Positions 1 to 64,000 of a DNA stretch of 64,000 bases are shown in pieces. Position 1 is the first letter of the stretch. Each line of letters starts with the position of its first letter. The DNA is from Gemmata massiliana (GTDB lineage Bacteria > Planctomycetota > Planctomycetia > Gemmatales > Gemmataceae), in the NCBI GenBank assembly GCA_000531095.1, contig HG799467.1:1-64000 (forward strand). The letters run 5' to 3'. A model generated the notes under the pieces. The model had not been told where the DNA came from and ran no database searches. It saw only the letters and a list, made by a program, of their open reading frames with translations. Both the position numbers and the translations under genes were made by a program.

Positions 1-875
1 TCCATGAAGTACACCCAATTCCAGCCCGAAGGCTTGAAACTCAGTTCAAACGTGATGTCCCACTCGTACCCGTTGCCGAGAGGTGAGTGCCGGCGGATGG
101 GTTTGAAGCCGGAGAACAGCACACATCCTTGCGGCATGCCGAACATTTCCGCACTGTTGATCTTCCCCAGGAACTGATCGTCTCCTTCGTCGCTGCCGAA
201 TACCCGCTGCCACAGCGCACTTCCGGGTTGCAGCGCTTCCTCTGGGAGTCGGTGCCACGTCACACTCACCACCGCGGACGGCATGATCTTACCGACGTTC
301 ATCGGGATCGACTGACCGTTCGGGGCCGCAGGAGTGCCGCGCTGCCACACGAACGCCGCCCCGGGCAGTTGGAGGTATTCGCCCGCAACCTCAAAAGCGT
401 CACGACTCACGTAGCGGATCGTCTCGTCGTCACCCGCATCTGCAACGTCCTCATCCGTCGCCTGTGCGAACTGCATGTGCTCGTAAAGGACGCTAAATTC
501 GCAGTCCTGGAATACGTTGAGCTGTTCCGCGTTGAACTCGTACCCCTCTTCGGAATCAATCGGCACTTCGTTCCCGATCCACTTGTGGCCACGTGCGGCA
601 AGAATCTTGGTCGCTATCAATTTCCGGTACTTGGGGTGCGCCTGCGCGGGCAACCGGGACAGCTTCGTCGTGCCCGAATCGTCATATATCTGCGCGTGGC
701 CGAGGAAGAACGCGAATACGGCGGAACGGTGCTCCCACGCACACAGGAATGTCCGTTCCGCGTGGCTCGAATCGACTTCAAATGCTTCGGTCGGACTTCC
801 ACCGTCGCGTACCCCCCGCTCGCGGATCTTCCAACTCTTAATCGTCGCGACGTCCGGCGGCTCGATCGCGGGCAT
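1..875 (-). CDS. Phage tail protein, 3' part outside window (homologue of the 47539-48522 gene)
   Basis: An open frame starts at ATG 875 (a second ATG lies at 878) behind AGAGGTGA and runs without a stop to the left edge, about 291 codons. The visible C-terminal part (GCVLFSGFKPI, then YEWDITFELSFKPSGWNW) aligns with the C-terminal third of the element C tail gene at 47539-48522 (ESLLFKGPAEPI, then FYFDTTLVFDYRPGKFGWNG). In C that gene follows the tape-measure and tail-tube-like genes, so a role in the distal tail is inferred. It has its own likely promoter (perfect TATAAT at 916-921). The exact family is not recognised. Confidence 0.7.
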   Translation of the reverse strand, partial: MPAIEPPDVATIKSWKIRERGVRDGGSPTEAFEVDSSHAERTFLCAWEHRSAVFAFFLGHAQIYDDSGTTKLSRLPAQAHPKYRKLIATKILAARGHKWIGNEVPIDSEEGYEFNAEQLNVFQDCEFSVLYEHMQFAQATDEDVADAGDDETIRYVSRDAFEVAGEYLQLPGAAFVWQRGTPAAPNGQSIPMNVGKIMPSAVVSVTWHRLPEEALQPGSALWQRVFGSDEGDDQFLGKINSAEMFGMPQGCVLFSGFKPIRRHSPLGNGYEWDITFELSFKPSGWNWVYFM

Positions 876-915
876 CATTCACCTCTGTTGGTTCTGAAGA
901 ACAATTTGGCGAAAG

Positions 916-921
916 ATTATA
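916..921 (-). promoter_or_regulatory. Likely -10 box of the element A tail gene
   Basis: On the minus strand a perfect TATAAT lies about 40 bp before the tail gene start. With a 17-bp spacer the -35 would be TTTCAA, a weak match. The region up to the divergent Cas2-like gene (start 1115) is otherwise non-coding. Confidence 0.5.
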
Positions 922-1114
922 TGTTCTTGACCGCGAGTTTGAAACAGTTGCCACTGGCGCGATTGCGCGTACTGCGCCGATTGCGCCATCCGGACCGGGG
1001 GTGTAGAGGGGAAATCTCGCAGGTGTGATCGGCTGAACAGTGGCGGCGCAGTTATCCTTGATGTGGGTAATTTCCTCTCTCATACCCACCAACTCGCACT
1101 CCGAGGTGAGAGGC

Positions 1115-1411
1115 ATGCGGCCACTTGTAATACAGTATGATCTGAGCAGCGCAAGCGAATTCGACTATCGGCCCCTCATCGACGAACTACACAAGTTCGG
1201 GGCGGTGCGGGCAACGAAGTCGGTCTGGTTCGTAGCGTCGTCGGCGAAACCGGTCGCGGTCCGGGATCACTTCCTCCGTTACATGCACGCGGACGATATG
1301 ATTTCCGTGAACACACTAGCCGTTGGTGGCGGTTACGCAACACAAAATTTGTCCGGCGCGGCCCTCGCGTGGCTCAAGGAATACACGCAGGCCAAAGAGA
1401 AAGTGCGCTGA
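1115..1411 (+). CDS. SinR / Cas2-like small protein, solitary
   Basis: 98 residues from ATG 1115, preceded by GAGGTGAGAGG; the frame stays open upstream but has no better start. The start (VIQYDLSS), the middle (AVRATKSVWFVAS) and the D-D near residue 65 (MHADDMISV) match the ferredoxin-like fold of the SinR/Cas2-like family, in which a beta strand ending in YDL is followed by a helix and a conserved S-x-W-x-V strand. No CRISPR array or cas1 gene is present, so this is not a CRISPR adaptation gene. It is the only rightward gene in element A and sits like a moron between tail and regulatory genes. Its biochemical role is unknown. Confidence 0.7.
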   Translation: MRPLVIQYDLSSASEFDYRPLIDELHKFGAVRATKSVWFVASSAKPVAVRDHFLRYMHADDMISVNTLAVGGGYATQNLSGAALAWLKEYTQAKEKVR

Positions 1412-1455
1412 CCCGACGCACAGTGTATCGGGACGCGCTCCTCGATTGACCGCTC

Positions 1456-1917
1456 CTAACGCCGGGGCGTGCGGCAGTGCCGTGCGGCGATCATCGCCTC
1501 GTAACGGTCCTGTTCGGCCCACGCCTCCTGTACCACGCGGATGCGCCGCTCGTCGCACCCGTGCAGGTCCGAGATGCAGTCCTCGGTGTACCCGCGCCCC
1601 TCCGAGCGGCACACGTCACACGGAGACTTATCGAGTCGCATACGATCCACCCGAGCCTCGCGCTTGCGCAGAACCTCGTCCCGTGCGGCCTTCACTGCGG
1701 CTGCTCGCGCGGCCTGCTCCGCGATCACTTTCTCCGCGGCCGCACGTGTGGCGGCCGCACGTGTGGCGGCCGCACGCGCGGCCTGTTCCGCCGCCTGCTC
1801 CGCGATAATCGCTGCCCGCTTTGCCGCTTCCTCCGCGGTCTTTCTCTTGGCGGCCTGAGCCACCTCGTAGCGCGCTAAACGGCGTTCGAGCCTACGAAGC
1901 CATGCTCCAGTTCCCAT
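1456..1917 (-). CDS. Ala-rich coiled-coil protein with C-terminal Cys pair
   Basis: 153 residues; ATG 1917 is preceded by AAAGGAG at good spacing and lies one base after the stop of the upstream gene, so the two are probably co-translated. Residues about 20-90 form a long Ala/Glu/Arg helix containing a small tandem repeat (RAAATRAAATRAAAEK). The C-terminal part holds CDVC followed by further Cys and His residues (DCISDLHGCDE), compatible with metal binding. The codons of the Ala repeat contain three near-identical GCGGCCGCACGTGTG units. No function is recognised; the neighbours suggest a phage regulatory or packaging accessory role. Confidence 0.65.
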   Translation of the reverse strand: MGTGAWLRRLERRLARYEVAQAAKRKTAEEAAKRAAIIAEQAAEQAARAAATRAAATRAAAEKVIAEQAARAAAVKAARDEVLRKREARVDRMRLDKSPCDVCRSEGRGYTEDCISDLHGCDERRIRVVQEAWAEQDRYEAMIAARHCRTPRR

Positions 1918-1918
1918 C

Positions 1919-2317
1919 TCAGCTCCTTTCACGTTGACCGCGGTGGTCCGCGGCGATCTGTTCCAGTACGGTCAGCCGCACGTCCTCGTCCGTAACCTTG
2001 CACGTTCGCAGTGCCAGGTCCGCCAGTGCGAGCGCGGCCCGCATTCGCACCATCGCGGGCTGGTTCGTGTCGTCGCGGATCTCCCGCAACACGTCCACGG
2101 ACGACCGGAACTCGCGCTTAAGCGTCGTCACGGACTCGGACCAGTGCGCCCCCCGCGCGGTCGCGAGCGCGACTCGGACGTCGGGCCGGGCCAACGCGCG
2201 GTACACGGTCGCGTGCCCGACCCCGAGTTCGGCCGCAGCCTGGACCGGCGTTTTGCCCTCCGTCAACAGCGCGACGAGGGCTTCGTCGCGCACCGATAAC
2301 GATTCATTGAGACTCAC
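1919..2317 (-). CDS. HTH protein, possibly terminase small subunit-like
   Basis: 132 residues. Residues about 20-50 form a helix-turn-helix (KTPVQAAAELGVGHATVYRAL) like those of resolvase-type HTH and small terminase subunits. The rest is helical with an ALALADLALR segment often seen in HTH proteins encoded beside phage terminases. It lies between a coiled-coil gene and the Ala-rich gene, all leftward. A DNA-recognition role is supported by the HTH; the terminase assignment is only a possibility because no large terminase subunit is visible in element A. Confidence 0.6.
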   Translation of the reverse strand: MSLNESLSVRDEALVALLTEGKTPVQAAAELGVGHATVYRALARPDVRVALATARGAHWSESVTTLKREFRSSVDVLREIRDDTNQPAMVRMRAALALADLALRTCKVTDEDVRLTVLEQIAADHRGQRERS

Positions 2318-2372
2318 GAATTACACCCTCGAATCGAATTCCCGTCGTGCCCCGAACTGCGAGCCGCGAGTG

Positions 2373-2729
2373 TTAGTAGAGCGGTAGCGCGTTGAGAGCC
2401 TCGATCGCCGCTTCCTGTCGGGCGACCTCGTCGAGCCGAGCGTTTACGAACGCCGCGATCTCAGTCCCGAGCGCGTCCAGTTTCGCCTGCGCGTCGGCGG
2501 CCAGCGCTGCAATCGCGCTCTGCCGGTCGGATAGGGTTCCGGCGTTCCGCACCGCTTCGTCGATCGCGTTGTGGCTCGCGATCTTAACGAATTGAAGTTC
2601 CTCAAGACGCGCGATCGCGTCCCTCGTCGAGAGCGGAACGTAGACGGGGATCGTGAGCGCGCTCCGGCTCGCGTTGCCCGTTGGGATCAGCTTCGGTGCC
2701 CCGACCTGGGCGGAAGTTGTCGTGCTCAT
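2373..2729 (-). CDS. Hypothetical helical protein
   Basis: 118 residues from ATG 2729, preceded by AACAGGAG at suitable spacing; a longer frame reaching 2810 has no comparable signal. The N-terminal 25 residues are Ser/Thr-rich, then PVYVPLSTRDAIARLEEL introduces a long Ala-rich amphipathic helix, probably a coiled coil. It is the first gene downstream of the iteron region. No family is recognised. Confidence 0.6.
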   Translation of the reverse strand: MSTTTSAQVGAPKLIPTGNASRSALTIPVYVPLSTRDAIARLEELQFVKIASHNAIDEAVRNAGTLSDRQSAIAALAADAQAKLDALGTEIAAFVNARLDEVARQEAAIEALNALPLY

Positions 2730-2903
2730 TACCAGACTCCTGTTAAGGGACCAAACTGCGGTCACCGTGACCGCGGAAACCAGTTCAACCAAGAGCCAAC
2801 AAAAACCCACACTTCGCTTGCAAATTGAAACGCTTATTAATTGGATCTTTAATCGCGATCTTGGTTACAGTTGCCCGCACTGCGATCGAGTACAGGTGAC
2901 GAG

Positions 2904-3187
2904 GTGACAGGGGCAGTTTTCAACCCTGTCACGCATTGAACCCCAAGAGCTACAAGCGGTTGGAGCGAGGGCGTGACAGGTGACAGGGGGGAAGCGTATT
3001 ACCGACTTCTCTCTGGCAAAGGCATCTGTGTCTCTCATTAAGAGAGAGATCCTTAGCTGTACTTAGTTTCTAAGTCACTTACCCTGTCACCCTGTCACTA
3101 ACCAGTTACAAACCCTGTAATTTCAAGCCTTTGAGCCGGTGACAGGGTAAGTTGTCGCCCCTGTCACCGATCCGTCACGCCTGTCAC
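2904..3187. repeat. Iteron-like array, candidate replication origin of element A
   Basis: The octamer GTGACAGG occurs nine times in 284 bp: direct at 2904, 2973, 2980 and 3139, inverted (CCTGTCAC) at 2925, 3083, 3091, 3160 and 3180. The cluster covers the gap 2730-3122 and the last codons of the primase-helicase gene. Between the two groups lies a less GC-rich stretch with a TCTCTC-attaa-GAGAGA inverted repeat. Iterons beside a replication gene are the standard layout of phage and plasmid origins. The rest of the gap (2730-2900) is AT-rich and holds no gene. Confidence 0.65.
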
Positions 3188-6080
3188 CCGACTGCCGTCC
3201 GTGCTTGCCCGACTTCGCGGCTCTCGACTGCCCGACAAGATCACGTAGCTCGGTCGCTTTCTTTCGCGCGCGTAGCCCACTCGCGTCGGGCAGGTCACCT
3301 CCGACCCAAAAGTACACTCGCGCGGTGTTCGTTCGACCGCGCACGATTTGCGGGATCTTGCCTGCGTAGCGCCCGACTTCGGCGAGGGCCGCCGCAGGTT
3401 TGCGGCGCCCGGTCCGGTACAGAGCACCGTCCGCGATCATCGCCACCTCCTCGACCGTCAGTTCGATAACCGCCGATTCGAGTTCGTCGCGCGGAACCGC
3501 CCGTTGCGTCGCGAGGTAGGTTCGGAACGCTTCGGCCAGCGCTTCGGCGTTCACGTCGTCGCTATCGGCTGCGTCGCGCCGCTCCCCTAGCTCCCGTAAC
3601 ACGGCCTCAAACTCCGCGCGATCGGCACAGCACCCGGCCAGAACCTTCGTCTCCCACAGCGACCACCGGCTCAGCCCCGGCGCGGACGCCCAATCGAGTG
3701 TCTCGGCTCGGCGGATCACGTCGATCGCGCTGGCCCACAACTCGGCGTAATAATCCGGGTTGGTGCGGTATTCGTTCACATTGTCGCCCCAACGCGGGTC
3801 GCGCGTGCTCGGACGCGCGAGGCGGATTGGAACCACGCGCTGAGCGAAGTCCTTGCTCAATGACCCGCCGTTCATAGTGAGAAAAATCGTGTGGTAGTTC
3901 CGAACCCGCCCCTCTCCCGCGTACAGTTGACGGCCCGAGTGTTCTTCCGCGGTGATCAACCCTTCAAAGTCCCCGTTGCTCAGTTGATCGGATTTGATGT
4001 TGTCCAGGATGATGACCCACTTGCCCGTTCCTTCCGGGGACAAGATGCGGGTCCGAAGGTCGCTCACCGTGCTGTCCTGCGTGAACGACAGCGCCCCGCC
4101 CGCGTGTGCGGCATTGCATTCCGCCGCGGTAGATTTACCCACACCCCGCCCGCCCTCGGCATCGTCCTCCGGCGCCGTGAATAGAAACACGGGGCGCTTG
4201 CCCGGTGGCCCGCCCCAACTCAACGTGACGAACGCGGCTTTCAGCAGCACCCGGTCGACGGCCGCTGCCGGGTTAAATTCCCCAATGAAGCGATCGAGAA
4301 CGTCGTAGTGCGGGCACTGGCGCTGCGCCGCAGGCAACGGAACCGACTCGACGCAGAACATATCCGAAGGCATGGGGTATCGCGGGCGCGGGAAGTACCC
4401 GTGATACTTGGGCACAAGGGCGCGCACCGCGCCGGGCATATCGTCCCAGACGGGCAACCCCGTCCCGTCCCGCCACACAATCGGGTACTGTGCGTTCCGC
4501 ACCACCCGCGCGACGTAGGCGTGTAGAGCCTTCGCGGTGGAAATCGCAACCACGTGCCCGTCTTCGACCGCGAACAAGCCGCCGGGGAAGCTGTTGAGCG
4601 TGCTCCCGACCGCGGCCACGATGTCGGCGGCGATGTCGTTGACGTTCCGGCCGACGATCTCGAACTCATGAGGGGCCGTTCCGGTCGGGTCGGCCGGGAG
4701 ATCCGCCACCTGAAACGCGCGTTCGTCTGCCGCCCCGAGTTCGTTCCACATTTGGAGCAATTGGTGCGGTGTAACCCCGAGTGCGTCCGCGATCGCGCGG
4801 CGCCGCTTCTCGTTGGTCGGATTCGCCCGATCGCAGAAAACCACCGCACCGTTTTTGCACCCCTCGATCGTAACTGTGTTGTTCTTGGCGGGGTTGCTGA
4901 ACCTTACGACATCGGTCTTGCGGTCCGCGGGATCGCACTTCGCGGTGGCTTTCGGCCGTTCGAGGAAGTTGGCGATGGTGTTCACGGGCAGCATCGCCCG
5001 ATCCGCCTTCTTACGCGCGGCCTCGACGTCCGCGCCGGCTTCGCGGGCACACGAGAAGACGGCCGCCGAGTACGCGGGCTTCAGTATCGAATCGGGTATG
5101 GCCGGGAACCGTTTACGAAGGTGTGGCGCGGTAACCTCCCACCGCGAACCCTGCTTAACCATCTGGAAAAGCGGGCTGTCGTGGGTCAGCGCCGGCTCGC
5201 CAACAACGTGCTCCGGGATAATCGCGGAGAACGGAACGAAGCCCGGATTACGCATACGGCCGTATCCAAGCCCCTTACCCTCGCACCGGAAACACTTGAT
5301 CCCGCCTTCCTGAATCTGTATCGGGTTCACGGACGACGACGGACCGGGGGCAATCGGGCACTCCTCATGCGAGAGGCGTTGGTTGATGTGCCAGCCGCGC
5401 GTTTCGAGCCATTCGTCCCGCCTCTCGGGATCTACCTCACGGCGCGGATGGAACCCCGCTGAAAACCCGGATACGTCGGTGTTCGGAGTTTGGGTGTAGA
5501 CCGCGCCACCGAGCGCGCCACCGTGCTTCGTCGAGGGTGACATGGGGTTGCGAGAGCGGGAGAGAAGCTCCGCTCCGGCGGACCGGTCGGCTTCGAGCCA
5601 CGCCACGGCCGCCACTGCCGCGAGTTCTTTCGCGGTATAGCCGTCCGCCGCGGCGTAGATGAGTTTACACCCACCACCGTGACTCAGGTGGTACGCGAAA
5701 GGCCGGGGCTGAATCCCCGCGGCGCGAGTCTCCGTTAACTCGGGTTTGGGTGGGTAGGCTTGGTGGTAGTCCACGTCCAGTTCGCATGCCCGATCAGTGC
5801 CTTCCCACCCGATAACTTCATCCGGCGTGTCGCTCGTACTCAAGGCGGTCAAAATTGCTTCTTGGGGCGTCTCCCCGGTGATCGGTATCGCCTCACTTGC
5901 GGTGGTGTGCATGGACCGCTTGTAAAGCGTGAATGCCCCGCTCGCTCCAAGAGGTAACGCCTCAATGTCGGCTTGAACATTGCCCTTCCGCAACGGGGTA
6001 CTCGAACCGGAATCGGCCCCATTTGAATCGATTGCTAATTCTATCGCTTTATTTTCATCTCTTGTGTGCGTAGAATCCAT
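3123..6080 (-). CDS. Primase-helicase (zinc-binding N-terminal half, AAA+/SF3-type ATPase)
   Basis: 985 residues from ATG 6080 (preceded by AACAGGAG; the frame continues upstream but is poorer coding). Around residues 237-266 there is a zinc-ribbon-like cluster (SHEEC, later CFRCEGKG) as in phage primases. Around residue 645 lies a Walker A motif (GRGVGKST), near 690 a hydrophobic strand ending in Asp-Asn (WVIILDN, Walker B-like), and near 733 a sensor-like strand (TIFLTMNGG). This combination fits the DNA-replication ATPases of integrative elements that prime and unwind at their own origin. The C-terminus is basic and its codons contain part of the iteron array. Transcribed leftward with the DUF1580 gene upstream. 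Confidence 0.8.
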   Translation of the reverse strand: MDSTHTRDENKAIELAIDSNGADSGSSTPLRKGNVQADIEALPLGASGAFTLYKRSMHTTASEAIPITGETPQEAILTALSTSDTPDEVIGWEGTDRACELDVDYHQAYPPKPELTETRAAGIQPRPFAYHLSHGGGCKLIYAAADGYTAKELAAVAAVAWLEADRSAGAELLSRSRNPMSPSTKHGGALGGAVYTQTPNTDVSGFSAGFHPRREVDPERRDEWLETRGWHINQRLSHEECPIAPGPSSSVNPIQIQEGGIKCFRCEGKGLGYGRMRNPGFVPFSAIIPEHVVGEPALTHDSPLFQMVKQGSRWEVTAPHLRKRFPAIPDSILKPAYSAAVFSCAREAGADVEAARKKADRAMLPVNTIANFLERPKATAKCDPADRKTDVVRFSNPAKNNTVTIEGCKNGAVVFCDRANPTNEKRRRAIADALGVTPHQLLQMWNELGAADERAFQVADLPADPTGTAPHEFEIVGRNVNDIAADIVAAVGSTLNSFPGGLFAVEDGHVVAISTAKALHAYVARVVRNAQYPIVWRDGTGLPVWDDMPGAVRALVPKYHGYFPRPRYPMPSDMFCVESVPLPAAQRQCPHYDVLDRFIGEFNPAAAVDRVLLKAAFVTLSWGGPPGKRPVFLFTAPEDDAEGGRGVGKSTAAECNAAHAGGALSFTQDSTVSDLRTRILSPEGTGKWVIILDNIKSDQLSNGDFEGLITAEEHSGRQLYAGEGRVRNYHTIFLTMNGGSLSKDFAQRVVPIRLARPSTRDPRWGDNVNEYRTNPDYYAELWASAIDVIRRAETLDWASAPGLSRWSLWETKVLAGCCADRAEFEAVLRELGERRDAADSDDVNAEALAEAFRTYLATQRAVPRDELESAVIELTVEEVAMIADGALYRTGRRKPAAALAEVGRYAGKIPQIVRGRTNTARVYFWVGGDLPDASGLRARKKATELRDLVGQSRAAKSGKHGRQSGDRRDGSVTGATTYPVTGSKA

Positions 6081-6122
6081 TGTCACTCCTGTTACTGCTC
6101 CGGGTGGCGCCGGGGCCGAAGC

Positions 6123-6224
6123 ACACCGCACGTCGGCGCGGTGTGTTTTCGTTTTGGCTCCGTGCGATCTGATCCTTCGGTTCTCAGAAAACCGCTCAAT
6201 GCTCAAGCGACCATTGAGCGGTTT
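6123..6224. promoter_or_regulatory. Two inverted repeats upstream of the primase gene
   Basis: The 228-bp gap between the primase start and the DUF1580 gene holds a CACACCGC/GCGGTGTG repeat at about 6123-6146 and a perfect 13-bp inverted repeat at 6189-6201/6212-6224 with a 10-base loop (AAACCGCTCAATG arms). Neither is followed by a T-run in the leftward direction, so they may be operators rather than terminators. Confidence 0.45.
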
Positions 6225-6308
6225 GGCTTCCGCCGTCACTGCGAGTTGGGTTCACTCGGGAACATTTCCACGGTGCCGGCGGGTACCGCCGCCACGATCT
6301 GTTGAGCG

Positions 6309-6638
6309 TCAGACACCCAGGAGCGCGAGCGTCGCGTTTGCCGCGGCGACACCTCGTTCCCGTTCTGCGGGCGTGCGCAAAGCGGGGGCATTGTCCGGTG
6401 CCACGTGCGTAGCCGTGATCCGCTCAATGAAGGCATCGAGCCAGTCCTGGCACGTCGCCCACTTCGAGCCGATGCGAACCGCACGTAGCTTCACGCGCGT
6501 TCCATCGCCCGCGCGCACGTCCGTTTGAATCCAACGTGTCAGCGTGGCCGAGTAAACACCGCGCCCGCCGCGCCCCGTGTCGCCGAGTCGTCGCGCGGCT
6601 TCAGCTAGCCCGATCAAGCGCGTCCCGTTGTCGCTCAC
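6309..6638 (-). CDS. DUF1580 family protein, probable excisionase or regulator
   Basis: 109 residues from GTG 6638 preceded by ACGGGAG; the longer frame to 6842 is not convincing. The sequence LIGLAEAARRLGD...GVYSATLTRWIQTDVRAG...LRAVRIGSKWATCQDWL is the DUF1580 pattern known from planctomycete genomes, a MerR/excisionase-like winged helix. It lies directly downstream of the integrase in the same direction, the typical place for a recombination directionality factor. That role is inferred from position and fold. Confidence 0.75.
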   Translation of the reverse strand: MSDNGTRLIGLAEAARRLGDTGRGGRGVYSATLTRWIQTDVRAGDGTRVKLRAVRIGSKWATCQDWLDAFIERITATHVAPDNAPALRTPAERERGVAAANATLALLGV

Positions 6639-6776
6639 GTTCGGCTCCCGTTCGTGTCGTGTGAGTTCGCAAAGGCTGTCACTAATTAGTAGGCACGCGA
6701 CGAGACGGCGCACTAGGGGCAGAAACGCTGAAAATTGCAGTATTTCGCGCTGTATGTGCGAATCGCGATGGAAATT

Positions 6777-6814
6777 GCAACGGCCGCTGCAATTGGTGTT
6801 GCAGCGGCCGTTGC
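6777..6814 (-). terminator. Strong hairpin behind the integrase gene
   Basis: A perfect 15-bp inverted repeat (6777-6791 and 6800-6814, loop of 8) lies 28 bp after the integrase stop. In the leftward direction it is followed by AATTTCC, only a short T-stretch, so it is a probable but not classical intrinsic terminator. The rest of the 203-bp gap holds no gene. Confidence 0.5.
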
Positions 6815-6841
6815 GAGTGAGGGTTTTCGGGGTCGCGGGCA

Positions 6842-8071
6842 CTAACCGGCGCGCTCCGCGGCGTGCATCGCGAGCGCGCGGTCCGCAGTCCGGCTGTAGT
6901 GATCGGACATGTTCAAGGCGGAGTGCCCGAGTACCGCGCGAACGTGGTCGGGGCCGAATTGCTCGCGCAACTCAACGGCGCGCAGGTGGCGGAGCGTGTA
7001 GGGTGTGAACGGGGCGACACCCGCTTTCAGGCACGCGCGGCGCACGGCACATGAAAGAGTGAGGTGCGAGTAGACCGCGCCCGGCGCGCGTTTCCGGGCC
7101 GCTCCTTTTCGCTTCGTGGCGTTTCGCCGCATGTGCGAAGGCCAGCGTTTCGTCTTTCGGGCCGCGGACCGCTCAGTGTTGTGTTCGGCGTGCGCGCGGG
7201 CTGGCGAGAAGACGTAATCATCGGGATCGGGCGTTTTGTCCAACCAGGGAGCTAGAACCGTTTGGGCGTCCGGCCCGATGTAGACGGCCCGCGACTTCCC
7301 GCGCCAACTGCTCTTGTGACGGGTCGGCTTCAGTTCCCAGATGGGACCGGTGCGATCGATCTCGCACGGTTTCATTTTCAGAATCTCCGACGGGCGCGCC
7401 CCCGTCAGCCAAAGGGTGCGGATGATCGCGGCCACCGGTGGCCGGAGCAGAGGTAACACCTTCGCGACCGCGGTCGGATCGGCGGGCATACGAGCCTCTC
7501 CCTCCGCGGCCCCGTCACGCCCCGGCGCAAGGGGGCGCACCGCGCTCAATTTTTCCAGCACCCCCACCGCGACGGGTAACCCGTCCTCGACGCACCAACG
7601 AATGAACCCCCGCACCATTTTCGCGCGCCGGTTGACTTGGTTCCGGACTCGGCCGTCGCCGATCATGGCTTGACGGACCGTTTTGAAGCACCGAATGTCG
7701 AACTCTGCCAGCGGCAGCGCGCCGAAAAACCGTTGGAGGTAGCGGAGTGTAATTTTGATGTCTTCGGCCGTTCCGGTCGGCGTACCGTCCGGATTGCGGT
7801 AGTAACCTTCGACGTGCGAAACGTACTTCACGAGCGCTTCGGCCACGGTCAGATCGGCGGGCGCGTTAACGGGCGCCGGCGCCCCGTGGACCGGCGCAAC
7901 CGATCGGCCCGCACGAAGCCGCACGAGTAACCGTTCGTATTCCAGTTGAGCTTGCTCGGAACCCCAGGGACCGAGTGTGACCGTGCGGCGGGTCGGACCG
8001 TCGTAAATATCGACGACCGCGGCGCCTTTGTGTTGACGGGGGTTCGGGAACGGATTTTTCCGACGCGACAT
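6842..8071 (-). CDS. int: Tyrosine recombinase (integrase) of element A
   Basis: 409 residues. The N-terminal arm-binding part (to about residue 70) and core-binding domain are followed by a catalytic domain with the family signature: Arg in LTGARPSE, H-x-x-R in TLRHLRAVEL, the third-box His in LGHSALN and the nucleophile Tyr in SDHYSR. The tRNA-His half repeat (att) begins about 110 bp upstream of its start. It inserts and excises element A by recombining the att core. The divergence from the element B integrase is large (different catalytic boxes and N-terminus) although both apparently use the same tRNA. Confidence 0.92.
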   Translation of the reverse strand: MSRRKNPFPNPRQHKGAAVVDIYDGPTRRTVTLGPWGSEQAQLEYERLLVRLRAGRSVAPVHGAPAPVNAPADLTVAEALVKYVSHVEGYYRNPDGTPTGTAEDIKITLRYLQRFFGALPLAEFDIRCFKTVRQAMIGDGRVRNQVNRRAKMVRGFIRWCVEDGLPVAVGVLEKLSAVRPLAPGRDGAAEGEARMPADPTAVAKVLPLLRPPVAAIIRTLWLTGARPSEILKMKPCEIDRTGPIWELKPTRHKSSWRGKSRAVYIGPDAQTVLAPWLDKTPDPDDYVFSPARAHAEHNTERSAARKTKRWPSHMRRNATKRKGAARKRAPGAVYSHLTLSCAVRRACLKAGVAPFTPYTLRHLRAVELREQFGPDHVRAVLGHSALNMSDHYSRTADRALAMHAAERAG

Positions 8072-8181
8072 TCTGACACCTTTCGTATTGCGGGAGTTCC
8101 CGCAGTATCAAGGCTGTCGAGACGTCGCACCGGAACACCCGGTGGTAAGCTGAAGCGCTTCGGCTAAAAGGACTTAAGGCA

Positions 8182-8226
8182 AGGGTGACTGACGGGATTT
8201 GAACCCGCGACTTCCAGATCCACAAT
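8182..8226 (-). repeat. att repeat, 3' half of tRNA-His(GTG), left copy
   Basis: This 45-bp segment is identical to 32954-32998. Read on the minus strand it starts in the anticodon loop (TTGTGGA, anticodon GTG), continues through anticodon stem (TCTGG), variable loop and a GCGGG-TTCAAAT-CCCGT T-arm, and ends in the acceptor strand CAGTCACC. The 5' half of the tRNA is missing: the base-pairing partner CCAGA is not present beside the loop. It is the junction between elements A and B. Confidence 0.88.
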
Positions 8227-8738
8227 TGACAAGTGACACTTTTCACAAACCCCACAAAACCAAGCGTTTTCACAGCAAGTGTCGTAATGCAAAGCACTTC
8301 GGAATTCTAATTTTAATTCCAATTTCCCGCTCCTACACCCCAATTTCCCGCTCTTTACCCTGTGTTTGGAGACAAGTTTAGAGACAGTATTGTGAACAAA
8401 TAAACACACGAAGCCAGCCTAAGTGTCTAATTGCAAGCCTTAAGAAGCGATGAAAAGGAGCACAAATGCGATCTCTCTTCAATTCCTGCAAAACAATATT
8501 TTCACTCGAAATTATTCCAACAGAATAAATACTTCGAAGATTCCAATTGGCATATTAACCACTTTCACTTGGTTTGCGATACAAAGCTTATTACCATTCC
8601 GTAGGTGAAATATATCAAGTGTCAATCAGAACAATACCAAACAATTCCTTCTGACGCCGCTTGACTTCCAACCATTTCGCGTGATCATTTTTCTGGGGCT
8701 TGTCCTTTTCGGCGAATTGCGCCTTCAGGGAAGCCCTC
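8227..8738. other. Non-coding left end of element B with direct repeats
   Basis: No convincing gene lies in these 512 AT-rich bases. A 14-bp direct repeat (CCAATTTCCCGCTC) at 8319-8332 and 8340-8353, and GGAGACA/TAGAGACA copies near 8380-8395 that recur as GGAGACA near 32889, could be integrase arm-type binding sites. This is inferred from position only. Confidence 0.4.
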
Positions 8739-9104
8739 ATGTGCGACAACATCTACGGATTACTTGCGATCGTCGCGGTAGCTATTGCAGCCGTTCGGTT
8801 GGTTGAAAAGGTTCTGCCAAAGGCTTACGTAGTTATAAAGTGGTTTGGTTTGCTGATCATCTTTAGCGACACTCCTCCAAAGGAAGAGCACAAAGCTCCG
8901 GAGGAATCGCATAAAGCTCAAAACGCTGTCTGCGATTCGTCACCTCCAAAGCAAAAGCGAAAGCGGAAGCCAAAGCCCCCGAGCAGTGATGTGGAGATCC
9001 CTCCTTCTATCACTGCGCCGCTTGGCACCACCCCTACATCTGCTACGATCAAATCTCAGTTGGAACCAATCCCATTGGAACCAACGGTCAAATCAAAGGA
9101 GTAG
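8739..9104 (+). CDS. Single-span membrane protein with Lys/Pro-rich tail
   Basis: 121 residues from ATG 8739 behind CAGGGAAG. Residues about 5-20 and 30-40 are hydrophobic (YGLLAIVAVAIAAV, then VVIKWFGLLIIF) and could span the membrane. The remainder is a charged, Pro-rich tail with KQKRKRKPKPP. Its stop is three bases before the next membrane-protein gene, so the pair is probably an operon. Holin or superinfection-exclusion roles are possible but not shown by the sequence. Confidence 0.55.
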   Translation: MCDNIYGLLAIVAVAIAAVRLVEKVLPKAYVVIKWFGLLIIFSDTPPKEEHKAPEESHKAQNAVCDSSPPKQKRKRKPKPPSSDVEIPPSITAPLGTTPTSATIKSQLEPIPLEPTVKSKE

Positions 9105-9107
9105 CAG

Positions 9108-9371
9108 ATGCGTCTCGACGATGACGGCGACTACGAATTCGTTCGCGTCCCGAAGAAGCGGAAGGTGAAGGGCAAAAACTGGTTCGCGGTGAAGGTGTAC
9201 GCGGTCGGTGTTGTGCTGGCGATCGGGTTCATTGCGTTGAACGCGATCCACGGGGCAACGAGTCAGCAGATTCGGAACGAGACGGAACGATCGCAGCAAC
9301 TTGGTGAGCAACACTCGCGAATGGTGGGTGCGGAAATCGAACGGAATCGAAAAGCAGCCGGGTTCAAATAG
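9108..9371 (+). CDS. Small membrane protein, second of a pair
   Basis: 87 residues, ATG directly after the preceding stop with GGAGTAGCAG as ribosome binding site. A basic segment (PKKRKVKGK) precedes one transmembrane helix (VYAVGVVLAIGFIALNAI, residues about 29-46), followed by a Glu/Arg/Gln-rich helix that could form a coiled coil in the periplasm. The topology is reminiscent of single-pass spanin or exclusion proteins, but no family is recognised. Confidence 0.6.
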   Translation: MRLDDDGDYEFVRVPKKRKVKGKNWFAVKVYAVGVVLAIGFIALNAIHGATSQQIRNETERSQQLGEQHSRMVGAEIERNRKAAGFK

Positions 9372-9462
9372 TTTCAAGAAACGCCAAAATCGTAACAACA
9401 GTTGAAATCACCTGGGAATAAACTTGAGCGACTGATTTCGGGTGGGTAGATTTACGTTCTGA

Positions 9463-9519
9463 ACTCGGCTGCCGAACTAAGGGGGAATGGGCGCCTCTCC
9501 TAGCGACCGGCAGCCGAGT
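9463..9519 (+). terminator. Long-stem hairpin followed by T-run, possible small RNA
   Basis: ACTCGGCTGCCG (9463-9474) pairs perfectly with 9508-9519, followed by TTTTTT. The 33-base loop contains its own G-rich and C-rich segments that can pair. It ends the 8739-9371 pair, or it is the 3' part of a structured non-coding RNA. Confidence 0.55.
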
Positions 9520-9538
9520 TTTTTCTGTAAACACTTCA

Positions 9539-9561
9539 CCCCGCTTCCGAGCGGGGTTTTT
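9539..9561 (+). terminator. Rho-independent terminator
   Basis: CCCCGC-TTCCGA-GCGGGG followed by TTTTTCG, a classical intrinsic terminator about 20 bases after the preceding long-stem hairpin. The stretch from here to 9746 has no convincing gene. Confidence 0.75.
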
Positions 9562-9746
9562 CGTTTCTAAGGCGAACATTGATTGCGAAGAAGGCGCAGT
9601 GAGCAATATTGCGCCAAAGCTCTTGCGTGAGCAAAGTTCCTGCCACTTCCTTCTAACCCACTGGTGAAATAGGTTGCACGGATGCAGAATCAGGATAAAC
9701 TTAGAGTTAGTGGGCACATGTCCACTCCAGCCCAACGGAGACTACC

Positions 9747-9899
9747 GTGAGCGAGAAGGACGAGAGTAAAGAAAAGGAAGAGAAAAAAGAGCCAGAGAAG
9801 AAGTCACCTCTCGACATCAAAAACCTTATCGAGCCTCGCAAAATCCAGGCGAGCGAAGACCCACTGTATAGGTGGCGCAACATTAAACCGAAGGAGTGA
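9747..9899 (+). CDS. Small charged protein (first of four tandem small genes)
   Basis: 50 residues from GTG 9747, with GGAG six bases upstream. The N-terminal half is almost entirely Lys/Glu (KEKEEKKEPEKK); the C-terminal half has DIKNLIEPRKIQASEDP. The next small gene starts two bases after its stop. It may be a diverged member of the adjacent PNPK family, sharing a D-I-x-x-x-I-x-P arrangement. Function unknown. Confidence 0.5.
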   Translation: MSEKDESKEKEEKKEPEKKSPLDIKNLIEPRKIQASEDPLYRWRNIKPKE

Positions 9900-9901
9900 T
9901 T

Positions 9902-10084
9902 GTGTCTGACCAGCCCAAAAACGAACCAGAGAAGCCTGCTGTCGCGAACACCCCGCCAGCGGCGCAATCACAACCGCCAAAGCCGAATCCCAAAGCGGAC
10001 ATTGCTCCAAGATGTCTTCACTTCTCTGAAGACAGTCAACCAACGCGCATGGTCCGCAAGAAACCTACGGACAACAAGGGGTAA
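9902..10084 (+). CDS. Small Pro-rich peptide with PNPK motif
   Basis: 60 residues from GTG 9902, with AAGGAG immediately before the preceding stop serving as ribosome binding site. A Pro/Gln-rich N-terminus leads to PPKPNPKADIAP, a motif that recurs in the next two genes (SPNPKEGIQP, RPNPKEDIRP). Likely unstructured. The repeated gene family suggests a conserved short binding motif, function unknown. Confidence 0.5.
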   Translation: MSDQPKNEPEKPAVANTPPAAQSQPPKPNPKADIAPRCLHFSEDSQPTRMVRKKPTDNKG

Positions 10085-10092
10085 TCGTACCA

Positions 10093-10227
10093 ATGGCAGA
10101 TGATAAGAAACCAGAACCAAACCAAGCACCAAAAGAAAAGGCTGTGGCTCAGCCAAAATCCCCTAATCCCAAAGAGGGTATACAGCCAACGAAAGTGCAA
10201 GAAAGCAAATACCCTAACAACAAGTGA
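10093..10227 (+). CDS. Small Pro-rich peptide with PNPK motif
   Basis: 44 residues from ATG 10093. Lys/Pro-rich throughout, with KSPNPKEGIQPTK in the middle, the counterpart of the motif in the flanking small genes. It lies 8 bases after the previous gene and 9 before the next. Function unknown. Confidence 0.5.
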   Translation: MADDKKPEPNQAPKEKAVAQPKSPNPKEGIQPTKVQESKYPNNK

Positions 10228-10236
10228 GTCTCTGCC

Positions 10237-10356
10237 ATGTCAAACAAGCCGCCATCGATCCCGACAAGTCCGCCACCTCGTCCAAACCCGAAGGAGGATA
10301 TCAGACCTGGGCGTGAAGAGCGCCAAGACAATGCTGGCGATCGGAAGACAAAGTAG
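10237..10356 (+). CDS. Small Pro-rich peptide with PNPK motif
   Basis: 39 residues from ATG 10237. PPPRPNPKEDIRPGREE repeats the motif of the two preceding genes. Its last 56 bases overlap the 3' end of the convergent membrane-protein gene that ends at 10301. Function unknown. Confidence 0.45.
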   Translation: MSNKPPSIPTSPPPRPNPKEDIRPGREERQDNAGDRKTK

Positions 10357-11116
10357 TTTTCGGCGTGGCAGGTCCGTCCGATGTAGCGGATGGGGGCTTT
10401 AAAGCGAGGTATACTAGCGCCGCGCTGATTGTGATAACAGGAATTAACACAAACAATAATGATTGAGCGTAGAACTCGTGGGCGCGTCTAAGATCATCCG
10501 ATTTTTGTTTGTTGCGGTAAGCGTATGCCTCACAAATCGGATGACAAATAAGAACTAAATTTAGCTCTGCCTCCTCTGCACTTGCGTAATTTTCTGCGAG
10601 GTGAACCGCCTTTGTCAGCGGAGGGGGCGTAGCTGCCGATTGAGGGCTTCGCACACGCAATGCTGCCTGCACTGCTAAAAGAGCAAAGCACAAGGAAGGA
10701 ATAAGTGAAACTAGAGCAATCAGCCCAAGCAAACATGTCTCAGGCTTTTCGGGCTTGATGGAGACAAGCGCCCCGAAGGTCAGCAAGGCAGAACCACCTC
10801 CTAGGTACTTAATTATTGAATCAGCCTTTTCATCCAATTTGCCATCTGTCTTCTCGAACCTCTCTTGCAAATCCTTCGCGTATTTCATTATCCATCCGTA
10901 TTCAACCTTGTCCTTCTTTTCAAAATTTTTGAAAAAATCAACCGCGTCGTTGTAATCTTTTGACGATGAGTAATCGGACTTAACTTGACAGTAAATGCTT
11001 TTGTAATATTGGGTTGCAGATCGATACGTCGTCACGAGGATCTCATACGCCCGGACTTCGAGGCGTTTTCCAGTTCGCGGGCTGGATTTATTAGGAGGGG
11101 GAGGCGAATTGCTCAT
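10301..11116 (-). CDS. Multi-span membrane protein, possible SLATT-like or exclusion protein
   Basis: 271 residues. A soluble helical N-terminal part (residues 1-105, with a coiled coil around FKNFEKKDKVEYG) precedes two hydrophobic hairpins: GGGSALLTFGALVSI plus LLGLIALVSLIPSLCFALLA, then a helical linker and LLFVLIPVITISAALVYLAL near the C-terminus. Two membrane spans packed against helices recall SLATT-type membrane effectors, but the match is weak. It is the only leftward gene in the left part of B, AT-rich, and positioned like a lysogenic-conversion gene. Confidence 0.6.
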   Translation of the reverse strand: MSNSPPPPNKSSPRTGKRLEVRAYEILVTTYRSATQYYKSIYCQVKSDYSSSKDYNDAVDFFKNFEKKDKVEYGWIMKYAKDLQERFEKTDGKLDEKADSIIKYLGGGSALLTFGALVSIKPEKPETCLLGLIALVSLIPSLCFALLAVQAALRVRSPQSAATPPPLTKAVHLAENYASAEEAELNLVLICHPICEAYAYRNKQKSDDLRRAHEFYAQSLLFVLIPVITISAALVYLALKPPSATSDGPATPKTTLSSDRQHCLGALHAQV

Positions 11117-11324
11117 GGCAAATTCACGAGGGGAGCAAAAAGCAAAAAAAACGGCTTAAAATCGGCAAATTAACTGTTGTTATGCTGGAGCAGTTCGTGC
11201 AAAGCTTCAAGGTCATTTACGCAAAATTCGTTCACGGGCAGGCTCATACTCAGCCAAAAACGGAATTATTACGCAAATCAGTCAGACACCGCACGATTTG
11301 CTTAAAAGCCGCTCTAATTAGAAT

Positions 11325-12158
11325 ATGTGCGACACTTCCGCCGCCTGCCGATCCGCAGGTATTCTGCCCGAAACCCTCAACAAATTCGTTCGTGCGGGCT
11401 GGTTCGAGATGCCAACCAATCGCGTTGACGGTTGGCTCGTGTGGTCCGAGCACGACCAGGAGCGACTAAACGAACTCGTTGCACAAGGGCGCAACCCAAG
11501 CCCTAATCCACTTCCACAGATCGACAGCACCGCATTCAACGCACAAGTTCGGTTTTCGCTTCCAACACCAGAACCAAAGCCGAAGAAGGAACGAGCGCCC
11601 AAGCCCAAGCCAGAACCGAAACCAAAGAAGTTGCGAGAACCCAAACCGAAGAAGGAACGGACTGTCCGTACCGTCACTTACGAAGGCCACCCCTACACGA
11701 TCACCGAACTCGCTCAGCACCTCGGAATGCACCGTCAATCGCTCTCAAAGAAACTTAGAAAGTGTGGCTGGGATGTGGGAAAGGCTCTCGCACCAAAGCC
11801 CAAAGCCGAACGAACAGCGAAACCACCGCAACCCAAAGTACGGAACGCACCTAAACCCGTCATTCACGAAGGTGTCGAATACCGAAGTATGGCAGCACTC
11901 GCTAAGCACCTGGGAATCGAACGGCGCACACTGTCCTACCGTCTGAACAGCGGAATCGCACCCGAGCAAGCCACTTCTTCCACCAAATCAAAGCCCGGAA
12001 CGAAACCGCGACAGTTCCAATTCCAGGGACAACAAGTCACCATCACTCAACTCTGCGAACGGTTCGGACTCGCACCCAACACCGCTGCTGCCCGACTCCA
12101 ACGGCACAATTTCAACGCCGAACAAGCATTCGCAGATAAATTACAGCAGCATCACTAG
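11325..12158 (+). CDS. DNA-binding protein with four HTH units
   Basis: 277 residues. The N-terminal unit (residues 1-50, AACRSAGILPETLNKFVRAGWF) is MerR-like. Three later units follow one pattern: a beta-strand pair and an HTH, YEGHPYTITELAQHLGMHRQSLSKKL, HEGVEYRSMAALAKHLGIERRTLSYRL and FQGQQVTITQLCERFGLAPNTAAARL in order, joined by Lys/Pro-rich linkers (PKPKPEPKPKK). The repeated HTHs suggest cooperative binding to a direct-repeat DNA site, for example as a terminase-associated or late-gene regulator. It is directly upstream of the structural operon. The 208-bp gap before it is non-coding. Confidence 0.7.
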   Translation: MCDTSAACRSAGILPETLNKFVRAGWFEMPTNRVDGWLVWSEHDQERLNELVAQGRNPSPNPLPQIDSTAFNAQVRFSLPTPEPKPKKERAPKPKPEPKPKKLREPKPKKERTVRTVTYEGHPYTITELAQHLGMHRQSLSKKLRKCGWDVGKALAPKPKAERTAKPPQPKVRNAPKPVIHEGVEYRSMAALAKHLGIERRTLSYRLNSGIAPEQATSSTKSKPGTKPRQFQFQGQQVTITQLCERFGLAPNTAAARLQRHNFNAEQAFADKLQQHH

Positions 12159-12166
12159 ATAGATGC

Positions 12167-12649
12167 ATGGCATTGCCTGAAACATTAGTCGCAAAATTGT
12201 CGAGTAGTCCAGTTGGTTCACTGGTTAACCAGCGAATCAACCCTGCCATTGGGACTACTGGCACTCAAGTGCCATTCCTAACCTTCACCGTCACGAACAT
12301 CGAGAGCAGTTTCACTCTCGACGGGGCTGCCAGTTCGCTGGAAAAGACAACGGTTCAGTTCGATGTGTGGGGCACAAAGCACGCACAAGTTACGCAGATC
12401 CTTGCCACATTGCGGAGCACGCTGAGTGGTTGGCGCGATGGGAAACAGGTGAAGTGGTGCGTTTGGAATACGCAAGGAATCGAAGCGAGCGAGGACAGCG
12501 AGCACTACATGGGAACGTCAGAATTTGTTGTGTGGTACGACCGCAACCAACGCATTCGAGTGACCAGTGGGATTGAGAGCGGTGAGACGTTCGGCGTGCC
12601 GACATATTCTGAGCAACCTTATAGTCAGCGGTGGTGGTGGTTATTTTAA
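12167..12649 (+). CDS. Probable tail completion/terminator protein (DUF3168-like)
   Basis: 160 residues from ATG 12167, nine bases after the previous gene. The pattern of a beta-rich protein with VPFLTFTVTNIESSF, a central VQFDVWGTKHAQVTQILATL and a C-terminal EFVVWYDRNQRIR strand resembles the small alpha/beta tail-terminator (gpU-like, DUF3168) proteins that cap the siphovirus tail tube. It is oddly placed in front of the terminase rather than between connectors and tail tube. The family assignment is tentative. Confidence 0.5.
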   Translation: MALPETLVAKLSSSPVGSLVNQRINPAIGTTGTQVPFLTFTVTNIESSFTLDGAASSLEKTTVQFDVWGTKHAQVTQILATLRSTLSGWRDGKQVKWCVWNTQGIEASEDSEHYMGTSEFVVWYDRNQRIRVTSGIESGETFGVPTYSEQPYSQRWWWLF

Positions 12650-12768
12650 TTTATCTTTGACAGTTATGACGGGGAGGGGATACCCCTCAAGTGTTGAGAA
12701 TGAAAGGTGGAAAGACCCCACCGGCACGCTACATTTTTTCTCAAGGATGTTTAAGTAAGGCAGACAGG

Positions 12769-13083
12769 ATGAAAAGACCAAAATTAACAGCAGAAGCAGC
12801 GAGATTCTACGATCGGCACGCGAAGCGGTGCATCGAGGAAGGTTACCTGACGGACGCGACTTTCGATTCGTTCGTTTTGCTTTGCCGCACCTACGCACTG
12901 CTCCAGTTCGACCCGTCGGAAGATCCGAGAGCGGGAATCATCAAGTTCGTGGCACTCACCAAAAGCTTTGAAAGACAGGGGATTGCGTTCGGAATCACTG
13001 CGAAGAAGAAGAGCGAGAAGCCAAAGGATTTGGCAGCGATCATCAGGGAGGGACTGAATGCCGGACAAGATGCCAAGGGCTAA
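12769..13083 (+). CDS. Terminase small subunit (P27-like)
   Basis: 104 residues from ATG 12769 with AAGG upstream. LTAEAARFYDRHAKRCIEEGYLTDATFDSFVLLCRTYALL is the pattern of the P27/YmfM-type terminase small subunit, which recognises phage DNA for packaging. The HNH gene overlaps its end by 26 bases and the large subunit follows. The P27-HNH-large terminase order is common in HK97-like phages. Confidence 0.8.
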   Translation: MKRPKLTAEAARFYDRHAKRCIEEGYLTDATFDSFVLLCRTYALLQFDPSEDPRAGIIKFVALTKSFERQGIAFGITAKKKSEKPKDLAAIIREGLNAGQDAKG

Positions 13084-13339
13084 GCCCCTCACGGAACGGA
13101 AACGAGAACGCCCTACCGCTTGGAATCGTGGGTACGATCGGCGGCACACCGCACTTCGCCGCGAACTTTTGGCTGATCGTCCCGTGTGTGAATGTCAGGG
13201 TTGCGGTAACGGCTGCTGCAACAACACCGCATTCTCTGCTCACGCCCACCACCTACGTTACCCAGCGCTCAGCCTGTCTGATTACTTCGCGTTGTGCGAA
13301 TCCTGTCACGGACGGTTGCACGCAAAAGGAGATCGGTGA
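13058..13339 (+). CDS. HNH endonuclease
   Basis: 93 residues. Metal-binding Cys residues (CECQGCGNGCC) precede the catalytic HAHHLRY, and CESCHGRLH forms the second zinc knuckle. The basic N-terminus (RKRERPTAWNRGYDRRHTALRRELL) is typical of phage HNH proteins that nick DNA during packaging together with the large terminase. It overlaps both neighbours (26 and 4 bases). Confidence 0.88.
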   Translation: MPDKMPRAKPLTERKRERPTAWNRGYDRRHTALRRELLADRPVCECQGCGNGCCNNTAFSAHAHHLRYPALSLSDYFALCESCHGRLHAKGDR

Positions 13340-14925
13340 GTGTTCCGGATTGGGCTGTAGTCACGGCAGCCGATCGGCTGGCACTCGAAGAAGGGTGCAC
13401 GTGGTCGCAGACGCATGCCAACCAAATTATAAATTTCACGCGAGCATTCTTCCGGTCGCAGTTCATTTCGGGAAAAGTTGCCCTCGCACCCGAGCAAGCA
13501 CAGTTCCTGCAGCAGTTGTACGGCTGGCGACTACCGAACGGGAACAGGCGGTTTCGGTTCGCTAACCTTCACGTTCCAAAGAAATCCTTTGGAAAGACCT
13601 TACTTGTAAGCATCATCGCGTTTTTCGAGACGTTCGGCAGTGGCGAACCGTCCGCTTTCGTGGTGAGTTGCGCGGCATCCCGTGAGAACGCAAGTCAGGT
13701 GTTCGATGAGTTGAAGTTTGCGACGGAACGGGGGAAGTTCGCTCCGTTCGCAGCGGTAAAGAACCACACGAAAACGATTGAAGTGCCGTCACTGAATGCG
13801 CGGTTTCATTCCGTTTCCAGTGACGGAAACAGGCTTCACGGCTTCAACTGCTCGACCGTGATTTGTGACGAAGCCGGTTGGACGAAGAACAGTTCTGCTT
13901 TCGATGCGTTGCGGTACGCTCCGGCAGCACGTCCGAACGGGCTGATTGTCGTAATCAGCACCGCGAGCGATCAGCAAGAGCACTGGTATCACAAGCGAGT
14001 TTACAGCAAATCCAAGCGAATTCTGAGCGGCGAAGACCTCGATATCACGCATCTCGCCGTTGTTCACGAGATGGACGCGGACGGTGATCCAGAAGACCCA
14101 GCGCAGTGGAAAAAAGCAAACCCGCTGCTTGGCTCACCTTGGTGTCCGATCGACCAGTTTCGCCGCGAGATCGAAGGGGCGAAGGCGGCAGGAATTGGGG
14201 AACGGCTTAATTTCTTGCGCTTACGGTTGGGGCTATGGCTGAAAGCAGATGAGATGTGCTACTTCGAGGTGAATAAATTTGACGAACTGAAAGCAGAACC
14301 GAGCGAAGCCGAACTGAAGGACGCACCGTGTGCTCTGGGCATCGACCTCAGTGAAACGACTGACCCGACTTCGGTAACTGCCACCTGGGAACTGTCACCC
14401 GGTCGGTACTACTCCCGTTCGTGGTGCTGGACCGCAGAAAAGGGCGTTACCGAGCGCGAGAAATCGAACTTGCGGCACTACCGCGAATTCACCGAAATGA
14501 CCGTCACGAAGGGCGACATGATCGACGAAAGGCTGGTGCTGAACCACTTGGTTGCGCTTACCGAAAAGTATTGCGTGGTGGTCGCGAACTTCGACCCGCG
14601 AAGCGCCTATGTGATGGGGAATCGACTGGCGGAACACGGGGTGAAGTGCGAGCGAGTTACTGCGTCAGCCCGCTACATGAACCCGCCAATGGTCGAACTT
14701 CGCAAAGCGATCGAAGAGAAACGGTACTCGCACGACGGAAGCAGTTGGCTCAAGTTCTGCCTGCAGAATGTGCGGTTTGAATTGAATCGATACGGCGAAG
14801 TCTTTCCGGTGCGAAAGAAGTCGGTGGACAAGATCGACGGTGCGATTTCGGCTCTGCTCTCCCTTTACGGGCTGCTTGCAAAACCCGCTGACGAAACCGT
14901 TACTCAAGGATTAATTTTAATCTGA
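13336..14925 (+). CDS. terL: Terminase large subunit
   Basis: 529 residues from GTG 13336, overlapping the HNH stop as GTGA. The ATPase part has a Walker A-like motif (VPKKSFGKT, residues about 79-87) and Walker B (STVICDEA). The nuclease part has ALGIDLSETTDPTS with the first metal-binding Asp and DKIDGAISAL near the C-terminus with the last. This is the Terminase_1/YmfN type found with P27 small subunits. It pumps DNA into the procapsid. Confidence 0.93.
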   Translation: MSVPDWAVVTAADRLALEEGCTWSQTHANQIINFTRAFFRSQFISGKVALAPEQAQFLQQLYGWRLPNGNRRFRFANLHVPKKSFGKTLLVSIIAFFETFGSGEPSAFVVSCAASRENASQVFDELKFATERGKFAPFAAVKNHTKTIEVPSLNARFHSVSSDGNRLHGFNCSTVICDEAGWTKNSSAFDALRYAPAARPNGLIVVISTASDQQEHWYHKRVYSKSKRILSGEDLDITHLAVVHEMDADGDPEDPAQWKKANPLLGSPWCPIDQFRREIEGAKAAGIGERLNFLRLRLGLWLKADEMCYFEVNKFDELKAEPSEAELKDAPCALGIDLSETTDPTSVTATWELSPGRYYSRSWCWTAEKGVTEREKSNLRHYREFTEMTVTKGDMIDERLVLNHLVALTEKYCVVVANFDPRSAYVMGNRLAEHGVKCERVTASARYMNPPMVELRKAIEEKRYSHDGSSWLKFCLQNVRFELNRYGEVFPVRKKSVDKIDGAISALLSLYGLLAKPADETVTQGLILI

Positions 14926-14942
14926 ACAACTCTAAATAGAGT

Positions 14943-16187
14943 ATGTTCCAATTCGTCCGTTCCTTTTTCAACCGCTCCACGAAGTGGTATCCGCTCTCAA
15001 GCCTGCCCGAAGCGTTTTTCTTCGGTCGGCAATCGCGATCGGCAGTCGCCACACCAGAAGAAGCCCTAACCCTCAGTCCGGTTTACGCGGCGCTCAGGTG
15101 GTATCAGACCACTCTGAGCAGCCTTCCACTCGTTGTTTACCGGGACGATTGGCAGGGCGGACGCGAAAAAGCATTAACGCACCCTGCGTACAAACTGCTG
15201 CAGTACCGCCCGAATCCAGCACAGACCCGAAACACGTTCCTTCAGGTTCTCGCCCGTGATTTGTTCGTCCACGGTGAAGCGTTCTGTTCGCTGAGATGGA
15301 CGGGCACGGGTGCGCTTTTTGGGGTGTATCCGGTCAAGCATTCGTGTGTCACCGAAGTGATAGTTGACGATGAGTGGGAAAAGGCGTTCGTGGTGCGTGA
15401 CTCGAACGGCGAACCCGAAGTGTACAGCGATGCGGACATGCTCCACATCGTTGCGCTGCCCAACTGTGACGGGATTCGTGGGGAATCATTCCTCCGTTAC
15501 GCGGGGGAAGCACTCGGACTGCACAAACAGGTGCAGGAGAGCGCAACTGCTTTTTATAAAAACGCTGTAAAAGCCAGCGGCTACTTACGGTACGCGGGCA
15601 AACTGAACCAAGAAACGATCAACGTTATCAGAGAGAACTTTAAGAAGCAGTTCGCGGGAACGGGTAATGCGGGCGAAATCCCGCTGCTGAGCGAAGGCGG
15701 TGAGTTCACACCAGTTTCCAACACGACTGCTGACGATGCCCAAATCATCGAAGCGCTTGGGGCTTCCGTCGCCGATGTGTCGAGATGGAGTGGAATTTCG
15801 AGCATCATTCTCGGTGATTACGCAGCCGCAAAGTACGCAAGTTTAGCAGCAGAAAATCAGGCAGTTTATCAGAAGAGTTTGCGTTGGATGCTCGAAGCGA
15901 TCGAAACCGAAGTGAACAACAAGATTTTCGGCGTCGGTTCAGACTTCTTCGCCGAGTTCGACACGCGGGAATTGTTGCGTGGCGATCCTGTCACACAGTC
16001 CCAAATCGACAATGCTTACCTCACGAGCGGTGTTGTCACACGGAACGAAGTTCGCGAAGGGCTGAAACTGAACCCACTCGAAGAACTGAACCAACCGCTT
16101 GCCCCACTCAACCAAGGGGTTGCGACACTTCCGCCCACTACACCCAACCAACTACCACCAGCACCAGGAGCAGCACCGAATGAGTGA
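14943..16187 (+). CDS. Portal protein, HK97 family
   Basis: 414 residues, the usual length. TPEEALTLSPVYAALRWYQTTLSSLPLVVY near the N-terminus and DVSRWSGISSIILGDYAAAKYASLAAENQAVYQKSL in the C-terminal half are HK97-type portal features. The last 60 residues are Pro/Asn-rich. It forms the dodecameric DNA gate at one capsid vertex and overlaps the protease gene by 8 bases. Confidence 0.93.
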   Translation: MFQFVRSFFNRSTKWYPLSSLPEAFFFGRQSRSAVATPEEALTLSPVYAALRWYQTTLSSLPLVVYRDDWQGGREKALTHPAYKLLQYRPNPAQTRNTFLQVLARDLFVHGEAFCSLRWTGTGALFGVYPVKHSCVTEVIVDDEWEKAFVVRDSNGEPEVYSDADMLHIVALPNCDGIRGESFLRYAGEALGLHKQVQESATAFYKNAVKASGYLRYAGKLNQETINVIRENFKKQFAGTGNAGEIPLLSEGGEFTPVSNTTADDAQIIEALGASVADVSRWSGISSIILGDYAAAKYASLAAENQAVYQKSLRWMLEAIETEVNNKIFGVGSDFFAEFDTRELLRGDPVTQSQIDNAYLTSGVVTRNEVREGLKLNPLEELNQPLAPLNQGVATLPPTTPNQLPPAPGAAPNE

Positions 16188-16746
16188 GTTCACACGGGTA
16201 AGCCGCATCGCACCGAAGATCAGTGAGAACCGGAGATTATCCTTTTACGCAAGTGTTTTTGGCGAAGTTGCTCCGATCACCGAACGGGACACAACGGGAA
16301 ATCTCGTGAGTTACCGAGAGCGAATTGTGCCCGGGGCATTCACCGATGCGTTGTGTTCGACAGCGGAAGTGATCGCGAACATCGACCACGACCCAGCCCA
16401 GACCTTCGCAAAGAGAAGCACGGGTGAACTGCTCCTGCAGGAAGACCCTCACGGACTCTTCGCCAGTTGCTACTTACCGCCCGGTGAATTCGGTGACAGC
16501 ATTATTCGGCGTGTTGAAAGTGGCGAGTTGGACGGCTGCAGTTTCCGCTTTGGAGCAGTGAAGGACCGGGTGAATGGGGATGTTGTGGAGCGGCTTGCCG
16601 TAACCCTCGCGGATGTCTGCATTTGCTCATCCAAAGTCGCCGCTTACAAGGAAACCGAAGTGCATCTCCGCACCAATCCAGAACTCAAGAAATTATTCTC
16701 GCGAATGAGATTTATAAAAATCAAGCAACGGGCACTAAATAAGTAA
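16180..16746 (+). CDS. HK97-family prohead protease
   Basis: 188 residues from ATG 16180 inside the end of the portal gene. ANIDHDPAQTFAKRSTGEL holds the catalytic His and LDGCSFRFGAV the catalytic Ser, both as in the S78 prohead protease family. It removes the delta domain from the capsid protein during maturation. Portal, protease and capsid are in the canonical order. Confidence 0.93.
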   Translation: MSEFTRVSRIAPKISENRRLSFYASVFGEVAPITERDTTGNLVSYRERIVPGAFTDALCSTAEVIANIDHDPAQTFAKRSTGELLLQEDPHGLFASCYLPPGEFGDSIIRRVESGELDGCSFRFGAVKDRVNGDVVERLAVTLADVCICSSKVAAYKETEVHLRTNPELKKLFSRMRFIKIKQRALNK

Positions 16747-16762
16747 TAACCACGGAGGAACA

Positions 16763-18085
16763 TTGAGCCAAAAGAACAGAGCCAGTGCAGAAGAGATCCA
16801 AGGACAAATCGATTCACTGATGCAGGAAGCCGACGCCCTTCAAGCCAAAGACAGCCTTTCCGCAGAAGAACAGCAGCACCTCGATGAGTTGCTTTCCCAA
16901 ATCGAGCAATTACAGAACGACCTCGCAGCAGCCCAATCTTCGCAGCGTTTGCTTGCTGCCAAAGAACGGATGCAGCAGCCAACCCGTCCCGCACCCAAGG
17001 TAGCCGCAACACCGAAGCGTGAAAAGCGCGACGACTTCGGTGAAGGTCTGCGGTTGTGGATGCTCAGCAAAACGGCGAATCCGGACCTGAGCAGCGAAGC
17101 GCACTTCCGCACACAAAATGCCGGTCTGCAGATCGGCAGCAATTCGGGACGGGTGAAGTGCGACTACCGCAATTTAAACTTCAAGAACCGGACCATCCTG
17201 ACCAAAGGCGGCAGCGGTAGCGGTGCTGAGTGGATTTATAAAACTTATTCAGACCATGTGGTTGAGTACCTTTCATACTTTTCCCCCGTCTTGGGCGTTT
17301 TGGGCAGCGAAACCACATCAGACGGCAACGCCCGCGATTACTTTCGTGTAGACGACACAGCGATGGTCTCGAACTACCTGACCAGTTCAGGTGGTTCGGA
17401 AAGTTCGCCGACAATTAACGAATCGAACATTGCATCTTCTGCAGTTACGATTAATTGCTTTGACATCAGTTCTGGCTTCCAGAAAATCTCGTTCCAAGAG
17501 TTGAGGGACTCAGCGGCTGCTGTCGGCATCACCGAGAAGATTGCCAAGGCGAACAGCAACAGCCACGCCCGTAAACTCGAATCGGAAATCATTAACGCTA
17601 GCGGCAACGGGAGCACCGGCGTTCAAGGCTTGATGCAAGTGGACAACGCCCTAACACCCGTGTCGTCTTCGACTTTCAACAGCAACGCACAGAATTATCT
17701 TGAGAATCTTTACTTCTCAATACCCATTCAGTACCGTCAGAACGCCATTTGGCTTTACAACGACGTGACCGCCAAGCGGTTGCGCCAGAACCTCAAGGAC
17801 GATGTTAAACGTTCGCTCTTCGACAAAAACATTGTGGACGGGGTTGAGTGGGATACACTTTTAGGAAAACGATCTTATATTAGCCAATACATGAGCGACG
17901 ATACGATTATTTTCTTCGCGCCCGAGTTCTACATGCTGCGAATGGTGGAAGGGCAGACCTTTGCCACCCTAACGGAACGCTTTTTCCCTCATACTTGTTA
18001 CGCTGGAATCATGTCATTCGGCGGCGCGTGGCTCGGACCGACCGGCGCTAACGGTGCGATCCAGTCTCTCACGATCACTTCGTAA
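16763..18085 (+). CDS. Major capsid protein, HK97 fold, with delta domain
   Basis: 440 residues beginning with TTG 16763 behind CACGGAGGA. Residues 1-80 form a Gln/Glu-rich coiled coil (delta/scaffold domain) that the protease should remove. The mature part has SGFQKISFQELRDS and the C-terminal GGAWLGPTGANGAIQSL typical of HK97-type capsids. A terminator hairpin follows at 18131, which can raise capsid transcripts relative to downstream genes. Confidence 0.92.
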   Translation: MSQKNRASAEEIQGQIDSLMQEADALQAKDSLSAEEQQHLDELLSQIEQLQNDLAAAQSSQRLLAAKERMQQPTRPAPKVAATPKREKRDDFGEGLRLWMLSKTANPDLSSEAHFRTQNAGLQIGSNSGRVKCDYRNLNFKNRTILTKGGSGSGAEWIYKTYSDHVVEYLSYFSPVLGVLGSETTSDGNARDYFRVDDTAMVSNYLTSSGGSESSPTINESNIASSAVTINCFDISSGFQKISFQELRDSAAAVGITEKIAKANSNSHARKLESEIINASGNGSTGVQGLMQVDNALTPVSSSTFNSNAQNYLENLYFSIPIQYRQNAIWLYNDVTAKRLRQNLKDDVKRSLFDKNIVDGVEWDTLLGKRSYISQYMSDDTIIFFAPEFYMLRMVEGQTFATLTERFFPHTCYAGIMSFGGAWLGPTGANGAIQSLTITS

Positions 18086-18130
18086 ATAGTTTTCAGGAAC
18101 ACGACCGCTGTTCAGTGCCAGCGGGAGTTA

Positions 18131-18161
18131 GCGAGTGGGGTACTGGTAATCCCCCACTCGC
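18131..18161 (+). terminator. Hairpin after the capsid gene
   Basis: GCGAGTGGGG (18131-18140) pairs with CCCCACTCGC (18152-18161), followed by GTTTTCGTTT. It lies 45 bases after the capsid stop and before the connector gene. Element C has a comparable hairpin after its capsid gene. Confidence 0.7.
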
Positions 18162-18192
18162 GTTTTCGTTTCGTGCGACCCTAAATACGGGT

Positions 18193-18771
18193 ATGCACAA
18201 TTATTCGATTGAATCCATATCAACGCCGAATTCACTGGGTTTAGTGGAAGAACTGAAAGCCCACATAAATTCAAATAACGGCAACTCCGAAGACGCACAA
18301 CTGAGCCAATTTCTCGACACAGCCAGCAGCATTTTCACGCACGAAACAGATGGGCGCGTAGTGCTGAGCACCACTTTCAAGCAATACTTTCCGTGCTGGG
18401 AAAAGTGCTTGGAACTCGCACGGGGGAAGGTGTCAGAAGTGCTGAGTGTGAGTTACTTCGATGAGAACGACGCGGAACAGGAGTTGGACGGATTCGTTAC
18501 CGACCTGACGACCATTCCCGCACTGCTCTACTTGCCCGATGGGGATTGCCCAGCGCTGAGTACCACACGACCGCGACCGATCACCGTTACTTTCGCAGCC
18601 GGCTGGCAGAGCGTTGCGTACCTTCCGGCTGATGTCCGCGTAGCGATTCTGCAGTTAGCAGCACACCTCTACGCAAACCGTGAAAGCCACACCGACGAAG
18701 ATCTGAAAGAACTCCCGATGGGATTCAAACGCATCTGCGACAAATACAAGACAGGTCTGGGAGGAATTTAA
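18193..18771 (+). CDS. Head-tail connector (gp6-like)
   Basis: 192 residues from ATG 18193. ELKAHINSNNGNSEDAQLSQFLDTASSIF and PADVRVAILQLAAHLYANRES are the helical signatures of gp6-like DNA-packaging/connector proteins, here with a long beta-rich insert in the middle. It builds the ring under the portal. The next gene starts one base after its stop. Confidence 0.8.
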   Translation: MHNYSIESISTPNSLGLVEELKAHINSNNGNSEDAQLSQFLDTASSIFTHETDGRVVLSTTFKQYFPCWEKCLELARGKVSEVLSVSYFDENDAEQELDGFVTDLTTIPALLYLPDGDCPALSTTRPRPITVTFAAGWQSVAYLPADVRVAILQLAAHLYANRESHTDEDLKELPMGFKRICDKYKTGLGGI

Positions 18772-18772
18772 A

Positions 18773-19165
18773 ATGCAGAAAGGCGGCACTTACAACACGA
18801 GGCTTACTTGGCTGAAAGGCACTCGCACCAAAGACGAGCAAGGGCAAGACGTGCGAACTCACACCGAGTACGGCAAACTCTGGTGCTCCGTGACGGAATC
18901 GAACGGTCGCGATACTCAGGACTACGGAGCGAAGCAAACCGGTGCAGACTGCGACATCCGTGTTAAGAACTTTCCCGCACTCAGTACGGACGATCTTCTG
19001 CAGGACGAGAGCGGGACAGTCTACCACATCGAGAGCATGTACGCAGGGGATCGCGAATGGGTGCTTGCTGCGTACCGGAACGATGTGCTCAGCACCGATT
19101 ACACGATCGTTCCGCCGGCTGGGATGCGTGGCGGATTCCGGGGACTACTTCTTTTAACTTCGTGA
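18773..19165 (+). CDS. Head closure / head-tail adaptor protein
   Basis: 130 residues. NTRLTWLKGTRTKDEQGQDVRTHTEYGKLWCSV followed by a beta barrel (DCDIRVKNFPAL, GTVYHIESMYAGDREWVLAAY) matches SPP1 gp16-like head-closure proteins. It follows the connector gene directly. The C-terminal 20 residues (PAGMRGGFRGLLLL) are unusual for the family. Confidence 0.75.
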   Translation: MQKGGTYNTRLTWLKGTRTKDEQGQDVRTHTEYGKLWCSVTESNGRDTQDYGAKQTGADCDIRVKNFPALSTDDLLQDESGTVYHIESMYAGDREWVLAAYRNDVLSTDYTIVPPAGMRGGFRGLLLLTS

Positions 19166-19174
19166 GGAGGGGCG

Positions 19175-19639
19175 TTGAAACTGAGACTTGGTGCGGTGTT
19201 TACGTGGACTACCGACCCGAAAACGATTCTCGAAAAGCTCAGCAAAGGCTTGAAAACCAAGGCAATGCGGATCTCTTTGAATAAGGCTTCCGCGCCTGTG
19301 AAAGAGAAGATCGTCGCTGCCGCACCCAAGCGCTACGGGTTCTTAAAGAAAAGCATAAGAATCAGGCTGCAGAACTATCAGAACAAACAAGTCTGGGTTA
19401 GTGTGATCGGCGCTGCACGAAGTTTCACAAGAAGAAAAGGGAAGTTCAAACGCGGTAAGCGCAAAGGCGAACCACGCTTAAACAAGCCAAGTCAGTACAT
19501 GCGGCTAGTCGATCAGGGCACGAAGCACATCAGAGGAAGGCACTTCATTCAGCGCTCATTCGGTCGCGCCTTCCGCCGCACTTTCATTCGGGAACTGTAC
19601 CGGCAGGTGGATTTGTTGCTTCCGAAGAGGAGAAAGTGA
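19175..19639 (+). CDS. HK97 gp10-like neck/tail protein
   Basis: 154 residues from TTG 19175, right behind GAGGAGGGG. KAMRISLNKASAPVKEKIVAAAPKRYGFLKKSIRIR and the basic ARSFTRRKGKFKRGKRKGEP loop fit HK97 gp10-type proteins that sit at the head-tail joint. A DQGTKHIRGRHFIQRSF segment near the C-terminus is also typical. Very basic. Confidence 0.8.
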   Translation: MKLRLGAVFTWTTDPKTILEKLSKGLKTKAMRISLNKASAPVKEKIVAAAPKRYGFLKKSIRIRLQNYQNKQVWVSVIGAARSFTRRKGKFKRGKRKGEPRLNKPSQYMRLVDQGTKHIRGRHFIQRSFGRAFRRTFIRELYRQVDLLLPKRRK

Positions 19640-19678
19640 ACGGTAGCCCCCTACATACAGGTAAACATAGGGGGATCA

Positions 19679-20074
19679 TTGCCAGTACTCGGAGTCACAT
19701 CGAAACTAGAATATCAGGTGGGTAGTTCGTGGGTAGCCGTTCCGGGGTTGAAAACCGTGAACTTACCAGACATCGCGGTTACCAGCATCGATACGACACA
19801 TTTGGGACTTTCAAATTTCTGCAAGACTTATGTTGCGGGCATGATCGACCACGGTTCGATCAATTTCACCTGCGAATTCAGTGAAAATACTTGGACTGTT
19901 TTCCACGGCATGCTACGCGATACCGGTTCATGGCGTGTGACAACCCCCGATGATGAAGAGGTGGTTTGCACCTTCGATGCGTTTTTCACATCCCTGCAAG
20001 CACCGTTCGAGCCAGATGCAGAGGCATTGATTACAGCCAATCTGAAAATCAGTGGCAATGTGAGCATCGCCTAA
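19679..20074 (+). CDS. Major tail tube protein
   Basis: 131 residues from TTG 19679, with GGGGATC upstream. The beta-rich sequence with VNLPDIAVTSIDTTHLGLSNFCKTYVAGMIDHGSINFTCEF and LITANLKISGNVSIA is the phage tail-tube fold of small siphovirus major tail proteins. Its stop overlaps the chaperone start (TAATG). It polymerises around the tape measure to form the tail. Confidence 0.85.
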   Translation: MPVLGVTSKLEYQVGSSWVAVPGLKTVNLPDIAVTSIDTTHLGLSNFCKTYVAGMIDHGSINFTCEFSENTWTVFHGMLRDTGSWRVTTPDDEEVVCTFDAFFTSLQAPFEPDAEALITANLKISGNVSIA

Positions 20075-20439
20075 TGAACACGAAACAGAAACTTGCCGCG
20101 CTGAACGATGTTCGTGTGATTCCGTTCCCTGTTCCCGAATGGGGTGACGTTGGGAAGGGCTTGCACCTCCGCACGCTCAGCGGTCCGGAATGGACCACAG
20201 TTCTTTCTAAAATTAGCGAATGTCAGAAGCAGTCACGCGGACCGGATGTGTCGATTTGGTTGTGCCTGTTGTGCCTGTCTGAACCGGACGGCGCACGGAT
20301 CTTCAGCGACGAAGACTACCCCATCCTCGCAGCGAAGAACGGTGCAACGCTCAGTTTCATCGCGAATGCGGCAGGCGTTCACGCGGGAATCTGGGGGGAC
20401 TCCGAAGCAAAAAAGCCTTCACCGAAAGCCCGTGGGTGA
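20074..20439 (+). CDS. Tail assembly chaperone, upstream product (gpG-like)
   Basis: 121 residues in the zero frame, starting at the last base of the tail-tube stop. It lies between tail-tube and tape-measure genes, the fixed position of tail chaperones. Near its end the sequence A-AAA-AAG (20409-20415) is in the right frame for -1 slippage into the next frame. The normal product binds the tape measure with the longer fusion product. Confidence 0.8.
   Translation: MNTKQKLAALNDVRVIPFPVPEWGDVGKGLHLRTLSGPEWTTVLSKISECQKQSRGPDVSIWLCLLCLSEPDGARIFSDEDYPILAAKNGATLSFIANAAGVHAGIWGDSEAKKPSPKARG
20409..20415 (+). promoter_or_regulatory. -1 ribosomal frameshift site (A_AAA_AAG)
   Basis: The heptamer is the canonical bacterial slippery sequence and is in frame with the upstream chaperone gene (codons GCA AAA AAG). 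It lies 22 bases before the zero-frame stop. A short CACC/GGTG stem can form just downstream. After slippage translation would continue as AFTESPWVMLEMRL into the downstream frame. Confidence 0.85.
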
Positions 20440-20747
20440 TGCTCGAAATGCGGTTGTGTCTAGCGCTGGGTTACAAGTCGCTGAGCCACTTCCGTTGTGA
20501 GTTCCCCTACCACGAAATGCCGTTGTGGTCGGAGTACATTCGCCGGGAAGGACTGCCCGAAACACGAATTGAAGCAGCGATTGCGATCGCGGGAAGTGCG
20601 AATTGTCAGGTTCACGGCGCAAAGGTGCAGCCCAAAGACCTGATTCCCAAGTTCGGCGAAGCAAAAACGTTGAACGGAAAGGACGCCAGCGCCGCACTCA
20701 AGGCATGGGCGACAGCGAACCAAAGGAAGGAGCATGGCAGGCAGTAG
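20439..20747 (+). CDS. Tail assembly chaperone, -1 frame extension (gpT-like)
   Basis: 102 residues if started at ATG 20439 (overlapping the zero-frame stop as TGATG), but most likely made as a fusion through the frameshift site at 20409-20415, since the open frame continues upstream to that point. The sequence LCLALGYKSLSHFRCEFPYHEMPLWSEYIRRE resembles the second half of siphovirus G-GT chaperones. It overlaps the tape-measure start by 14 bases. Confidence 0.8.
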   Translation: MLEMRLCLALGYKSLSHFRCEFPYHEMPLWSEYIRREGLPETRIEAAIAIAGSANCQVHGAKVQPKDLIPKFGEAKTLNGKDASAALKAWATANQRKEHGRQ

Positions 20748-22080
20748 CATCGGAGAAGGTTCACTTGTTCTCACCGCGAACAGCACCGGACTCATTACCG
20801 GTCTGAAACAGGCTAATGCCAAACTCACTGAATTCTCGAAGACCGCAAAAGAAGCGACTGCCGCAATCGGTGGCGGTTCGTTCGGTGCGTTACTCGAAGG
20901 CGCTGGTAAATTCGGTGCGATCGGACTCGCTATTGCAGCGGCAATCGAGTTGGGGAAGAACCTCTCCGGCATCGTGACCCGAACGCAGATGTTCCACAAT
21001 GAGTTAGAACGGGGCAAAGTGCTCGGTGACGCATGGTCGGAAACGGTCGGTCGCGGCATCGAGAAGATGCGGAAGGAACTCGAAGCGATTTCCGACATAA
21101 AGGGCACTCAGACCGGTATCGACCTGCAAAACAAGCAGTTGAAAACGCTGGAAGAGCAGTTAGTCAGTCTCGCTCCTCAATTGCAGAAAGCACGGGAAGA
21201 AGCGCTGAAGTGGCAGAGTGTTTGGAACAAAGACTCCAGCGTGATGCAGGCGTTCCTTATCGGTGAAAAGGAATCGGGGTTGAAGAAAGCCGAAGCGAAC
21301 TTGGCTGAACTGGAGAAGGTTTACAAGCAGCGGTTCGAGGCGGCGCAGGAACTTCGCAAAGGTCTGCTTGAAATCGGTAACCCTTCCGAATCGATCGAAG
21401 CAACTAAGGCGATCAGACTCTTCATTCAAGAGATGGAAGACGGGGTTAAATCCCTGACTGAAAATCCCGACATTATGAAATTGGAGAAAATCCAGCAGGC
21501 TTTTGGGTTTTCAAACGCGGACATCGGCGAGGCACGACTTGCTGCCATCAACAAAGAAATTGCGATAGCGAATGACGAGTTAGAGAAATTCGTCAAATCG
21601 CAGTACAACTCAGACCGCAACTCAGATGTGACGGCGTTGGAAGACTTGGCTGAGCAGTACAAGTTCACAGCGGAGCAGATCCAAACTGCGACTGACGCTA
21701 TCAACGCTAAGAACAGTCGCGAGGCTCAGCGCTGGATACACGACCTGAGCCAAGAACTTGGATTACTTGCTGGACAGTACAAACAAACGGCAGAAGAGAT
21801 CAAGCTTCAGGAACTGGTGGAAAAAGGCGTGGAGCAAAAGCACATCGATCGGCTTCGCAAATTAATTGATTTCAAAAAGGCGGTCGAAGCGCCGTACAAC
21901 CCTTTGAAGTCGATTCAGGCGGGCAATGGAGCGGACTTCGAGCTTCGCAACCGCATCAAATTCGACGAAGACAAGCGTTCCGGAATGAATCAGGAACGAT
22001 TACTGAAGGACATGCTGCAACAATTAATCAAACTAAACATCGGTCTTTCGGCGCTCGATCGCGATGCGCCTGAGATCTAA
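20734..22080 (+). CDS. Tape measure protein (short)
   Basis: 448 residues. An N-terminal segment (STGLITGLKQANAKLTEFSKTAKEA) typical of tape-measure proteins is followed by a hydrophobic stretch (GKFGAIGLAIAAAIELG) and a long, almost wholly helical Glu/Lys/Gln-rich region. It lies directly after the chaperone genes. Its length would set a short tail, in line with the small genome. Confidence 0.88.
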   Translation: MAGSSIGEGSLVLTANSTGLITGLKQANAKLTEFSKTAKEATAAIGGGSFGALLEGAGKFGAIGLAIAAAIELGKNLSGIVTRTQMFHNELERGKVLGDAWSETVGRGIEKMRKELEAISDIKGTQTGIDLQNKQLKTLEEQLVSLAPQLQKAREEALKWQSVWNKDSSVMQAFLIGEKESGLKKAEANLAELEKVYKQRFEAAQELRKGLLEIGNPSESIEATKAIRLFIQEMEDGVKSLTENPDIMKLEKIQQAFGFSNADIGEARLAAINKEIAIANDELEKFVKSQYNSDRNSDVTALEDLAEQYKFTAEQIQTATDAINAKNSREAQRWIHDLSQELGLLAGQYKQTAEEIKLQELVEKGVEQKHIDRLRKLIDFKKAVEAPYNPLKSIQAGNGADFELRNRIKFDEDKRSGMNQERLLKDMLQQLIKLNIGLSALDRDAPEI

Positions 22081-22088
22081 GGGGAGCG

Positions 22089-23027
22089 TTGGCGACTTAT
22101 GTAGAGATTCCCGGTGGAGACGCATCGACCGACAAAGACGGCATTCGCACCTATCAGCGAACCTTTCGCGTTTACGGGCTTGACCCGAATCTGCGCCCGT
22201 CCTTTGGCATTTTAACAGTTCCGATCAATCGGTTTGATCCACATCCAGACGACAGCGGCGCTTTGGCAGTCGGCGTGTCTTCTGCTTTCGTGAACGGCGA
22301 ATTGGGCGTTCAGGATGTCACCTACTCGTACACCTCGCGCCCGTTCGATGCCGGAATCGGCGAAGATGTCGAGACTGGCGGACCAGGAGGGGGCGAGTTA
22401 AGCCCTGGTGCGACTGATCCGACCGCGAACAACAACCCGCTGAACCGTCCACCCACAATTAAATTCAGTCAAAACACCGTTCAAGTTCCGTTTGTCAAAG
22501 ATTACAACCCCGCTGGCGCCAAGCCAGTTCGTAATTCAGCGGGCGTTCCCTTCGAGGGGGAAACCGTCGATGAAATCACCAGCATAATCACGATTAGTTT
22601 TAACAAAGGTGTACTTGACGTATCGGACCGTCAGCAAACCTACTGTGGCTGCTGTAACGATGCCTCGTTCTCGATTTGCAATGCGTTCCCCACTTCGTTC
22701 CCCGCGTACACCCTTCGCTGCAATGCGTGGACGGGAACAATCCAGTTCGAGGAGGGGATTTGGTACACAGCGTGCGAAATCGAACTGGAGTACAACCGGC
22801 ACACCTGGACACGCCGATTACTCGATGTGGGTTACACCTACTTGGACGGTACGGTAGACATTTTGGGCAGACCGATTTTAAAGCGTTTCCTGGATCAGAG
22901 CACCGGCGCGCCAGTCGATCACCCCATGTACTTGAACGGTGCTGGTGCTCCGAATCCCCCGCTCTCTGCACCAGTTCCGCTGACCTTCTACCCGCACCCC
23001 CAAGTATCGTTTGCGAGTATTTTCTAA
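22089..23027 (+). CDS. Tail protein downstream of the tape measure
   Basis: 312 residues from TTG 22089 behind AAGGGGAGCG. The protein is beta-rich with a Cys cluster in the middle (TYCGCCNDASFSICN). A segment near residue 240 (ACEIELEYNRHTWTRRLLDVGYTYLDG) recalls the conserved C-terminal part of the tail proteins in elements A and C (strand, then aromatic-Trp-x-Gly), but identity is low. By position it could be the distal tail or baseplate protein. Confidence 0.6.
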   Translation: MATYVEIPGGDASTDKDGIRTYQRTFRVYGLDPNLRPSFGILTVPINRFDPHPDDSGALAVGVSSAFVNGELGVQDVTYSYTSRPFDAGIGEDVETGGPGGGELSPGATDPTANNNPLNRPPTIKFSQNTVQVPFVKDYNPAGAKPVRNSAGVPFEGETVDEITSIITISFNKGVLDVSDRQQTYCGCCNDASFSICNAFPTSFPAYTLRCNAWTGTIQFEEGIWYTACEIELEYNRHTWTRRLLDVGYTYLDGTVDILGRPILKRFLDQSTGAPVDHPMYLNGAGAPNPPLSAPVPLTFYPHPQVSFASIF

Positions 23028-23042
23028 AAACAAAGAGGACCA

Positions 23043-24356
23043 TTGGGCTTTGAACTTTCAAAACGAACCGCGAACAAAGTGAAAGCGCTGCTGGGAAGGA
23101 GCGAACCGCTACCGGTCAACCCGACCACGAACAGCACACGCAACTGGGACTGCTTCCTCGAAGTGACCGGCGACGAGATTCACTCAGGCTTCTACCCGTG
23201 CATCTGCGTGCAATACAAATCGAACACCGACACTTGGGAAGAGTACAGCGGCAGTTGCGTTGCCTTTGATTGCAACGGATTAGCCCTCGAAGTGGGGAAG
23301 CGTTACCGTGCGCTACATGTCGGGATCAACTATGTGTCGGAAGGCGGAAGCGGAAGCGGTTCGGGCAGTGGTGGCGGTAGCGGTGTGGTGAATCAGGTGT
23401 TCGTGGTTCAGGAGGCAACGGCAGGCGGCACAACTGCAACCACGCTAAAAGACTCAGTTCGGCTCGTCGCAATCGCAGCACTCCCAGCAAACACCTACAG
23501 CAACGGTTCAAGCGGTGTCGGTGCGACACTATCCGCAACCGCGAATGGTGCGTTCCCCGTCGTTGACGGTTACAGCACCTTCCTCAATGACGAGATTTTG
23601 GTGACTGCCGAGAGTACTGCTTCCCGAAACGGGATTTACAAAATCACCGACGCCGGAAGTGTGAGCACACCTTGGGTACTCACTCGCCGATCAGATATGG
23701 ACGAGACGGGGGAATTCGTGGGTGCGCTCGTCCCCGTTCGCCTGGGCACGCTCGGCACGAACACGGTTTGGTTTTGCACTAACTACACCCCGCCAACCGT
23801 CGGGAGCACGAGCATAAGTTTCAGAAGGATTTCGGGCGACATCTACGGTCCGTCAACCGCAACGACAGACACGGCAATTGCTGTCTGGGATGGAACAAGC
23901 GGACGGCTGCTGAAGAACACCAATTACACGGTCGGGGCGAATATAAATTCGATATTCAACGCTCAGGACGGCAATCCTTCGTTCTCAGCCGGTCAGGGCT
24001 TCCTTGCGGTCCGTTTGAACGATGTTCTGACGGGAACGCTGCTCACAGATACTTGCTCGATTGGTGCGGGCGGAACGGGCGGAAGCGGACCGGGCTTGTC
24101 CTTCTCGCATGTCGGCGGCACAACCCTCAGCATCAAAAACTACCTCTCCGAAATTCACGCCAGCACGATCTACAACGGTGGGTTCGTGCTGAACGCGACC
24201 GGCAACCATACTTCCACTCAAAAATACTCGATAATTCGTTACAACACAGGAATTTCAACACGGTCAGACGGAATAGACGGGAGTTGCACCGTAAAAGTAG
24301 GCGGGGTGGACAAGACTCTTACTTTCGTAGGTGGGATCGTTACGGGACTTTCTTAA
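23043..24356 (+). CDS. Tail fibre-like protein with Gly/Ser hinge
   Basis: 437 residues from TTG 23043 behind AAGAGGACC. An N-terminal virion-binding part (residues 1-95) is joined by a flexible GGSGSGSGSGGGSG linker to a beta-rich part that includes DGYSTFLNDEILVTAESTA and NGIYKITDAGS, a domain common in phage tail fibres and spikes. The C-terminal third is Gly/Thr/Asn-rich. It probably contacts the host surface. Two glycosyltransferase genes follow at once. Confidence 0.72.
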   Translation: MGFELSKRTANKVKALLGRSEPLPVNPTTNSTRNWDCFLEVTGDEIHSGFYPCICVQYKSNTDTWEEYSGSCVAFDCNGLALEVGKRYRALHVGINYVSEGGSGSGSGSGGGSGVVNQVFVVQEATAGGTTATTLKDSVRLVAIAALPANTYSNGSSGVGATLSATANGAFPVVDGYSTFLNDEILVTAESTASRNGIYKITDAGSVSTPWVLTRRSDMDETGEFVGALVPVRLGTLGTNTVWFCTNYTPPTVGSTSISFRRISGDIYGPSTATTDTAIAVWDGTSGRLLKNTNYTVGANINSIFNAQDGNPSFSAGQGFLAVRLNDVLTGTLLTDTCSIGAGGTGGSGPGLSFSHVGGTTLSIKNYLSEIHASTIYNGGFVLNATGNHTSTQKYSIIRYNTGISTRSDGIDGSCTVKVGGVDKTLTFVGGIVTGLS

Positions 24357-24367
24357 AAGAAGGAAAT

Positions 24368-24988
24368 TTGCACTACCTAATTAATTTAAAGAAGAGACCT
24401 GATCGACTGGCAGAATCACTCGAAGAGTGCCGCAAGGTCGGTATTACTCCGACCGTGTTCGAGGCGGTAGATGGTAGCACCCAAGTGATACCGCCCGAAT
24501 GGAAGGAAGGGGCTGGCGCTTGGGGATGTCGTCTCAGTCACATGTCCGTTTTGGCTGACGCAATCGAGAAGGGTTACAATTGCGTTACAATTCTCGAAGA
24601 CGACGTGACTTTCGTTCCTGACTTTCAGAAGAAACTGGCTGCCTTCATCGATTCAGTTCCCGACTACTGGCAAGCCGCCTTCCTTGGTGGACAGCACTGC
24701 GGTGCTCCCGAATATGTTTCAGAAAGCGTTTCTCGCTGCCTTTGCTGCCACCGAACACACGCAATCATGGTGCGAGGTGAGTTCATTCACCAGTTGCATT
24801 CGATCTACGCTGCGAGCACCGGACACATTGACTGGGCTTTCGCCCACGCCCAAAAGGATTACCGCGTTTACGCTCCGACGAGTTGGCTTGTGGGGCAGCG
24901 ATCTTCGACCAGCGACATTACTGGAATGAGCACCGTATCCGATCGGTGGTGGATGCCCCGTAGGGCACTCGCAAAGAAGGTGCGGTGA
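24368..24988 (+). CDS. Glycosyltransferase family 25
   Basis: 206 residues from TTG 24368 with AAGGA four bases upstream. HYLINLKKRPDRL at the N-terminus, GCRLSHMSVLADAIEKGYNCVTILEDDVTF with the metal-binding acidic cluster, and the C-terminal DWAFAHAQKDYRVYAP are diagnostic of LPS-type family 25 glycosyltransferases. It may glycosylate the fibre encoded upstream or alter the host surface. It overlaps the next glycosyltransferase gene by four bases. Confidence 0.88.
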   Translation: MHYLINLKKRPDRLAESLEECRKVGITPTVFEAVDGSTQVIPPEWKEGAGAWGCRLSHMSVLADAIEKGYNCVTILEDDVTFVPDFQKKLAAFIDSVPDYWQAAFLGGQHCGAPEYVSESVSRCLCCHRTHAIMVRGEFIHQLHSIYAASTGHIDWAFAHAQKDYRVYAPTSWLVGQRSSTSDITGMSTVSDRWWMPRRALAKKVR

Positions 24989-25686
24989 GTAATAAAGACC
25001 TCAGCGTGGTATTCCCTTCGAGGGAGCGCCTGCCCCTCTTGTTTGATTGCCTTTCGAGCATCGCAGAGAACACCACCGACCTCACGCGAATCGAAGTGCT
25101 GGTAGCGATCGACAGCGACGACAAAAAGACGGTGCAGGCAGCCCCTTCGCTGGAGCAGCAGTTTCCGTTCGTAAAGTTCTTCGTTGGGGAACGGAAGAAC
25201 AATTTAAGCGAGGGCTACTACTCTCCTCTAGCGATCCATTCCACGGGGGGCTGGGTTCAGCTTTTTAACGACGACGCGCAGATGGTTACGAAGGGCTGGA
25301 ACGTCGCAGCCCTCGAGGTACTGAATAGTTTTCAGGAAGAGCATCCGGACGGCATCCTGTTGGGTTGTCCCCACGACGATACCGGCTGTGCGTATTCGTG
25401 TTTTCCCGTGCTTTCGCGTCAAGCAATTTTGGCGTTGGGGCACGCGATCAACCCGGCATTCGGTTCGTGGGGCGGGGATGTCCAGCTAGACATGGTGTTC
25501 ACGACTTTAGGGCGCAAAGTGCCATTGCAGTACTCGATTTCTCACAAGTGCCCACACAACCGGACCAGGGGCAGAGATCGAGTGCAAGCGAGGATGCCAA
25601 GGCTGACCCGTGGTTATCCCTACCAAGAAACCGTGAAAAAAGATGTGGAGCGCCTACGCAAAATTATCGGCGAGAGCACTAGATAG
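24985..25686 (+). CDS. Glycosyltransferase family 2-like protein
   Basis: 233 residues from GTG 24985. SVVFPSRERLPLLFDCLSSIAENT, VLVAIDSDD and WVQLFNDDAQMVTKGWN show the GT-A nucleotide-sugar fold with its Asp-Asp motif. The C-terminus is basic. It is translationally coupled to the family 25 enzyme, so the two probably act in one sugar-transfer pathway on virion or host surface. Confidence 0.82.
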   Translation: MSNKDLSVVFPSRERLPLLFDCLSSIAENTTDLTRIEVLVAIDSDDKKTVQAAPSLEQQFPFVKFFVGERKNNLSEGYYSPLAIHSTGGWVQLFNDDAQMVTKGWNVAALEVLNSFQEEHPDGILLGCPHDDTGCAYSCFPVLSRQAILALGHAINPAFGSWGGDVQLDMVFTTLGRKVPLQYSISHKCPHNRTRGRDRVQARMPRLTRGYPYQETVKKDVERLRKIIGESTR

Positions 25687-25717
25687 TTTGGTCATTTTCA
25701 TTTCTGTTATTCTCTCT

Positions 25718-25748
25718 GCCCGGGGACTCGTTGTTCCCGGGCTATTTT
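25718..25748 (+). terminator. Rho-independent terminator ending the late operon
   Basis: GCCCGGG (25718-25724) pairs with CCCGGGC (25736-25742), followed by TATTTTTT. It closes the rightward structural operon of element B. Confidence 0.85.
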
Positions 25749-25841
25749 TTGCAGTAGTTGCAGCACCGCCCCATCCGACCTTTTCAAGATTCAGAGAATT
25801 CGCTCGAATAACAGAGTGAACTCCAACTGGAGGACTTCTCA

Positions 25842-26465
25842 GTGTCGAATCGCCTTTTGTACGGCGTTATTGCAGTCGGTTCGTTGCTTCTTATCGCGGT
25901 TGTCACAGTTGCCGTTCTTGTGCCTGGAGATTCGGTTACGCGGTCGCTTATCGTTGTCGGCTACTTAATTGGATTTGCGAAGACGGCGTATGACATCTGG
26001 GATAAGGAGCGTGAACGAGGGAAAAAAGCAGAAGACAGCAAAGAAAAGGTGCAAGCAACTGCCATTTGCAGAGACCATCCCAATGACAGTGATGAGATAA
26101 ACATTGGCACAGAAATATACAACCAGGGGGCATTTGTAAATATACGAAGTGTAACGCTTACCGCTAGGAGCAGCACAGGCGTTGTGAACGAATTCAGTCT
26201 CGTCACAAACGAACGAGAAGTGAAAACTGACGACTTTGTTTATGAGAGCCAGTTTGATAAAGGTGCAAAAATAGATCCAAAGCACAATGTTCGCTTTTTC
26301 CTGAATGGCAAAACTCCTTCCTGGGGTTATTTTACCAGCTTACCTCCTGAAAATCTGTGGATATCAGTGCTCTCGTTTAATGGCGAAGTGGCAAGGATTA
26401 CTGGTGATCAAATTCATAAGGCAATTAACCACTTTCTAGAGAAGAAAAACATGAGATATGCCTAA
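25842..26465 (+). CDS. Membrane-anchored accessory protein
   Basis: 207 residues from GTG 25842 behind CTGGAGGAC. Two hydrophobic helices (VIAVGSLLLIAVVTVAVLV and SLIVVGYLIGFAKTAY) anchor a charged linker and a beta-rich cytoplasmic or periplasmic domain (VNIRSVTLTARSSTG, NVRFFLNGKTPSWGYF). It has its own terminator-flanked unit and AT-rich codons, so it is a likely moron expressed in the lysogen. No family recognised. Confidence 0.6.
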   Translation: MSNRLLYGVIAVGSLLLIAVVTVAVLVPGDSVTRSLIVVGYLIGFAKTAYDIWDKERERGKKAEDSKEKVQATAICRDHPNDSDEINIGTEIYNQGAFVNIRSVTLTARSSTGVVNEFSLVTNEREVKTDDFVYESQFDKGAKIDPKHNVRFFLNGKTPSWGYFTSLPPENLWISVLSFNGEVARITGDQIHKAINHFLEKKNMRYA

Positions 26466-26506
26466 ATATCGTGCCGCTTCATCAGCGGTTATTCTCTCGA
26501 AAGCAC

Positions 26507-26531
26507 AGCAGCCGGCAAAGAGTCGGCTGCT
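26507..26531. terminator. Hairpin between convergent genes
   Basis: AGCAGCCG (26507-26514) pairs with CGGCTGCT (26524-26531); followed by TGCAATTC on the plus strand. It lies between the convergent genes ending at 26465 and 26557 and may serve both directions. Confidence 0.55.
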
Positions 26532-26556
26532 TGCAATTCAGGGATTATTATAATGA

Positions 26557-26847
26557 CTACCGCCTTTTCAGATCACGCAAGCCAAGGCTAAAATAGAAAT
26601 CAGGCGGAAGATCAACAACTATCCAATACATCTCGCTTATGCAAACAGTGCATCTTACATATGGCAGGCTTTCGCCATCAAACAGTTGAGACATCGCAAC
26701 CATATACCACTCTTTGTCATCGAGTTTGCCCGTGTCCATTTTCAACTGGTATTCGAGTTTCCATTTTTCCGCCTCTTTCACGCAAGTTTCCAGTTGCGCT
26801 CGGGTTAAATAGCGAACCTTAGTCCCTGCCACTTTCGGATCGTCCAT
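26557..26847 (-). CDS. Small hypothetical protein
   Basis: 96 residues from ATG 26847 with GGGAG at good spacing; the frame stays open to 26910 without a better start. The N-terminal half is a charged helix (RYLTRAQLETCVKEAEKWKLEYQ), the C-terminal half contains VRCTVCISEMYWIVVDLP. AT-rich upstream DNA (26848-27048) holds its promoter region and that of the divergent gene. Function unknown. Confidence 0.55.
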   Translation of the reverse strand: MDDPKVAGTKVRYLTRAQLETCVKEAEKWKLEYQLKMDTGKLDDKEWYMVAMSQLFDGESLPYVRCTVCISEMYWIVVDLPPDFYFSLGLRDLKRR

Positions 26848-27048
26848 CGAATCACTCCCCTGGTAGAGCCAAAATACAACTATTCGACACATTAATATAA
26901 TACCATGCAATTCCTACTATTGTCAAGTTTACAATTGCATTTCTCATTTTATGAAAGCTAATTCTTTCATAAGGACAAAGCTGTCCAGTTTGCTGCCCGA
27001 AGCCGGGTATATAGCGCTGCCTCGAATTACAAATAAAAAGGAATTCCC

Positions 27049-27348
27049 TTGGAAAACATCGATTTCAGTGACGCCACTCGGTGGCATTTGAGCCAGAGTG
27101 CCACCAGTTACGTGACAAAAGGAAGTGGACTGGTCGCGTGCATCTTCAGTTCAAAAAGACCAGAAAAGAGCAAATTCGGCGCGTGGGTCAAAGTGGACGG
27201 GATCGGCAATCGAGACGCGGCCCCGCTCTACCTCGCGTGGTGTCAGTCGCTCCGCGAAGCGATGCTTGAGATGGAAGTGGCGCGGCACAAGTTTTTGGCA
27301 GGAAAATTCGGGACAGCGGGCGAGCGAGAGGGGGAGAGCGAAGGGTGA
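27049..27348 (+). CDS. Small hypothetical protein
   Basis: 99 residues from TTG 27049 with AAAAGGAATT upstream, in line with the TTG habit of this element. FGAWVKVDGIGNRDAAPLYLAWCQSLREAMLEMEVARHKFL looks like a folded small domain; the tail is Gly/Glu-rich. Function unknown. Confidence 0.5.
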   Translation: MENIDFSDATRWHLSQSATSYVTKGSGLVACIFSSKRPEKSKFGAWVKVDGIGNRDAAPLYLAWCQSLREAMLEMEVARHKFLAGKFGTAGEREGESEG

Positions 27349-27878
27349 GGGGGGCGAGCACACGACCACGCACAAGTTAACTCGAATTTTTCGCACTTCG
27401 TGCACTAAAGCCGTAAGCACTGGTGGAATTTCTGCAAACTATAAAAATTGGTCGAGCTGGCGGAAATCGCACAGAATTGCGTGCGCAGCACGAACAGGGT
27501 GGAACGGCACAAACTACCGTTTAACCTGCCGTTCGTGGCGTAGCGATTAATTAAATAAATAACAGGCGGTACGGAGCAAGTAACTGGCAGTTCGACCCGT
27601 TCCACAAGCACGAAAATAACTGGCAGCAAACTTTAGTGCGGAAAGTACAGACTGCCCCTCTGCCTTTGGTTTGGCAGGAAGCGTAGCGTTAGTTTGGAAT
27701 CCGATCCGCCGCAGGCGGTGAGGATTTTGCCGAACGCAGTGAGGCATCACCACCGCAAGTTAACAAATATTATACTGGTCAATTTGGTCTAGAGGTAGAA
27801 TTGCACTTCTGTTAGAATCGCAAAAACAATTAACTTAAGTTAACTCTTGTTAATTTAGGATCATGCAAGAACTTTTTT

Positions 27879-27941
27879 ATCACAGTCGTCGGCACGACGA
27901 CTGTGATAACCACCTTGTGCCCAAAGCGGCACAAGGTGGTT
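27879..27941. repeat. Two adjacent perfect hairpins
   Basis: First: ATCACAGTCGTC (27879-27890), loop GGCAC, complement to 27907. Second, beginning at the next base: AACCACCTTGTGCC (27908-27921), loop of 6, complement 27928-27941. The T-run TTTTTT lies before the first hairpin on the plus strand, so they would work as terminators only leftward for the second and not as a normal rightward one. Confidence 0.7.
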
Positions 27942-27987
27942 GCTCTCAACTTAATGAACTCAAATGAACTAAAATACTAGTGTTCGA

Positions 27988-28075
27988 TTTGGATCATTTT
28001 TCGAGGGGTGTATGGATCGTTCTGCGTACCAACTCGTGTACCAAACGGGGATCGCTTTTGGATCATTTTTCGAGG
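27988..28075 (+). promoter_or_regulatory. Operator-like 19-bp direct repeats upstream of the 28086 gene
   Basis: TTTGGATCATTTTTCGAGG occurs exactly at 27988-28006 and 28057-28075, 69 bp apart; the second copy ends 11 bases before the start codon and doubles as its Shine-Dalgarno (CGAGG). A GTACC direct repeat lies between. Binding by the product of the following gene would allow autoregulation. Confidence 0.6.
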
Positions 28076-28085
28076 AAATTTATAG

Positions 28086-28658
28086 ATGCGAAATGACAAT
28101 TTTCACCAAATTAAATGCCCATCACTGAACTACATTTGCCCTCTGGATTGGCGTGCAAGTTTGGTTTACGGCGTGTGTCTCTGGCACTCACCTAAAACAA
28201 TGTTGGAACTATCGGAACTTACCGGATTCCACCGCAGCCGTGACTTGCCCACATCGATCTCGATTTTGGCAAAGCACCAACTCGTTGACTCCGACACCTT
28301 GCGTGCAAACCTACCCAATGCCGAACTGGGCTGGTTCAAGTTTTGGGAGAAAACTCAGGATCGCATCCCCCTAGCGTTCCGTTTTATCGGGGTGCGGTCG
28401 GATGCCTGCCCGCTGACTCCTTACCAAAATATGATCTACTGGACGATGGTATCTTTAGGAAAGCAACTGGCAAAGTATGGCGTTTCCGGGTTGGCGACGA
28501 TCGCTCATGTTCCGCGCCCGAGTCTGAGCGTGGCGCTTGATGAACTTAAGGAAAAGGGCTGCCTGGGCGAGAAGAAATTCACTATGAATCGCCCCGAAAA
28601 TTTGGCGGACTGGTGGAAACCCGCCCCGACCACTGATTTGGCAGCGTACTGGGACTGA
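28086..28658 (+). CDS. Probable DNA-binding regulator of element B
   Basis: 190 residues from ATG 28086. Two segments look like winged-helix or HTH units: SPKTMLELSELTGFHRSRDLPTSISIL and KYGVSGLATIAHVPRPSLSVALDELKEKGCLGEKKF. The duplicated direct repeat in front of the gene fits self-regulation. It may be the lysogeny repressor or a replication initiator; the sequence does not decide. Confidence 0.6.
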   Translation: MRNDNFHQIKCPSLNYICPLDWRASLVYGVCLWHSPKTMLELSELTGFHRSRDLPTSISILAKHQLVDSDTLRANLPNAELGWFKFWEKTQDRIPLAFRFIGVRSDACPLTPYQNMIYWTMVSLGKQLAKYGVSGLATIAHVPRPSLSVALDELKEKGCLGEKKFTMNRPENLADWWKPAPTTDLAAYWD

Positions 28659-28678
28659 CCTTCGAGTTGCCAAAGAAG

Positions 28679-28707
28679 GAGCACACGGGAATTCGTTCCG
28701 TGTGCTC
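28679..28707. terminator. Hairpin between convergent genes
   Basis: GAGCACACGG (28679-28688) pairs with CCGTGTGCTC (28698-28707) with a 9-base loop containing GAATTC. There is no T-run; position between convergent genes (ends 28658 and 28735) suggests transcription termination. Confidence 0.55.
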
Positions 28708-28734
28708 TGGGCTGTTGCCCAATGCGGTGGTGTT

Positions 28735-29361
28735 TCAGTTTCGTTTGCGGGGTTTCCACTTCGCGTAGCGCCGAAATGTGCCCGCCATCTCGTCTTTACC
28801 TTTGTCCTGAATGTAATCGGCGAATATTGCAAAATCTGCCTGACAGTCGATTTGAAATTCCGGGTGCTCGTCCTTCGCCCACACTTTCAGTTTGTCTACC
28901 TTCGTGGGTTTGGGAGTGGGGTTGATGGCTACCTGACCAGAACTCAGGTGCAGTACCCCACCCCGTTTGAGCAGTGAACAGAATTCACACCACTCTCTAT
29001 TCGCCAATTGGGTCAGTGTCAAAGCAACCACGACCAGCGCAAAAGAATGCCCGTCCGTGTTCGGTGGCGGTTGCCCGTTGCCGTGCGCTGTGATTTTAAA
29101 ATCGACATTCTGTGACCAAGTCGATTTTTTGGTTAGCGGACTTGCCTCAATGACACCGCCCGACGCCAAGAGATCCCCGCCGAGCGAATTGCCCATGTCA
29201 TCGTAGAGTTTCCATGCCCAGTACGATAAATCCTGAAGATCGCGCTCTTCGCGGGCGGTTAACTCCTGCTCTGATCCGAACACTCGGTGCGTCAGATCGC
29301 TAATCATCATCGCTGCGTACTGCGCGGTGTCCACATCGTCGCCACGAGGCTCGTCAGCCAT
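28735..29361 (-). CDS. Hypothetical protein
   Basis: 208 residues. The N-terminal part is acidic and helical (MADEPRGDDVDTAQYAAMM, then TAREERDLQDLSYWAWKLYDD); a central beta-rich part has GHSFALVVVALTLTQLANREWCEFC, and the C-terminus is basic. No family is recognised. It points left, away from the strongly promoted DUF5131 gene, and shares with it the AT-rich divergent region 29362-29766. Confidence 0.6.
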   Translation of the reverse strand: MADEPRGDDVDTAQYAAMMISDLTHRVFGSEQELTAREERDLQDLSYWAWKLYDDMGNSLGGDLLASGGVIEASPLTKKSTWSQNVDFKITAHGNGQPPPNTDGHSFALVVVALTLTQLANREWCEFCSLLKRGGVLHLSSGQVAINPTPKPTKVDKLKVWAKDEHPEFQIDCQADFAIFADYIQDKGKDEMAGTFRRYAKWKPRKRN

Positions 29362-29692
29362 CGGTCTGCTCTCTCAGAGTGATTGGGGACTGTCGGATCC
29401 TTACCCCTCAAACACCCGCCCCTTTCACTCTTCTTAATTTTCATAAGCGCGTCTCGGAACAGCACATTTTCTTACTCAGCGCGTGCAATTCTGCACTTTC
29501 CACCGCAAAGTTAGCCCCCACCCCTTTCTGAAAAGCATTTTGCTCTAACCAAAACTACTGTTTTCTCTCATTTTTGCCCAAAAAACTTCAATTTTCTGCA
29601 AAAAAGCAAGTTTTTGCCACCAATTTTCACCCAAAAAATAGCTCCAAACAAGCGGTTTTTCCAGTAATTATGAATTATCATACGTTTTTCAG

Positions 29693-29721
29693 TTGACAGT
29701 GCGAGTAATCTGTGATATAAT
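29693..29721 (+). promoter_or_regulatory. Perfect sigma-70 consensus promoter
   Basis: TTGACA (29693-29698), 17-bp spacer, TATAAT (29716-29721). All 12 bases match the bacterial consensus. It lies 45 bp before the DUF5131 start within a 405-bp AT-rich, gene-free region (29362-29766). Confidence 0.9.
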
Positions 29722-29766
29722 TGCTTTAGTAAATAATAATAAATTGCAGAAAGGCAGGATTTTGAA

Positions 29767-30549
29767 ATGTCCGCAAAAAGTACGATCGAATGGTGCGACG
29801 CAACATGGAATCCGGTAAGGGGGTGTACCAAGATTTCCCCCGGATGTGCCCATTGCTACGCGGAGACTTTTAGCGAAAGATTCCGGGGTGTTCCCGGGCA
29901 CGCTTTTGAGCAAGGATTTGATTTGAAACTTGTGCCCAAAATGCTCAAAGCGCCTTTGACATGGGCAACCCCAACGATAATTTTTGTGAACTCGATGAGT
30001 GACTTGTTCCACAAAGGCGTGCCTGAAAAATATATCGAGGAAGTTTGCTGGGTAATGCAGAAAGCCAACTGGCACACTTACCAAGTGCTAACTAAGCGAT
30101 CGGAGCGAATGCGGGACTTCCTTCTAGCCCACCCCGAATTCGGCAAACTGAAGCATGTCTGGTGGGGTGTCTCGGTCGAGAATAAAAAGCACGGACTGCC
30201 AAGAATCGATCATCTCCGCGAAGCACCCGCAGTCACCAGATTCCTTTCAGTCGAACCACTTCTCGAAGACCTCGGAAAACTAAATCTAAAAGGGATTCAC
30301 TGGGTAATCGCAGGTGGCGAGAGCGGACACGGTGCGCGACCGATGGAAGCGGATTGGGTGCGATCGATCCGTGAGCAGTGCGCAGCCAAAGGAGTGGATT
30401 TCTTTTTTAAGCAGTGGGGCGGGCGGCAAAAGAAAAAGACCGGTCGGACTCTCGACGGGCAGACCTACGACGCGATGCCTGAGCGAATCAGCCTGCCCGT
30501 GCTGTCGCGAAGCGAGCGAATGGAACTTATCGAAGAATTGAAAGTGTAG
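29767..30549 (+). CDS. Phage Gp37/Gp68 family protein (DUF5131)
   Basis: 260 residues, full length for the family. IEWCDATWNPVRGCTKISPGCAHCYAE (Cys 10, 20, 27 and 30) and WWGVSVEN, VEPLL, HWVIAGGESG, FFFKQWGG are the family signature. The Cys cluster resembles a radical-SAM iron-sulfur site, but the biochemical function of Gp37/Gp68 proteins is not established. Monocistronic, with perfect promoter upstream and terminator downstream. Confidence 0.92.
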   Translation: MSAKSTIEWCDATWNPVRGCTKISPGCAHCYAETFSERFRGVPGHAFEQGFDLKLVPKMLKAPLTWATPTIIFVNSMSDLFHKGVPEKYIEEVCWVMQKANWHTYQVLTKRSERMRDFLLAHPEFGKLKHVWWGVSVENKKHGLPRIDHLREAPAVTRFLSVEPLLEDLGKLNLKGIHWVIAGGESGHGARPMEADWVRSIREQCAAKGVDFFFKQWGGRQKKKTGRTLDGQTYDAMPERISLPVLSRSERMELIEELKV

Positions 30550-30560
30550 TGGAGTGAACA

Positions 30561-30584
30561 AAGGCCGCCCCAAAGGGCGGCCTT
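30561..30584. terminator. Bidirectional terminator
   Basis: AAGGCCGCCC (30561-30570) pairs perfectly with GGGCGGCCTT (30575-30584), loop CAAA. It lies between the ends of the DUF5131 gene and the convergent zinc-ribbon gene. Confidence 0.8.
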
Positions 30585-30589
30585 CACTC

Positions 30590-30790
30590 TTAATTCGGCA
30601 AGTCGCTCGAACTGATGTGCAGCCAGCGCCCGCACCTGGGGCACGAGTAAAAGCGTATCAGCCCTCTCAAATCTAAGCGGATTTGGGTTAGTCGCGAAGG
30701 CTCATCGCAAGTCGGACACTCGTCCGACTCACGCAACTCAACCGTGTCATAGTAGCGCAAATAGTCCGGCAGGACTTTGGGCGTGGGCAT
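30590..30790 (-). CDS. Small zinc-ribbon protein
   Basis: 66 residues if started at ATG 30790; the frame is open to GTG 30916, but that would overlap the start of the divergent excisionase gene. Two Cys pairs (ECPTCDEP and SCPRCGRW) form a zinc ribbon. The start is uncertain because no clear ribosome binding site is visible. It may bind DNA or RNA. Confidence 0.55.
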   Translation of the reverse strand: MPTPKVLPDYLRYYDTVELRESDECPTCDEPSRLTQIRLDLRGLIRFYSCPRCGRWLHISSSDLPN

Positions 30791-30900
30791 GGGGCGAATC
30801 GGGGCTGGAGCAGGGTGCGAGTCAGAAAATCCTACACTCTGTACTCCTGGAGTGCCCCCATTTATTTCAGGATCTGAATTTATTCTTTTCAGGAGCGTTG

Positions 30901-31314
30901 ATGTTCCCCGAAGCACGTACCGCCACGCTTGTGGTTAAGACTCGCCCTCTCGTGATTCCCCTGCCCGACACGGGAGCGGATAAGCGGCTTTGGTCGGCAC
31001 TGCTTGACCTCGCAGACATTGCTCGAACTGCGATCAACCGTGACCAATCCGACCGGGCCACGGAAGCCATTCAGCAAGCCACGCGCGAGATCCGCCAATC
31101 ACTCGGTAGCCGCAATCCCGTCAGCGAAATTATCGACTTGCAGGAAGCAGCAGCGATTTGCCGTCTGTCGGTTCGCACGCTGCATAACCGGATGTGCGAA
31201 GACCCTACCTGTCCGCGACTCCCGGGTAAGCACCCGACCTTCAACCGGGCTGCACTGGTGAAGTGGCGTGCGAATTTGCCCCTTCGCAAAAAGAAGAAAA
31301 AGAAGAAAGTCTGA
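30901..31314 (+). CDS. Excisionase-like HTH protein
   Basis: 137 residues from ATG 30901 (TTG 30898 possible) behind CAGGAG. The C-terminal half (IIDLQEAAAICRLSVRTLHNRMCED...FNRAALVKWRANL) is the MerR/excisionase winged helix, and the protein ends in a run of eight Lys residues interrupted once. It lies immediately upstream of the integrase and would direct excision. The N-terminal half (DTGADKRLWSALLDLADIARTAI) is unrelated and helical. Confidence 0.8.
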   Translation: MFPEARTATLVVKTRPLVIPLPDTGADKRLWSALLDLADIARTAINRDQSDRATEAIQQATREIRQSLGSRNPVSEIIDLQEAAAICRLSVRTLHNRMCEDPTCPRLPGKHPTFNRAALVKWRANLPLRKKKKKKKV

Positions 31315-31391
31315 CACCTCTTGGAACCGCAGAACGGTTCCATTCACTGGTTCCGGGGCAAAATCTTGAACTCTAAACGAAAGGAAATGAC

Positions 31392-32591
31392 ATGGCTCGT
31401 CCGGCTAAGAATGCGCTCCCCATCGGGGACACGGGAATTGAAGTGAGCGTTTCGCTCAAGCAACGCGGTGACATCTATTCCTGCAAGTTCCCGCACCCAA
31501 CGATTAAGGGCAAATACTGCGAAGTGACCACGGGACGGCGCAGTCAACACGAAGCGTGGGCGGCAGCGGCAAAGATCGTCCTGGAGATGTACCAACCGAC
31601 CGTCAAACCCACCGCAAGGAATGTGACCTGGGAACAAGTGCTGGAGGAACTGTCATTTGCCAAAGGCATTCGAGCACGAACAATCGAACTTTACTCGAAT
31701 ACAGTAAAAATTCTAAGAGTATTCGTTGAGACAGCGCGACCGATCGACATTTCCGAAGCCAAAGCGAACCGGTTCGCGGAACTCTATGCAAGCACCCCGT
31801 ACACTCGCACGAAGGCAGAAGGTGCGAAGCAGTACACGCGCAGTGCGAAGACGGTAGACAACGCGATTCACTTCCTGTCTTGTCTGTGGACACGATTAAA
31901 AAAGATGGGGTATGTCAACTCTAACCCCTGGCAGAGTGTGCCCCGCCCGGATATTCCGAAAAAGCAACCGACTGCTCCGACAGAGCAAGAGTTCGCGGAG
32001 TTCTTCGCGTGGCTCGATGCCAAAGAATGGGAACTGATGAGCGTACTGCTTCGCTTGAAGTCACTTTCTGGCTGCCGTACCCTCGATGTCTGTTCGCTCG
32101 GAACGAAGCACTTCGATCCGAAAGCCGGTGCAGTAATCATTCCTCCCGAGTTAGACAAGACGCACCGCGAACGGCTAATCCCGCTACCGCCCGACCTCGC
32201 CAAAAGAATAAATTTAATCAAAGGCAGAGTCTACCTCTGGGATCGGTACACCCCAGAAACGCAGCAGAGGGACGCGCGAGCAACGGACAAGTTTTACCCC
32301 AAACTCCTCGCGATGGCGGTTCGCAGGCTGTTCCGGCGCTACTACATCGAGTGCCCTGAGCGTCCCCGCATTAAGCCACACGATTTCCGACGACGGGCAA
32401 TCACGCTTACCGTGAAGGCAACCGGTTCAGTGGACGCAGCAGCATCGGCACTCGGCGTCAGACCCGAAACTGCGATGCGGCATTACATCGACGCGGAGAA
32501 GGCATTCAAAGGTCAGGAACTGATGCGGAAGATGGCGGACATCCTATTGCCCCAAAACCCTGCCCCGATTGTCCCAGAACCCGAGAAGTGA
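31392..32591 (+). CDS. int: Tyrosine recombinase (integrase) of element B
   Basis: 399 residues. Catalytic residues: Arg in SLSGCRTLDV, H-x-x-R in KPHDFRRRAI, and the nucleophile Tyr in ETAMRHYID. The box before the Tyr reads LGVRPETAM, so the usual LGH His is Val here. An N-terminal arm-binding domain and a SAM-like core-binding domain (VTWEQVLEELSF...) precede it. The stop is followed by a strong terminator and, about 360 bp on, by the right att copy. Confidence 0.92.
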   Translation: MARPAKNALPIGDTGIEVSVSLKQRGDIYSCKFPHPTIKGKYCEVTTGRRSQHEAWAAAAKIVLEMYQPTVKPTARNVTWEQVLEELSFAKGIRARTIELYSNTVKILRVFVETARPIDISEAKANRFAELYASTPYTRTKAEGAKQYTRSAKTVDNAIHFLSCLWTRLKKMGYVNSNPWQSVPRPDIPKKQPTAPTEQEFAEFFAWLDAKEWELMSVLLRLKSLSGCRTLDVCSLGTKHFDPKAGAVIIPPELDKTHRERLIPLPPDLAKRINLIKGRVYLWDRYTPETQQRDARATDKFYPKLLAMAVRRLFRRYYIECPERPRIKPHDFRRRAITLTVKATGSVDAAASALGVRPETAMRHYIDAEKAFKGQELMRKMADILLPQNPAPIVPEPEK

Positions 32592-32622
32592 AAAGGGACG
32601 GGAAAAGCTCTGAACAGAAACG

Positions 32623-32652
32623 AAACAGCCCCGGAGAATTCCGGGGCTGTTT
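32623..32652. terminator. Bidirectional terminator after the integrase
   Basis: AAACAGCCCCGG (32623-32634) pairs with CCGGGGCTGTTT (32641-32652), loop AGAATT. T-runs on both strands make it functional in both directions, for the integrase gene and for the convergent small gene. Confidence 0.85.
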
Positions 32653-32657
32653 CTAAT

Positions 32658-32909
32658 TTAAACCGTGCCTATCGAATTCTTGAATCGCTCCAGTGCCGCG
32701 ACTTTTTCTTCCAAAGCCTGTACTTTTTGAGCAATTGCCGTGTGGAATCGAAGCTGTACAGCCTTCTCTTGCTCAAAAGCAGCGAGTATCGCATCCAGTG
32801 CTTGGTTAAGTTTTTCAGATGTGCCAGCGTCAGCAAGCAGCGAAGCGAGTTGTGCACGGTCCAAGGCGATTCCCCAAAGAGAGAGTTTGGAGACAGCATT
32901 CTGGGACAA
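32658..32909 (-). CDS. Small coiled-coil protein
   Basis: 83 residues from TTG 32909. The C-terminal half has heptad spacing (IAQKVQALEEKVAALERFKNS). It lies between the integrase terminator and the right att. A TTG start fits other genes of element B, but the upstream signal is weak, so the start may be further downstream. Function unknown. Confidence 0.4.
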   Translation of the reverse strand: MSQNAVSKLSLWGIALDRAQLASLLADAGTSEKLNQALDAILAAFEQEKAVQLRFHTAIAQKVQALEEKVAALERFKNSIGTV

Positions 32910-32953
32910 TTGGCTGCCCCAGAATCCGAAGCGTTGCGAAAGTGCTCTTTCCT

Positions 32954-32998
32954 AGGGTGACTGACGGGATTTGAACCCGCGACTTCCAGATCCACAAT
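32954..32998 (-). repeat. att repeat, 3' half of tRNA-His(GTG), right copy
   Basis: Identical over 45 bp to 8182-8226. Here too the tRNA 5' half is missing: beyond the anticodon loop the sequence becomes GTAGCACG, not the complement needed for the stem. This is the junction between elements B and C. An intact tRNA-His is therefore expected to the right of the window. Confidence 0.88.
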
Positions 32999-33141
32999 GT
33001 AGCACGTTGTTGGCGCAAGTCGTTTCAGCATCAAGCCTTTCGACACGTCCTGTATACGCTTGCGTACTACTTGCGTAAAGACCTGTTCCGGACGTGGTAG
33101 AATGTATCCATCGGTACACCCCTGCCACCGGAACCCCACGC

Positions 33142-33714
33142 ATGCCCGCAACCAGGAAGCGGCAGCCCAAATCCGCGCACACACCCGATCCCGACGCACC
33201 AACGCCCCGTGAATTGAGACTCGACGCGGCCGATCACGTCGCGTGGGCCAAATCCCGCGCTCGTGGGGTGCGTGCCGACTTCGGTTTCCTGGAGGGGTCC
33301 GCGGAGGAAGAGGAGCTGGAGTCCGTCGCCCTGGCCGCGCTGGTGCGACTGATTGACCGGTTCGACGAGTCCCGTTTGCCGCCCGGTGGTGATCTGGCCA
33401 AGGCGTTCCGGGGCGCGTCCAGCACTGCGATCCGCTCGGAGTGCCGGCGCGCGGGTGAGCAGCTCCGCAACGGCGGGACGTACCGCACGAAGCAGGGCGG
33501 GTATCTGGTCGTCGGCGGTCTGCCGGTGAATGCCGACGGCGAAGAGGAAGTGACCGATCCCGTCTCGCTCGAAGAGGACGACCACGACGGGTCATTGATC
33601 GCTGAGCCGGCAGTGTTCGCCAAGGCGCGCACCGGGACCGGGCCGAACGCCGTGGCGCAGCCCGGGGACACTCGCGCGCGGTTTGCGGCCCTGCTCGCGC
33701 AACTGAGGGGCTAG
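33142..33714 (+). CDS. Sigma-70 region 2-like protein
   Basis: 190 residues from ATG 33142 (a longer frame begins at 33094 over a TAGAAT box that may be its promoter). The segment EEEELESVALAALVRLIDRFDESRLPP...LAKAFRGASSTAIRSECRRAGEQL resembles the core-binding and -10-recognition helices of sigma factor region 2. No region 4 is seen; the C-terminus is acidic and disordered. It could be a degenerate sigma or anti-sigma-like factor of the phage. Ends overlapping the convergent RHH gene by four bases. Confidence 0.55.
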   Translation: MPATRKRQPKSAHTPDPDAPTPRELRLDAADHVAWAKSRARGVRADFGFLEGSAEEEELESVALAALVRLIDRFDESRLPPGGDLAKAFRGASSTAIRSECRRAGEQLRNGGTYRTKQGGYLVVGGLPVNADGEEEVTDPVSLEEDDHDGSLIAEPAVFAKARTGTGPNAVAQPGDTRARFAALLAQLRG

Positions 33715-33935
33715 GACTTCTTCCGGCGCGCAGGCTTCTCCGGATCGGGCGGCGCATCGGGTAACGGCGGATCAGCCGGCGGCATTGGCGGGGGGTTGTC
33801 CATGTGCCGCCGCAACGCCCGCTCAATCACGTAGGTAAGCGTCTGACCCCGCGACTCTGTGAACGCACGCACCTCGCTCAACAACTTCGGGTCGAGAATC
33901 ACGTTGATCTGGCCGGATCGGTCTTTTACTGGCAC
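33711..33935 (-). CDS. Ribbon-helix-helix (CopG-like) repressor
   Basis: 74 residues from GTG 33935, with GGGAG seven bases upstream; the frame is open to 34001. RSGQINVILDPKLLSEVRAFTESRGQTLTYVIERALRRHM is a ribbon-helix-helix domain (one strand, two helices). The tail is Pro-rich and ends in ARRKKS. Between it and the divergent gene lies a set of TCTAGA half-sites overlapping a promoter, the probable operator. The protein could instead be an orphan antitoxin; no toxin gene is recognised nearby. Confidence 0.78.
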   Translation of the reverse strand: MPVKDRSGQINVILDPKLLSEVRAFTESRGQTLTYVIERALRRHMDNPPPMPPADPPLPDAPPDPEKPARRKKS

Positions 33936-34004
33936 TTCCACACTCCCTGTGTACTCCCGCGACCGACGCGGGCTAAGGCCATCATACCCGACTTTTTCCA
34001 CGGG

Positions 34005-34056
34005 TCTAGATTTTTTCTAGATTCCGGTTGACATGGATCTAGATCGGGTATAGATT
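34005..34056 (+). promoter_or_regulatory. Promoter with triple TCTAGA operator
   Basis: TTGACA (34028-34033), 17-bp spacer and TAGATT (34051-34056), a near-consensus promoter for the rightward accessory operon. TCTAGA palindromes occur at 34005-34010, 34016-34021 and 34038-34043; the third is in the spacer. RHH repressors bind such short palindromic repeats. Confidence 0.7.
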
Positions 34057-34098
34057 ACAAGTGTGACGCGAACGAGACACCTGACCTGGAGAGACGAG

Positions 34099-34284
34099 AT
34101 GACTGCGACAACGACCTTCTTCGCCTACCGCATCCAAAACGGGCAACGGCACTTCTTCGAGTTCGAGCGGTGCGACACCTGGAATAGCCGCGAAGAGTTA
34201 ATGGCCGCGATCGAGAAGTGGAAGAAGACCGTGCCTGAAAACTACGCGGCCCGGGTCACCTTCGAGATTCACCAGGACAACTGA
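34099..34284 (+). CDS. Small hypothetical protein
   Basis: 61 residues from ATG 34099 with GGAGAGACG upstream. Sequence FAYRIQNGQRHFFEFERCDTWNSREELMAAIEKWKKT suggests an alpha/beta small domain. First gene of the operon controlled by the TCTAGA promoter. Function unknown. Confidence 0.6.
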   Translation: MTATTTFFAYRIQNGQRHFFEFERCDTWNSREELMAAIEKWKKTVPENYAARVTFEIHQDN

Positions 34285-34343
34285 GCGACACACCGGGGCG
34301 GGTCGCAGTGACCCGCCCTCCCTCACCCGAACCGGATTAGCCC

Positions 34344-34652
34344 ATGCCGATGGCCACTATCGCAATGACCCGCGACGCAGCCTACATCGTCGTCGCATTC
34401 CGCCCGAAGTCCGAGCCGTTGCCCGAAGGATTCGCCGAATTCACTGAGTCGAAAAACACCGTGCAGTACGCGGAGGGGCACCGGTTCGCGGGCCAACTGG
34501 AGATGGTCGCGGTGAAGCTGATGAAGGACGGGCGAGGCGATCCGGACCTGATGCCGATGCTCACTGCCGCCGACTGGCTCCGGGATCGCGGATGGACCAT
34601 CGAGCCAGAAGGGTGGTGCAAGTTGGTGATGCAGGAGATCGGAGCGGCCTGA
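34344..34652 (+). CDS. Small hypothetical protein
   Basis: 102 residues from ATG 34344. AYIVVAFRPKSEPLPEGFAEFTE and the C-terminal LTAADWLRDRGWTIEPEGWCKLVMQEI look like a folded alpha/beta protein. Second gene of the rightward accessory operon. No family recognised. Confidence 0.6.
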   Translation: MPMATIAMTRDAAYIVVAFRPKSEPLPEGFAEFTESKNTVQYAEGHRFAGQLEMVAVKLMKDGRGDPDLMPMLTAADWLRDRGWTIEPEGWCKLVMQEIGAA

Positions 34653-34730
34653 TTCAAACGACGCGGGGCGGGGAGTGCTGCTAACACCTCCCGCCCCACT
34701 TCTCAAACCCTGTTCAGGAGGGATCGAGCC

Positions 34731-35078
34731 ATGACAGTGTACACGGAACTACTGCCCCCCACCAAGTCGGAGAAGCACGGCGCCCTGAAGTGGGAGCCGG
34801 CCACCGACAACGCGACCAGCCCCTTTGCCGGCGTGCTCACGCTGACCGGCCGACGCGACCACTGCCGGTATCGCGTCGAAGAGCATCCCGCCGACGAACC
34901 AGGCCGGGCGTTCGTGCTGTGGAAGCTCGACGCTGGCACCGACCGCACCGAAGAACGGTACGGGTGCTTCGTCGCGAAGAACAACGCTCACCTGTGCGAG
35001 TGCCGGGGGTTCACCGCAACCCGACACTGCAAACACCTCGCGGGCCTCACCGAACTCGTGGGAGCGAAGAAACTGTGA
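34731..35078 (+). CDS. SWIM zinc-finger protein
   Basis: 115 residues from ATG 34731 behind CAGGAGGGA. The N-terminal beta-rich part is followed by CECRGFTATRHCKHL, the C-x-C-x(n)-C-x-H signature of SWIM zinc fingers, which bind DNA, RNA or proteins. The protein consists of little more than that domain. Its stop overlaps the next start as GTGA. Confidence 0.75.
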   Translation: MTVYTELLPPTKSEKHGALKWEPATDNATSPFAGVLTLTGRRDHCRYRVEEHPADEPGRAFVLWKLDAGTDRTEERYGCFVAKNNAHLCECRGFTATRHCKHLAGLTELVGAKKL

Positions 35079-35221
35079 TCCAGTACCTACACGCCCTGGT
35101 GGGTTTCGTTGGGTCCGTCGGATGGTTCGTATGGTTCGCGATCGCCTCTGTCTGGCACGTGCTCTGGCCGATGGTCGGCGGGGCCTTTCTCTGGGAGGCC
35201 GTTCGGAACCGGAAGTGGTAG
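35075..35221 (+). CDS. Small membrane protein
   Basis: 48 residues from GTG 35075, coupled to the SWIM gene (GTGA). Nearly the whole chain is hydrophobic (LHALVGFVGSVGWFVWFAIASVWHVLW) and ends in a basic tail EAVRNRKW. One or two membrane spans. Function unknown. Confidence 0.55.
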   Translation: MIQYLHALVGFVGSVGWFVWFAIASVWHVLWPMVGGAFLWEAVRNRKW

Positions 35222-35287
35222 ATCGCTGTCGAACTAATTGCGGGGCGGATCAACGCCCCTTTACCTCACACTAAACGAGTCACTCAC

Positions 35288-35584
35288 ATGATTTTCTCAA
35301 TCACGCACGCCACCTGGCAACAACTCCGCGTTCTGGTCCGCGCAAAGGGCAAGCCCGTCCTCGGGCGCGATATCCGGATCGTGCCAACGCGCCTCACCAA
35401 AACGGGCGAGTTTCTCGACGAACTGGTCGAGGCGGGGTTGATCGTCCGGGCTGAAGGGAAGCTCGCCACAGGTCGCGAGCCGGAACAGTTCCGCGCGAGT
35501 TACACGCTGACCGAGAAGGGGAAACATGCCGCAGAGTACGGCGAATATGAGCGGGTACGAGAGCCGCAGCAGACTGCCGGCTGA
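35288..35584 (+). CDS. Winged-helix transcription regulator
   Basis: 98 residues from ATG 35288. THATWQQLRVLVRAKGKPV, then TKTGEFLDELVEAGLIVRAEG and SYTLTEKGKHAAEYGEYE give the order helix, recognition helix and wing of MarR/PadR-like regulators. It is in the rightward accessory operon. Target unknown. Confidence 0.65.
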   Translation: MIFSITHATWQQLRVLVRAKGKPVLGRDIRIVPTRLTKTGEFLDELVEAGLIVRAEGKLATGREPEQFRASYTLTEKGKHAAEYGEYERVREPQQTAG

Positions 35585-35779
35585 CGCAAGATGCGTCCCC
35601 GATTGCCCCTTCTCTCACGGGGAGGGGAGTAACCCCGCCTCACGCACGGACGCGATGGGCGGGGTGATTTATTTGGTTTTTCTTGGTTGATTTTAGTTGA
35701 TACGGCGGTATTATACCTGTGTCGGAGCAAACGCCCGACAGGTGCCCGGGCCTTCCGGGACTCCCAACAAGGGAAGACG

Positions 35780-36091
35780 ATGGTCGAAGTAGATGTGCTC
35801 ATCCCGACGGCCGACAACGCGGGCCTGATGTTCCTGCCCGCTCACCACGCGATCTTCGAGCAATTCGTGCTCGCCCTGTTCCCCGGCTTCTCGCTTCAGC
35901 CCGGTACGGTGTCCGGTGCCTGGACCGACGCGGGAACCGTGTACCGCGACGAACTGCGAGTGTACACGCTCCGCGTGTCCGGCCTCATCGCCAACGGCCC
36001 CGCTCTCCGCGAGGTGATCGACTTCGCGAAATCCCACTACGCACAACTGGCCCTCTACGCCCGCTACCTGAACGTGTCCGAAATCCTCTGA
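35780..36091 (+). CDS. Small hypothetical protein
   Basis: 103 residues from ATG 35780 with AAGGGAAG upstream; the frame is open to 35687. EVDVLIPTADNAGLMFLPAHHAIFEQFVLALFPGFSLQPGTVSGAW...YTLRVSG suggests an alpha/beta fold of the type of small enzymes or sugar-binding domains; not identified. The upstream stretch 35585-35779 holds AT-rich TTTTAGTTGATACGG that may carry a promoter. Confidence 0.6.
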   Translation: MVEVDVLIPTADNAGLMFLPAHHAIFEQFVLALFPGFSLQPGTVSGAWTDAGTVYRDELRVYTLRVSGLIANGPALREVIDFAKSHYAQLALYARYLNVSEIL

Positions 36092-36146
36092 TCCGACTCG
36101 CTCCCCCGGTGAAGACCGGGGGAGCTTCAACCCTGGGGTGAGTACC

Positions 36147-36938
36147 ATGAATCGCTACGAACTGCTCTCCGGAGAAGTGGTGGAGTACGACACTCTACCA
36201 GCCCCGCTCGCCGCGTTCTTGACCCGTGTTCAGTCGGCCGCGAGTGACCTCGCCGTATCACCGGCCGCACTCCTGGCCCTGGTGTACGGCGTCGAAAACC
36301 CGCTGCTCGACACCACCACCGCTCCGGGCCGAGCGATCGTGAACGCGACCGCCTTCGCTCACCCCGTCTACAAGGTGCTCGGCGACCTGGTGGGGCGTAA
36401 GCAACTCGCAGCACTCAACCAGTCTCCCGAGCAGGTTGTTGCCGCGTACACGCTCACGGTGAAGGCCGCGGCCGAGCGGATCGGGCTGAGCGAAACCGCG
36501 ACCAGGACCGCGATCCAGGGCGGGAAACTGGACGCGATGAAGCGGAACGGGGAATGGTACGTGCGGCCCGAATCGGTCGATTCCTACAAGGTCAGCAACC
36601 GCGGGCGGAAGAAGGCGGTCCCCGCGGCGGTGCGGGTGAGGTGCGGCGGCGCGGACGGGGTAAGCCTGTCCGTGCGGCTCGCGGGCGGGGAACTGGTCGC
36701 CGAGGGCAAGGACGGAGGAGCTGTCGTCGGTCGATTCCCGGACGGGTGGACCGCCGCGGCCGTGAAGACGACCACCAAGACCGGCGCCCGCGTGTTCGAG
36801 ATCGAGCCGGAGGCGGGTACCGAGGAAGTGGTCGAGTTCGGCGAGTTCGAGGTACGCGGGCCGTTCAAGGTCGTGAAGAAGCACAACGCAACGAAGGTCG
36901 CGGCCGAGGTGTGGAAGAAATACGCGGCCGAAGCGTAG
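36147..36938 (+). CDS. Excisionase-type HTH protein with long C-terminus
   Basis: 263 residues from ATG 36147 behind CTGGGGTGAG. The middle contains LTVKAAAERIGLSETATRTAIQGGKLDAMKRNGEWYVRPESVDSY, an excisionase/HTH_17 domain. The N-terminal 90 residues and the beta-rich C-terminal 100 residues (DGVSLSVRLAGGELVAEGKDGGAVVGRF) are unrelated to excisionases. A regulatory or modification-site-recognition role is possible. Last gene before the strong terminator. Confidence 0.65.
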   Translation: MNRYELLSGEVVEYDTLPAPLAAFLTRVQSAASDLAVSPAALLALVYGVENPLLDTTTAPGRAIVNATAFAHPVYKVLGDLVGRKQLAALNQSPEQVVAAYTLTVKAAAERIGLSETATRTAIQGGKLDAMKRNGEWYVRPESVDSYKVSNRGRKKAVPAAVRVRCGGADGVSLSVRLAGGELVAEGKDGGAVVGRFPDGWTAAAVKTTTKTGARVFEIEPEAGTEEVVEFGEFEVRGPFKVVKKHNATKVAAEVWKKYAAEA

Positions 36939-37246
36939 CAGCGGGCCAACGGATCGGCTCTAATGTCTGCGGCTGAAAGGCTCGCCCGGTGACGGGGGCG
37001 TTAGGCGACACATTCACGAGTCGCAAGCTCGAACGTATCAGTAGCCGCTGTCATGGGGTAAGGCGTGAGTACCCTGCGGCCGGGCGGTCGCGACCACGTC
37101 TGCCGGAGCGCCCCACCCTGGAGCGGCTCCGGCCTCTGCCCGGCGGCCGGGCACAAGGGGAAACCCAGCCGCATTGTTACGATCAAAATACAGACGGCCC
37201 GCGGGAGCACTCCCGCGGGCCGGCCTCATTACTGCTCGTCTTTCAC
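36939..37246. other. Gene-free stretch between convergent operons
   Basis: Apart from the terminator at 37196-37221 nothing is seen in these 308 bases. Open frames here are short and lack start signals. Confidence 0.5.
37196..37221. terminator. Strong bidirectional terminator
   Basis: GGCCCGCGGGA (37196-37206) pairs with TCCCGCGGGCC (37211-37221) around GCAC. It separates the convergent rightward accessory operon and leftward late operon. AT-rich sequence precedes it (CAAAATACAGAC). Confidence 0.75.
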
Positions 37247-37441
37247 TCACGCCGGAAGCAGCGTCTTAAACAGTTCGAGCGCGAGGTCATCTAACGGTGT
37301 GGGCGTGGCCTTCACCACGAACGCCAGCGCCGGCCCGTGAATCAGTCTGCGGATGAACGCCTGGCCGTCCGCGCTCGCCACCTGACCGGCCTGCACTCGC
37401 GCGGCCACTTTCTCGACCAGATCCAGCAATGCACTATTCAT
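37247..37441 (-). CDS. Small protein, last gene of the late operon
   Basis: 64 residues from ATG 37441 with TAAGGA at ideal spacing; the frame continues upstream to 37576, and an alternative start there would overlap the preceding gene. Helical: LLDLVEKVAARVQAGQVASADGQAFIRRLI, then DDLALELFKTLLPA. Function unknown. Confidence 0.55.
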   Translation of the reverse strand: MNSALLDLVEKVAARVQAGQVASADGQAFIRRLIHGPALAFVVKATPTPLDDLALELFKTLLPA

Positions 37442-37557
37442 CGTCTCGATCCTTAACAGGGGTGGAAGTAACCCGGCCGGGACGGACGCACAGCTAACCC
37501 AGTCGCATCCCCCAAACGACCACTGGACCGCCCACGTGTCCCGGCCGGGTGTACGGG

Positions 37558-38373
37558 TTAGCGCGAGGTCGGGCATCGCCCGTTCGCGCAGGATGAACCG
37601 GAGCTGTACGTCACTCCGGGGAACGAGTACGACGTCGCCGGCGAGCACGTGCCGCCGGAGCAACTCACCGCGGGCGAACCGATCGGTTCGAGCTGGGACC
37701 AGGTGCGGCCGCGGTTGTCGCGGTAGGTCACCAGTTGGTAGCTGATTACCGGCGCCGGGGCCTCCACGGGCTTCGGCGCCACGGGCTGTGTTTCGACTTT
37801 CGCGGTCGGGGCTTCAGCGCACGGGCACTTGTCACCACACGCGCACGCAGCTCGGCCGCGGCGAAAGGAGATGGGCTGTTCGTCGCTCCCCTCCTCCGCG
37901 CGGATCTGCCAGTCGGCCGGGGCTGGGGCCGGCATGGGACGAGCGGGAACGTCGCCGATCTTACGGGCCGCTTTCTCAACGGCCTTCTTCACCTCGGTCT
38001 CGGTTCCCTGTCCCGGAATCGTGGTGTCGATCATCAGCTTTTCACCGACCGGGTAACCCACCACGACAGACGGCGCCTTCGCCTCACCGAACGATGGTGC
38101 GTCGCACTTGCACGCGACCGAACCAACGACCGGAACGACGTCGCATCCCACGAACACGACAAGCGGCACCTGGTCGGCGGTCGCGGCCTTGTAGCCAGCC
38201 GGGTAATCCTTCGGGGCCGGCGCCGTCGCTGTTCGCCCACCCTTGGCTTTCGACAGAGCAATCAGGGCTTTGGCCTTATCCGCCTCAGCCAGTTCGCCGG
38301 CGAAGCTCGTGGTGATCGGTCCCAGTGCCAGACACGCGACCAGTGCCACGCGGATTTTCAGAAGACAGGTCAT
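37558..38373 (-). CDS. Secreted Cys-rich protein
   Basis: 271 residues from ATG 38373 with GAAAGAG upstream; the frame is open to 38571. A signal peptide (LLKIRVALVACLALGPITTSFAG) is followed by an Ala/Lys/Pro-rich region and several Cys motifs: GCDVV...ACKCD, ACACGDKCPCAE and CSGGTCS...CANGRC. The C-terminal SPATSYSFPGVTYSSG region resembles planctomycete-specific secreted proteins. It may form disulfide-linked or metal-binding surface structures. Cotranscribed with the protease gene. Confidence 0.65.
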   Translation of the reverse strand: MTCLLKIRVALVACLALGPITTSFAGELAEADKAKALIALSKAKGGRTATAPAPKDYPAGYKAATADQVPLVVFVGCDVVPVVGSVACKCDAPSFGEAKAPSVVVGYPVGEKLMIDTTIPGQGTETEVKKAVEKAARKIGDVPARPMPAPAPADWQIRAEEGSDEQPISFRRGRAACACGDKCPCAEAPTAKVETQPVAPKPVEAPAPVISYQLVTYRDNRGRTWSQLEPIGSPAVSCSGGTCSPATSYSFPGVTYSSGSSCANGRCPTSR

Positions 38374-38444
38374 CGCGATCTCTTTCAGTGAAAAGAGCGG
38401 GCGAACGAAGGAGCCGGGAACACCCCGGCTCACGGATGAAGGGC

Positions 38445-39680
38445 TTACGGCGCGAGCGGGAATTCCAGGTACCACACGGTGGACGACCGGTTCCCGAACG
38501 AATCTTGGCTGTGGACCTTCTCGAACAGCGGCAATCGAAGTCGGGGTTCCGCTTTCACGATCTTGCCCCAACCAGACAGCTCCTTTTCCTGCTCAGTGCG
38601 GATGAACCAGTCCGGGGTGCGGGCCGGGAACCCGGCGACGTCAGCCAGGGCGAAGGAATCCCCCTGAGACACCATGCGTTCGACCACGGAGGCATCGACC
38701 CAGAACGCGGCGCGAGGCGCGTCCTCCGGCCACACGGGGCCACCGTGGGCCTGATCGCCCCACGAATTCAGACACAGCGCCCCGGGCCTGCTCCCGTTGC
38801 GCCAGCCGATGAAACACATGCAGTGCGGCCACGTACCGCGAGGCGAGATGAACCCCTGCGAGTCACGGGTACCCACGCTGCCGTCGCGGTTGTTGAAGCC
38901 GACATTCGAGCAGACCGGAACCGGATAGCCTTGCATCAGCGCCCGCTTCACGTCGTCAGCGGTGGTAACCAGAGCGGCCCCACGCACCGCGTGTTTCTTC
39001 GCATCGGCTTCCAGCTCGTCGGGGACACCGGACACGCCCCACTGACGAGCACGCGCGGGAGAGAACGTGGTTAGGTCGTACTTGCCGAGCTTCTCCATCG
39101 GGATCAGCCCGCCGCGCGATTTCAGCCATTCCGAGGCCCACGCGCCCATCGAGCCGTCGCCACGGATCTGGCCTCGGCCAACCTCGACCCGAGAGCCGGC
39201 GTAGATCGCCTCGACCGCCGCGGCCTTCCACTCGAAGCTCGCTCCGGCCGCGATCGCGGTGGCCTGCACGACGTCCGCGCCGTGTTTAAACCCGCACCCG
39301 ACGCAACAACCTACGCTCTGCTGGTTGACGTTCGGGTACCAGTCCGACCCGCGGCCGTTGACGCCGCGCACCGTGCGATACAGGAACACGTCCTCGTCAC
39401 CGAGTGCCGCTTTACCGGCCGGGGTAGTGACGAAGTGGAGCGTTTTTGCCTGGTCCAAATTGGTGCGGATCGTCTCATCGTCCCGCAGCCAGCCCATGCG
39501 CGACGGCTCGAACTCGTCGAGCTGCGGCACGGGCACGGGCACTTCGATTTTGCGTTCGACCTCGACCGTCTTTGGTGTGGTGAACTGCGTGCCGCCGATC
39601 GCGCCGAGGATGATCGGGATCAGCGTCATCAGGGCTCGCAGGCCCCATTTCTTCAGGCTGCTCTTGGTCTCGTCGGTCAT
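38445..39680 (-). CDS. Membrane-anchored papain-like (C1) cysteine protease
   Basis: 411 residues from ATG 39680. A single N-terminal membrane span (LRALMTLIPIILGAIGG) leads to the peptidase domain. NQQSVGCCVGCGF corresponds to the papain NQGxCGSCWAF block, with the nucleophile most likely the last Cys; WPHCMCFIGW carries the catalytic His and LCLNSWGDQAHGG the Asn of the NSWG motif. All three catalytic positions are kept. In phage context it could be a lysis enzyme for a protein-rich envelope, a virion protease or a lysogen factor. Confidence 0.85.
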   Translation of the reverse strand: MTDETKSSLKKWGLRALMTLIPIILGAIGGTQFTTPKTVEVERKIEVPVPVPQLDEFEPSRMGWLRDDETIRTNLDQAKTLHFVTTPAGKAALGDEDVFLYRTVRGVNGRGSDWYPNVNQQSVGCCVGCGFKHGADVVQATAIAAGASFEWKAAAVEAIYAGSRVEVGRGQIRGDGSMGAWASEWLKSRGGLIPMEKLGKYDLTTFSPARARQWGVSGVPDELEADAKKHAVRGAALVTTADDVKRALMQGYPVPVCSNVGFNNRDGSVGTRDSQGFISPRGTWPHCMCFIGWRNGSRPGALCLNSWGDQAHGGPVWPEDAPRAAFWVDASVVERMVSQGDSFALADVAGFPARTPDWFIRTEQEKELSGWGKIVKAEPRLRLPLFEKVHSQDSFGNRSSTVWYLEFPLAP

Positions 39681-39728
39681 GGTGTCCTTTCGATGTCACG
39701 GGCGAATATGTGATCTGAGGGCGGAACC

Positions 39729-39857
39729 TCAGCGGAAGTACCAGAACCCGCCCCGGTCGAACCAACGGTCAAGAACCAGGAACAGCGCAAAGGCCGGGAT
39801 CACGACCCACAGAAAGAACGAGAGCGCCGCGAGCGCGATTCTGTCAGTGGTCTTCAC
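39729..39857 (-). CDS. 42-residue membrane protein (holin candidate)
   Basis: From GTG 39857, two bases after the upstream stop. KTTDRIALAALSFFLWVVIPAFALFLVLDRWFDRGG is one strong transmembrane helix with charged ends. It stands 48 bp before the papain-like protease gene, in the place of a small holin in a lysis cassette. That function is inferred from size and position only. Confidence 0.5.
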   Translation of the reverse strand: MKTTDRIALAALSFFLWVVIPAFALFLVLDRWFDRGGFWYFR

Positions 39858-39858
39858 G

Positions 39859-40563
39859 TCACAGCCCTTCGAGGATGGTGGCCAATCGGGTGAACAGCGC
39901 GGCCACAGCGTCACGCTGCGCGCCTGCGAACGCGGCATCGGTGGGGAGCAGCAGAGCCAGTTCCGCGCTCACGGTTTGGCGCACGCCAATAAGGGCATCG
40001 CCGATCATGCTCTTTGCGGTCTCGCGCGCCACGCGCCGGAACTCGTCCGCGGACGGGGACTCGGCCGCTTCTTTGCTCAGCTCCCGGTAGAGCGTGGCGA
40101 GACTTTTCGCGAGCGCGGCTTTCTTCGCCGGGTCGGTCTCAGGATCTGCGCCGAAGGCTTTCTTGATGCGCTCGGTGAGCGCATCGGGCTTCGGGGGAGT
40201 CGGCCCCGGACCGGGGCCAGGTGGCGCGGGCGGGTCACCGATCACGACGACGACGCGCGCGGGTTTCGAGGGGATGTCACCAACGGCTGTGTACGCGAGC
40301 AGTTCGTAGCGACCGGTGGGGCCGGAGAACAGCAACAACCGCCCGCCATCGACCGGCCGAAGCGACAGGCCCGGGGTGAGAGTGACCCACTCGACGACCT
40401 TTCCCGGCGTCTCTGCTTTGAGATCGGTGATGGTCGCCGGCGGTGCTTTTACCTCGGACGGGAGTTTCAGAGACGGCGTCGCAGGCGCAGGCGGATCTTG
40501 CGCGAGAGCTGAAGACGAGAAAGCAAGCAAAAGCGCGGCAGCAATCAAAATTCGCACGGTCAT
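39859..40563 (-). CDS. Secreted protein with Ig-like and helical parts
   Basis: 234 residues from ATG 40563. Signal peptide VRILIAAALLLAFSSSALA; then a beta-sandwich-like segment (KVVEWVTLTPGLSLRPVDGGRLLLFSGPTGRYELLAYTA), a PPGPGPGPTPP hinge and a helical C-terminal part. A copy of the start-associated motif lies 13-30 bases upstream of the start. Conserved planctomycete phage gene type, role unknown. Confidence 0.6.
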   Translation of the reverse strand: MTVRILIAAALLLAFSSSALAQDPPAPATPSLKLPSEVKAPPATITDLKAETPGKVVEWVTLTPGLSLRPVDGGRLLLFSGPTGRYELLAYTAVGDIPSKPARVVVVIGDPPAPPGPGPGPTPPKPDALTERIKKAFGADPETDPAKKAALAKSLATLYRELSKEAAESPSADEFRRVARETAKSMIGDALIGVRQTVSAELALLLPTDAAFAGAQRDAVAALFTRLATILEGL

Positions 40564-40575
40564 CCCTCTGGGGTG

Positions 40576-40593
40576 ATGACCGGCTAATGGCAC
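40576..40593 (-). repeat. Start-associated motif, copy 1
   Basis: On the coding strand GTGCCATTAGCCGGTCAT, 17 to 18 of 19 positions as in the other copies. Here the motif's own ATG is altered to ATC and the gene starts 13 bases downstream at 40563. Confidence 0.8.
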
Positions 40594-40599
40594 GGCGTG

Positions 40600-41001
40600 T
40601 CAGTCCGGCAGCGTAGGTGTGACAGTCAACCAGGTTGCGGGCACGAGCTGAACTCGCCCCGCGATCCCGCCCGCGGCGACAACATCGACCGCGTAGCGAC
40701 GGAACCCGGCGCCGGCCGGGACGGTGACACTGAAGGCCAGTGTGGTCGCGTCTGCTACCGCGCCGACGGCCGTGGCGCTCACGGGCCAGCCGTCGGCGCG
40801 CGGATCGGTCGCCTTGTACTGGTCAGATCCCGACCGGCCGTTGCGATCGGAGTCCCACAGTGGATCAGCGCGCACCGTCAGAGTGATGGTGCCGTAGTCC
40901 GTGAGCGACAGGCCCGAACGGAGCGTACATTCCACTCGCACGGTCTGTGTCTGGAGGGCCGGCCAGGAGAGCACCGGTGCTTCGCGGATCTGCGATGGCA
41001 T
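40600..41001 (-). CDS. Probable phage structural protein, beta-rich
   Basis: 133 residues. QTVRVECTLRSGLSLTDYGTITLTVRAD and TLAFSVTVPAGAGFRRYAVDVVAAGG look like a beta sandwich of baseplate or fibre type. It lies in the fibre region of the late operon, four bases after the preceding stop. No family recognised. Confidence 0.55.
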   Translation of the reverse strand: MPSQIREAPVLSWPALQTQTVRVECTLRSGLSLTDYGTITLTVRADPLWDSDRNGRSGSDQYKATDPRADGWPVSATAVGAVADATTLAFSVTVPAGAGFRRYAVDVVAAGGIAGRVQLVPATWLTVTPTLPD

Positions 41002-41004
41002 GGC

Positions 41005-41610
41005 TCAGCACTCCAGGTCCGCCGTGAATGTCGTGACGCTGCGGTCGGCGCCGGTCAGGGTGACCACGGATCGATCGGCGCCCGTCATACAGACGGCGAC
41101 GCCGTCCGTCGGCACAACGGGAACCACATACCGGGTCGGCCGCAGTAGAACGCTTGCCCGGGAGACGAACGGGCGCACGAACGCGCCCCGGGCCACGAGC
41201 ACGGGGAACTGCCGACGAGTTGCCGGAGCTGCACTGCGAGCTGGCACACGCAGCACCTGGCCGCGGACATGAACCGGTGCCGTGCGGAGCGCGCGAGCGA
41301 CTAGGACGGCCGGGGGCCGTTTCGTCGGCGGAGCCACGATCGCTCGCGTGGGACGACCCACGATCGCTCGGCCGAGAACAGGCGCGATGCGCCGGGGCGC
41401 GGCCACGAGCACTGCGGGTGGACGCTTTGCAACGACCTGCGCCGCGGGCTTCGAGGGCCGGCCGACTGTCCCGCGGCCGACGAGCTGCCGGCGAACCTGT
41501 GCCACGACGATCGGGCGCACCGGGGGCCGCGCCGAAACGACGTTAGCCGCTCGCTGGGGCGAACCAACGAACGGCTTGCGGCGCCGGACTCCGGTGATGA
41601 TCGTCGGCAC
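41005..41610 (-). CDS. Arg/Pro/Val-rich repeat protein
   Basis: 201 residues with about 30 Arg. Repeats of the type KRPPAVLVA-(A/R)-x(3)-R-x-APVL, separated by GRAIVGRPTRA and similar units, cover residues 40-150; RRQFPVLVARGAFVRPF may be a further copy. The last 40 residues (TGADRSVVTLTGADRSVTTFTADLEC) include a nine-residue direct repeat. Highly basic, likely extended, and unlike its acidic structural neighbours. Possibly DNA- or polysaccharide-binding. Confidence 0.55.
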   Translation of the reverse strand: MPTIITGVRRRKPFVGSPQRAANVVSARPPVRPIVVAQVRRQLVGRGTVGRPSKPAAQVVAKRPPAVLVAAPRRIAPVLGRAIVGRPTRAIVAPPTKRPPAVLVARALRTAPVHVRGQVLRVPARSAAPATRRQFPVLVARGAFVRPFVSRASVLLRPTRYVVPVVPTDGVAVCMTGADRSVVTLTGADRSVTTFTADLEC

Positions 41611-41612
41611 GA

Positions 41613-42071
41613 TTACTCTTCGTAGGTGACCTGCGCGGCCACGGTCGGCGTCCCCGTCGAGGTCGCTTCAATGTTCAGTGCCGCGCCGCCCGGGATACGG
41701 ATCTCCATACCGGGGGGGAGGAACTCGATAATCCCCGATTGGTCGGGAACCTCATACAAGAGGCCCGTGTCGGTCGGCGTGGTCGGCTCCACGGTCGCGT
41801 TGCTGCCCGCGGTCGCCTGCAACGTCTCAGAATCGGACGTGTCATTCTTGCCCGGCGTCGCCGCGGAGAACGTCCCGAAGTTCGCGGTCGATCGCGTCAG
41901 CCGGACCTTGACCGGCACGCCCGTCCCGCCGGCCGCCGCCTTGCCGAACAATCGGATACTCTTCACGAGAACCCGCTGATTCGCCGGCGCCTTGATTTGA
42001 AGGATCGTCTTCGCGGTGTTCGCCACGAGCGCGACCTCACCGCTGTTCACGTGCGCTACGATGCCGGCCAT
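41613..42071 (-). CDS. Virion surface protein candidate
   Basis: 152 residues. A beta-rich domain (ILQIKAPANQRVLVKSIRLFGKAAAGGTGVPVKVRLTRS, PPGMEIRIPGGAALNIEATST) typical of phage proteins that sit on head or tail fibres. It precedes the Arg-rich repeat gene by two bases and follows the beta-helix spike gene. Family not identified. Confidence 0.6.
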   Translation of the reverse strand: MAGIVAHVNSGEVALVANTAKTILQIKAPANQRVLVKSIRLFGKAAAGGTGVPVKVRLTRSTANFGTFSAATPGKNDTSDSETLQATAGSNATVEPTTPTDTGLLYEVPDQSGIIEFLPPGMEIRIPGGAALNIEATSTGTPTVAAQVTYEE

Positions 42072-42073
42072 CG

Positions 42074-43270
42074 TTACCCCACAAGTTGCCAGGTGTTGGG
42101 CGTGAGTACCCGCGGCGGACCGCCCACCGTCCCGCCGCCGCTGTCCGCGTGTTGGAGCGCGCCCACGTCGCGATTGTTCGTGATCCCGGACGGGAACACG
42201 GCCGGGAAGCCCTTGCCCCGGAGCAGCGCCCCGCCTCCGGCCACGTTGTTCAAACTGAAGTCACGCGCGGCCCGGTTCACGAACGGGTCCGCGGTCAGGG
42301 TGAAATCCCCGAACCCGGCGCCCATGCCCGTGTATGCCCCCGACGTGTACGAGCCGTAAGCGTTGTTCCGCAGCACGCGCACTTGCGACATCACGTAAGT
42401 TTGGGTCAGCGCCGTGTTCTCGATCCCGTACCCGATCGCGTAGAAAATGCTGTTCTCGATTTCGAGCGCGATCGTGCTCGTGGTCGTCCCGGTCTTGATC
42501 GCGCTCCCGGTGATGTCCACCCATATCGAGTCCCGCGAGATGATCGTGACCGGGGTGGCGGCGCTGGTGTTCGCGTTGATCCCCGCCGCGAGTCCGTCAA
42601 TGATCGACTTCACCACCTCGAACGTGTACCCGATCCCGAACGACCCGCCGCGGGACAATTCCGAAGACGGGCAATCGTGGATGTCGCACCCGAACAGCTT
42701 AATGAAGCCCCCGTTCGATCCCGGGAACAGGCTCGCCGTCGTGGTGCAGTTGAGCACCTCGCAGTTCTCCCAGACCCAGAACACGGACGCGATGTTCGCG
42801 TTAATGGGGGCGAGGCACCCGTCTACCACGACATCCCGGCACACCAACGGGGAACTGGCCGAGGTCGCCAGGCTGAACGCGCCGCCCTTCGTCGTGGGGT
42901 GCGTCTGCGTGAACCGCAAGTGCGTGAACTCGAAGAAGTCGTTGTCGTTGAGGGCGAACACGTTCCCGCCCGATTGCGAGCACGAGAACGTGGGGCGCCC
43001 GTCTCTTGCTCCGGGCGTCGTCGTGTACCCCTCGATCACGTTCACGCCGTTGGTCGTGTCCCCCTTGAGCGCGGCCGGGAACGTGACCGCGGACGCCTTG
43101 GCGTAGTCGGTCCCGGTGGCGCGCACCCAGATCCGGTTCCCGCCCCCGGTGATCGCGGCGAGCGCGGTGTCGAGGTCCGCGTAAGCCCCGGTCGAACCCG
43201 ATCCCGGGTTGTCCCCAGTGTTCGTGTTCAGCCCGAGCACGTTGTCCACGTATTTGTTCGCGTTCGCCAC
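42074..43270 (-). CDS. Right-handed beta-helix tail spike/fibre
   Basis: 398 residues, 4 bases after the preceding stop. Repeating short strands with stacked Asn/Cys/Phe (FEFTHLRFTQTHPTTKGGAF, CRDVVVDGCLAP, NCEVLNCTTTA, LFGCDIHDC) form a pectate-lyase-type beta helix. The start (GAYADLDTALAAITGG...IWVRATG) is that of the polysaccharide-cleaving spike proteins. Probably binds or degrades host surface polysaccharide. Confidence 0.78.
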   Translation of the reverse strand: MANANKYVDNVLGLNTNTGDNPGSGSTGAYADLDTALAAITGGGNRIWVRATGTDYAKASAVTFPAALKGDTTNGVNVIEGYTTTPGARDGRPTFSCSQSGGNVFALNDNDFFEFTHLRFTQTHPTTKGGAFSLATSASSPLVCRDVVVDGCLAPINANIASVFWVWENCEVLNCTTTASLFPGSNGGFIKLFGCDIHDCPSSELSRGGSFGIGYTFEVVKSIIDGLAAGINANTSAATPVTIISRDSIWVDITGSAIKTGTTTSTIALEIENSIFYAIGYGIENTALTQTYVMSQVRVLRNNAYGSYTSGAYTGMGAGFGDFTLTADPFVNRAARDFSLNNVAGGGALLRGKGFPAVFPSGITNNRDVGALQHADSGGGTVGGPPRVLTPNTWQLVG

Positions 43271-43273
43271 GGT

Positions 43274-43651
43274 TCAGCCCACCGGGTTGGGACGGGGGTT
43301 GACCGCGATCTTCCGGACCAGTGGCCCCAACTGGTCGTTCGCCGCGATCATCTGCCGGACCACCACGAGCACGCGCAGGAACGCGATCACGTCGTGGTTC
43401 GTGAGGAGACTTCGGGCGCCGGCGTCGCTCCCGGTGATGCCCTGCGCGGCCCCGAGCGCGGTGTAATCGCTCGCGTCCCACGGCTCGTCGCGGAGGAGTT
43501 CCGCGTCCGTGGTCCCGAGGGCCGCGGCAAGGCCCTGGCCAACGACCGCGTCAAGTGCCGCCGTCGGCACCGTGAGTACCCCGGCGAGCAGGTCCGCGGT
43601 CGCCCGCACCGTCTCATTGGTGAGCTTCAGAAGTACCGGGTTGTCGATCAT
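43274..43651 (-). CDS. Hypothetical protein of the fibre module
   Basis: 125 residues from ATG 43651 behind GGAGGGCACGG; it overlaps the preceding gene by 38 bases. Helical throughout: ATADLLAGVLTVPTAALDAVVGQGLAAALG, DVIAFLRVLVVVRQMIAAND. It may be a chaperone for the spike encoded directly downstream. No family recognised. Confidence 0.55.
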   Translation of the reverse strand: MIDNPVLLKLTNETVRATADLLAGVLTVPTAALDAVVGQGLAAALGTTDAELLRDEPWDASDYTALGAAQGITGSDAGARSLLTNHDVIAFLRVLVVVRQMIAANDQLGPLVRKIAVNPRPNPVG

Positions 43652-43880
43652 TGCCCGTGCCCTCCACCTTCGCGACCTTCTGCCACCCGATCTTTTTTGC
43701 GACGCGGAGGCACTCGACGTAGCTCGGGAACCGCACCCCGGCTTCGCGCTTGTATCTCTCGATCGCCGCGAGGAACTCTTCCTCGTCCGCGTCATACTCG
43801 CTTCCGGGGAACGTCCCCTCGTGGCTCACGAGCTGGGGGATCGCGCCCCCTTTCCGCTTCTTGGGGAGGAGCTTCCTCAT
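43614..43880 (-). CDS. Small protein behind a start-associated motif
   Basis: 88 residues; the ATG is the last triplet of a motif copy and no Shine-Dalgarno is visible. Basic N-terminus (RKLLPKKRKGG), acidic middle (YDADEEEFLAAIERYKRE) and YVECLRVAKKIGWQKV, a helical pair that recalls small HTH or DUF proteins. Function unknown. Confidence 0.6.
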   Translation of the reverse strand: MRKLLPKKRKGGAIPQLVSHEGTFPGSEYDADEEEFLAAIERYKREAGVRFPSYVECLRVAKKIGWQKVAKVEGTGNDRQPGTSEAHQ

Positions 43881-43896
43881 GACCGGCCAATGGCAC
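43878..43896 (-). repeat. Start-associated motif, copy 2
   Basis: Coding strand GTGCCATTGGCCGGTCATG; its ATG is the start codon of the 43880-43614 gene. Confidence 0.85.
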
Positions 43897-43901
43897 GCGA
43901 C

Positions 43902-44498
43902 TCAGGCCGCCCACGGGCGAACCCGACAGATCACGTCCTCGCACCACACCGGCCCATCGGGGTACTGCGCGCACGTGGTCGCCGCGAAGTCGCAATCCCC
44001 GACGTACCGCATCCCGTAGCGCCCGAGCTTCTCCGGGTCGTTGGGAAAGACCAGGCACGGGGTGCCGAGGTTTCCGACTCGCAACACGGGTTCACCCGGT
44101 CGCCAGATGAGCGGGGCCGTCGGGTGCCCGCTCATGCGGAAGATGTGAGGCCGGTCGGGTGCGAGTCGCAGGGCCGCGCGAGCCGTGGCGATCGCGTCCG
44201 GGGTGTACTCGTCGTCGTCGTCCAGGGCCATAACGTGCGTGCCGGTGGCCTGTCGGCTGTCGAGCACCCAGTTGCGCGCGTGGTGCCCCCACGTGCCCGT
44301 TGTGCCCGTGTGCTCGATGTATCGCCCGGGAAGGCCCATCTGTCCGAACAGTTCGGCCGCGATCGGCTGCGGTCCGTCGCCCACCAGGAGCACTTCGTCG
44401 CCCGGCTCCCACGCTTGAACGCGGAGCGAGCGCAGGGTGCGGGCCAGCGTGGGGCGGGAGATCGTTGCGATCACGAGCGAAAGCCGAACCTCAGCCAT
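43902..44498 (-). CDS. Glycosyltransferase family 2
   Basis: 198 residues. LSLVIATISRPTLARTLRSLRVQ at the N-terminus, EVLLVGDGPQP, and HVMALDDDDEYTPDAI with the metal- and nucleotide-binding acidic motif give a complete GT-A domain. It overlaps the preceding glycosyltransferase gene by eight bases. Likely acts on a virion or host glycan together with it. Confidence 0.88.
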   Translation of the reverse strand: MAEVRLSLVIATISRPTLARTLRSLRVQAWEPGDEVLLVGDGPQPIAAELFGQMGLPGRYIEHTGTTGTWGHHARNWVLDSRQATGTHVMALDDDDEYTPDAIATARAALRLAPDRPHIFRMSGHPTAPLIWRPGEPVLRVGNLGTPCLVFPNDPEKLGRYGMRYVGDCDFAATTCAQYPDGPVWCEDVICRVRPWAA

Positions 44499-45576
44499 GC
44501 TTGTACAGCCCCTTCGCGAAGTCGTCTTCCCAGCCCGCGCACGTGAAGTCGTCTGGTAGCGTCACCCCGAAGCGATTCGCGAACGTGCGGTAGTCGTCCA
44601 CCGTGCTGGAGTGGTGCCACAGAAACGCGCCGGACTGCTCGCGCGCCACCGGTATCAGCTCCCACGGCCAATAAGCCCCGCCGAGGTGGTCGCGGATCAG
44701 TTCCGCAATCAGCATCTCGGCGTCGTACCCCTTCTCGCGCTCGAAGTAAAATGGGCGCGGCCGGTAGAACTCCAGAGCGCTCGGTTCGGTCCAGTCCGTG
44801 ACCCGCATGAGCACGATCTCGGTGCGGATCGGCCAGCGCGGGTTGTCACACGTCCGAGCCGCGGTCGCCAGGTCCGCCAGGGCTAGCGCCTTGGCCCCAT
44901 CTTGGAGCCAATACCCGCCGGTTGGGATGAACCGCTGGGACAGCTTGCAGACGAATTCCAGCCCGCGTTCCTGCCCCCACTTGGCGCCCTTCCAGAATGC
45001 CGCGATGTCGCCTCCGCCGTGCCCAATGCGCTCCGGGTTCGTGCTCAGTTCCACGTTTGGATACCGGGCGCAGATGCGTTCCAGATCCGCGTGTATCCGC
45101 AGGTCGTCGTTGGAGATCAGCACCGGGACCGGGCCGCACGACTCGCGCACGGCCCGGATCTGCACCTCGGCGAGCGCGGCCCACTTGTACACGCCCACGA
45201 CGACCCCACACGCGGGGTCTCCGGCGCGGGGAATATTCGATGGAATAATTGCGGCCGCTTTTGCCCGGGGCGCGTCCGGGTGATGCTCGCACGTGGCGCA
45301 CGTCCACAGCCCGGACAGCGGGTTCCCGCGCGTGCAGCGCCCGTCGGTGTTGTCCGGGTGATCGCAGTAGTACGTGCGCCGTGCCTCGTTCGGACCCGCG
45401 CACGTGCTGCACTCGGCCACCAACTCGCCTTGCAAGGGGCACGGCGAGCGGAGCACGGGCAACGACACCCCCACCGCGCCGGCCCGGACCCGCCCCGCGT
45501 GCTCCGGGTACCGCTTGCTCACGCCCCGGGCCTTGCGGTCCGCGGTCCGCGCCTGGACCTCGTCGAACTTGGTCAC
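44491..45576 (-). CDS. Glycosyltransferase-like protein with N-terminal Cys cluster
   Basis: 361 residues from GTG 45576, which overlaps the preceding stop. Residues 40-100 contain Cys pairs (CSTCAGPNEARRTYYC, CTRG, TCATCEHHPD), apparently zinc-binding. The remainder (GVVVGVYKWAALAEVQIRAVRESCGPVPVLISND...IAAFWKGAKWGQERGLEFVCKLSQRFIP) has a GT-A-like beginning and a variable-end glycosyltransferase layout. Adjacent to a family 2 enzyme. The fusion of a zinc knuckle with a transferase domain is unusual. Confidence 0.65.
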   Translation of the reverse strand: MTKFDEVQARTADRKARGVSKRYPEHAGRVRAGAVGVSLPVLRSPCPLQGELVAECSTCAGPNEARRTYYCDHPDNTDGRCTRGNPLSGLWTCATCEHHPDAPRAKAAAIIPSNIPRAGDPACGVVVGVYKWAALAEVQIRAVRESCGPVPVLISNDDLRIHADLERICARYPNVELSTNPERIGHGGGDIAAFWKGAKWGQERGLEFVCKLSQRFIPTGGYWLQDGAKALALADLATAARTCDNPRWPIRTEIVLMRVTDWTEPSALEFYRPRPFYFEREKGYDAEMLIAELIRDHLGGAYWPWELIPVAREQSGAFLWHHSSTVDDYRTFANRFGVTLPDDFTCAGWEDDFAKGLYKHG

Positions 45577-46823
45577 GGGATGTCCTCCGGGCACAATTGC
45601 TCCTCGTTGAAGCAGTTGCAGATCCCCGTGAACCACGACGGCTCACCCGTGAGCGGCCCGTCCACCGTCGCCGTGAACTCGATGTAAATGATCCGGTTCA
45701 CCAGGAAGTCAAAAGGCGGTATCGAGATACACGTGCGGGGGCTGTTGAACACGAACTGTGTCATTCCCGTGCAGCCCTTCGACGGGCCGTACCAGACGTT
45801 CACGATCCCGGTCCCGTTGATCGTCAGGCAGTTCGTCACGCTCGGCGGGGAACTGCTGGCGATCCGATCGTACACGTGCCAGGCCACGTCCCCGGCCTTC
45901 ATGTCCGAGGGGAGTGCCCAGCTCGTGCAGCACGGGAGCCCCATGTTCGGGGGGCACGCGCTACAGTGCTCCTCGGCCTCCTCCTCGCTCTCCCACGGCC
46001 CGCCCGATTGCACGTCTAGCTCGCCCGAGCACGCTTCACCCACTTCCAGTTCCAGGGGGGTGTACGGCGTCCCCGGGTCCGAGTTCTTCGGGCGCGTGCA
46101 GTACCATCCGGCCGGGCAGCTCGCGCACACCTTCACGTACAGCACCCGCGAGCACACGTCGTCCGGGTCGTCCACGAAGTCCGGGTAAAAGACCTTGCGG
46201 CGGAACGCGAACGTGACGCACGGGCACACCGAGCAGTCCTTGCGGCCAACGATATCGACCGCTGACGGCAGCCCCGAATTGAGTTTGAGCGACGGGACGG
46301 CCGGATCGAACGTGATCGTATACGCGACACCGTTGATCGTGATTCCCTGATGGATCTCGACCGCCGGTGCGGTGCCCCCGACTTCTTGAATCGTCCAGTA
46401 ATCGTCCGGCAGAGCGGCCACAAGCCAGCCGTCGCCGTTGCAATCGAGGCCGCTACCACCAGAACCGTCACGGTACTCGAACGCCAGCCCCGGAGCTGAA
46501 CGGAGCGGCCTGAGCCACACTTTTGCGGTGCCATCGGTCGGTACGTCGGTGCGGCCGGTTACCTCGTAGGCCGCGAGCAGCGTCCCGTCGCCCACTTCAG
46601 GTGCGCCGTCCAGCTCGGGGAACGTGGTCGGATCGCCGTCGTCCAGGCGGGCGAACCCGTAAGCGTTTCCGGTTGCGTGCGAGGTGATGACGGCCCAAAA
46701 ACCGCGCGGGCTCCAATCTTCGATGGTCAGCGCGGTCAGGCCGTTATCGGGCGGCCGCCCGGAGACCGCAAGATTTCCGGAACCAGTCACAGATTCGGCG
46801 GGTGAGCTTCGCACCGGGTACAT
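45573..46823 (-). CDS. Large Cys-rich tail fibre-region protein
   Basis: 416 residues; ATG 46823 is the end of a motif copy. The N-terminal 180 residues look like a beta-rich fibre domain (WAVITSHATGNAYGFARLDDGDPTTFPELDG). The C-terminal half holds over 20 Cys (DCSVCPCVTFAF, VCASCPAGWYCT, CSACPPNMGLPCCTSW, CNCFNEEQLC), so a disulfide- or metal-stabilised surface structure is likely. Family unknown. Confidence 0.6.
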   Translation of the reverse strand: MYPVRSSPAESVTGSGNLAVSGRPPDNGLTALTIEDWSPRGFWAVITSHATGNAYGFARLDDGDPTTFPELDGAPEVGDGTLLAAYEVTGRTDVPTDGTAKVWLRPLRSAPGLAFEYRDGSGGSGLDCNGDGWLVAALPDDYWTIQEVGGTAPAVEIHQGITINGVAYTITFDPAVPSLKLNSGLPSAVDIVGRKDCSVCPCVTFAFRRKVFYPDFVDDPDDVCSRVLYVKVCASCPAGWYCTRPKNSDPGTPYTPLELEVGEACSGELDVQSGGPWESEEEAEEHCSACPPNMGLPCCTSWALPSDMKAGDVAWHVYDRIASSSPPSVTNCLTINGTGIVNVWYGPSKGCTGMTQFVFNSPRTCISIPPFDFLVNRIIYIEFTATVDGPLTGEPSWFTGICNCFNEEQLCPEDIP

Positions 46824-46839
46824 GACCGGCAAATGGCAC
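46821..46839 (-). repeat. Start-associated motif, copy 3
   Basis: Coding strand GTGCCATTTGCCGGTCATG; its ATG starts the Cys-rich fibre-region gene. Confidence 0.85.
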
Positions 46840-46929
46840 CGGCTTTAGCCGCTGTGAACTCGCGCCCACTTTTCCAGCGCCCGTACACGCGGGTACCTTT
46901 AGTACCCTGGCTTAAAAGTGTAACGGCGC

Positions 46930-47538
46930 GTGAGTAATCGAGTTATGGACGTCGAACGGTTGCCCTTCAGGTGCCCGACGTGTCGTGAAACGCTCCTCGC
47001 TCCTGTGACTTTGGCGGGCGTCACACAGTCCTGCCCAAAGTGTCACCAGGTGGTCACATGGGAGGCTCCACCAGCACAGACGGGCCGAATCGCACGCCAA
47101 CAATCGCGTAACGTGGCCTTTGCTGCACTGGTAATTGTCACTATCGGCGTCCTCATGTTCCTGAAGGGCGGTCAGGAGCTAGATCGATTGCAGCAGCCGT
47201 CTGTAAATGCGATCGATGCCGATTGGAGGGCGTACAGAAACGAGGAGGCCGGGCTGCTTCGCAAGGTTACCTGGGGTGTGATTCTTGTCGCTGTCGGATG
47301 TGGTCTTTACTACTTTGTGGTTCCCGCCACGAGACTCAGAGAATCGCTTGAGTCGCTTCAGCCTGTGACCGGTCGCTCCAAAGAGGAGATCGCTGGCGTA
47401 CTCGGTGCCCCTGGTGAGGTGGAGAGATCGACCGATGGGAGCGTCACCCGCGAAACCTGGCGAACACTCAGGTTCCGATTCACACTCGAATTCCACCAGG
47501 GCGTGTGCGCCGGACTTGTCCACACGCGAGAGGACTAG
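46930..47538 (+). CDS. Zinc-ribbon membrane protein (moron)
   Basis: 202 residues from GTG 46930, or 197 from ATG 46945. CPTCRETLL and CPKCHQVV form a zinc ribbon; two spans follow (VAFAALVIVTIGVLMFL, VTWGVILVAVGCGLYYFVV). It is the only rightward gene in the 26-kb late operon and sits in its own gap, ending one base before the convergent tail gene. Lysogenic-conversion genes are typically placed this way. The C-terminal LGAPGEVERSTDGSVTRETW resembles a small outer-membrane SmpA/BamE-like fold, tentatively. Confidence 0.7.
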   Translation: MSNRVMDVERLPFRCPTCRETLLAPVTLAGVTQSCPKCHQVVTWEAPPAQTGRIARQQSRNVAFAALVIVTIGVLMFLKGGQELDRLQQPSVNAIDADWRAYRNEEAGLLRKVTWGVILVAVGCGLYYFVVPATRLRESLESLQPVTGRSKEEIAGVLGAPGEVERSTDGSVTRETWRTLRFRFTLEFHQGVCAGLVHTRED

Positions 47539-48522
47539 CTACGAGTTCCCGGGCTTGAACAGATCATCGAAAGGCGTGAGGGCGTAGGGCGTGGTGTCTG
47601 TTGTCACGTTGCGACGGTAGACGCGCCCGTACTTGCGGCCGGCATTAGGAGCGCCCACGGCTGGGTCGCGGTCGCGCTTTTCGTAACCGTTCCATCCGAA
47701 CTTTCCAGGGCGATAGTCGAATACGAGCGTCGTATCAAAATAAAAATTCCCGTCGGCCCCCTGATACCAGGCAATCGGCTCCGCCGGTCCCTTGAACAAC
47801 AGGGACTCTTTCTCAAAACTAAAGCCGCCCTTCTGCAACTGGAACATTCCGTGGTTCACGGTGAGGAGTTGTGAAGCCCATCGCTGCTCGGGTATTGCAT
47901 CTACGGGCCACTGGTGGAGTTTCAACAGGAACTCGACGGTGTAGTCTGGGGAGAATGCGGTTTCGTCAGGCACTATCGCGCGATCGGCCGCGGGCTGCCC
48001 TTCGCCCAGGGCCGAGGTGTCGTAAGTGAACCCATAACTGCTAATCCTCTTCTCGCGCGGACGGTACCTTCTTTGGAGAGAGGTGTACCGGTTCTTCTCG
48101 ATCCCATCGTAACTATTGGTCAAAGTGTCATCGCCGCGCACCCAGTACGGAGGGCGCGTGAATACCAATTCATAGATACACCAATCGCACTCAAACACGT
48201 TTTCATTAAACGGATCATGCGTAACCTCTCGTTTATCGTAACAACCGAAATCCACGATCCGGTAGCTCTCGCAGTACAAGGTCTCGTTAAACGGGCATTG
48301 ATGAGGAACCACCCGGTTAAGGATCGGCGATGTTCCATCCCATTCCGTGTACCCGACGATATCGCGGAGGAAGTCGTTGGAGTCGCTCCACGACACAAGG
48401 GCCTGCATCACCTCTTGGTTCGCGTCACGTGCGCCGCGGCCACTGTAACCGTCCATGAGCCACTGGAACGGGACGCCGGACGAGGTCTGCGCGGTGATGG
48501 TTGCTCGATCGGGACGGGCCAC
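47539..48522 (-). CDS. Tail protein, homologue of the element A gene
   Basis: 327 residues from GTG 48522, with GAGGAG about 10 bases upstream. The C-terminal third aligns with the truncated element A gene (see 1-875). A Cys/aromatic-rich central part (QCPFNETLYCESYRIVDFGCYDK) may bind metal. It lies after the second tail-tube-like gene and before the fibre genes, so distal tail or tail tip is inferred. Confidence 0.65.
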   Translation of the reverse strand: MARPDRATITAQTSSGVPFQWLMDGYSGRGARDANQEVMQALVSWSDSNDFLRDIVGYTEWDGTSPILNRVVPHQCPFNETLYCESYRIVDFGCYDKREVTHDPFNENVFECDWCIYELVFTRPPYWVRGDDTLTNSYDGIEKNRYTSLQRRYRPREKRISSYGFTYDTSALGEGQPAADRAIVPDETAFSPDYTVEFLLKLHQWPVDAIPEQRWASQLLTVNHGMFQLQKGGFSFEKESLLFKGPAEPIAWYQGADGNFYFDTTLVFDYRPGKFGWNGYEKRDRDPAVGAPNAGRKYGRVYRRNVTTDTTPYALTPFDDLFKPGNS

Positions 48523-48525
48523 GTG

Positions 48526-48966
48526 TTACGGCTCCTCGGGCTCTTCAGGTTCTTCCGGGGGGAAGGGGGATTCCACGTCGCGGACGTATCGCCCGTGTTC
48601 GCACACGATCTCGACCCATCGCGCTTTTTGCTGGTCGTTGACGACCCGAACTGTGCTCACGATCGCGGACTCGATCTGGTCGAACTGGTCCAAGGCTCCG
48701 CGTTTGAGCCAGAACGAGACCTCGGCGCCCTCGGTGAACCCGAGCGCCTGGGGATAGTTGATGTCGTCCTCGGCAACGCGAATTGACGCCGAGCGAACCC
48801 GCTTGAACCGCGGCAACCCTTCGGTCCAACCCGCGCACCCGGCCGATCGGTGTTCACGCACGTCTTCTTCGATGTCCACCTCGTAAGTGGCGTTGTGCAC
48901 CTTTGTGGGCACTTCTTCGTCACCGATCAACGTGGCCCAATACGCGCCGTGGCCGGAAATTTTCAC
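48526..48966 (-). CDS. Second tail-tube-like protein
   Basis: 146 residues from GTG 48966, overlapping the tape-measure stop as GTGA. KISGHGAYWATL...VHNATYEVDIEE...AGWTEGLPRFKRVRSASIRVAEDD...GFTEGAEVSFWLKRGA matches the tail-tube gene at 50985-51401 segment by segment. The C-terminus ends in PPEEPEEPEEP. A duplicated tube protein below the tape measure may form the tail tip or an outer ring. Confidence 0.75.
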   Translation of the reverse strand: MKISGHGAYWATLIGDEEVPTKVHNATYEVDIEEDVREHRSAGCAGWTEGLPRFKRVRSASIRVAEDDINYPQALGFTEGAEVSFWLKRGALDQFDQIESAIVSTVRVVNDQQKARWVEIVCEHGRYVRDVESPFPPEEPEEPEEP

Positions 48967-50270
48967 TGTTCACCGGGCCGTTTCAACTGTGGTGCGCTAC
49001 GCTTCGTGTTTTCGGCCGCCGCTGCTTCGGACGCTGCAGCGATCCGCTCTAACAGGGGTACGATGTTCTCCGGCGCGCCAGTCAGCCGCTCTGCGTCCAC
49101 CTTGGCAATTGCGCTCGCGATCCGATCGTAACCGCTACCGCCTTCGTCGTAACCGCCACCGGATAACGTGACCATGCGGTGCCCGTTTGGTGACGATCCA
49201 GGGGGGTGCTTCCGGTCCCAGTTTTTGCGCCCCTCTTGGATCGGGTTACCATCCTCCCACGGGGCTAGCTGGTAGTACGTGTCGGCCAAGCCCGCACCAA
49301 ACGCGACCATTGCGGAGCCGAGCTTGCTTTTCCCGGCAGCACGCGCCCTGCCGTAGTCCCCGCTGGTGGCAGCGTCACCAGCGCTGAGCGCCAGGCCGAC
49401 ACCAGGAGCTGCCCGAGCTGCACGCCCAGCAGTCGCGCTCGCCCCGCTCCGAGCTGCTGACCCGGCTGCAGCTCCACCAACCGCAGTTCCGGCCGCAGTG
49501 CCCAATGCGCTACCGCCCGCGCTGGCGGCCGCACTACCGGCAAGCGACATGCCGCCAGTAAGAGCAGCCCGCCCCACGGCCCCGACGATTCCACCGCCCG
49601 CGACAGCCTTCAGTGCGAGTCCCGCGGCGAGTGCGGTGCCACCGAGCATGACCACGTCTTGCCCCGTCGGGCCGAGCGTCTCCATGAACTGGCGCAACCC
49701 ACGAACCGCCTTGGTGGTCACGTCGATGAGCGGTTTGAACGCGCCGGCCATTTCGCGCGCGAGCATGTTCCATTCGGCCGACAGCCGGGCGCTCTCAACG
49801 GTCCCACTGAAGCCCTGGCGCACGAGTCCGGTGCCGGTAGCGACCGCGGCCGTGGCCCCATAGGTCGCGGCCCGACTCGCGGCCGCAATGCCGCCCTCGT
49901 TCCGGGCCAGGAACCCACCTACTCGGTTCCCGTACCGAGCGATTAGCTCCGTTTCGCGCCGCACTTTTTCGTACTGGCGCGCGAGCGTGGCCATCTCGCG
50001 GGCCTGACGCGCGTAGGTGCCGTTGGTGACGGCGTCGGTGAGTTGCTTGTTGCGCTGTGCGGCCTTCTCGACCGCGCCGGCGAAATCGCCGTAGAGTTGC
50101 TTCAGGCGTGCAACTTCATCGGCGCGCCGTTGGGCGGCTTTGGCCGCGGCTTCGTCGGCTTCTGCAGCCTTTATCTTGGCTTCGGCGAACTGTTCGATCG
50201 CCGCGGCGAACTGTGCGGTCCCGTCCGCCTGGGCGTCGAGGTCAAGGCTAATGGGAGCGGGATCGGCCAC
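48963..50270 (-). CDS. Tape measure protein (short)
   Basis: 435 residues. A coiled-coil N-terminal half (AAAIEQFAEAKIKAAEADEAAAKAAQRRADEVARLKQLYGDFAG) is followed by hydrophobic Gly/Ala segments (VVMLGGTALAAGLALKAVAGGGIVGAVG, AAASAGGSALGTAAGTAVGG) as in tape-measure proteins that later form a channel. It overlaps the chaperone extension by 23 bases. Position and composition are diagnostic. Confidence 0.85.
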   Translation of the reverse strand: MADPAPISLDLDAQADGTAQFAAAIEQFAEAKIKAAEADEAAAKAAQRRADEVARLKQLYGDFAGAVEKAAQRNKQLTDAVTNGTYARQAREMATLARQYEKVRRETELIARYGNRVGGFLARNEGGIAAASRAATYGATAAVATGTGLVRQGFSGTVESARLSAEWNMLAREMAGAFKPLIDVTTKAVRGLRQFMETLGPTGQDVVMLGGTALAAGLALKAVAGGGIVGAVGRAALTGGMSLAGSAAASAGGSALGTAAGTAVGGAAAGSAARSGASATAGRAARAAPGVGLALSAGDAATSGDYGRARAAGKSKLGSAMVAFGAGLADTYYQLAPWEDGNPIQEGRKNWDRKHPPGSSPNGHRMVTLSGGGYDEGGSGYDRIASAIAKVDAERLTGAPENIVPLLERIAAASEAAAAENTKRSAPQLKRPGEQ

Positions 50271-50583
50271 GTGGCACTTCCTTCATTAGCCAACCAGGTG
50301 CAACTGGCGCAGCACCCACGGGTGCCAGTTTCTCGTGATTCAGCCGGTGCAGCTCCGCGACCGGATTAATTACCTGGTTCTGTTCCTCTTCTTCACGCGG
50401 TGAGAACAGGAACAGGATCTCGTGTGGGGTGCGATCGTCGAGCCACGACGGTGGGAGTTTGCGCTTCTCCCACAGCACCCGGAGCAGGTCGTCATACCCC
50501 TGAGCTTCGAGCTGGTGCGCGAGACTCAGGGGGTCAACGGGTTTGGGTTGGCGCCCTCCTGCACCTGTTGCATCTGGACCCAC
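50248..50583 (-). CDS. Tail assembly chaperone, -1 frame extension
   Basis: The frame extends from the upstream overlap to 50248 and is offset by -1 from the chaperone gene at 50972-50526. It has no independent start signal. By slippage at 50538-50544 the product would continue VDPLSLAHQLEAQGYDDLLRVLWEKRKLPPSWLDD and end at 50248. LLRVLWEKRKLPPSWLDDRTPHEILFLFSPREEEEQNQ is typical of gpT-like chaperone tails. Confidence 0.75.
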   Translation of the reverse strand: MGPDATGAGGRQPKPVDPLSLAHQLEAQGYDDLLRVLWEKRKLPPSWLDDRTPHEILFLFSPREEEEQNQVINPVAELHRLNHEKLAPVGAAPVAPGWLMKEVPRGRSRSH

Positions 50584-50972
50584 ACGTCATCCACGTTCAC
50601 GTCGGTGATGATCGCGCGCAACCCATCGAACGTGAGGCCCGGGGTCGCCTTCCGCCCGCGGTGGAATAGCTCGATCGCGACCCCGGTTGGCGATTCCCGG
50701 AACTCGAACAACTGGTCCTCACTCACGGTCGGGCCGATCGCGGCCAATTCGGTGATGCGCTCGACCGCTTTGAAGTAAGCGGCGGGCGTGGCCTTCATCG
50801 CGTTCAGTAGCTTCGCGCAGCGGGTGAAGTAGTCCCCGGCTGCGTCCGCTGCGGCCTTGATGAGCACACGCCGGAGGGCGCGTTCCTCGACCATTTTGAG
50901 GGGCGTTACGGTGACGAGCAGGTCACCGACCCGCACTGCACCCACTGCACCTACCGCGTTATCCGCACTCAT
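50526..50972 (-). CDS. Tail assembly chaperone, upstream product
   Basis: 148 residues from ATG 50972. GDLLVTVTPLKMVEERALRRVLIKAAADAAGDYFTRCAKLLNAMKA leads to a C-terminal LRAIITDVNVDDVWVQMQQVQEG. It lies between the tail-tube and tape-measure genes. A slippery-type heptamer precedes its stop. It should bind the tape measure during tail assembly. Confidence 0.72.
   Translation of the reverse strand: MSADNAVGAVGAVRVGDLLVTVTPLKMVEERALRRVLIKAAADAAGDYFTRCAKLLNAMKATPAAYFKAVERITELAAIGPTVSEDQLFEFRESPTGVAIELFHRGRKATPGLTFDGLRAIITDVNVDDVWVQMQQVQEGANPNPLTP
50538..50544 (-). promoter_or_regulatory. Candidate -1 frameshift site (A_AAC_CCG)
   Basis: On the minus strand A-AAC-CCG is in the zero frame of the chaperone gene, ten bases before its stop, and fits the X-XXY-YYZ rule. 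It is less slippery than the classical A-AAA-AAG of element B. The downstream frame is open in the -1 register. Confidence 0.6.
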
Positions 50973-50984
50973 TCGCGCTCTCTG

Positions 50985-51401
50985 TTAGGGGATGTCGGGC
51001 GCAACCGTGTTTCGGCTCAGGACACCGTACTCGGTCGTGATGGTGATCCGACGCGCTCCGGTCTGGGGGTTGGACGTGCGGACGTTTCGCACGATCGTGT
51101 TTGTGACCACGTCGCCCGTGGCCGCGGCCCCGCGCTTGCACCACAGGGTGACAACGGCGTTCTCTGTGATGCCCACCGCCAACGCGAAGCTCGCCGCGTC
51201 GCTGTCCACGACCTCGATTGTGACGCCGTTGACCTTGTTGAGAATGGGCAGCCCTTCGGCCCATCCCGCGGAACTCGAATCGGTCACATCGTCACTGATC
51301 CCGTCCACGTCGATGTCGAACCGGGCGTTGTGGACGATTTGGTTGGGGCCGCTCTCGTTGATCTTGACGAGGAACCCACCGTGACCGGAGATTTTGCCCA
51401 T
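50985..51401 (-). CDS. Tail tube protein
   Basis: 138 residues from ATG 51401 with GAGGTAAC upstream. GKISGHGGFLVKI...IVHNARFDIDVDG...AGWAEGLPILNKVNGVTIEVVDSD...GITENAVVTLWCKRGAAATG shows the repeated beta-hairpin pattern of tail tubes and is paralogous to 48526-48966. It precedes the chaperones, the canonical place of the major tail protein. Confidence 0.78.
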   Translation of the reverse strand: MGKISGHGGFLVKINESGPNQIVHNARFDIDVDGISDDVTDSSSAGWAEGLPILNKVNGVTIEVVDSDAASFALAVGITENAVVTLWCKRGAAATGDVVTNTIVRNVRTSNPQTGARRITITTEYGVLSRNTVAPDIP

Positions 51402-51405
51402 TTGG

Positions 51406-51921
51406 TTACCTCACGCCGATCACGCGAACCCAGCCCGACACGTCGGCAGCGCCGGGGTTCTTGATTCCGAGTACCTTGTGCGTGGCGTCCAACGCCCAAC
51501 CGGTCGCGCGGTCGAACATCGCGAACCGGTCGCGCACCTGAACCCAGAAGTTCGCCGTGGCTGCCTGGAACCACAGTTGGGCCGCGTTGGTCAGCCCCTG
51601 CGGGCCGATCTGGAGTGACACGCCCGCGGCCGGTGCCGTCGTGATGATGATCTCGACGCCCTTCACGGCGGTAAACGCGAGGAGCTGATTCAGCACGTTG
51701 GTTTCGCCGCTGCCGCCCTTCAGGTCGATCGCGAGCGTGGCCCCGGCCGCGACGGTGAACGTCTTTTCGTACACGTCGTTCGCCTGGCCACTCCCGGTGC
51801 CGTCGCCGAGCTGGAACAGCCCGGCCGGTGTCGGCGCCGAGCCGAACCGGGACCGGTAGCGCAGTCCCCCGGACTCGAAGAGCACGCCGTCGGTCCACTG
51901 GATGCGCGTCGCGAGTCCCAT
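51406..51921 (-). CDS. Tail or neck structural protein
   Basis: 171 residues from ATG 51921, whose ATG overlaps the previous stop (TGATG). Beta-rich: GLRYRSRFGSAPTPAGLFQLGDGTG...FTVAAGATLAIDLKGG...VEIIITTAPAAGVSLQIGP...LWFQAATANFWVQVRDR. Between the tail-completion and tail-tube genes. Possibly an extra tail-tube domain or a decorating protein; family not recognised. Confidence 0.6.
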   Translation of the reverse strand: MGLATRIQWTDGVLFESGGLRYRSRFGSAPTPAGLFQLGDGTGSGQANDVYEKTFTVAAGATLAIDLKGGSGETNVLNQLLAFTAVKGVEIIITTAPAAGVSLQIGPQGLTNAAQLWFQAATANFWVQVRDRFAMFDRATGWALDATHKVLGIKNPGAADVSGWVRVIGVR

Positions 51922-52358
51922 CAGGGCACCAAGTTCCCTTCGATCAGCAACGACCACTGTGCCCCGGAAACGAACACGTCGCGAGCATTTCGCAACCGCG
52001 GGTCAAACCGGCCGTCGTACCCGCGGGGCAAACAGTGCATCACGCGCCCGTCTCGCAGCGCCGTCCAGGTGGTCGGGTTCTTGTTCAGCGCATCGGCCAT
52101 TGCCAGTTGCGCCGCGTTCGGGTCCGTGGCTCCCTGGTCCGAGTACACCACCATGCGGATGGTGAACGCCTGCGTGTACGATCCGTCCGAGCTAAAATCC
52201 GGCGAGCCGTCTCGCTCGATGCCGAACACCGCGTAGGGAACCGCGTCCACTTCGCCGGGCCGATCGAGCCACGCCTTTCCCGGTACCGCCGTGGTGAATG
52301 CACTCGACGCGACACAGCGAGCCACGATCGCGACGGCGATATCGTCGAAGGTCACCAT
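51921..52358 (-). CDS. Tail completion protein (gpU/DUF3168-like)
   Basis: 145 residues from ATG 52358. VTFDDIAVAIVARCVASSAFTTAVPGKAWLDRPGEVDAVPYAVFGIERDG...SYTQAFTIRMVVYSDQGATDPNAAQLAMADAL has the alpha/beta order of the DUF3168-type tail terminators. It overlaps both neighbours by one base. Confidence 0.72.
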   Translation of the reverse strand: MVTFDDIAVAIVARCVASSAFTTAVPGKAWLDRPGEVDAVPYAVFGIERDGSPDFSSDGSYTQAFTIRMVVYSDQGATDPNAAQLAMADALNKNPTTWTALRDGRVMHCLPRGYDGRFDPRLRNARDVFVSGAQWSLLIEGNLVP

Positions 52359-53014
52359 CAGGGCGTGATCCGTTCGAGAACGAGGCTCATTAACTCGTCG
52401 ATCCGCTCCGGCGAGCGCACTTCGAGCACGGTGTACGTCTGGCCGTCGGAGACGAACCGATCCTTTGCCCGCACGTCAACCTGTGTGCCGAGGTAGGTCG
52501 TGTAGCGTTTCGGCATCTGCCGACGGCCCTGAGCGTCGGTCGCACTGCTACTCTCTGGCTGCACCCGGCACGCGATCCCGCTCGCGACGTCTGAGTAGCT
52601 TCCAAGCGTTGGGCGCCCCGCCGCGTCCTGAGCGTTGGACGGGCGGGACAATGTGCCAGTGGATCGCAGATCGGCCGCGAGGATCAGGTTGCGGCACGTC
52701 AGATTCCAGCACCGCGTAATTGTGCCAGCAACCGCGGTGAGTACGGTGTACGTCTGGCCGTCGGTCTCGCGCGTGACCGTGTCCCGTGGCTTCGCGCCGC
52801 CGAGATCCGCGAGCAACTCCGTGCGGATCGAGAAATTCACGTCGCCAGCCTGGTACACGCCACGACTCGCAGCAGCTTCTTTCAGCGTCACATACTCGAA
52901 CGTGACGTCGGCCGCGTCCACGGACCGGTTGCCGGCGTTGCGGACCGACGTGAACGTGACGGCTTCGAGGTTGTCGAAGATGGCTTGGTCGCTGCTGAAG
53001 TCGAGGCTGTTCAC
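52358..53014 (-). CDS. Head-tail adaptor-like protein
   Basis: 218 residues from GTG 53014. ITRCWNLTCRNLILAADLRSTGTLSRPSN and QTYTVLTAVAG/QTYTVLEVRSPERIDELM, two copies of a DGQTYTVL strand, suggest two small beta barrels of the head-closure type in one chain. Between capsid and tail genes, so a stopper or adaptor ring protein is likely. Confidence 0.65.
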   Translation of the reverse strand: MNSLDFSSDQAIFDNLEAVTFTSVRNAGNRSVDAADVTFEYVTLKEAAASRGVYQAGDVNFSIRTELLADLGGAKPRDTVTRETDGQTYTVLTAVAGTITRCWNLTCRNLILAADLRSTGTLSRPSNAQDAAGRPTLGSYSDVASGIACRVQPESSSATDAQGRRQMPKRYTTYLGTQVDVRAKDRFVSDGQTYTVLEVRSPERIDELMSLVLERITP

Positions 53015-53017
53015 GGA

Positions 53018-53242
53018 TCAGCGCCCCACACTCACGACGTCGAAGATCGGTTTCGTTACCGGGGCAACGCCGGGAACCTTTTCCAGCTCCGCTCGCGCGT
53101 CCATCAGGTTGCGGAACAGCTCGCCCCAGCTAACTGTGCGCCCCTTCTCGGAGTACGTGGGCTTCGGGTTCCTAGTGATCTCGGCAATCTGCGCGCAGAT
53201 GTTCGAGTAGGACGCCTTCAGGTTGTCGAGATCGCTGGCCAT
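53018..53242 (-). CDS. Small helical protein of the connector module
   Basis: 74 residues from ATG 53242 behind AAAGGTGAG. ASDLDNLKASYSNICAQIAEITRNPKPTYSEKGRTVSWGELFRNLMDARAELEKV, two helices around a turn. Small proteins of this form are common beside phage connector genes. Exact role unknown. Confidence 0.6.
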   Translation of the reverse strand: MASDLDNLKASYSNICAQIAEITRNPKPTYSEKGRTVSWGELFRNLMDARAELEKVPGVAPVTKPIFDVVSVGR

Positions 53243-53290
53243 ACTCACCTTTCGCGGCCTGGAGCCTGATCGGAACACCACTTCGCGAGT

Positions 53291-53599
53291 CTATTCGTGC
53301 TGTTGGACTTCGGGCTGCTCCGGTAGCGACCAGATGCCCTGGGATTCCTTGAACGCATTCACCGCGGCTGTGAACGGGTCTTTGGCGTCGGCCGGGTACT
53401 CGACCTCGACGGGCGCCCGCCCGCGCATCGTCACAGTAGCCGTTCGCACTGCGGCATTCGCAGCGCCCTCATCGCTATCCGTGTTGTCGTTGGCACCTTC
53501 GGTCGGCGTCGTGACAGCACCCGCCGATCCGTTGGCACCCTCACCGCCGGAGTTCGGCTGCCCTTCTTCGCCCGGCTTGGTCAGTTTGATTTTCGCCAC
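53291..53599 (-). CDS. Small acidic protein after the capsid gene
   Basis: 102 residues from GTG 53599 with GAGGG upstream. N-terminal KIKLTKPGEEGQPNSGGEGANGSAG, a Gly/Asn/Thr-rich low-complexity middle and a C-terminal AVNAFKESQGIWSLPEQPEVQ. Probably a capsid-associated or connector accessory protein. Confidence 0.5.
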   Translation of the reverse strand: MAKIKLTKPGEEGQPNSGGEGANGSAGAVTTPTEGANDNTDSDEGAANAAVRTATVTMRGRAPVEVEYPADAKDPFTAAVNAFKESQGIWSLPEQPEVQQHE

Positions 53600-53630
53600 C
53601 GCGAAGGCCCTCAATTCGATGTTCGGGATA

Positions 53631-53659
53631 GCCCCGTGACTTGTGACCGGTCACGGGGC
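53631..53659. terminator. Hairpin after the capsid gene
   Basis: GCCCCGTGAC (53631-53640) pairs with GTCACGGGGC (53650-53659), 28 bases after the capsid stop in the leftward direction. No T-run follows leftward. The position matches the hairpin after the element B capsid gene. Confidence 0.6.
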
Positions 53660-53687
53660 GATTTATATATCAAATATTCAAACAATT

Positions 53688-55085
53688 CTACGACACTTTC
53701 CACCGCTGAATCGCCCACGGGCTGAGTACCTGGACCTGCACCGCGATGTTCGCGACCGATCCGAAGATCAGGTTCTGATCGGCCATCACGAAACCGTTCG
53801 GGTTGATCTCGGTAACGTTCACGTCCCAGCCCATGCGCCGGCACGCGAACCGTTCCGGGTCCAGACGATACGCGCGGTTACCGGTCCCCCCGACGCCCGC
53901 CGTCAGGCCCAGGCCGGGACTCAGTTCCGGATCGGTCTGAGTCGTGCTCGCGATGTGGCGGTTGTAGAGCCACTGCGAGACGCGGACGTTCTTAAAGATC
54001 CCGGCGAACGGGTTCGGTGCATTAGCCCATCCGGTCGGGAACGTGCTGCCCGCGATCTGCGAGGCCGGGGCCGCGGGCTGGCTCCCGAGTGCGATGTTCT
54101 GGATCGTGTTGAGGTAAGTCGCGAACCACTGGATGGAGCTGGGCAGGAGCATCGTGGTGAGCCGGTCCGCCATCGGCATCGGCAGGCCGGTGACGGGGTG
54201 CCTGTAACCCAACAGTGCAACCTGACTGGTGTTGAACACCGTCATCGGGTCGCTGGAGATCGGGTTAACTATGTCGTTGCCGAGTGTGGCGGTTTGCCCC
54301 GGACCCGCGGGAACCGTAGCGCCGTAGGTGTTGTACCCCGTCGCCGAAGCGTCCGCGGTCAGCCCCAACTTGAAGTTGTTGGTCTGGCCCACGATGGCAT
54401 CGAGAGCGAGTTCGTTCTCTCGGTACTTCAGCCCCATGCCCAAATCCCGGGCCGAAGCCAGTACCTGCCCCCCGGTGATGTCCGTGACCGCGGTCTCCTT
54501 CGCCACAGTGATCTTGTGGCCGTACTTCGACATTGCTCCCGGCTCGACCCACATGGCGTCGAGCCGCACATCGGGGTGCGACTGACCGGGGCCGACCCTT
54601 GGGGCGGGGCGGCTCGGCCCGATGATGGCCGTGTACCGCTCGCCGCCCTGCCAGTAGACCATCGGCCGAATCGGGAACAGGTCGACCAGGTCGAAGTCCG
54701 CCGACTCGTACCCTTCGAGGATCGACCCCTTCACGAGTCCGCCAACGCTGGCGGTCCACGCGGACACGTTCATCAAGTGCGACGGCCCGATGGGAGCCGC
54801 GTTCTCTTCGGAAAACCACCGGCCCTCTGCGATGAGTCGGCGCCAGTTGTGGCCGATCAGCCCCTCGGTAATTGCTTCGAGCGGGAAATCGGCGACGGTA
54901 CGCTTCCGCTCTTTGGCGAGCATCGGCGCCCCGTCCGGGCGCCGGTAGTGGTCGCCGGTCTTGGGATCGATCAGCCCGATCGCCTCGGTAATCACGCGCG
55001 CGATGTACTTGTCCGGCCGCGGGTTCGAGGACTCGCAAACCTGCTTGTACTTGTCGCGGATCTTCTCGTACACGGCCTGGGACAT
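53688..55085 (-). CDS. Major capsid protein
   Basis: 465 residues from ATG 55085 behind ACGAGGTCC; the frame reaches 55373 but the upstream part is antisense-like. EAIGLIDPKTGDHYRRPDG near the start, LALDAIVGQTNNFKLGLTADASATGYNTYGA, LLGYRHPVTGLPMPMADRLTTMLLPSS and the C-terminal NVTEINPNGFVMADQNLIFGSVANIAVQVQVLSPWAIQRW fit a large HK97-fold capsid protein. It is the longest head gene after the protease/scaffold and decoration genes, as expected. Confidence 0.85.
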   Translation of the reverse strand: MSQAVYEKIRDKYKQVCESSNPRPDKYIARVITEAIGLIDPKTGDHYRRPDGAPMLAKERKRTVADFPLEAITEGLIGHNWRRLIAEGRWFSEENAAPIGPSHLMNVSAWTASVGGLVKGSILEGYESADFDLVDLFPIRPMVYWQGGERYTAIIGPSRPAPRVGPGQSHPDVRLDAMWVEPGAMSKYGHKITVAKETAVTDITGGQVLASARDLGMGLKYRENELALDAIVGQTNNFKLGLTADASATGYNTYGATVPAGPGQTATLGNDIVNPISSDPMTVFNTSQVALLGYRHPVTGLPMPMADRLTTMLLPSSIQWFATYLNTIQNIALGSQPAAPASQIAGSTFPTGWANAPNPFAGIFKNVRVSQWLYNRHIASTTQTDPELSPGLGLTAGVGGTGNRAYRLDPERFACRRMGWDVNVTEINPNGFVMADQNLIFGSVANIAVQVQVLSPWAIQRWKVS

Positions 55086-55156
55086 TACGGACCTCGTGTG
55101 TGCGGTGATCTCTCGAAGGAACCCGGGGCCAACTCTGGCCCCGGGCGGAATGCGGG

Positions 55157-55666
55157 TTACGCCGGAGCCGTCGGCCCGCCGTACAGGAGCGGCAACAGCA
55201 GCTCGAAGAACAGGAAAGTTTGGCCCACGGGCGCGTCGCGAGTTACGCGCCCGAAGGCTTGGCCGATGGTCGCGGTGACGGCGACGGCCTGGTTGTCCAC
55301 CAGGTTGGCAGAGGCTTGTTTTGCGAAGGTGACGAGCGCGCCCGGAGCCGCGGCCGAACCGAGTGCGGCACACGGGAAGCAGAACTCACCGGTCTTGAGA
55401 ATGTTGCCGTCGGCTTTCCCGCCGTCGGTCGCTTGCGCTGCGAGCCGGCGGGCCATCGACACGCCGCGGAGCAGGATGTTGAGCGCCCCAGCGGTGGTTG
55501 CGATGTCCGTGTTCCACGTGTAGCTCGACACGGGCTTGTCATACCCGTCGGTGTCACGGAACACGAAATCGCCGGGGCTGACGGCAATCGAGGCCTTCCA
55601 GATCGCGTCCCACTGCTCGGGTGCGCGACCCTGGCCCGTTTCGTTGTAAATGCCGCATGCTGGCAT
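55157..55666 (-). CDS. Capsid decoration (head stabilising) protein candidate
   Basis: 169 residues. A beta-rich protein with NILKTGEFCFPCAALGSAAAPGALVTFAKQASANLVDNQAVAVTATIGQAFGRVTRDAPVGQTFLFFELL, located between protease/scaffold and major capsid genes exactly as gpD-type or DUF2190-like decoration proteins are. Family match by position and general pattern. Confidence 0.7.
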   Translation of the reverse strand: MPACGIYNETGQGRAPEQWDAIWKASIAVSPGDFVFRDTDGYDKPVSSYTWNTDIATTAGALNILLRGVSMARRLAAQATDGGKADGNILKTGEFCFPCAALGSAAAPGALVTFAKQASANLVDNQAVAVTATIGQAFGRVTRDAPVGQTFLFFELLLPLLYGGPTAPA

Positions 55667-55714
55667 CGCATTGTCCTCGGTACGGTGGTTGTCGGTGGCC
55701 GATCCCGCGCGGGG

Positions 55715-56815
55715 TTACGAGTCCCAGGTGATGCGCCCGGGCGCGGCCCCGGTTGTCGTTTTGGACTCTTTGGTCTGCTGCCCTTTGTCTCGCGGTGTGC
55801 TGATCGGCGTTTCGGCCCCACCGCCCGCAGACAGTCGCTTGTACGATTCGGCGATGACCTTGCGGCGATCGGGTTTAGCCGCGGCGATCGCTTCGAGATC
55901 GTCGGTGGAGTAGCCGGTGAACCCGACCGCCTTGCAAACGGCAATTGCTTCGAGGATCGCGGCGCCGTCCCGGGCCTTCTGCTTGCCTTCGGGTGTGGCT
56001 GGATCTCCGTCGTCGTCCACCTTGTCGGGTTTGGTTGCGTCGGCAACCGCGTCGCCGTGGCTGTTGAGCAGGTTCTTGATCTTGGCGAGCGCGTCTTTGG
56101 GTTCCATGTCGCCGCTGAGGGCGTTGTCAATAACGGCCATGAGCGCAGTCTTGAACCCGGCGCTGATCGCCGCGTTGACGTCGTCGCTCTCGCCCGGCCC
56201 TGCGTCCATGTCCGTGGCGACGTCGGCCATGCCGTCCATCTCGGACAGGGCCTTGATCTTGAGCACCTGCTTCGTGGTGCTCTTGGGGTGTTTCGCGATC
56301 GACTCGGCCAGTTGCTTGATTGTCAGCGGCACTTTTCGGCCCTCAAAGAGTCCCTTGGTAGTGGCCGGTTGTGCCACCAGATCGATTGATTCCACTTCGC
56401 GGATCGCCTCAACTACCTCACGCCCGCCCGGTCCGCGGCGCGTATCGCACATTGCGACGTGCGAGAATCCGAACAGGGCGGGATTCTTCTCCGCGGCCTC
56501 CATCACCCGCTCGTACATGGGGTGTTTGGTGAGGCAGTGGAGCGTGCCGCGGGGCTTGCCGTCGGCGTCGATCTTTACCCCTTTGAACCAGCCGAACACG
56601 CGGTCGACCGTGGCGTCACGGCCGTGATCGCAGTTGACGGGTTTCCCCTCGTACTTGCCAAAGTCGCGCTTGAACACGCTCACCGGGTAATCGCGCCCGT
56701 TGGCGCTGACCGTCCCGCAGATGAGCACGCCGCTGATAGTGCCCGCTTCCCGGTCGACTTTGGCGCCGGTGAAAGGTGCCGCAACGCGCTCGGTGATGCG
56801 TACTGCGATCGTCAT
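55715..56815 (-). CDS. Prohead protease with C-terminal scaffold
   Basis: 366 residues; ATG 56815 is the end of a motif copy. The protease part has NCDHGRD (His) and LFGFSHVAM (Ser), as in serine-type assembly proteases, and ends near residue 170 (VESIDLVAQPATTKGLF). The C-terminal 190 residues are acidic and helical (NAAISAGFKTALMAVIDNALSGDMEPKDALAKIK), a scaffold. Upstream lies the portal gene. Confidence 0.85.
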   Translation of the reverse strand: MTIAVRITERVAAPFTGAKVDREAGTISGVLICGTVSANGRDYPVSVFKRDFGKYEGKPVNCDHGRDATVDRVFGWFKGVKIDADGKPRGTLHCLTKHPMYERVMEAAEKNPALFGFSHVAMCDTRRGPGGREVVEAIREVESIDLVAQPATTKGLFEGRKVPLTIKQLAESIAKHPKSTTKQVLKIKALSEMDGMADVATDMDAGPGESDDVNAAISAGFKTALMAVIDNALSGDMEPKDALAKIKNLLNSHGDAVADATKPDKVDDDGDPATPEGKQKARDGAAILEAIAVCKAVGFTGYSTDDLEAIAAAKPDRRKVIAESYKRLSAGGGAETPISTPRDKGQQTKESKTTTGAAPGRITWDS

Positions 56816-56831
56816 GACCGGCCAATGGCAC
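56813..56831 (-). repeat. Start-associated motif, copy 4
   Basis: Coding strand GTGCCATTGGCCGGTCATG; its ATG starts the protease/scaffold gene. Confidence 0.85.
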
Positions 56832-56835
56832 GGGG

Positions 56836-57198
56836 CTATTTCCGAGCAGGCTCCACAGCAAAGGCGAACCGTCCGAAGATGTGTGGGAACATCTCACGAG
56901 CGATCACCAGCCCGGCATCCGTTGTGTGCTCGCCTTCGAGTACGAACGCGCTGTTACTATTCCCCCGGCTGTCTCCGCTGCGATCCCAGAACGCGAGCAC
57001 GGTCCATCCGTTGATGACCGATCGGTGAACGGCGCCCTGCACCTGGTCGCCGTCTTGAGGCAGTAGATGGCTGTCCAGGATGTGCAGAGCGAACGGCAGA
57101 GAACGCTCTGCGTCGCGACCAGCGAAACGACCACTGCGCGTGTGCAGATGGTGCCCCGCTTGACCCGCGTTCCACACACCGAAGTAGTACACCTGCAT
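56836..57198 (-). CDS. Hypothetical protein between portal and protease genes
   Basis: 120 residues from ATG 57198, which overlaps the portal stop as TGATG. QVYYFGVWNAGQAGHHLHTRSGRFAGRDAERSLPFALHILDSHLLPQDGDQVQGAVHRSVINGWTVLAFWDRSGDSRGNSNSAFV is a compact alpha/beta protein with conserved-looking His and Trp. Conserved in planctomycete phage heads by position; role unknown. Confidence 0.65.
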   Translation of the reverse strand: MQVYYFGVWNAGQAGHHLHTRSGRFAGRDAERSLPFALHILDSHLLPQDGDQVQGAVHRSVINGWTVLAFWDRSGDSRGNSNSAFVLEGEHTTDAGLVIAREMFPHIFGRFAFAVEPARK

Positions 57199-60059
57199 CA
57201 CGACATCCCCTTGACCAGTTCCCGGAGCCGCTGTTCAACCGTCGCCGCGTCGGGTGCGGCACGCTCGACGCTAAGCTGCTCGTTAAGGTGGGTGAACAGT
57301 TCGGCGATCATCGCGGCCCACACACCGAACCCGTCGTCGGTGTCCACCGCTTCACCGCGGACCTTGTGAGCGGCCCAATACGCGGCCTTGACGATCACCT
57401 TTGAGGCAATCGACGCGACGAGGTGCCCAGAGATGCCGAACCCGAGCGCATCGTTGAGATTCGAGGACACCGCGTCGGCAGTCTTCGGGTTGGCCGTTCC
57501 GGAGCTGAGGTTCGGGTTGTAGCCGAGCAGCTTCATGTCGCCCGGGGTATCCAGAATCGCACCGAGTATCCCACCGATGCGTTCGGCCGCGGGACTCAGG
57601 CGAATCGACCACTCGTAGGCTTTCACGGCCGCGGTCAGGGCCAGATCCTTGACGCGCGCGACGGTGCCAGCGGGCGGGCGCTTGTCGGCTGGCAGTGCCG
57701 CAATGTCCTTGTCGATGCCTGCGGTGATGGACGCGCGGTCGTCGTCGTGCAACTCGTGGGCGCGGTCGGGTGCGGCGGCGTCGGACGGACCGTTACCTTT
57801 AACGCGGCGCTGGTACGTGGTCCCGTTCGACAAATGGACGTCGATTATCCGATCTTCCCAGACAATCGCCTTGATCGGTGCCGATTCCTTTTTCGCCGGC
57901 GCGACCTGACCCTTCACGAGCACCTTGCCGTCGGGCAACACGACCGGCGGGCGAACGACAACGCCCGTATCGCCGGGGAACATCCCCGCGGGTGCGTAGT
58001 ACAGTGCGCCGGAATGTTTGACCGGCTCGCCCTTCTTCGGCCCGGTCGTCGCGGCGCCGGTGATCGGCAACACACGCTCGATGGCCGCTTGAGCCTCGAC
58101 GTGGCCGAGGTCGTGAGCGTGCATCCATACCGACGCGAGTTCTTGCGCCAAGTCCCGAGCGTCGCCGTCGGTCGCGTTGAAGAGCGCGGATTCGAGGTAG
58201 TCTTTCGCCACCGGGTCCGTGGCCTGAGAAATGGCCGCTTTGGTCGCGCTGAAGGGGTCCGATTCGGTCGACTGGTCGGGCGCCTTAGCGACCTGTTTGC
58301 CGTCAACGTAATGCCGCTCGCGCCCCTTCGCGTCCTTGATGGTGCCCGTGAAACCTTCTTTCAGAATGGCTTCACCGAAGATTCCCCCGTCATCCGGAGA
58401 CGTGCCGTCACCGCCCGCACTGCCCGGGGGTGTGGGCGTGGGATCTTTCGGACCGGCCGTCGGCGCTGGTACCGGTGCGGGAAGTCCGCCCATCTCTGTC
58501 AGCTTCTTCTTGTGGCTGGCAAGGTTCGCGAGCAGCACTTTTGGATCGTCGCCGGCAGCGCTCATCCACTTGTAGGGATCGGCCACACCCTTATCGAGTA
58601 GCGCGAGGAAGGTACGAGCCTTCTTTTCTTCGTCGGCGATCACAACCGGCTTCGAGGTCAGCACGGGCTTCACCCGCCGCCACGTGCCCTGTGGCAGCCG
58701 GCCCGATTCCTCGCACAGCAGAATCACGCGCTCGATAACGGACCGCGTGAACCCTTGCTGCTTCTTCTGGCGACCTTCGATGATGCGGACGAAGGGGGAG
58801 CCGGACACGAGGCTCGACGCGAACGAGTCGGCCTCTCCGGAGAAGGAAGACGGCAGGCCGAAGCGGAAGCTGATGCTCCGCATGATGGCCTGCTCGACCT
58901 GGACGAACCCGTTGGGTTGCGACGTCGGCCCCACCTGGACGTTGCGCCCGGCTTCGGTGCGGATGATCGAGCCGGCGTCGTAATTCTTCACATCCACGCG
59001 CGCAGCATTTGAGCCTTGCCCCGGTCCACCGAGCCGCAGGCCCTGATAGTCGCGGTTCGTTTCGATATGCCGGCGGAGATTGTCTTCGGTCGTGTTGGCG
59101 TACTCTTCCCACCACGCAATTGCCGCTTGCAGTCGAGCCACGTGGCCCATGTTTTCGAGCAGGCCCGCTACCTTGCGCACCAGCTCAGCGACCGGCCGGA
59201 AGTCGCTCATGCCGCGTTTCACGACGCGGTCAACGTTATGCTTCGTGCGCACGAACCGGTTCGCCGGGATCACGCGCCCGCCGTCGCGGTCCGGGTGGGC
59301 CACGTAGATCGCCGGCACTGTCTCGGCGTCGTGGGGCTTGGTGAGCGCGCCCCACTTCCAGTCTTCGAGGCTGGCCCAATCAAAGTCGCGCGGCACCTCA
59401 TCCGGTGTGCGGATTAGCTCAGGCTCAACGTGACGGCACACGGGCACTTCGCCCCGACCGCCGCGGAAAAACTCGAGAGTCGCTTCCCCTTCAAGGATGC
59501 TGCGCCCGATGCACTCCTCTTCCCGGTCCGTCTCGCCCTGGCCCCAGTCGTTGACCTCGCACCACTCGTCCCATGCCTCTTGTACAGTGCGGACGAGCGG
59601 GTCAACGTCCGTCTGACCGTCGCCGTCGGCATCGACCGGGCCGGACGCGGTGGAGCCGGGCGCCTGGCCGCGCAACACGAACTGTACGGACACGGGACCG
59701 ATGAACGCCTTGACGTGATCCCTGAACCCGATCAGCAGGTGATTTCGCTGCGCCATCTCGCGCACGAGCGACAGGTGCAGGCGCCATTCCTCTTCGGTCA
59801 GGTACGGCAGCGCCGCGTGCGTGCGGTCGTCGGCCCGGTCCGCGGGATAGCCCCCACCGAACCCACCGAGGTAACCGAACGTGCCGTCATAGAATCGGTC
59901 GAATCGCCAGGAGACGGCGTCGAGTGCAGCAATCTGCTCGCGGACCCGGCCTTCCGCGAGCGCGAGTTGCCGACGAAGTGTGGTCAGACCCTCTGGTTCC
60001 GATGAACCAGAGGTTGCGGGGAGTGCTTCGGATGTGGTCAGCGTGATGGCCGGATACAT
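57198..60059 (-). CDS. Portal protein with long C-terminal extension
   Basis: 953 residues; ATG 60059 is the end of a motif copy. Residues 1-530 resemble a large portal (LVREMAQRNHLLIGFRDHVKAFIGPVSV, EIVPNRFVRTKHNVDRVVKRGMSDF-like ANRFVRTKHNVDRVVKRGMSDFRPVAELVRKV, ISFRFGLPSSFSGEADSFASSLVSGSPFVRIIEGRQKKQQ). After a Pro-rich hinge, GTIKDAKGRERHYVDGKQVA starts a further 350-residue helical region. Ordinary portals have about 450-550 residues, so a fusion to an ejection or minor head domain is likely. Confidence 0.85.
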   Translation of the reverse strand: MYPAITLTTSEALPATSGSSEPEGLTTLRRQLALAEGRVREQIAALDAVSWRFDRFYDGTFGYLGGFGGGYPADRADDRTHAALPYLTEEEWRLHLSLVREMAQRNHLLIGFRDHVKAFIGPVSVQFVLRGQAPGSTASGPVDADGDGQTDVDPLVRTVQEAWDEWCEVNDWGQGETDREEECIGRSILEGEATLEFFRGGRGEVPVCRHVEPELIRTPDEVPRDFDWASLEDWKWGALTKPHDAETVPAIYVAHPDRDGGRVIPANRFVRTKHNVDRVVKRGMSDFRPVAELVRKVAGLLENMGHVARLQAAIAWWEEYANTTEDNLRRHIETNRDYQGLRLGGPGQGSNAARVDVKNYDAGSIIRTEAGRNVQVGPTSQPNGFVQVEQAIMRSISFRFGLPSSFSGEADSFASSLVSGSPFVRIIEGRQKKQQGFTRSVIERVILLCEESGRLPQGTWRRVKPVLTSKPVVIADEEKKARTFLALLDKGVADPYKWMSAAGDDPKVLLANLASHKKKLTEMGGLPAPVPAPTAGPKDPTPTPPGSAGGDGTSPDDGGIFGEAILKEGFTGTIKDAKGRERHYVDGKQVAKAPDQSTESDPFSATKAAISQATDPVAKDYLESALFNATDGDARDLAQELASVWMHAHDLGHVEAQAAIERVLPITGAATTGPKKGEPVKHSGALYYAPAGMFPGDTGVVVRPPVVLPDGKVLVKGQVAPAKKESAPIKAIVWEDRIIDVHLSNGTTYQRRVKGNGPSDAAAPDRAHELHDDDRASITAGIDKDIAALPADKRPPAGTVARVKDLALTAAVKAYEWSIRLSPAAERIGGILGAILDTPGDMKLLGYNPNLSSGTANPKTADAVSSNLNDALGFGISGHLVASIASKVIVKAAYWAAHKVRGEAVDTDDGFGVWAAMIAELFTHLNEQLSVERAAPDAATVEQRLRELVKGMS

Positions 60060-60075
60060 GACCGGCCAATGGCAC
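60057..60075 (-). repeat. Start-associated motif, copy 5
   Basis: Coding strand GTGCCATTGGCCGGTCATG; its ATG starts the portal gene, three bases after the previous stop region. Confidence 0.85.
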
Positions 60076-60078
60076 CGG

Positions 60079-60483
60079 CTACACCTGGTGCGTGCCTTCG
60101 ACGCCACGTGCGAGTCGATCCTTCGTGCGTTGCTGCAAAGACGCACGCGCGGACCGCAGTGAGCTGAGCGCGTCTGCGTTGTACGGATGCGCGAACGGGC
60201 CGTTCTGGAAACCCTCCAGTCGGTCGATCAGGATCGTGAGCAACACTTCGTGCGTCAGCCCGTTAGTTCCGACTTCGGGGATCGGGCCGTTTTGGAACAG
60301 GATCGTCGAATGTTGAGCGGGCTGACCATGACGCGCCGTCCACGGATCGGACGGATTAGTTCCGCTATTGAATCCTTCGACCTGGTAGAGGTGCGGCGCG
60401 CCGCCCTTGCCCGGCTCGTCGAGCACAGTGATAGTGAGATGGTCGTTGCAACCGTTTACCTTGTGGCCGTTCAACTCGCGCAT
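60079..60483 (-). CDS. Tad1/Acb2-like immune-signal sponge
   Basis: 134 residues. The N-terminal MRELNGHKVNGCNDHLTITVLDEPGKGGAPHLY beta domain, then STILFQNGPIPEVGTNGLTHEVLLTILIDRLEGFQNGPF and the C-terminal ASLQQRTKDRLARGVEGTHQV are the hallmarks of Acb2/Tad1 hairpin-domain proteins. Tad1 (and the related Acb2) sequester the cyclic nucleotide or gcADPR signals of Thoeris and CBASS defences. Family recalled from known phage proteins; the ligand is an inference. It sits among head-assembly genes, near the QueC-like gene. Confidence 0.85.
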   Translation of the reverse strand: MRELNGHKVNGCNDHLTITVLDEPGKGGAPHLYQVEGFNSGTNPSDPWTARHGQPAQHSTILFQNGPIPEVGTNGLTHEVLLTILIDRLEGFQNGPFAHPYNADALSSLRSARASLQQRTKDRLARGVEGTHQV

Positions 60484-60510
60484 TGGGCACTCCGTTAGGA
60501 AATCGAAAGA

Positions 60511-60529
60511 GACGAACGGCCAATGGCAC
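60511..60529 (-). repeat. Start-associated motif, copy 6 (degenerate)
   Basis: Coding strand GTGCCATTGGCCGTTCGTC, 15 of 19 positions as the others. It lies in the leader of the Tad1-like gene, 28 bases before its ATG, after the QueC-like gene stop. Confidence 0.7.
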
Positions 60530-60533
60530 TGAC

Positions 60534-61223
60534 TTAGCGCGAGGCTTTAGCTCGTCGGGCTTTGACAACCGGAGTAGTGTCTACGGTCTGACTGCAAACC
60601 CATTCGCCGGCCGCGTAGGTCTGGCACGACTTACACTTTCTGCACGCCTGGAATCGTCCGCGTACTGACTTCAGGGACCATTCCTCACACCACCAACAGA
60701 GATCGTGAAGGGCCTGTTCTTTGGTCTGCCGGATCACGTCGGCCTTACTGTCCCATTCGAGCGGGTGCAGCATCCTGCCCGTGTGCCCGGCCGCGACCTG
60801 GAGTGCGTCAAATGCGGCTTGGTATCGACCTGCGTTGTGCCAGAAGTCATCGGTGCGGATGTAGCCGGAGTAGAGATCCTCGTCGCGTTCCAGGTAATTG
60901 ATGGCTGTCGTGAGCCACAGCAAGGCTTGCGGGTTGTCGGATGAGCCGATGCCGTTCTCCGGTCGCCAAGTGCGGAAGTTCTGTTTGGCCGACACTTCGA
61001 GGTAATTGATCGTGAAGCCGAGCGCGCGGAACTTCTCCTTAAGCGCGGTACGGGCGTTCGCCGCGGCCTTCTCGTGCATGGAGACTTGCGGGTGAACGAT
61101 AGTGAGCGCGCGAATGCCGTGCGGGTGGTGAGTGGTCCCGTCGCGATGCTCGGTCGCGATGCGATGCAGAACCAACGTCGAATCGAGACCGCCGGACCAG
61201 CAGAGCAAAGACATAAAACGCAA
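60534..61223 (-). CDS. QueC-like ATPase (PP-loop, zinc-binding)
   Basis: 229 residues. LLCWSGGLDSTLVLHRI is the PP-loop ATP-pyrophosphatase motif; the C-terminal CWWCEEWSLKSVRGRFQACRKCKSC holds the four Cys of the QueC/7-cyano-7-deazaguanine synthase zinc site. WLTTAINYLERDEDLYSGYIRTDDFW and GRMLHPLEWDSKADVI are also of that family. QueC makes preQ0; phages use such enzymes to make deazaguanine DNA bases that resist restriction. A tRNA-modifying or degenerate role cannot be excluded. Confidence 0.82.
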   Translation of the reverse strand: MRFMSLLCWSGGLDSTLVLHRIATEHRDGTTHHPHGIRALTIVHPQVSMHEKAAANARTALKEKFRALGFTINYLEVSAKQNFRTWRPENGIGSSDNPQALLWLTTAINYLERDEDLYSGYIRTDDFWHNAGRYQAAFDALQVAAGHTGRMLHPLEWDSKADVIRQTKEQALHDLCWWCEEWSLKSVRGRFQACRKCKSCQTYAAGEWVCSQTVDTTPVVKARRAKASR

Positions 61224-61279
61224 TCTCCAAAGGGATCGTGCCAGGATGCGCAGTCGGAACAGAATGTCATCGCCGGCCT

Positions 61280-61468
61280 CTATCGATCAACGCCGTGCTT
61301 CGTTTCGCGCGTGTCTTCCTTTTCATCAGCCGACCGATGCCGCTGAGTCGGCACGTAAGCCAAGTACCCGGACGACCGCAGTTCGTTCAGGACCACTTTG
61401 CGGCAATGCTTGCAGAATCGCTCGTGAGCCTCCGCAGGGAATGCCTTGCAACGTTCGCAGGTCTTCAT
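61280..61468 (-). CDS. Small zinc-ribbon protein after the terminase
   Basis: 62 residues from ATG 61468, overlapping the terminase stop as ATGA. MKTCERCKAFPAEAHERFCKHCRKVV holds the two Cys pairs of a zinc ribbon; the rest is charged. Translationally coupled to the large terminase, so a packaging-related role is possible. Confidence 0.7.
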   Translation of the reverse strand: MKTCERCKAFPAEAHERFCKHCRKVVLNELRSSGYLAYVPTQRHRSADEKEDTRETKHGVDR

Positions 61469-62922
61469 GTCAACAGTTCCTCCAACCGAATGACGGCCGT
61501 CGCCAGCGCATCAGGGCCGTCGTCGTGATCGCCGTGGGGGAAGTCGCGGAGTTGATTCGCGAGTAGCTGCCCGCCCGCAGTGTTGCGGACACGGATCTGG
61601 CCGAGGCGGATGTAGTCGTTGAGCGCGCGAATGCGCACGATCTTCGGGTCCGAGACGCTCTTCTCGTAGTAGATCAACGACACAGGCCGGCCCTGCTTGA
61701 GCCGGTCTTGCTTCACACGCTCGGCAGCCGGCCCGAAGAGGCCCATCGTGTTGTTGACTTCCGCGACCAACTCCTTCGGCTGCCAGCTCGCCGCGATGTC
61801 GATGGCCCGTTCGACCCACTCAGGCTCGCGCCTCAACTCGCAGTCAACGAACAGCGTGCCGTACCGGGACAGGCCGAGCATGATGTGGGCCTGGTAGTCG
61901 GACTTCTCGCTCGTGCCCTTCGAGGGGTCCAGGGACTGGATCTTGAACACGATGTCGTCGGGCCACTGATTGAAGAAGAAGTCAGCGCGGTCGAAGCACT
62001 CCGACGGCCATTCCACGCCTTCGATCGACCCGGGCACGCCCTGGAATTCGGACTCGAACGCGGACGCGCCCACTTCGGCCCGCTTCAGCATGATGTCGAG
62101 CAAGCTGAATCGCTGGGGCCAGTAGAGCACCGCGCCCTCGTCCATCGCAGCTTTGTTCCGCTCGTAGAACGCACGCGCCGTTGTGTCGCGGTTGTCGTCG
62201 GCGAGGTTCGTCGCAAGCCTCTCGAACTCGTCCCACAGGTCCATTCGCTTCGGCCAGGAGTGGACGGCCTTGTACGTGTGCCCGGACCAGCCGGCGAGTT
62301 TGCCGAGACGGACCGCAACGGCCTCACGGTGGATGGCGGAGCCGACGGCGAGGAAGTTCGTGTGCTCATCGCCGGCGTTCATCACCTCGCGCGTGGCCCA
62401 TCGCCAAGCGTGGTCGCGTTCGATCGGCGAGATAACGTCTTTGTTCGATTGAATGTCGTCGAAAATGATGAGTGACGGTCGGGCTGATCGGTTGCGGCGC
62501 CCGCGCACCTTTTTGCCGCGGCCGAGGGCCTCGATAATCGACCCGTTGCGGAGTTGGATTCGCGACGTCTTCCATTCCGGCCCGACGCCCGCTGCGTCCG
62601 AGTACACCGTGCGAATCAGGTCGTTGTCTTCGAGCTCCTTCCTGATGTGCCCTAAGTGCTGGTCGGCCTGGTCGCTGCTGTCCGACAGAATGAGCGTGTA
62701 CTTCTCCCAACCCTCCAGGGCGGCACGGAGCGGGTAGGCGAGCGTCTTCCAGGTGCTTTTCGCTCCACCCCGCGGCGCGATGTCGGAGATCTTCACCGAT
62801 CTCCGCTTGTGGAGTTGGTGCAGCTCGGTGTCGAACTGGCGGTGAAAGTCCGCCTGGCTGCCGCGGAAGTAGTGCGGCAGGTACGTGCGGTTCCAATCCG
62901 TCGGCGATAACTCACGCGCCAT
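61465..62922 (-). CDS. terL: Terminase large subunit
   Basis: 485 residues from ATG 62922, overlapping the small-subunit stop by eleven bases. Walker A ISDIAPRGGAKST (near residue 50), Walker B PSLIIFDDIQSN (near 155), and nuclease motifs IQSLDPSKGTSEKSDYQ and HGDHDDGPDALATAV (C-terminal). The ATPase pumps DNA and the nuclease cuts it. Unrelated at sequence level to the element B terminase. Confidence 0.92.
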   Translation of the reverse strand: MARELSPTDWNRTYLPHYFRGSQADFHRQFDTELHQLHKRRSVKISDIAPRGGAKSTWKTLAYPLRAALEGWEKYTLILSDSSDQADQHLGHIRKELEDNDLIRTVYSDAAGVGPEWKTSRIQLRNGSIIEALGRGKKVRGRRNRSARPSLIIFDDIQSNKDVISPIERDHAWRWATREVMNAGDEHTNFLAVGSAIHREAVAVRLGKLAGWSGHTYKAVHSWPKRMDLWDEFERLATNLADDNRDTTARAFYERNKAAMDEGAVLYWPQRFSLLDIMLKRAEVGASAFESEFQGVPGSIEGVEWPSECFDRADFFFNQWPDDIVFKIQSLDPSKGTSEKSDYQAHIMLGLSRYGTLFVDCELRREPEWVERAIDIAASWQPKELVAEVNNTMGLFGPAAERVKQDRLKQGRPVSLIYYEKSVSDPKIVRIRALNDYIRLGQIRVRNTAGGQLLANQLRDFPHGDHDDGPDALATAVIRLEELLT

Positions 62923-63688
62923 CAGCCGTTCCCCGGCCGCCCAAATGCGGCGGAGCGAAGAGGGGGCGAAGGGCAGTGAGGAGAGCTGCGAGTTCATCGG
63001 GGGCCATCTTGGTCAGGTCCGGCAGGTCGCCGTCTTTGATCTTCACCACGTCCTCGAACATGCCGAGGTGCCGCGCGACGTTGACCAGTGCGGCGTGTTG
63101 GTCGTTGAGTTTGGCTTCGATTCCCTCTTTGGTTTGCTTCACGCCGGCGTAGAGGCACTTCGCCGCGGCAGACAGCAACCGAGTGTCTTTGATGTGGGTT
63201 CGGCCTTCGCCCTCACCGAAGCACTCGGAGCAGTCCGGGTGAGGCGGCTTCCTCGCGTCGTAACCGTCGCCCCCCATTGTGGCGAACGTGCCGGGGTGCG
63301 GTTCCTTCGAGTTGGCCTGGTGCGCACGGACCAGCACATCGTGCGCGGCCCGATCCCGCTCCAACTCCCCCTGCGTGCGCTGGTACCGGTTCCCGCGACC
63401 GTGGCAGTACCGGCAGCACGTCCGCCGGTACTCCACGATCTCGTTCGCATCGGCCGTCGCGATCGACCAGAACCGCTGTAGGACCGCGTCCGCACTGATC
63501 TCCGTGCTTTTACTGCGTTTCGCAATCGCCGCATCGATCGCCGCTTTTACGTCAACAAAAGTCAACAACCGCTGACCGATCTGCTTCGCCGTCTTTGCCG
63601 AATACCCTGCCCGAATAGCGGCTTGCGTTGCGTTCAGATCGATCAGGTATTCAGCGACGAAACGCTGTTGCTTGGGTGTAAGAGCCAT
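62912..63688 (-). CDS. terS: Terminase small subunit
   Basis: 258 residues from ATG 63688, part of a motif copy. LTPKQQRFVAEYLIDLNATQAAIRAGYSAKTAKQIGQRLL is the Terminase_2 family HTH. A central zinc-binding segment (CRYCHGRGNRY...HPDCSECFGEGEG) is an unusual insertion. Typical small subunits have 150-180 residues. Confidence 0.92.
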   Translation of the reverse strand: MALTPKQQRFVAEYLIDLNATQAAIRAGYSAKTAKQIGQRLLTFVDVKAAIDAAIAKRSKSTEISADAVLQRFWSIATADANEIVEYRRTCCRYCHGRGNRYQRTQGELERDRAAHDVLVRAHQANSKEPHPGTFATMGGDGYDARKPPHPDCSECFGEGEGRTHIKDTRLLSAAAKCLYAGVKQTKEGIEAKLNDQHAALVNVARHLGMFEDVVKIKDGDLPDLTKMAPDELAALLTALRPLFAPPHLGGRGTADGA

Positions 63689-63704
63689 GCCCGGCAAATG
63701 GCAC
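63686..63704 (-). repeat. Start-associated motif, copy 7
   Basis: Coding strand GTGCCATTTGCCGGGCATG (one base different); its ATG starts the terminase small subunit. Confidence 0.8.
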
Positions 63705-64000
63705 TATTCCGCACCTGCCGATTCTTCCGTCAGATCGCGAATCACCACTGTGAGCGTCTCATACGCCGGCCAGCGATCACCCTCGAACGGCACCCCGTGA
63801 CGCTCGGCAACCTGCCGAAACCGATCGGCCAGTGGACCGGCCAACAGCTCGGGAATCGCACCAAACACGCGATCCCGGTCGGCGCGGTACAAAGTCGATA
63901 ACGCCCGCCGGAACCGTTCCAGGGGCCGAAACGCCAAGTTTGAACCGGGGGGTTCAAGCTCAAGACCGGCCGCACTTGCGATATCCCTGACAATTTGCGT
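63704..64000 (-). CDS. Hypothetical protein, 5' part outside window
   Basis: An open frame of 99 codons runs in from the right edge to the stop at 63704, just before motif copy 7. AFRPLERFRRALSTLYRADRDRVFGAIPELLAGPLADRFRQVAERHGVPFEGDRWPAYETLTVVIRDL is helical and ends acidic. Upstream neighbour of the terminase genes; family not recognised. Confidence 0.6.
   Translation of the reverse strand, partial: TQIVRDIASAAGLELEPPGSNLAFRPLERFRRALSTLYRADRDRVFGAIPELLAGPLADRFRQVAERHGVPFEGDRWPAYETLTVVIRDLTEESAGAE

Follow-up and report, generated by a model that had tools for sequence, protein, structure and literature searches.

Nine octamers arranged as a dyad at the 3′ end of a primase-helicase gene: a probable replication origin of an integrated element in Gemmata massiliana

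What do nine copies of a single octamer do at the end of a primase-helicase gene? In a 64-kb stretch of Gemmata massiliana DNA, here called the window, the octamer GTGACAGG occurs nine times between positions 2904 and 3187, in both orientations. Exact matching recovered each of the copies that an earlier reading of the sequence alone (the sequence-only reading) had reported, on the plus strand at 2904-2911, 2973-2980, 2980-2987 and 3139-3146, and on the minus strand at 2925-2932, 3083-3090, 3091-3098, 3160-3167 and 3180-3187, including the overlap by one base at 2973/2980 and the abutting copies at 3083/3091. Its claim that such a cluster exceeds chance is also borne out, as no 8-mer reached more than 4 copies when the surrounding 1.2 kb was simulated 2000 times with a Markov model. 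This is the sole 8-mer cluster of at least 7 copies in the window, and the whole 9.27 Mb genome holds 141 copies of GTGACAGG, about one per 66 kb. Two further matches, each with 2 mismatches, lie at 3171-3178 on the minus strand, between the gene-side outer copies (GTGACGGA), and at 2896-2903 on the plus strand (GTGACGAG); judging from their sequences, the former may be a decayed iteron and both may occupy weaker outer positions.

The spacing of the copies had been described as uneven, but it is in fact that of a precise dyad, because the positions of mirror partners have sums of 168 or 169. Numbered from the stop codon in the orientation of the gene, the copies start at -64 (+), -44 (+), -23 (-), 25 (+) and 33 (+) on one side, and at 136 (-), 143 (-), 191 (+) and 212 (-) on the other, so that four pairs mirror each other within 1 bp (p~0.001 by shuffling of positions and strands) about a centre near ~3036. 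Each half follows the same plan: the outer copies are spaced by 20-21 bp and followed by an inverted copy, from which a step of 48 bp leads to a tandem pair with members 7-8 bp apart. In the half far from the gene, the outer copy at 2904-2911 mirrors 3160-3167, the inverted copy at 2925-2932 mirrors 3139-3146 and, beyond a spacer at 2933-2972, the two members of the tandem inner pair at 2973-2980 and 2980-2987 mirror 3091-3098 and 3083-3090, respectively. On the gene side, the tandem inner pair (copy 1 at 3091-3098, copy 2 at 3083-3090) is separated from the inverted copy at 3139-3146 by a spacer at 3099-3138 with an AT content of 0.57 versus 0.37 locally, which holds the primase stop codon and which, by analogy with P4 and phage-inducible chromosomal islands (PICIs), is a possible melting region; the inverted copy and the outer copies at 3160-3167 and 3180-3187 all lie within the primase open reading frame (ORF). 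Between the tandem pairs stretches a 95-bp centre (2988-3082), likewise AT-rich (0.56 versus 0.37 locally), which contains small hairpins and has a DNA folding z-score of -2.6.

The gene in question (3123-6239, minus strand) encodes a protein with an AEP-like N-terminal part, in which D-x-D and SHGGG motifs can be discerned by eye, a D5/DUF5906-like SF3 helicase core and, at about residues 915-980, a predicted winged-helix domain. Its similarity to DUF5906 is weak and below the Pfam cut-off, and searching PDB sequences with a profile was uninformative; the AlphaFold model (mean pLDDT of 60 overall, and 80-95 across much of the helicase core), on the other hand, matches the structures of the NrS-1 primase-polymerase, the SaPI PriRep1/SaPI5 primase-helicases and poxvirus D5, the SaPI match at a sequence identity of only ~12%. 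Modelled alone, the C-terminal domain reaches a pLDDT of 85 with a winged-helix topology, and the proteins it finds with Foldseek are mostly winged-helix DNA-binding proteins, although these appear only at E > 0.05 and none below 0.001. The sequence-only reading had suggested the N-terminal domain for DNA binding, which is probably wrong, as the winged helix is predicted at the C-terminus and both SaPI Rep and SCCmec Cch2 bind their origins through a C-terminal domain (PMC7581432).

We consider it very probable that the region 2896-3187 is the self-loading replication origin of an integrated element that also carries the integrase at 6842-8071, and that the primase-helicase encoded by this element uses the octamers as iterons, presumably binding them through its predicted C-terminal winged-helix domain as two hexamers placed face to face. 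What leads us there is the cluster itself, its dyad symmetry and AT-richness, the conservation of its position and spacing in relatives, and the family and fold of the protein; from these we infer the binding, the domain responsible for it, the loading of a double hexamer, the site of melting and the activity as an origin. In such a mechanism, the C-terminal domain would bind the octamers, and each half-origin, composed of outer copies, inverted copy and inner tandem pair, would nucleate one SF3 helicase hexamer. Because the half-origins face each other across the 95-bp AT-rich centre, the two hexamers would load head to head, melt either this centre or the 40-bp spacers and then move apart, whereupon the N-terminal primase would start synthesis.

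This arrangement has known counterparts. In phage P4, the alpha protein unites a primase, an SF3 helicase and, at its C-terminus, a winged-helix domain that binds the origin (PMC4234260), and the P4 ori carries the word GGTGAACA at 9310+, 9320+, 9331+, 9353-, 9396+ and 9406+, that is, in steps of 10, 11, 22, 43 and 10. Its 8-bp type I iterons thus form a unit of outer triplet, 22-bp step, inverted copy, 43-bp step and tandem pair at 10, and the unit in the window, with 20, 21, 48 and 8 against (10+11), 22, 43 and 10, reproduces it. In addition, the P4 word GGTGAACAG resembles GTGACAGG, and crr adjoins the 3′ end of the alpha gene, just as the cluster adjoins that of the initiator gene here. 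The two systems differ in that the cis sites of P4 are split into ori and a distant crr, whereas the 64-kb window, beyond whose start the element continues, contains one cluster; in that the primase of alpha is of the TOPRIM type while that of our protein looks AEP-like; and in that two units are set face to face here in one compact dyad. Similarly, the pri-ori of EcCICFT073, whose origin function was shown in a plasmid assay, lies directly 3′ of the pri-rep gene and has two iteron sets (PMC6092414), whose 9/46/22/11 spacing is that of the shared unit; its word GGTAGA recurs in steps of 9, 46, 22, 11 and 9, followed by the mirror image. Its units, however, point outwards, with the outer groups meeting at a 25-bp centre, whereas in the window it is the tandem pairs that meet, across 95 bp. 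The gene order is also that of a PICI, with int (6842-8071), a DUF1580-like gene (6309-6842) that we take, as an inference, for xis, the primase-helicase and ori, but PICI attachment sites are reportedly never used by prophages, while the tRNA-His core of this element is shared with a terminase-bearing neighbour. Among AEP primases with a self-loading helicase, as those of SaPIbov1, SaPI5 and SCCmec Cch2, whose likeness to the window protein extends to the match of its predicted model to the SaPI5/PriRep1 structures, the C-terminal domain of SaPI Rep binds iterons directly downstream of its gene, apparently as two hexamers, and residues 400-538 of Cch2 bind the putative origin (PMC7581432). 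Finally, ORF904 of pRN1 is an AEP, SF3 and winged-helix protein with its origin just 3′ of the gene, but this origin is a 100-nt stem-loop without iterons (PMC4234260), unlike the window, which has iterons and only small hairpins in the centre in place of a stem-loop of ~100 nt. An origin beside the primase, as the sequence-only reading had proposed, is strongly supported by position, dyad, recurrence in relatives and the P4/PICI layout. Its further suggestion of a new origin type is not supported, since P4, SaPI and PICI origins share this layout.

Is the arrangement found in related elements? Protein searches of genome contigs, phages and plasmids gave no close relatives, and a search of viral contigs returned only this provirus itself, which is why homologues were collected from planctomycete whole genomes. 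We tested 90 loci for at least 5 copies of one 8-mer within -200 to +1500 of the stop codon, with stretches of the same loci as controls. Such a cluster lies beside the 3′ end in 35 of the 90 homologues but in only 9 of 380 control segments, and clusters of at least 8 copies are found in 21 homologues and in none of the 380 controls. The remaining 55 homologues, without a cluster of at least 5 copies, are mostly distant, some at truncated loci, and some of them may have diverged or short iterons. The comparison with relatives that had been suggested as a check thus comes out favourably for the closest homologue (L030, 40% identity), which has a cluster of GTGTAGGG right after the stop codon, and less so for the distant ones, ~60% of which have no cluster at this threshold.

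The words mostly differ between elements (e.g., GTGTAGGG, TCCCGACA, TGCCGAAC, GCAGGTTT, CGCAACCT, TTCCCTAC, TGGTGGAC and TGGTGAAC), and in L032 and L040 the word is GTGACAG itself. The spacing, for which, as for the dyad tests, motifs and cluster zones were set by hand from the homologue cluster scan, is kept in the better clusters, with an inner pair at 9, an inverted copy 45-50 further out, then 16-24 and then 10, 11 or 20. By shuffling, the dyad is significant at p<=0.001 in ten of the relatives' clusters tested and not significant in several others, including L030, L040 and L111. L152 is perfectly mirrored, with all five pair sums equal, and L153, L164, L165 and L168 have six mirrored pairs each, while L032 represents a minimal form with one tandem pair on either side of a 54-bp AT-rich centre. 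Between stop codon and cluster, L040, L131 and L135 have 0.8-1.2 kb of other sequence. In the window, three of the nine octamers (3139-3187) fall inside the final codons of the primase-helicase ORF, which ends at 3123, and origins reach into the final codons in L043, L047, L109, L110, L111, L122, L123 and L124 as well, which makes it plausible that, as previously claimed, the last residues of the primase are constrained by DNA function. Three loci (L139, L141 and L145) have a helicase ORF that ends early and a cluster that begins ~400 bp later; here, a small gene of its own may encode the winged-helix part. Octamer word and protein co-vary significantly (rho 0.38, p<0.001), but the C-terminal domain is not separable from the helicase core (rho 0.33) in tracking the word, the two correlating at 0.79, and its co-variation with the word is not separable from overall relatedness.

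As a separate observation, 16 of 30 planctomycete origins have in their dyad centre a run of alternating purines and pyrimidines of 13-38 bp, prone to form Z-DNA (L148, L168, L110, L155, L133, L111, L128, L109 and L129 among them), which exceeds in length those in >99% of stretches of this size from the locus concerned. The origin in the window has no such run in its centre. In the origins that have one, it is possibly a melting or structure signal.

Could the octamers have another role? They might be operators through which the primase-helicase, or a small HTH protein, controls the downstream genes (2810 to 1456), with replication starting elsewhere. The cluster does separate the primase gene from the ORFs that follow in the same direction, and replication initiators often also act as transcription repressors. 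Nine copies in an exact dyad of ~290 bp that extends 60 bp into the upstream gene are nevertheless unlike an operator, a search of 2300-3400 with the sigma-70 consensus found no promoter-like site, and the same geometry is found 3′ of primase-helicase genes whose downstream genes are unrelated. We therefore regard operators in place of an origin as improbable, although the octamers may serve as both. Even less likely is a partition or incompatibility site of a plasmid-like element, centromere-like or made of copy-number iterons: iteron arrays are typical of such sites, but a non-exhaustive search found no ParA/ParB-like gene among the neighbours checked, the cluster is tied to the 3′ end of the primase-helicase gene in many elements and the layout of the dyad is that of origins. 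Arm-type sites for the integrase or excisionase, or a packaging signal of the pac or cos type, are the least credible of all, for although phage elements have such repeats and P4 has attP arm repeats near crr, the attachment core lies 5 kb off, at 8191, and across relatives the repeats follow the primase gene and not integrase or terminase genes.

The geometry can also be sought in DNA alone. In viral contigs, we searched for a GTGACAG pair followed after 76 to 106 bp by CTGTCAC, using no protein information, and found 94 loci, as compared to 4 with a scrambled word in the same geometry; direct and outward orders of the pattern gave 53 and 49 loci, many of them within the same arrays. Nine of ten large ORFs abutting the viral clusters encode primases or SF3 helicases of several Pfam families. 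A primase-helicase is detectable at 52 of the 94 loci, and in 44 of these its 3′ end adjoins the cluster, with ~35 of the 44 being independent, because nine of the search queries derived from these same loci. With an HMM derived from the planctomycete proteins, just 2 of 133 viral DNA matches yielded a homologue; this reflects low sensitivity, as Pfam and a wider query set found many. For cellular genomes, a stricter pattern with 28 fixed bases returned 36 loci in Bacteroidota, Clostridia, Bacilli and Pseudomonadota, where seven of ten abutting ORFs checked are of the D5/DUF5906, VapE, BT4734 or DUF927 type, and the other three are an ORF with only a weak AAA match, UvrC and an ORF without a family. 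Minimal versions occur in Bacteroidota (L397-L401, L410, L414, L416, L418, L421, L429 and L430), with two facing GTGACAG tandem pairs, four copies in all, ~85-120 bp apart and in many cases with no large primase-helicase less than 900 bp away.

The spacing plan of P4 and of a PICI thus recurs in many primase-helicase elements, with a different word per lineage. We tentatively propose, with a little less than even confidence, that a very large class of primase-helicases of viruses and mobile elements (P4-alpha, D5/DUF5906, VapE and DUF927) from several phyla shares a conserved origin code, a single spacing grammar that runs from the tandem pair over ~46 to the inverted copy and over ~22 to the outer copies and is mostly present twice, as a dyad. 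In this code, a 7-9 bp word would act as an exchangeable, element-specific password and the facing dyad would set two hexamers at a fixed distance. If this is true, origins and initiator specificities become readable from DNA alone. What is novel may be the breadth, in that helicases of several families and from several phyla follow a single spacing grammar with words specific to each element, strongly enough for origins to be located without protein information; we did not find it stated in the open literature searched, in which subscription papers on the replication of P4 and SaPI are mostly missing. For planctomycete prophage-like elements, the cluster would locate the origin of a class for which we found none described in the literature searched. 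As the spacing recurs with lineage-specific words, both the calling of origins from DNA alone in unannotated phages and the decoding of winged-helix residues against the octamer, using roughly 20 natural words, become testable.

The element in the window comprises, besides the primase-helicase, a tyrosine integrase (6842-8071, minus strand; Pfam PF00589, 4.6e-11; PHROG integrase) and a small DUF1580-like protein (6309-6842, minus strand; weak Pfam match), a putative DNA-binding protein in an excisionase-like position. Its right end is marked by a residual 35-bp tRNA-His attachment core at 8191-8225 on the plus strand, which corresponds to the 3′ half of a minus-strand tRNA. Downstream of the origin and in the same operon direction, a small HTH_23 protein (1919-2317, minus strand; Pfam 7.1e-06), which has no part in the mechanism proposed above, sits where satellites often have the small terminase subunit. 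Identical copies of the tRNA-His core, all in one orientation, are found in the window at 8191-8225 and 32963-32997, at C6:82436, where the tRNA-His is intact, and at C9:306869. Because the same core recurs at these four places, the sequence suggests that several elements, three or more, are integrated in tandem at one tRNA gene; the core also flanks the neighbouring segment 8226-32997, which has a terminase large subunit. IMG/VR treats the stretch as a single provirus of 80 kb, in which several elements may have been merged. On the left, the element in the window extends past the start of the contig. Joining the end of C9 to the start of C6 would complete it, and C9 does share the attachment core, but its last 13 kb hold kinases and proteins of no known function and no phage genes, and we therefore left this end undefined. 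Directly after the tRNA-His core on C9, at ~306985-307060 (L183:1610-1690), words similar to AATTGCGGG are repeated.

The same genome carries a second origin just past the end of the window, with 13 exact copies of AAACCTGC/GCAGGTTT at C6:65001-65370 (L148:3002-3371) in six mirrored pairs. These GCAGGTTT iterons lie directly 3′ of another element's own primase-helicase gene (C6 65379-67565), and with two elements in one genome each paired with its own primase and its own iterons, the word follows the element and not the host.
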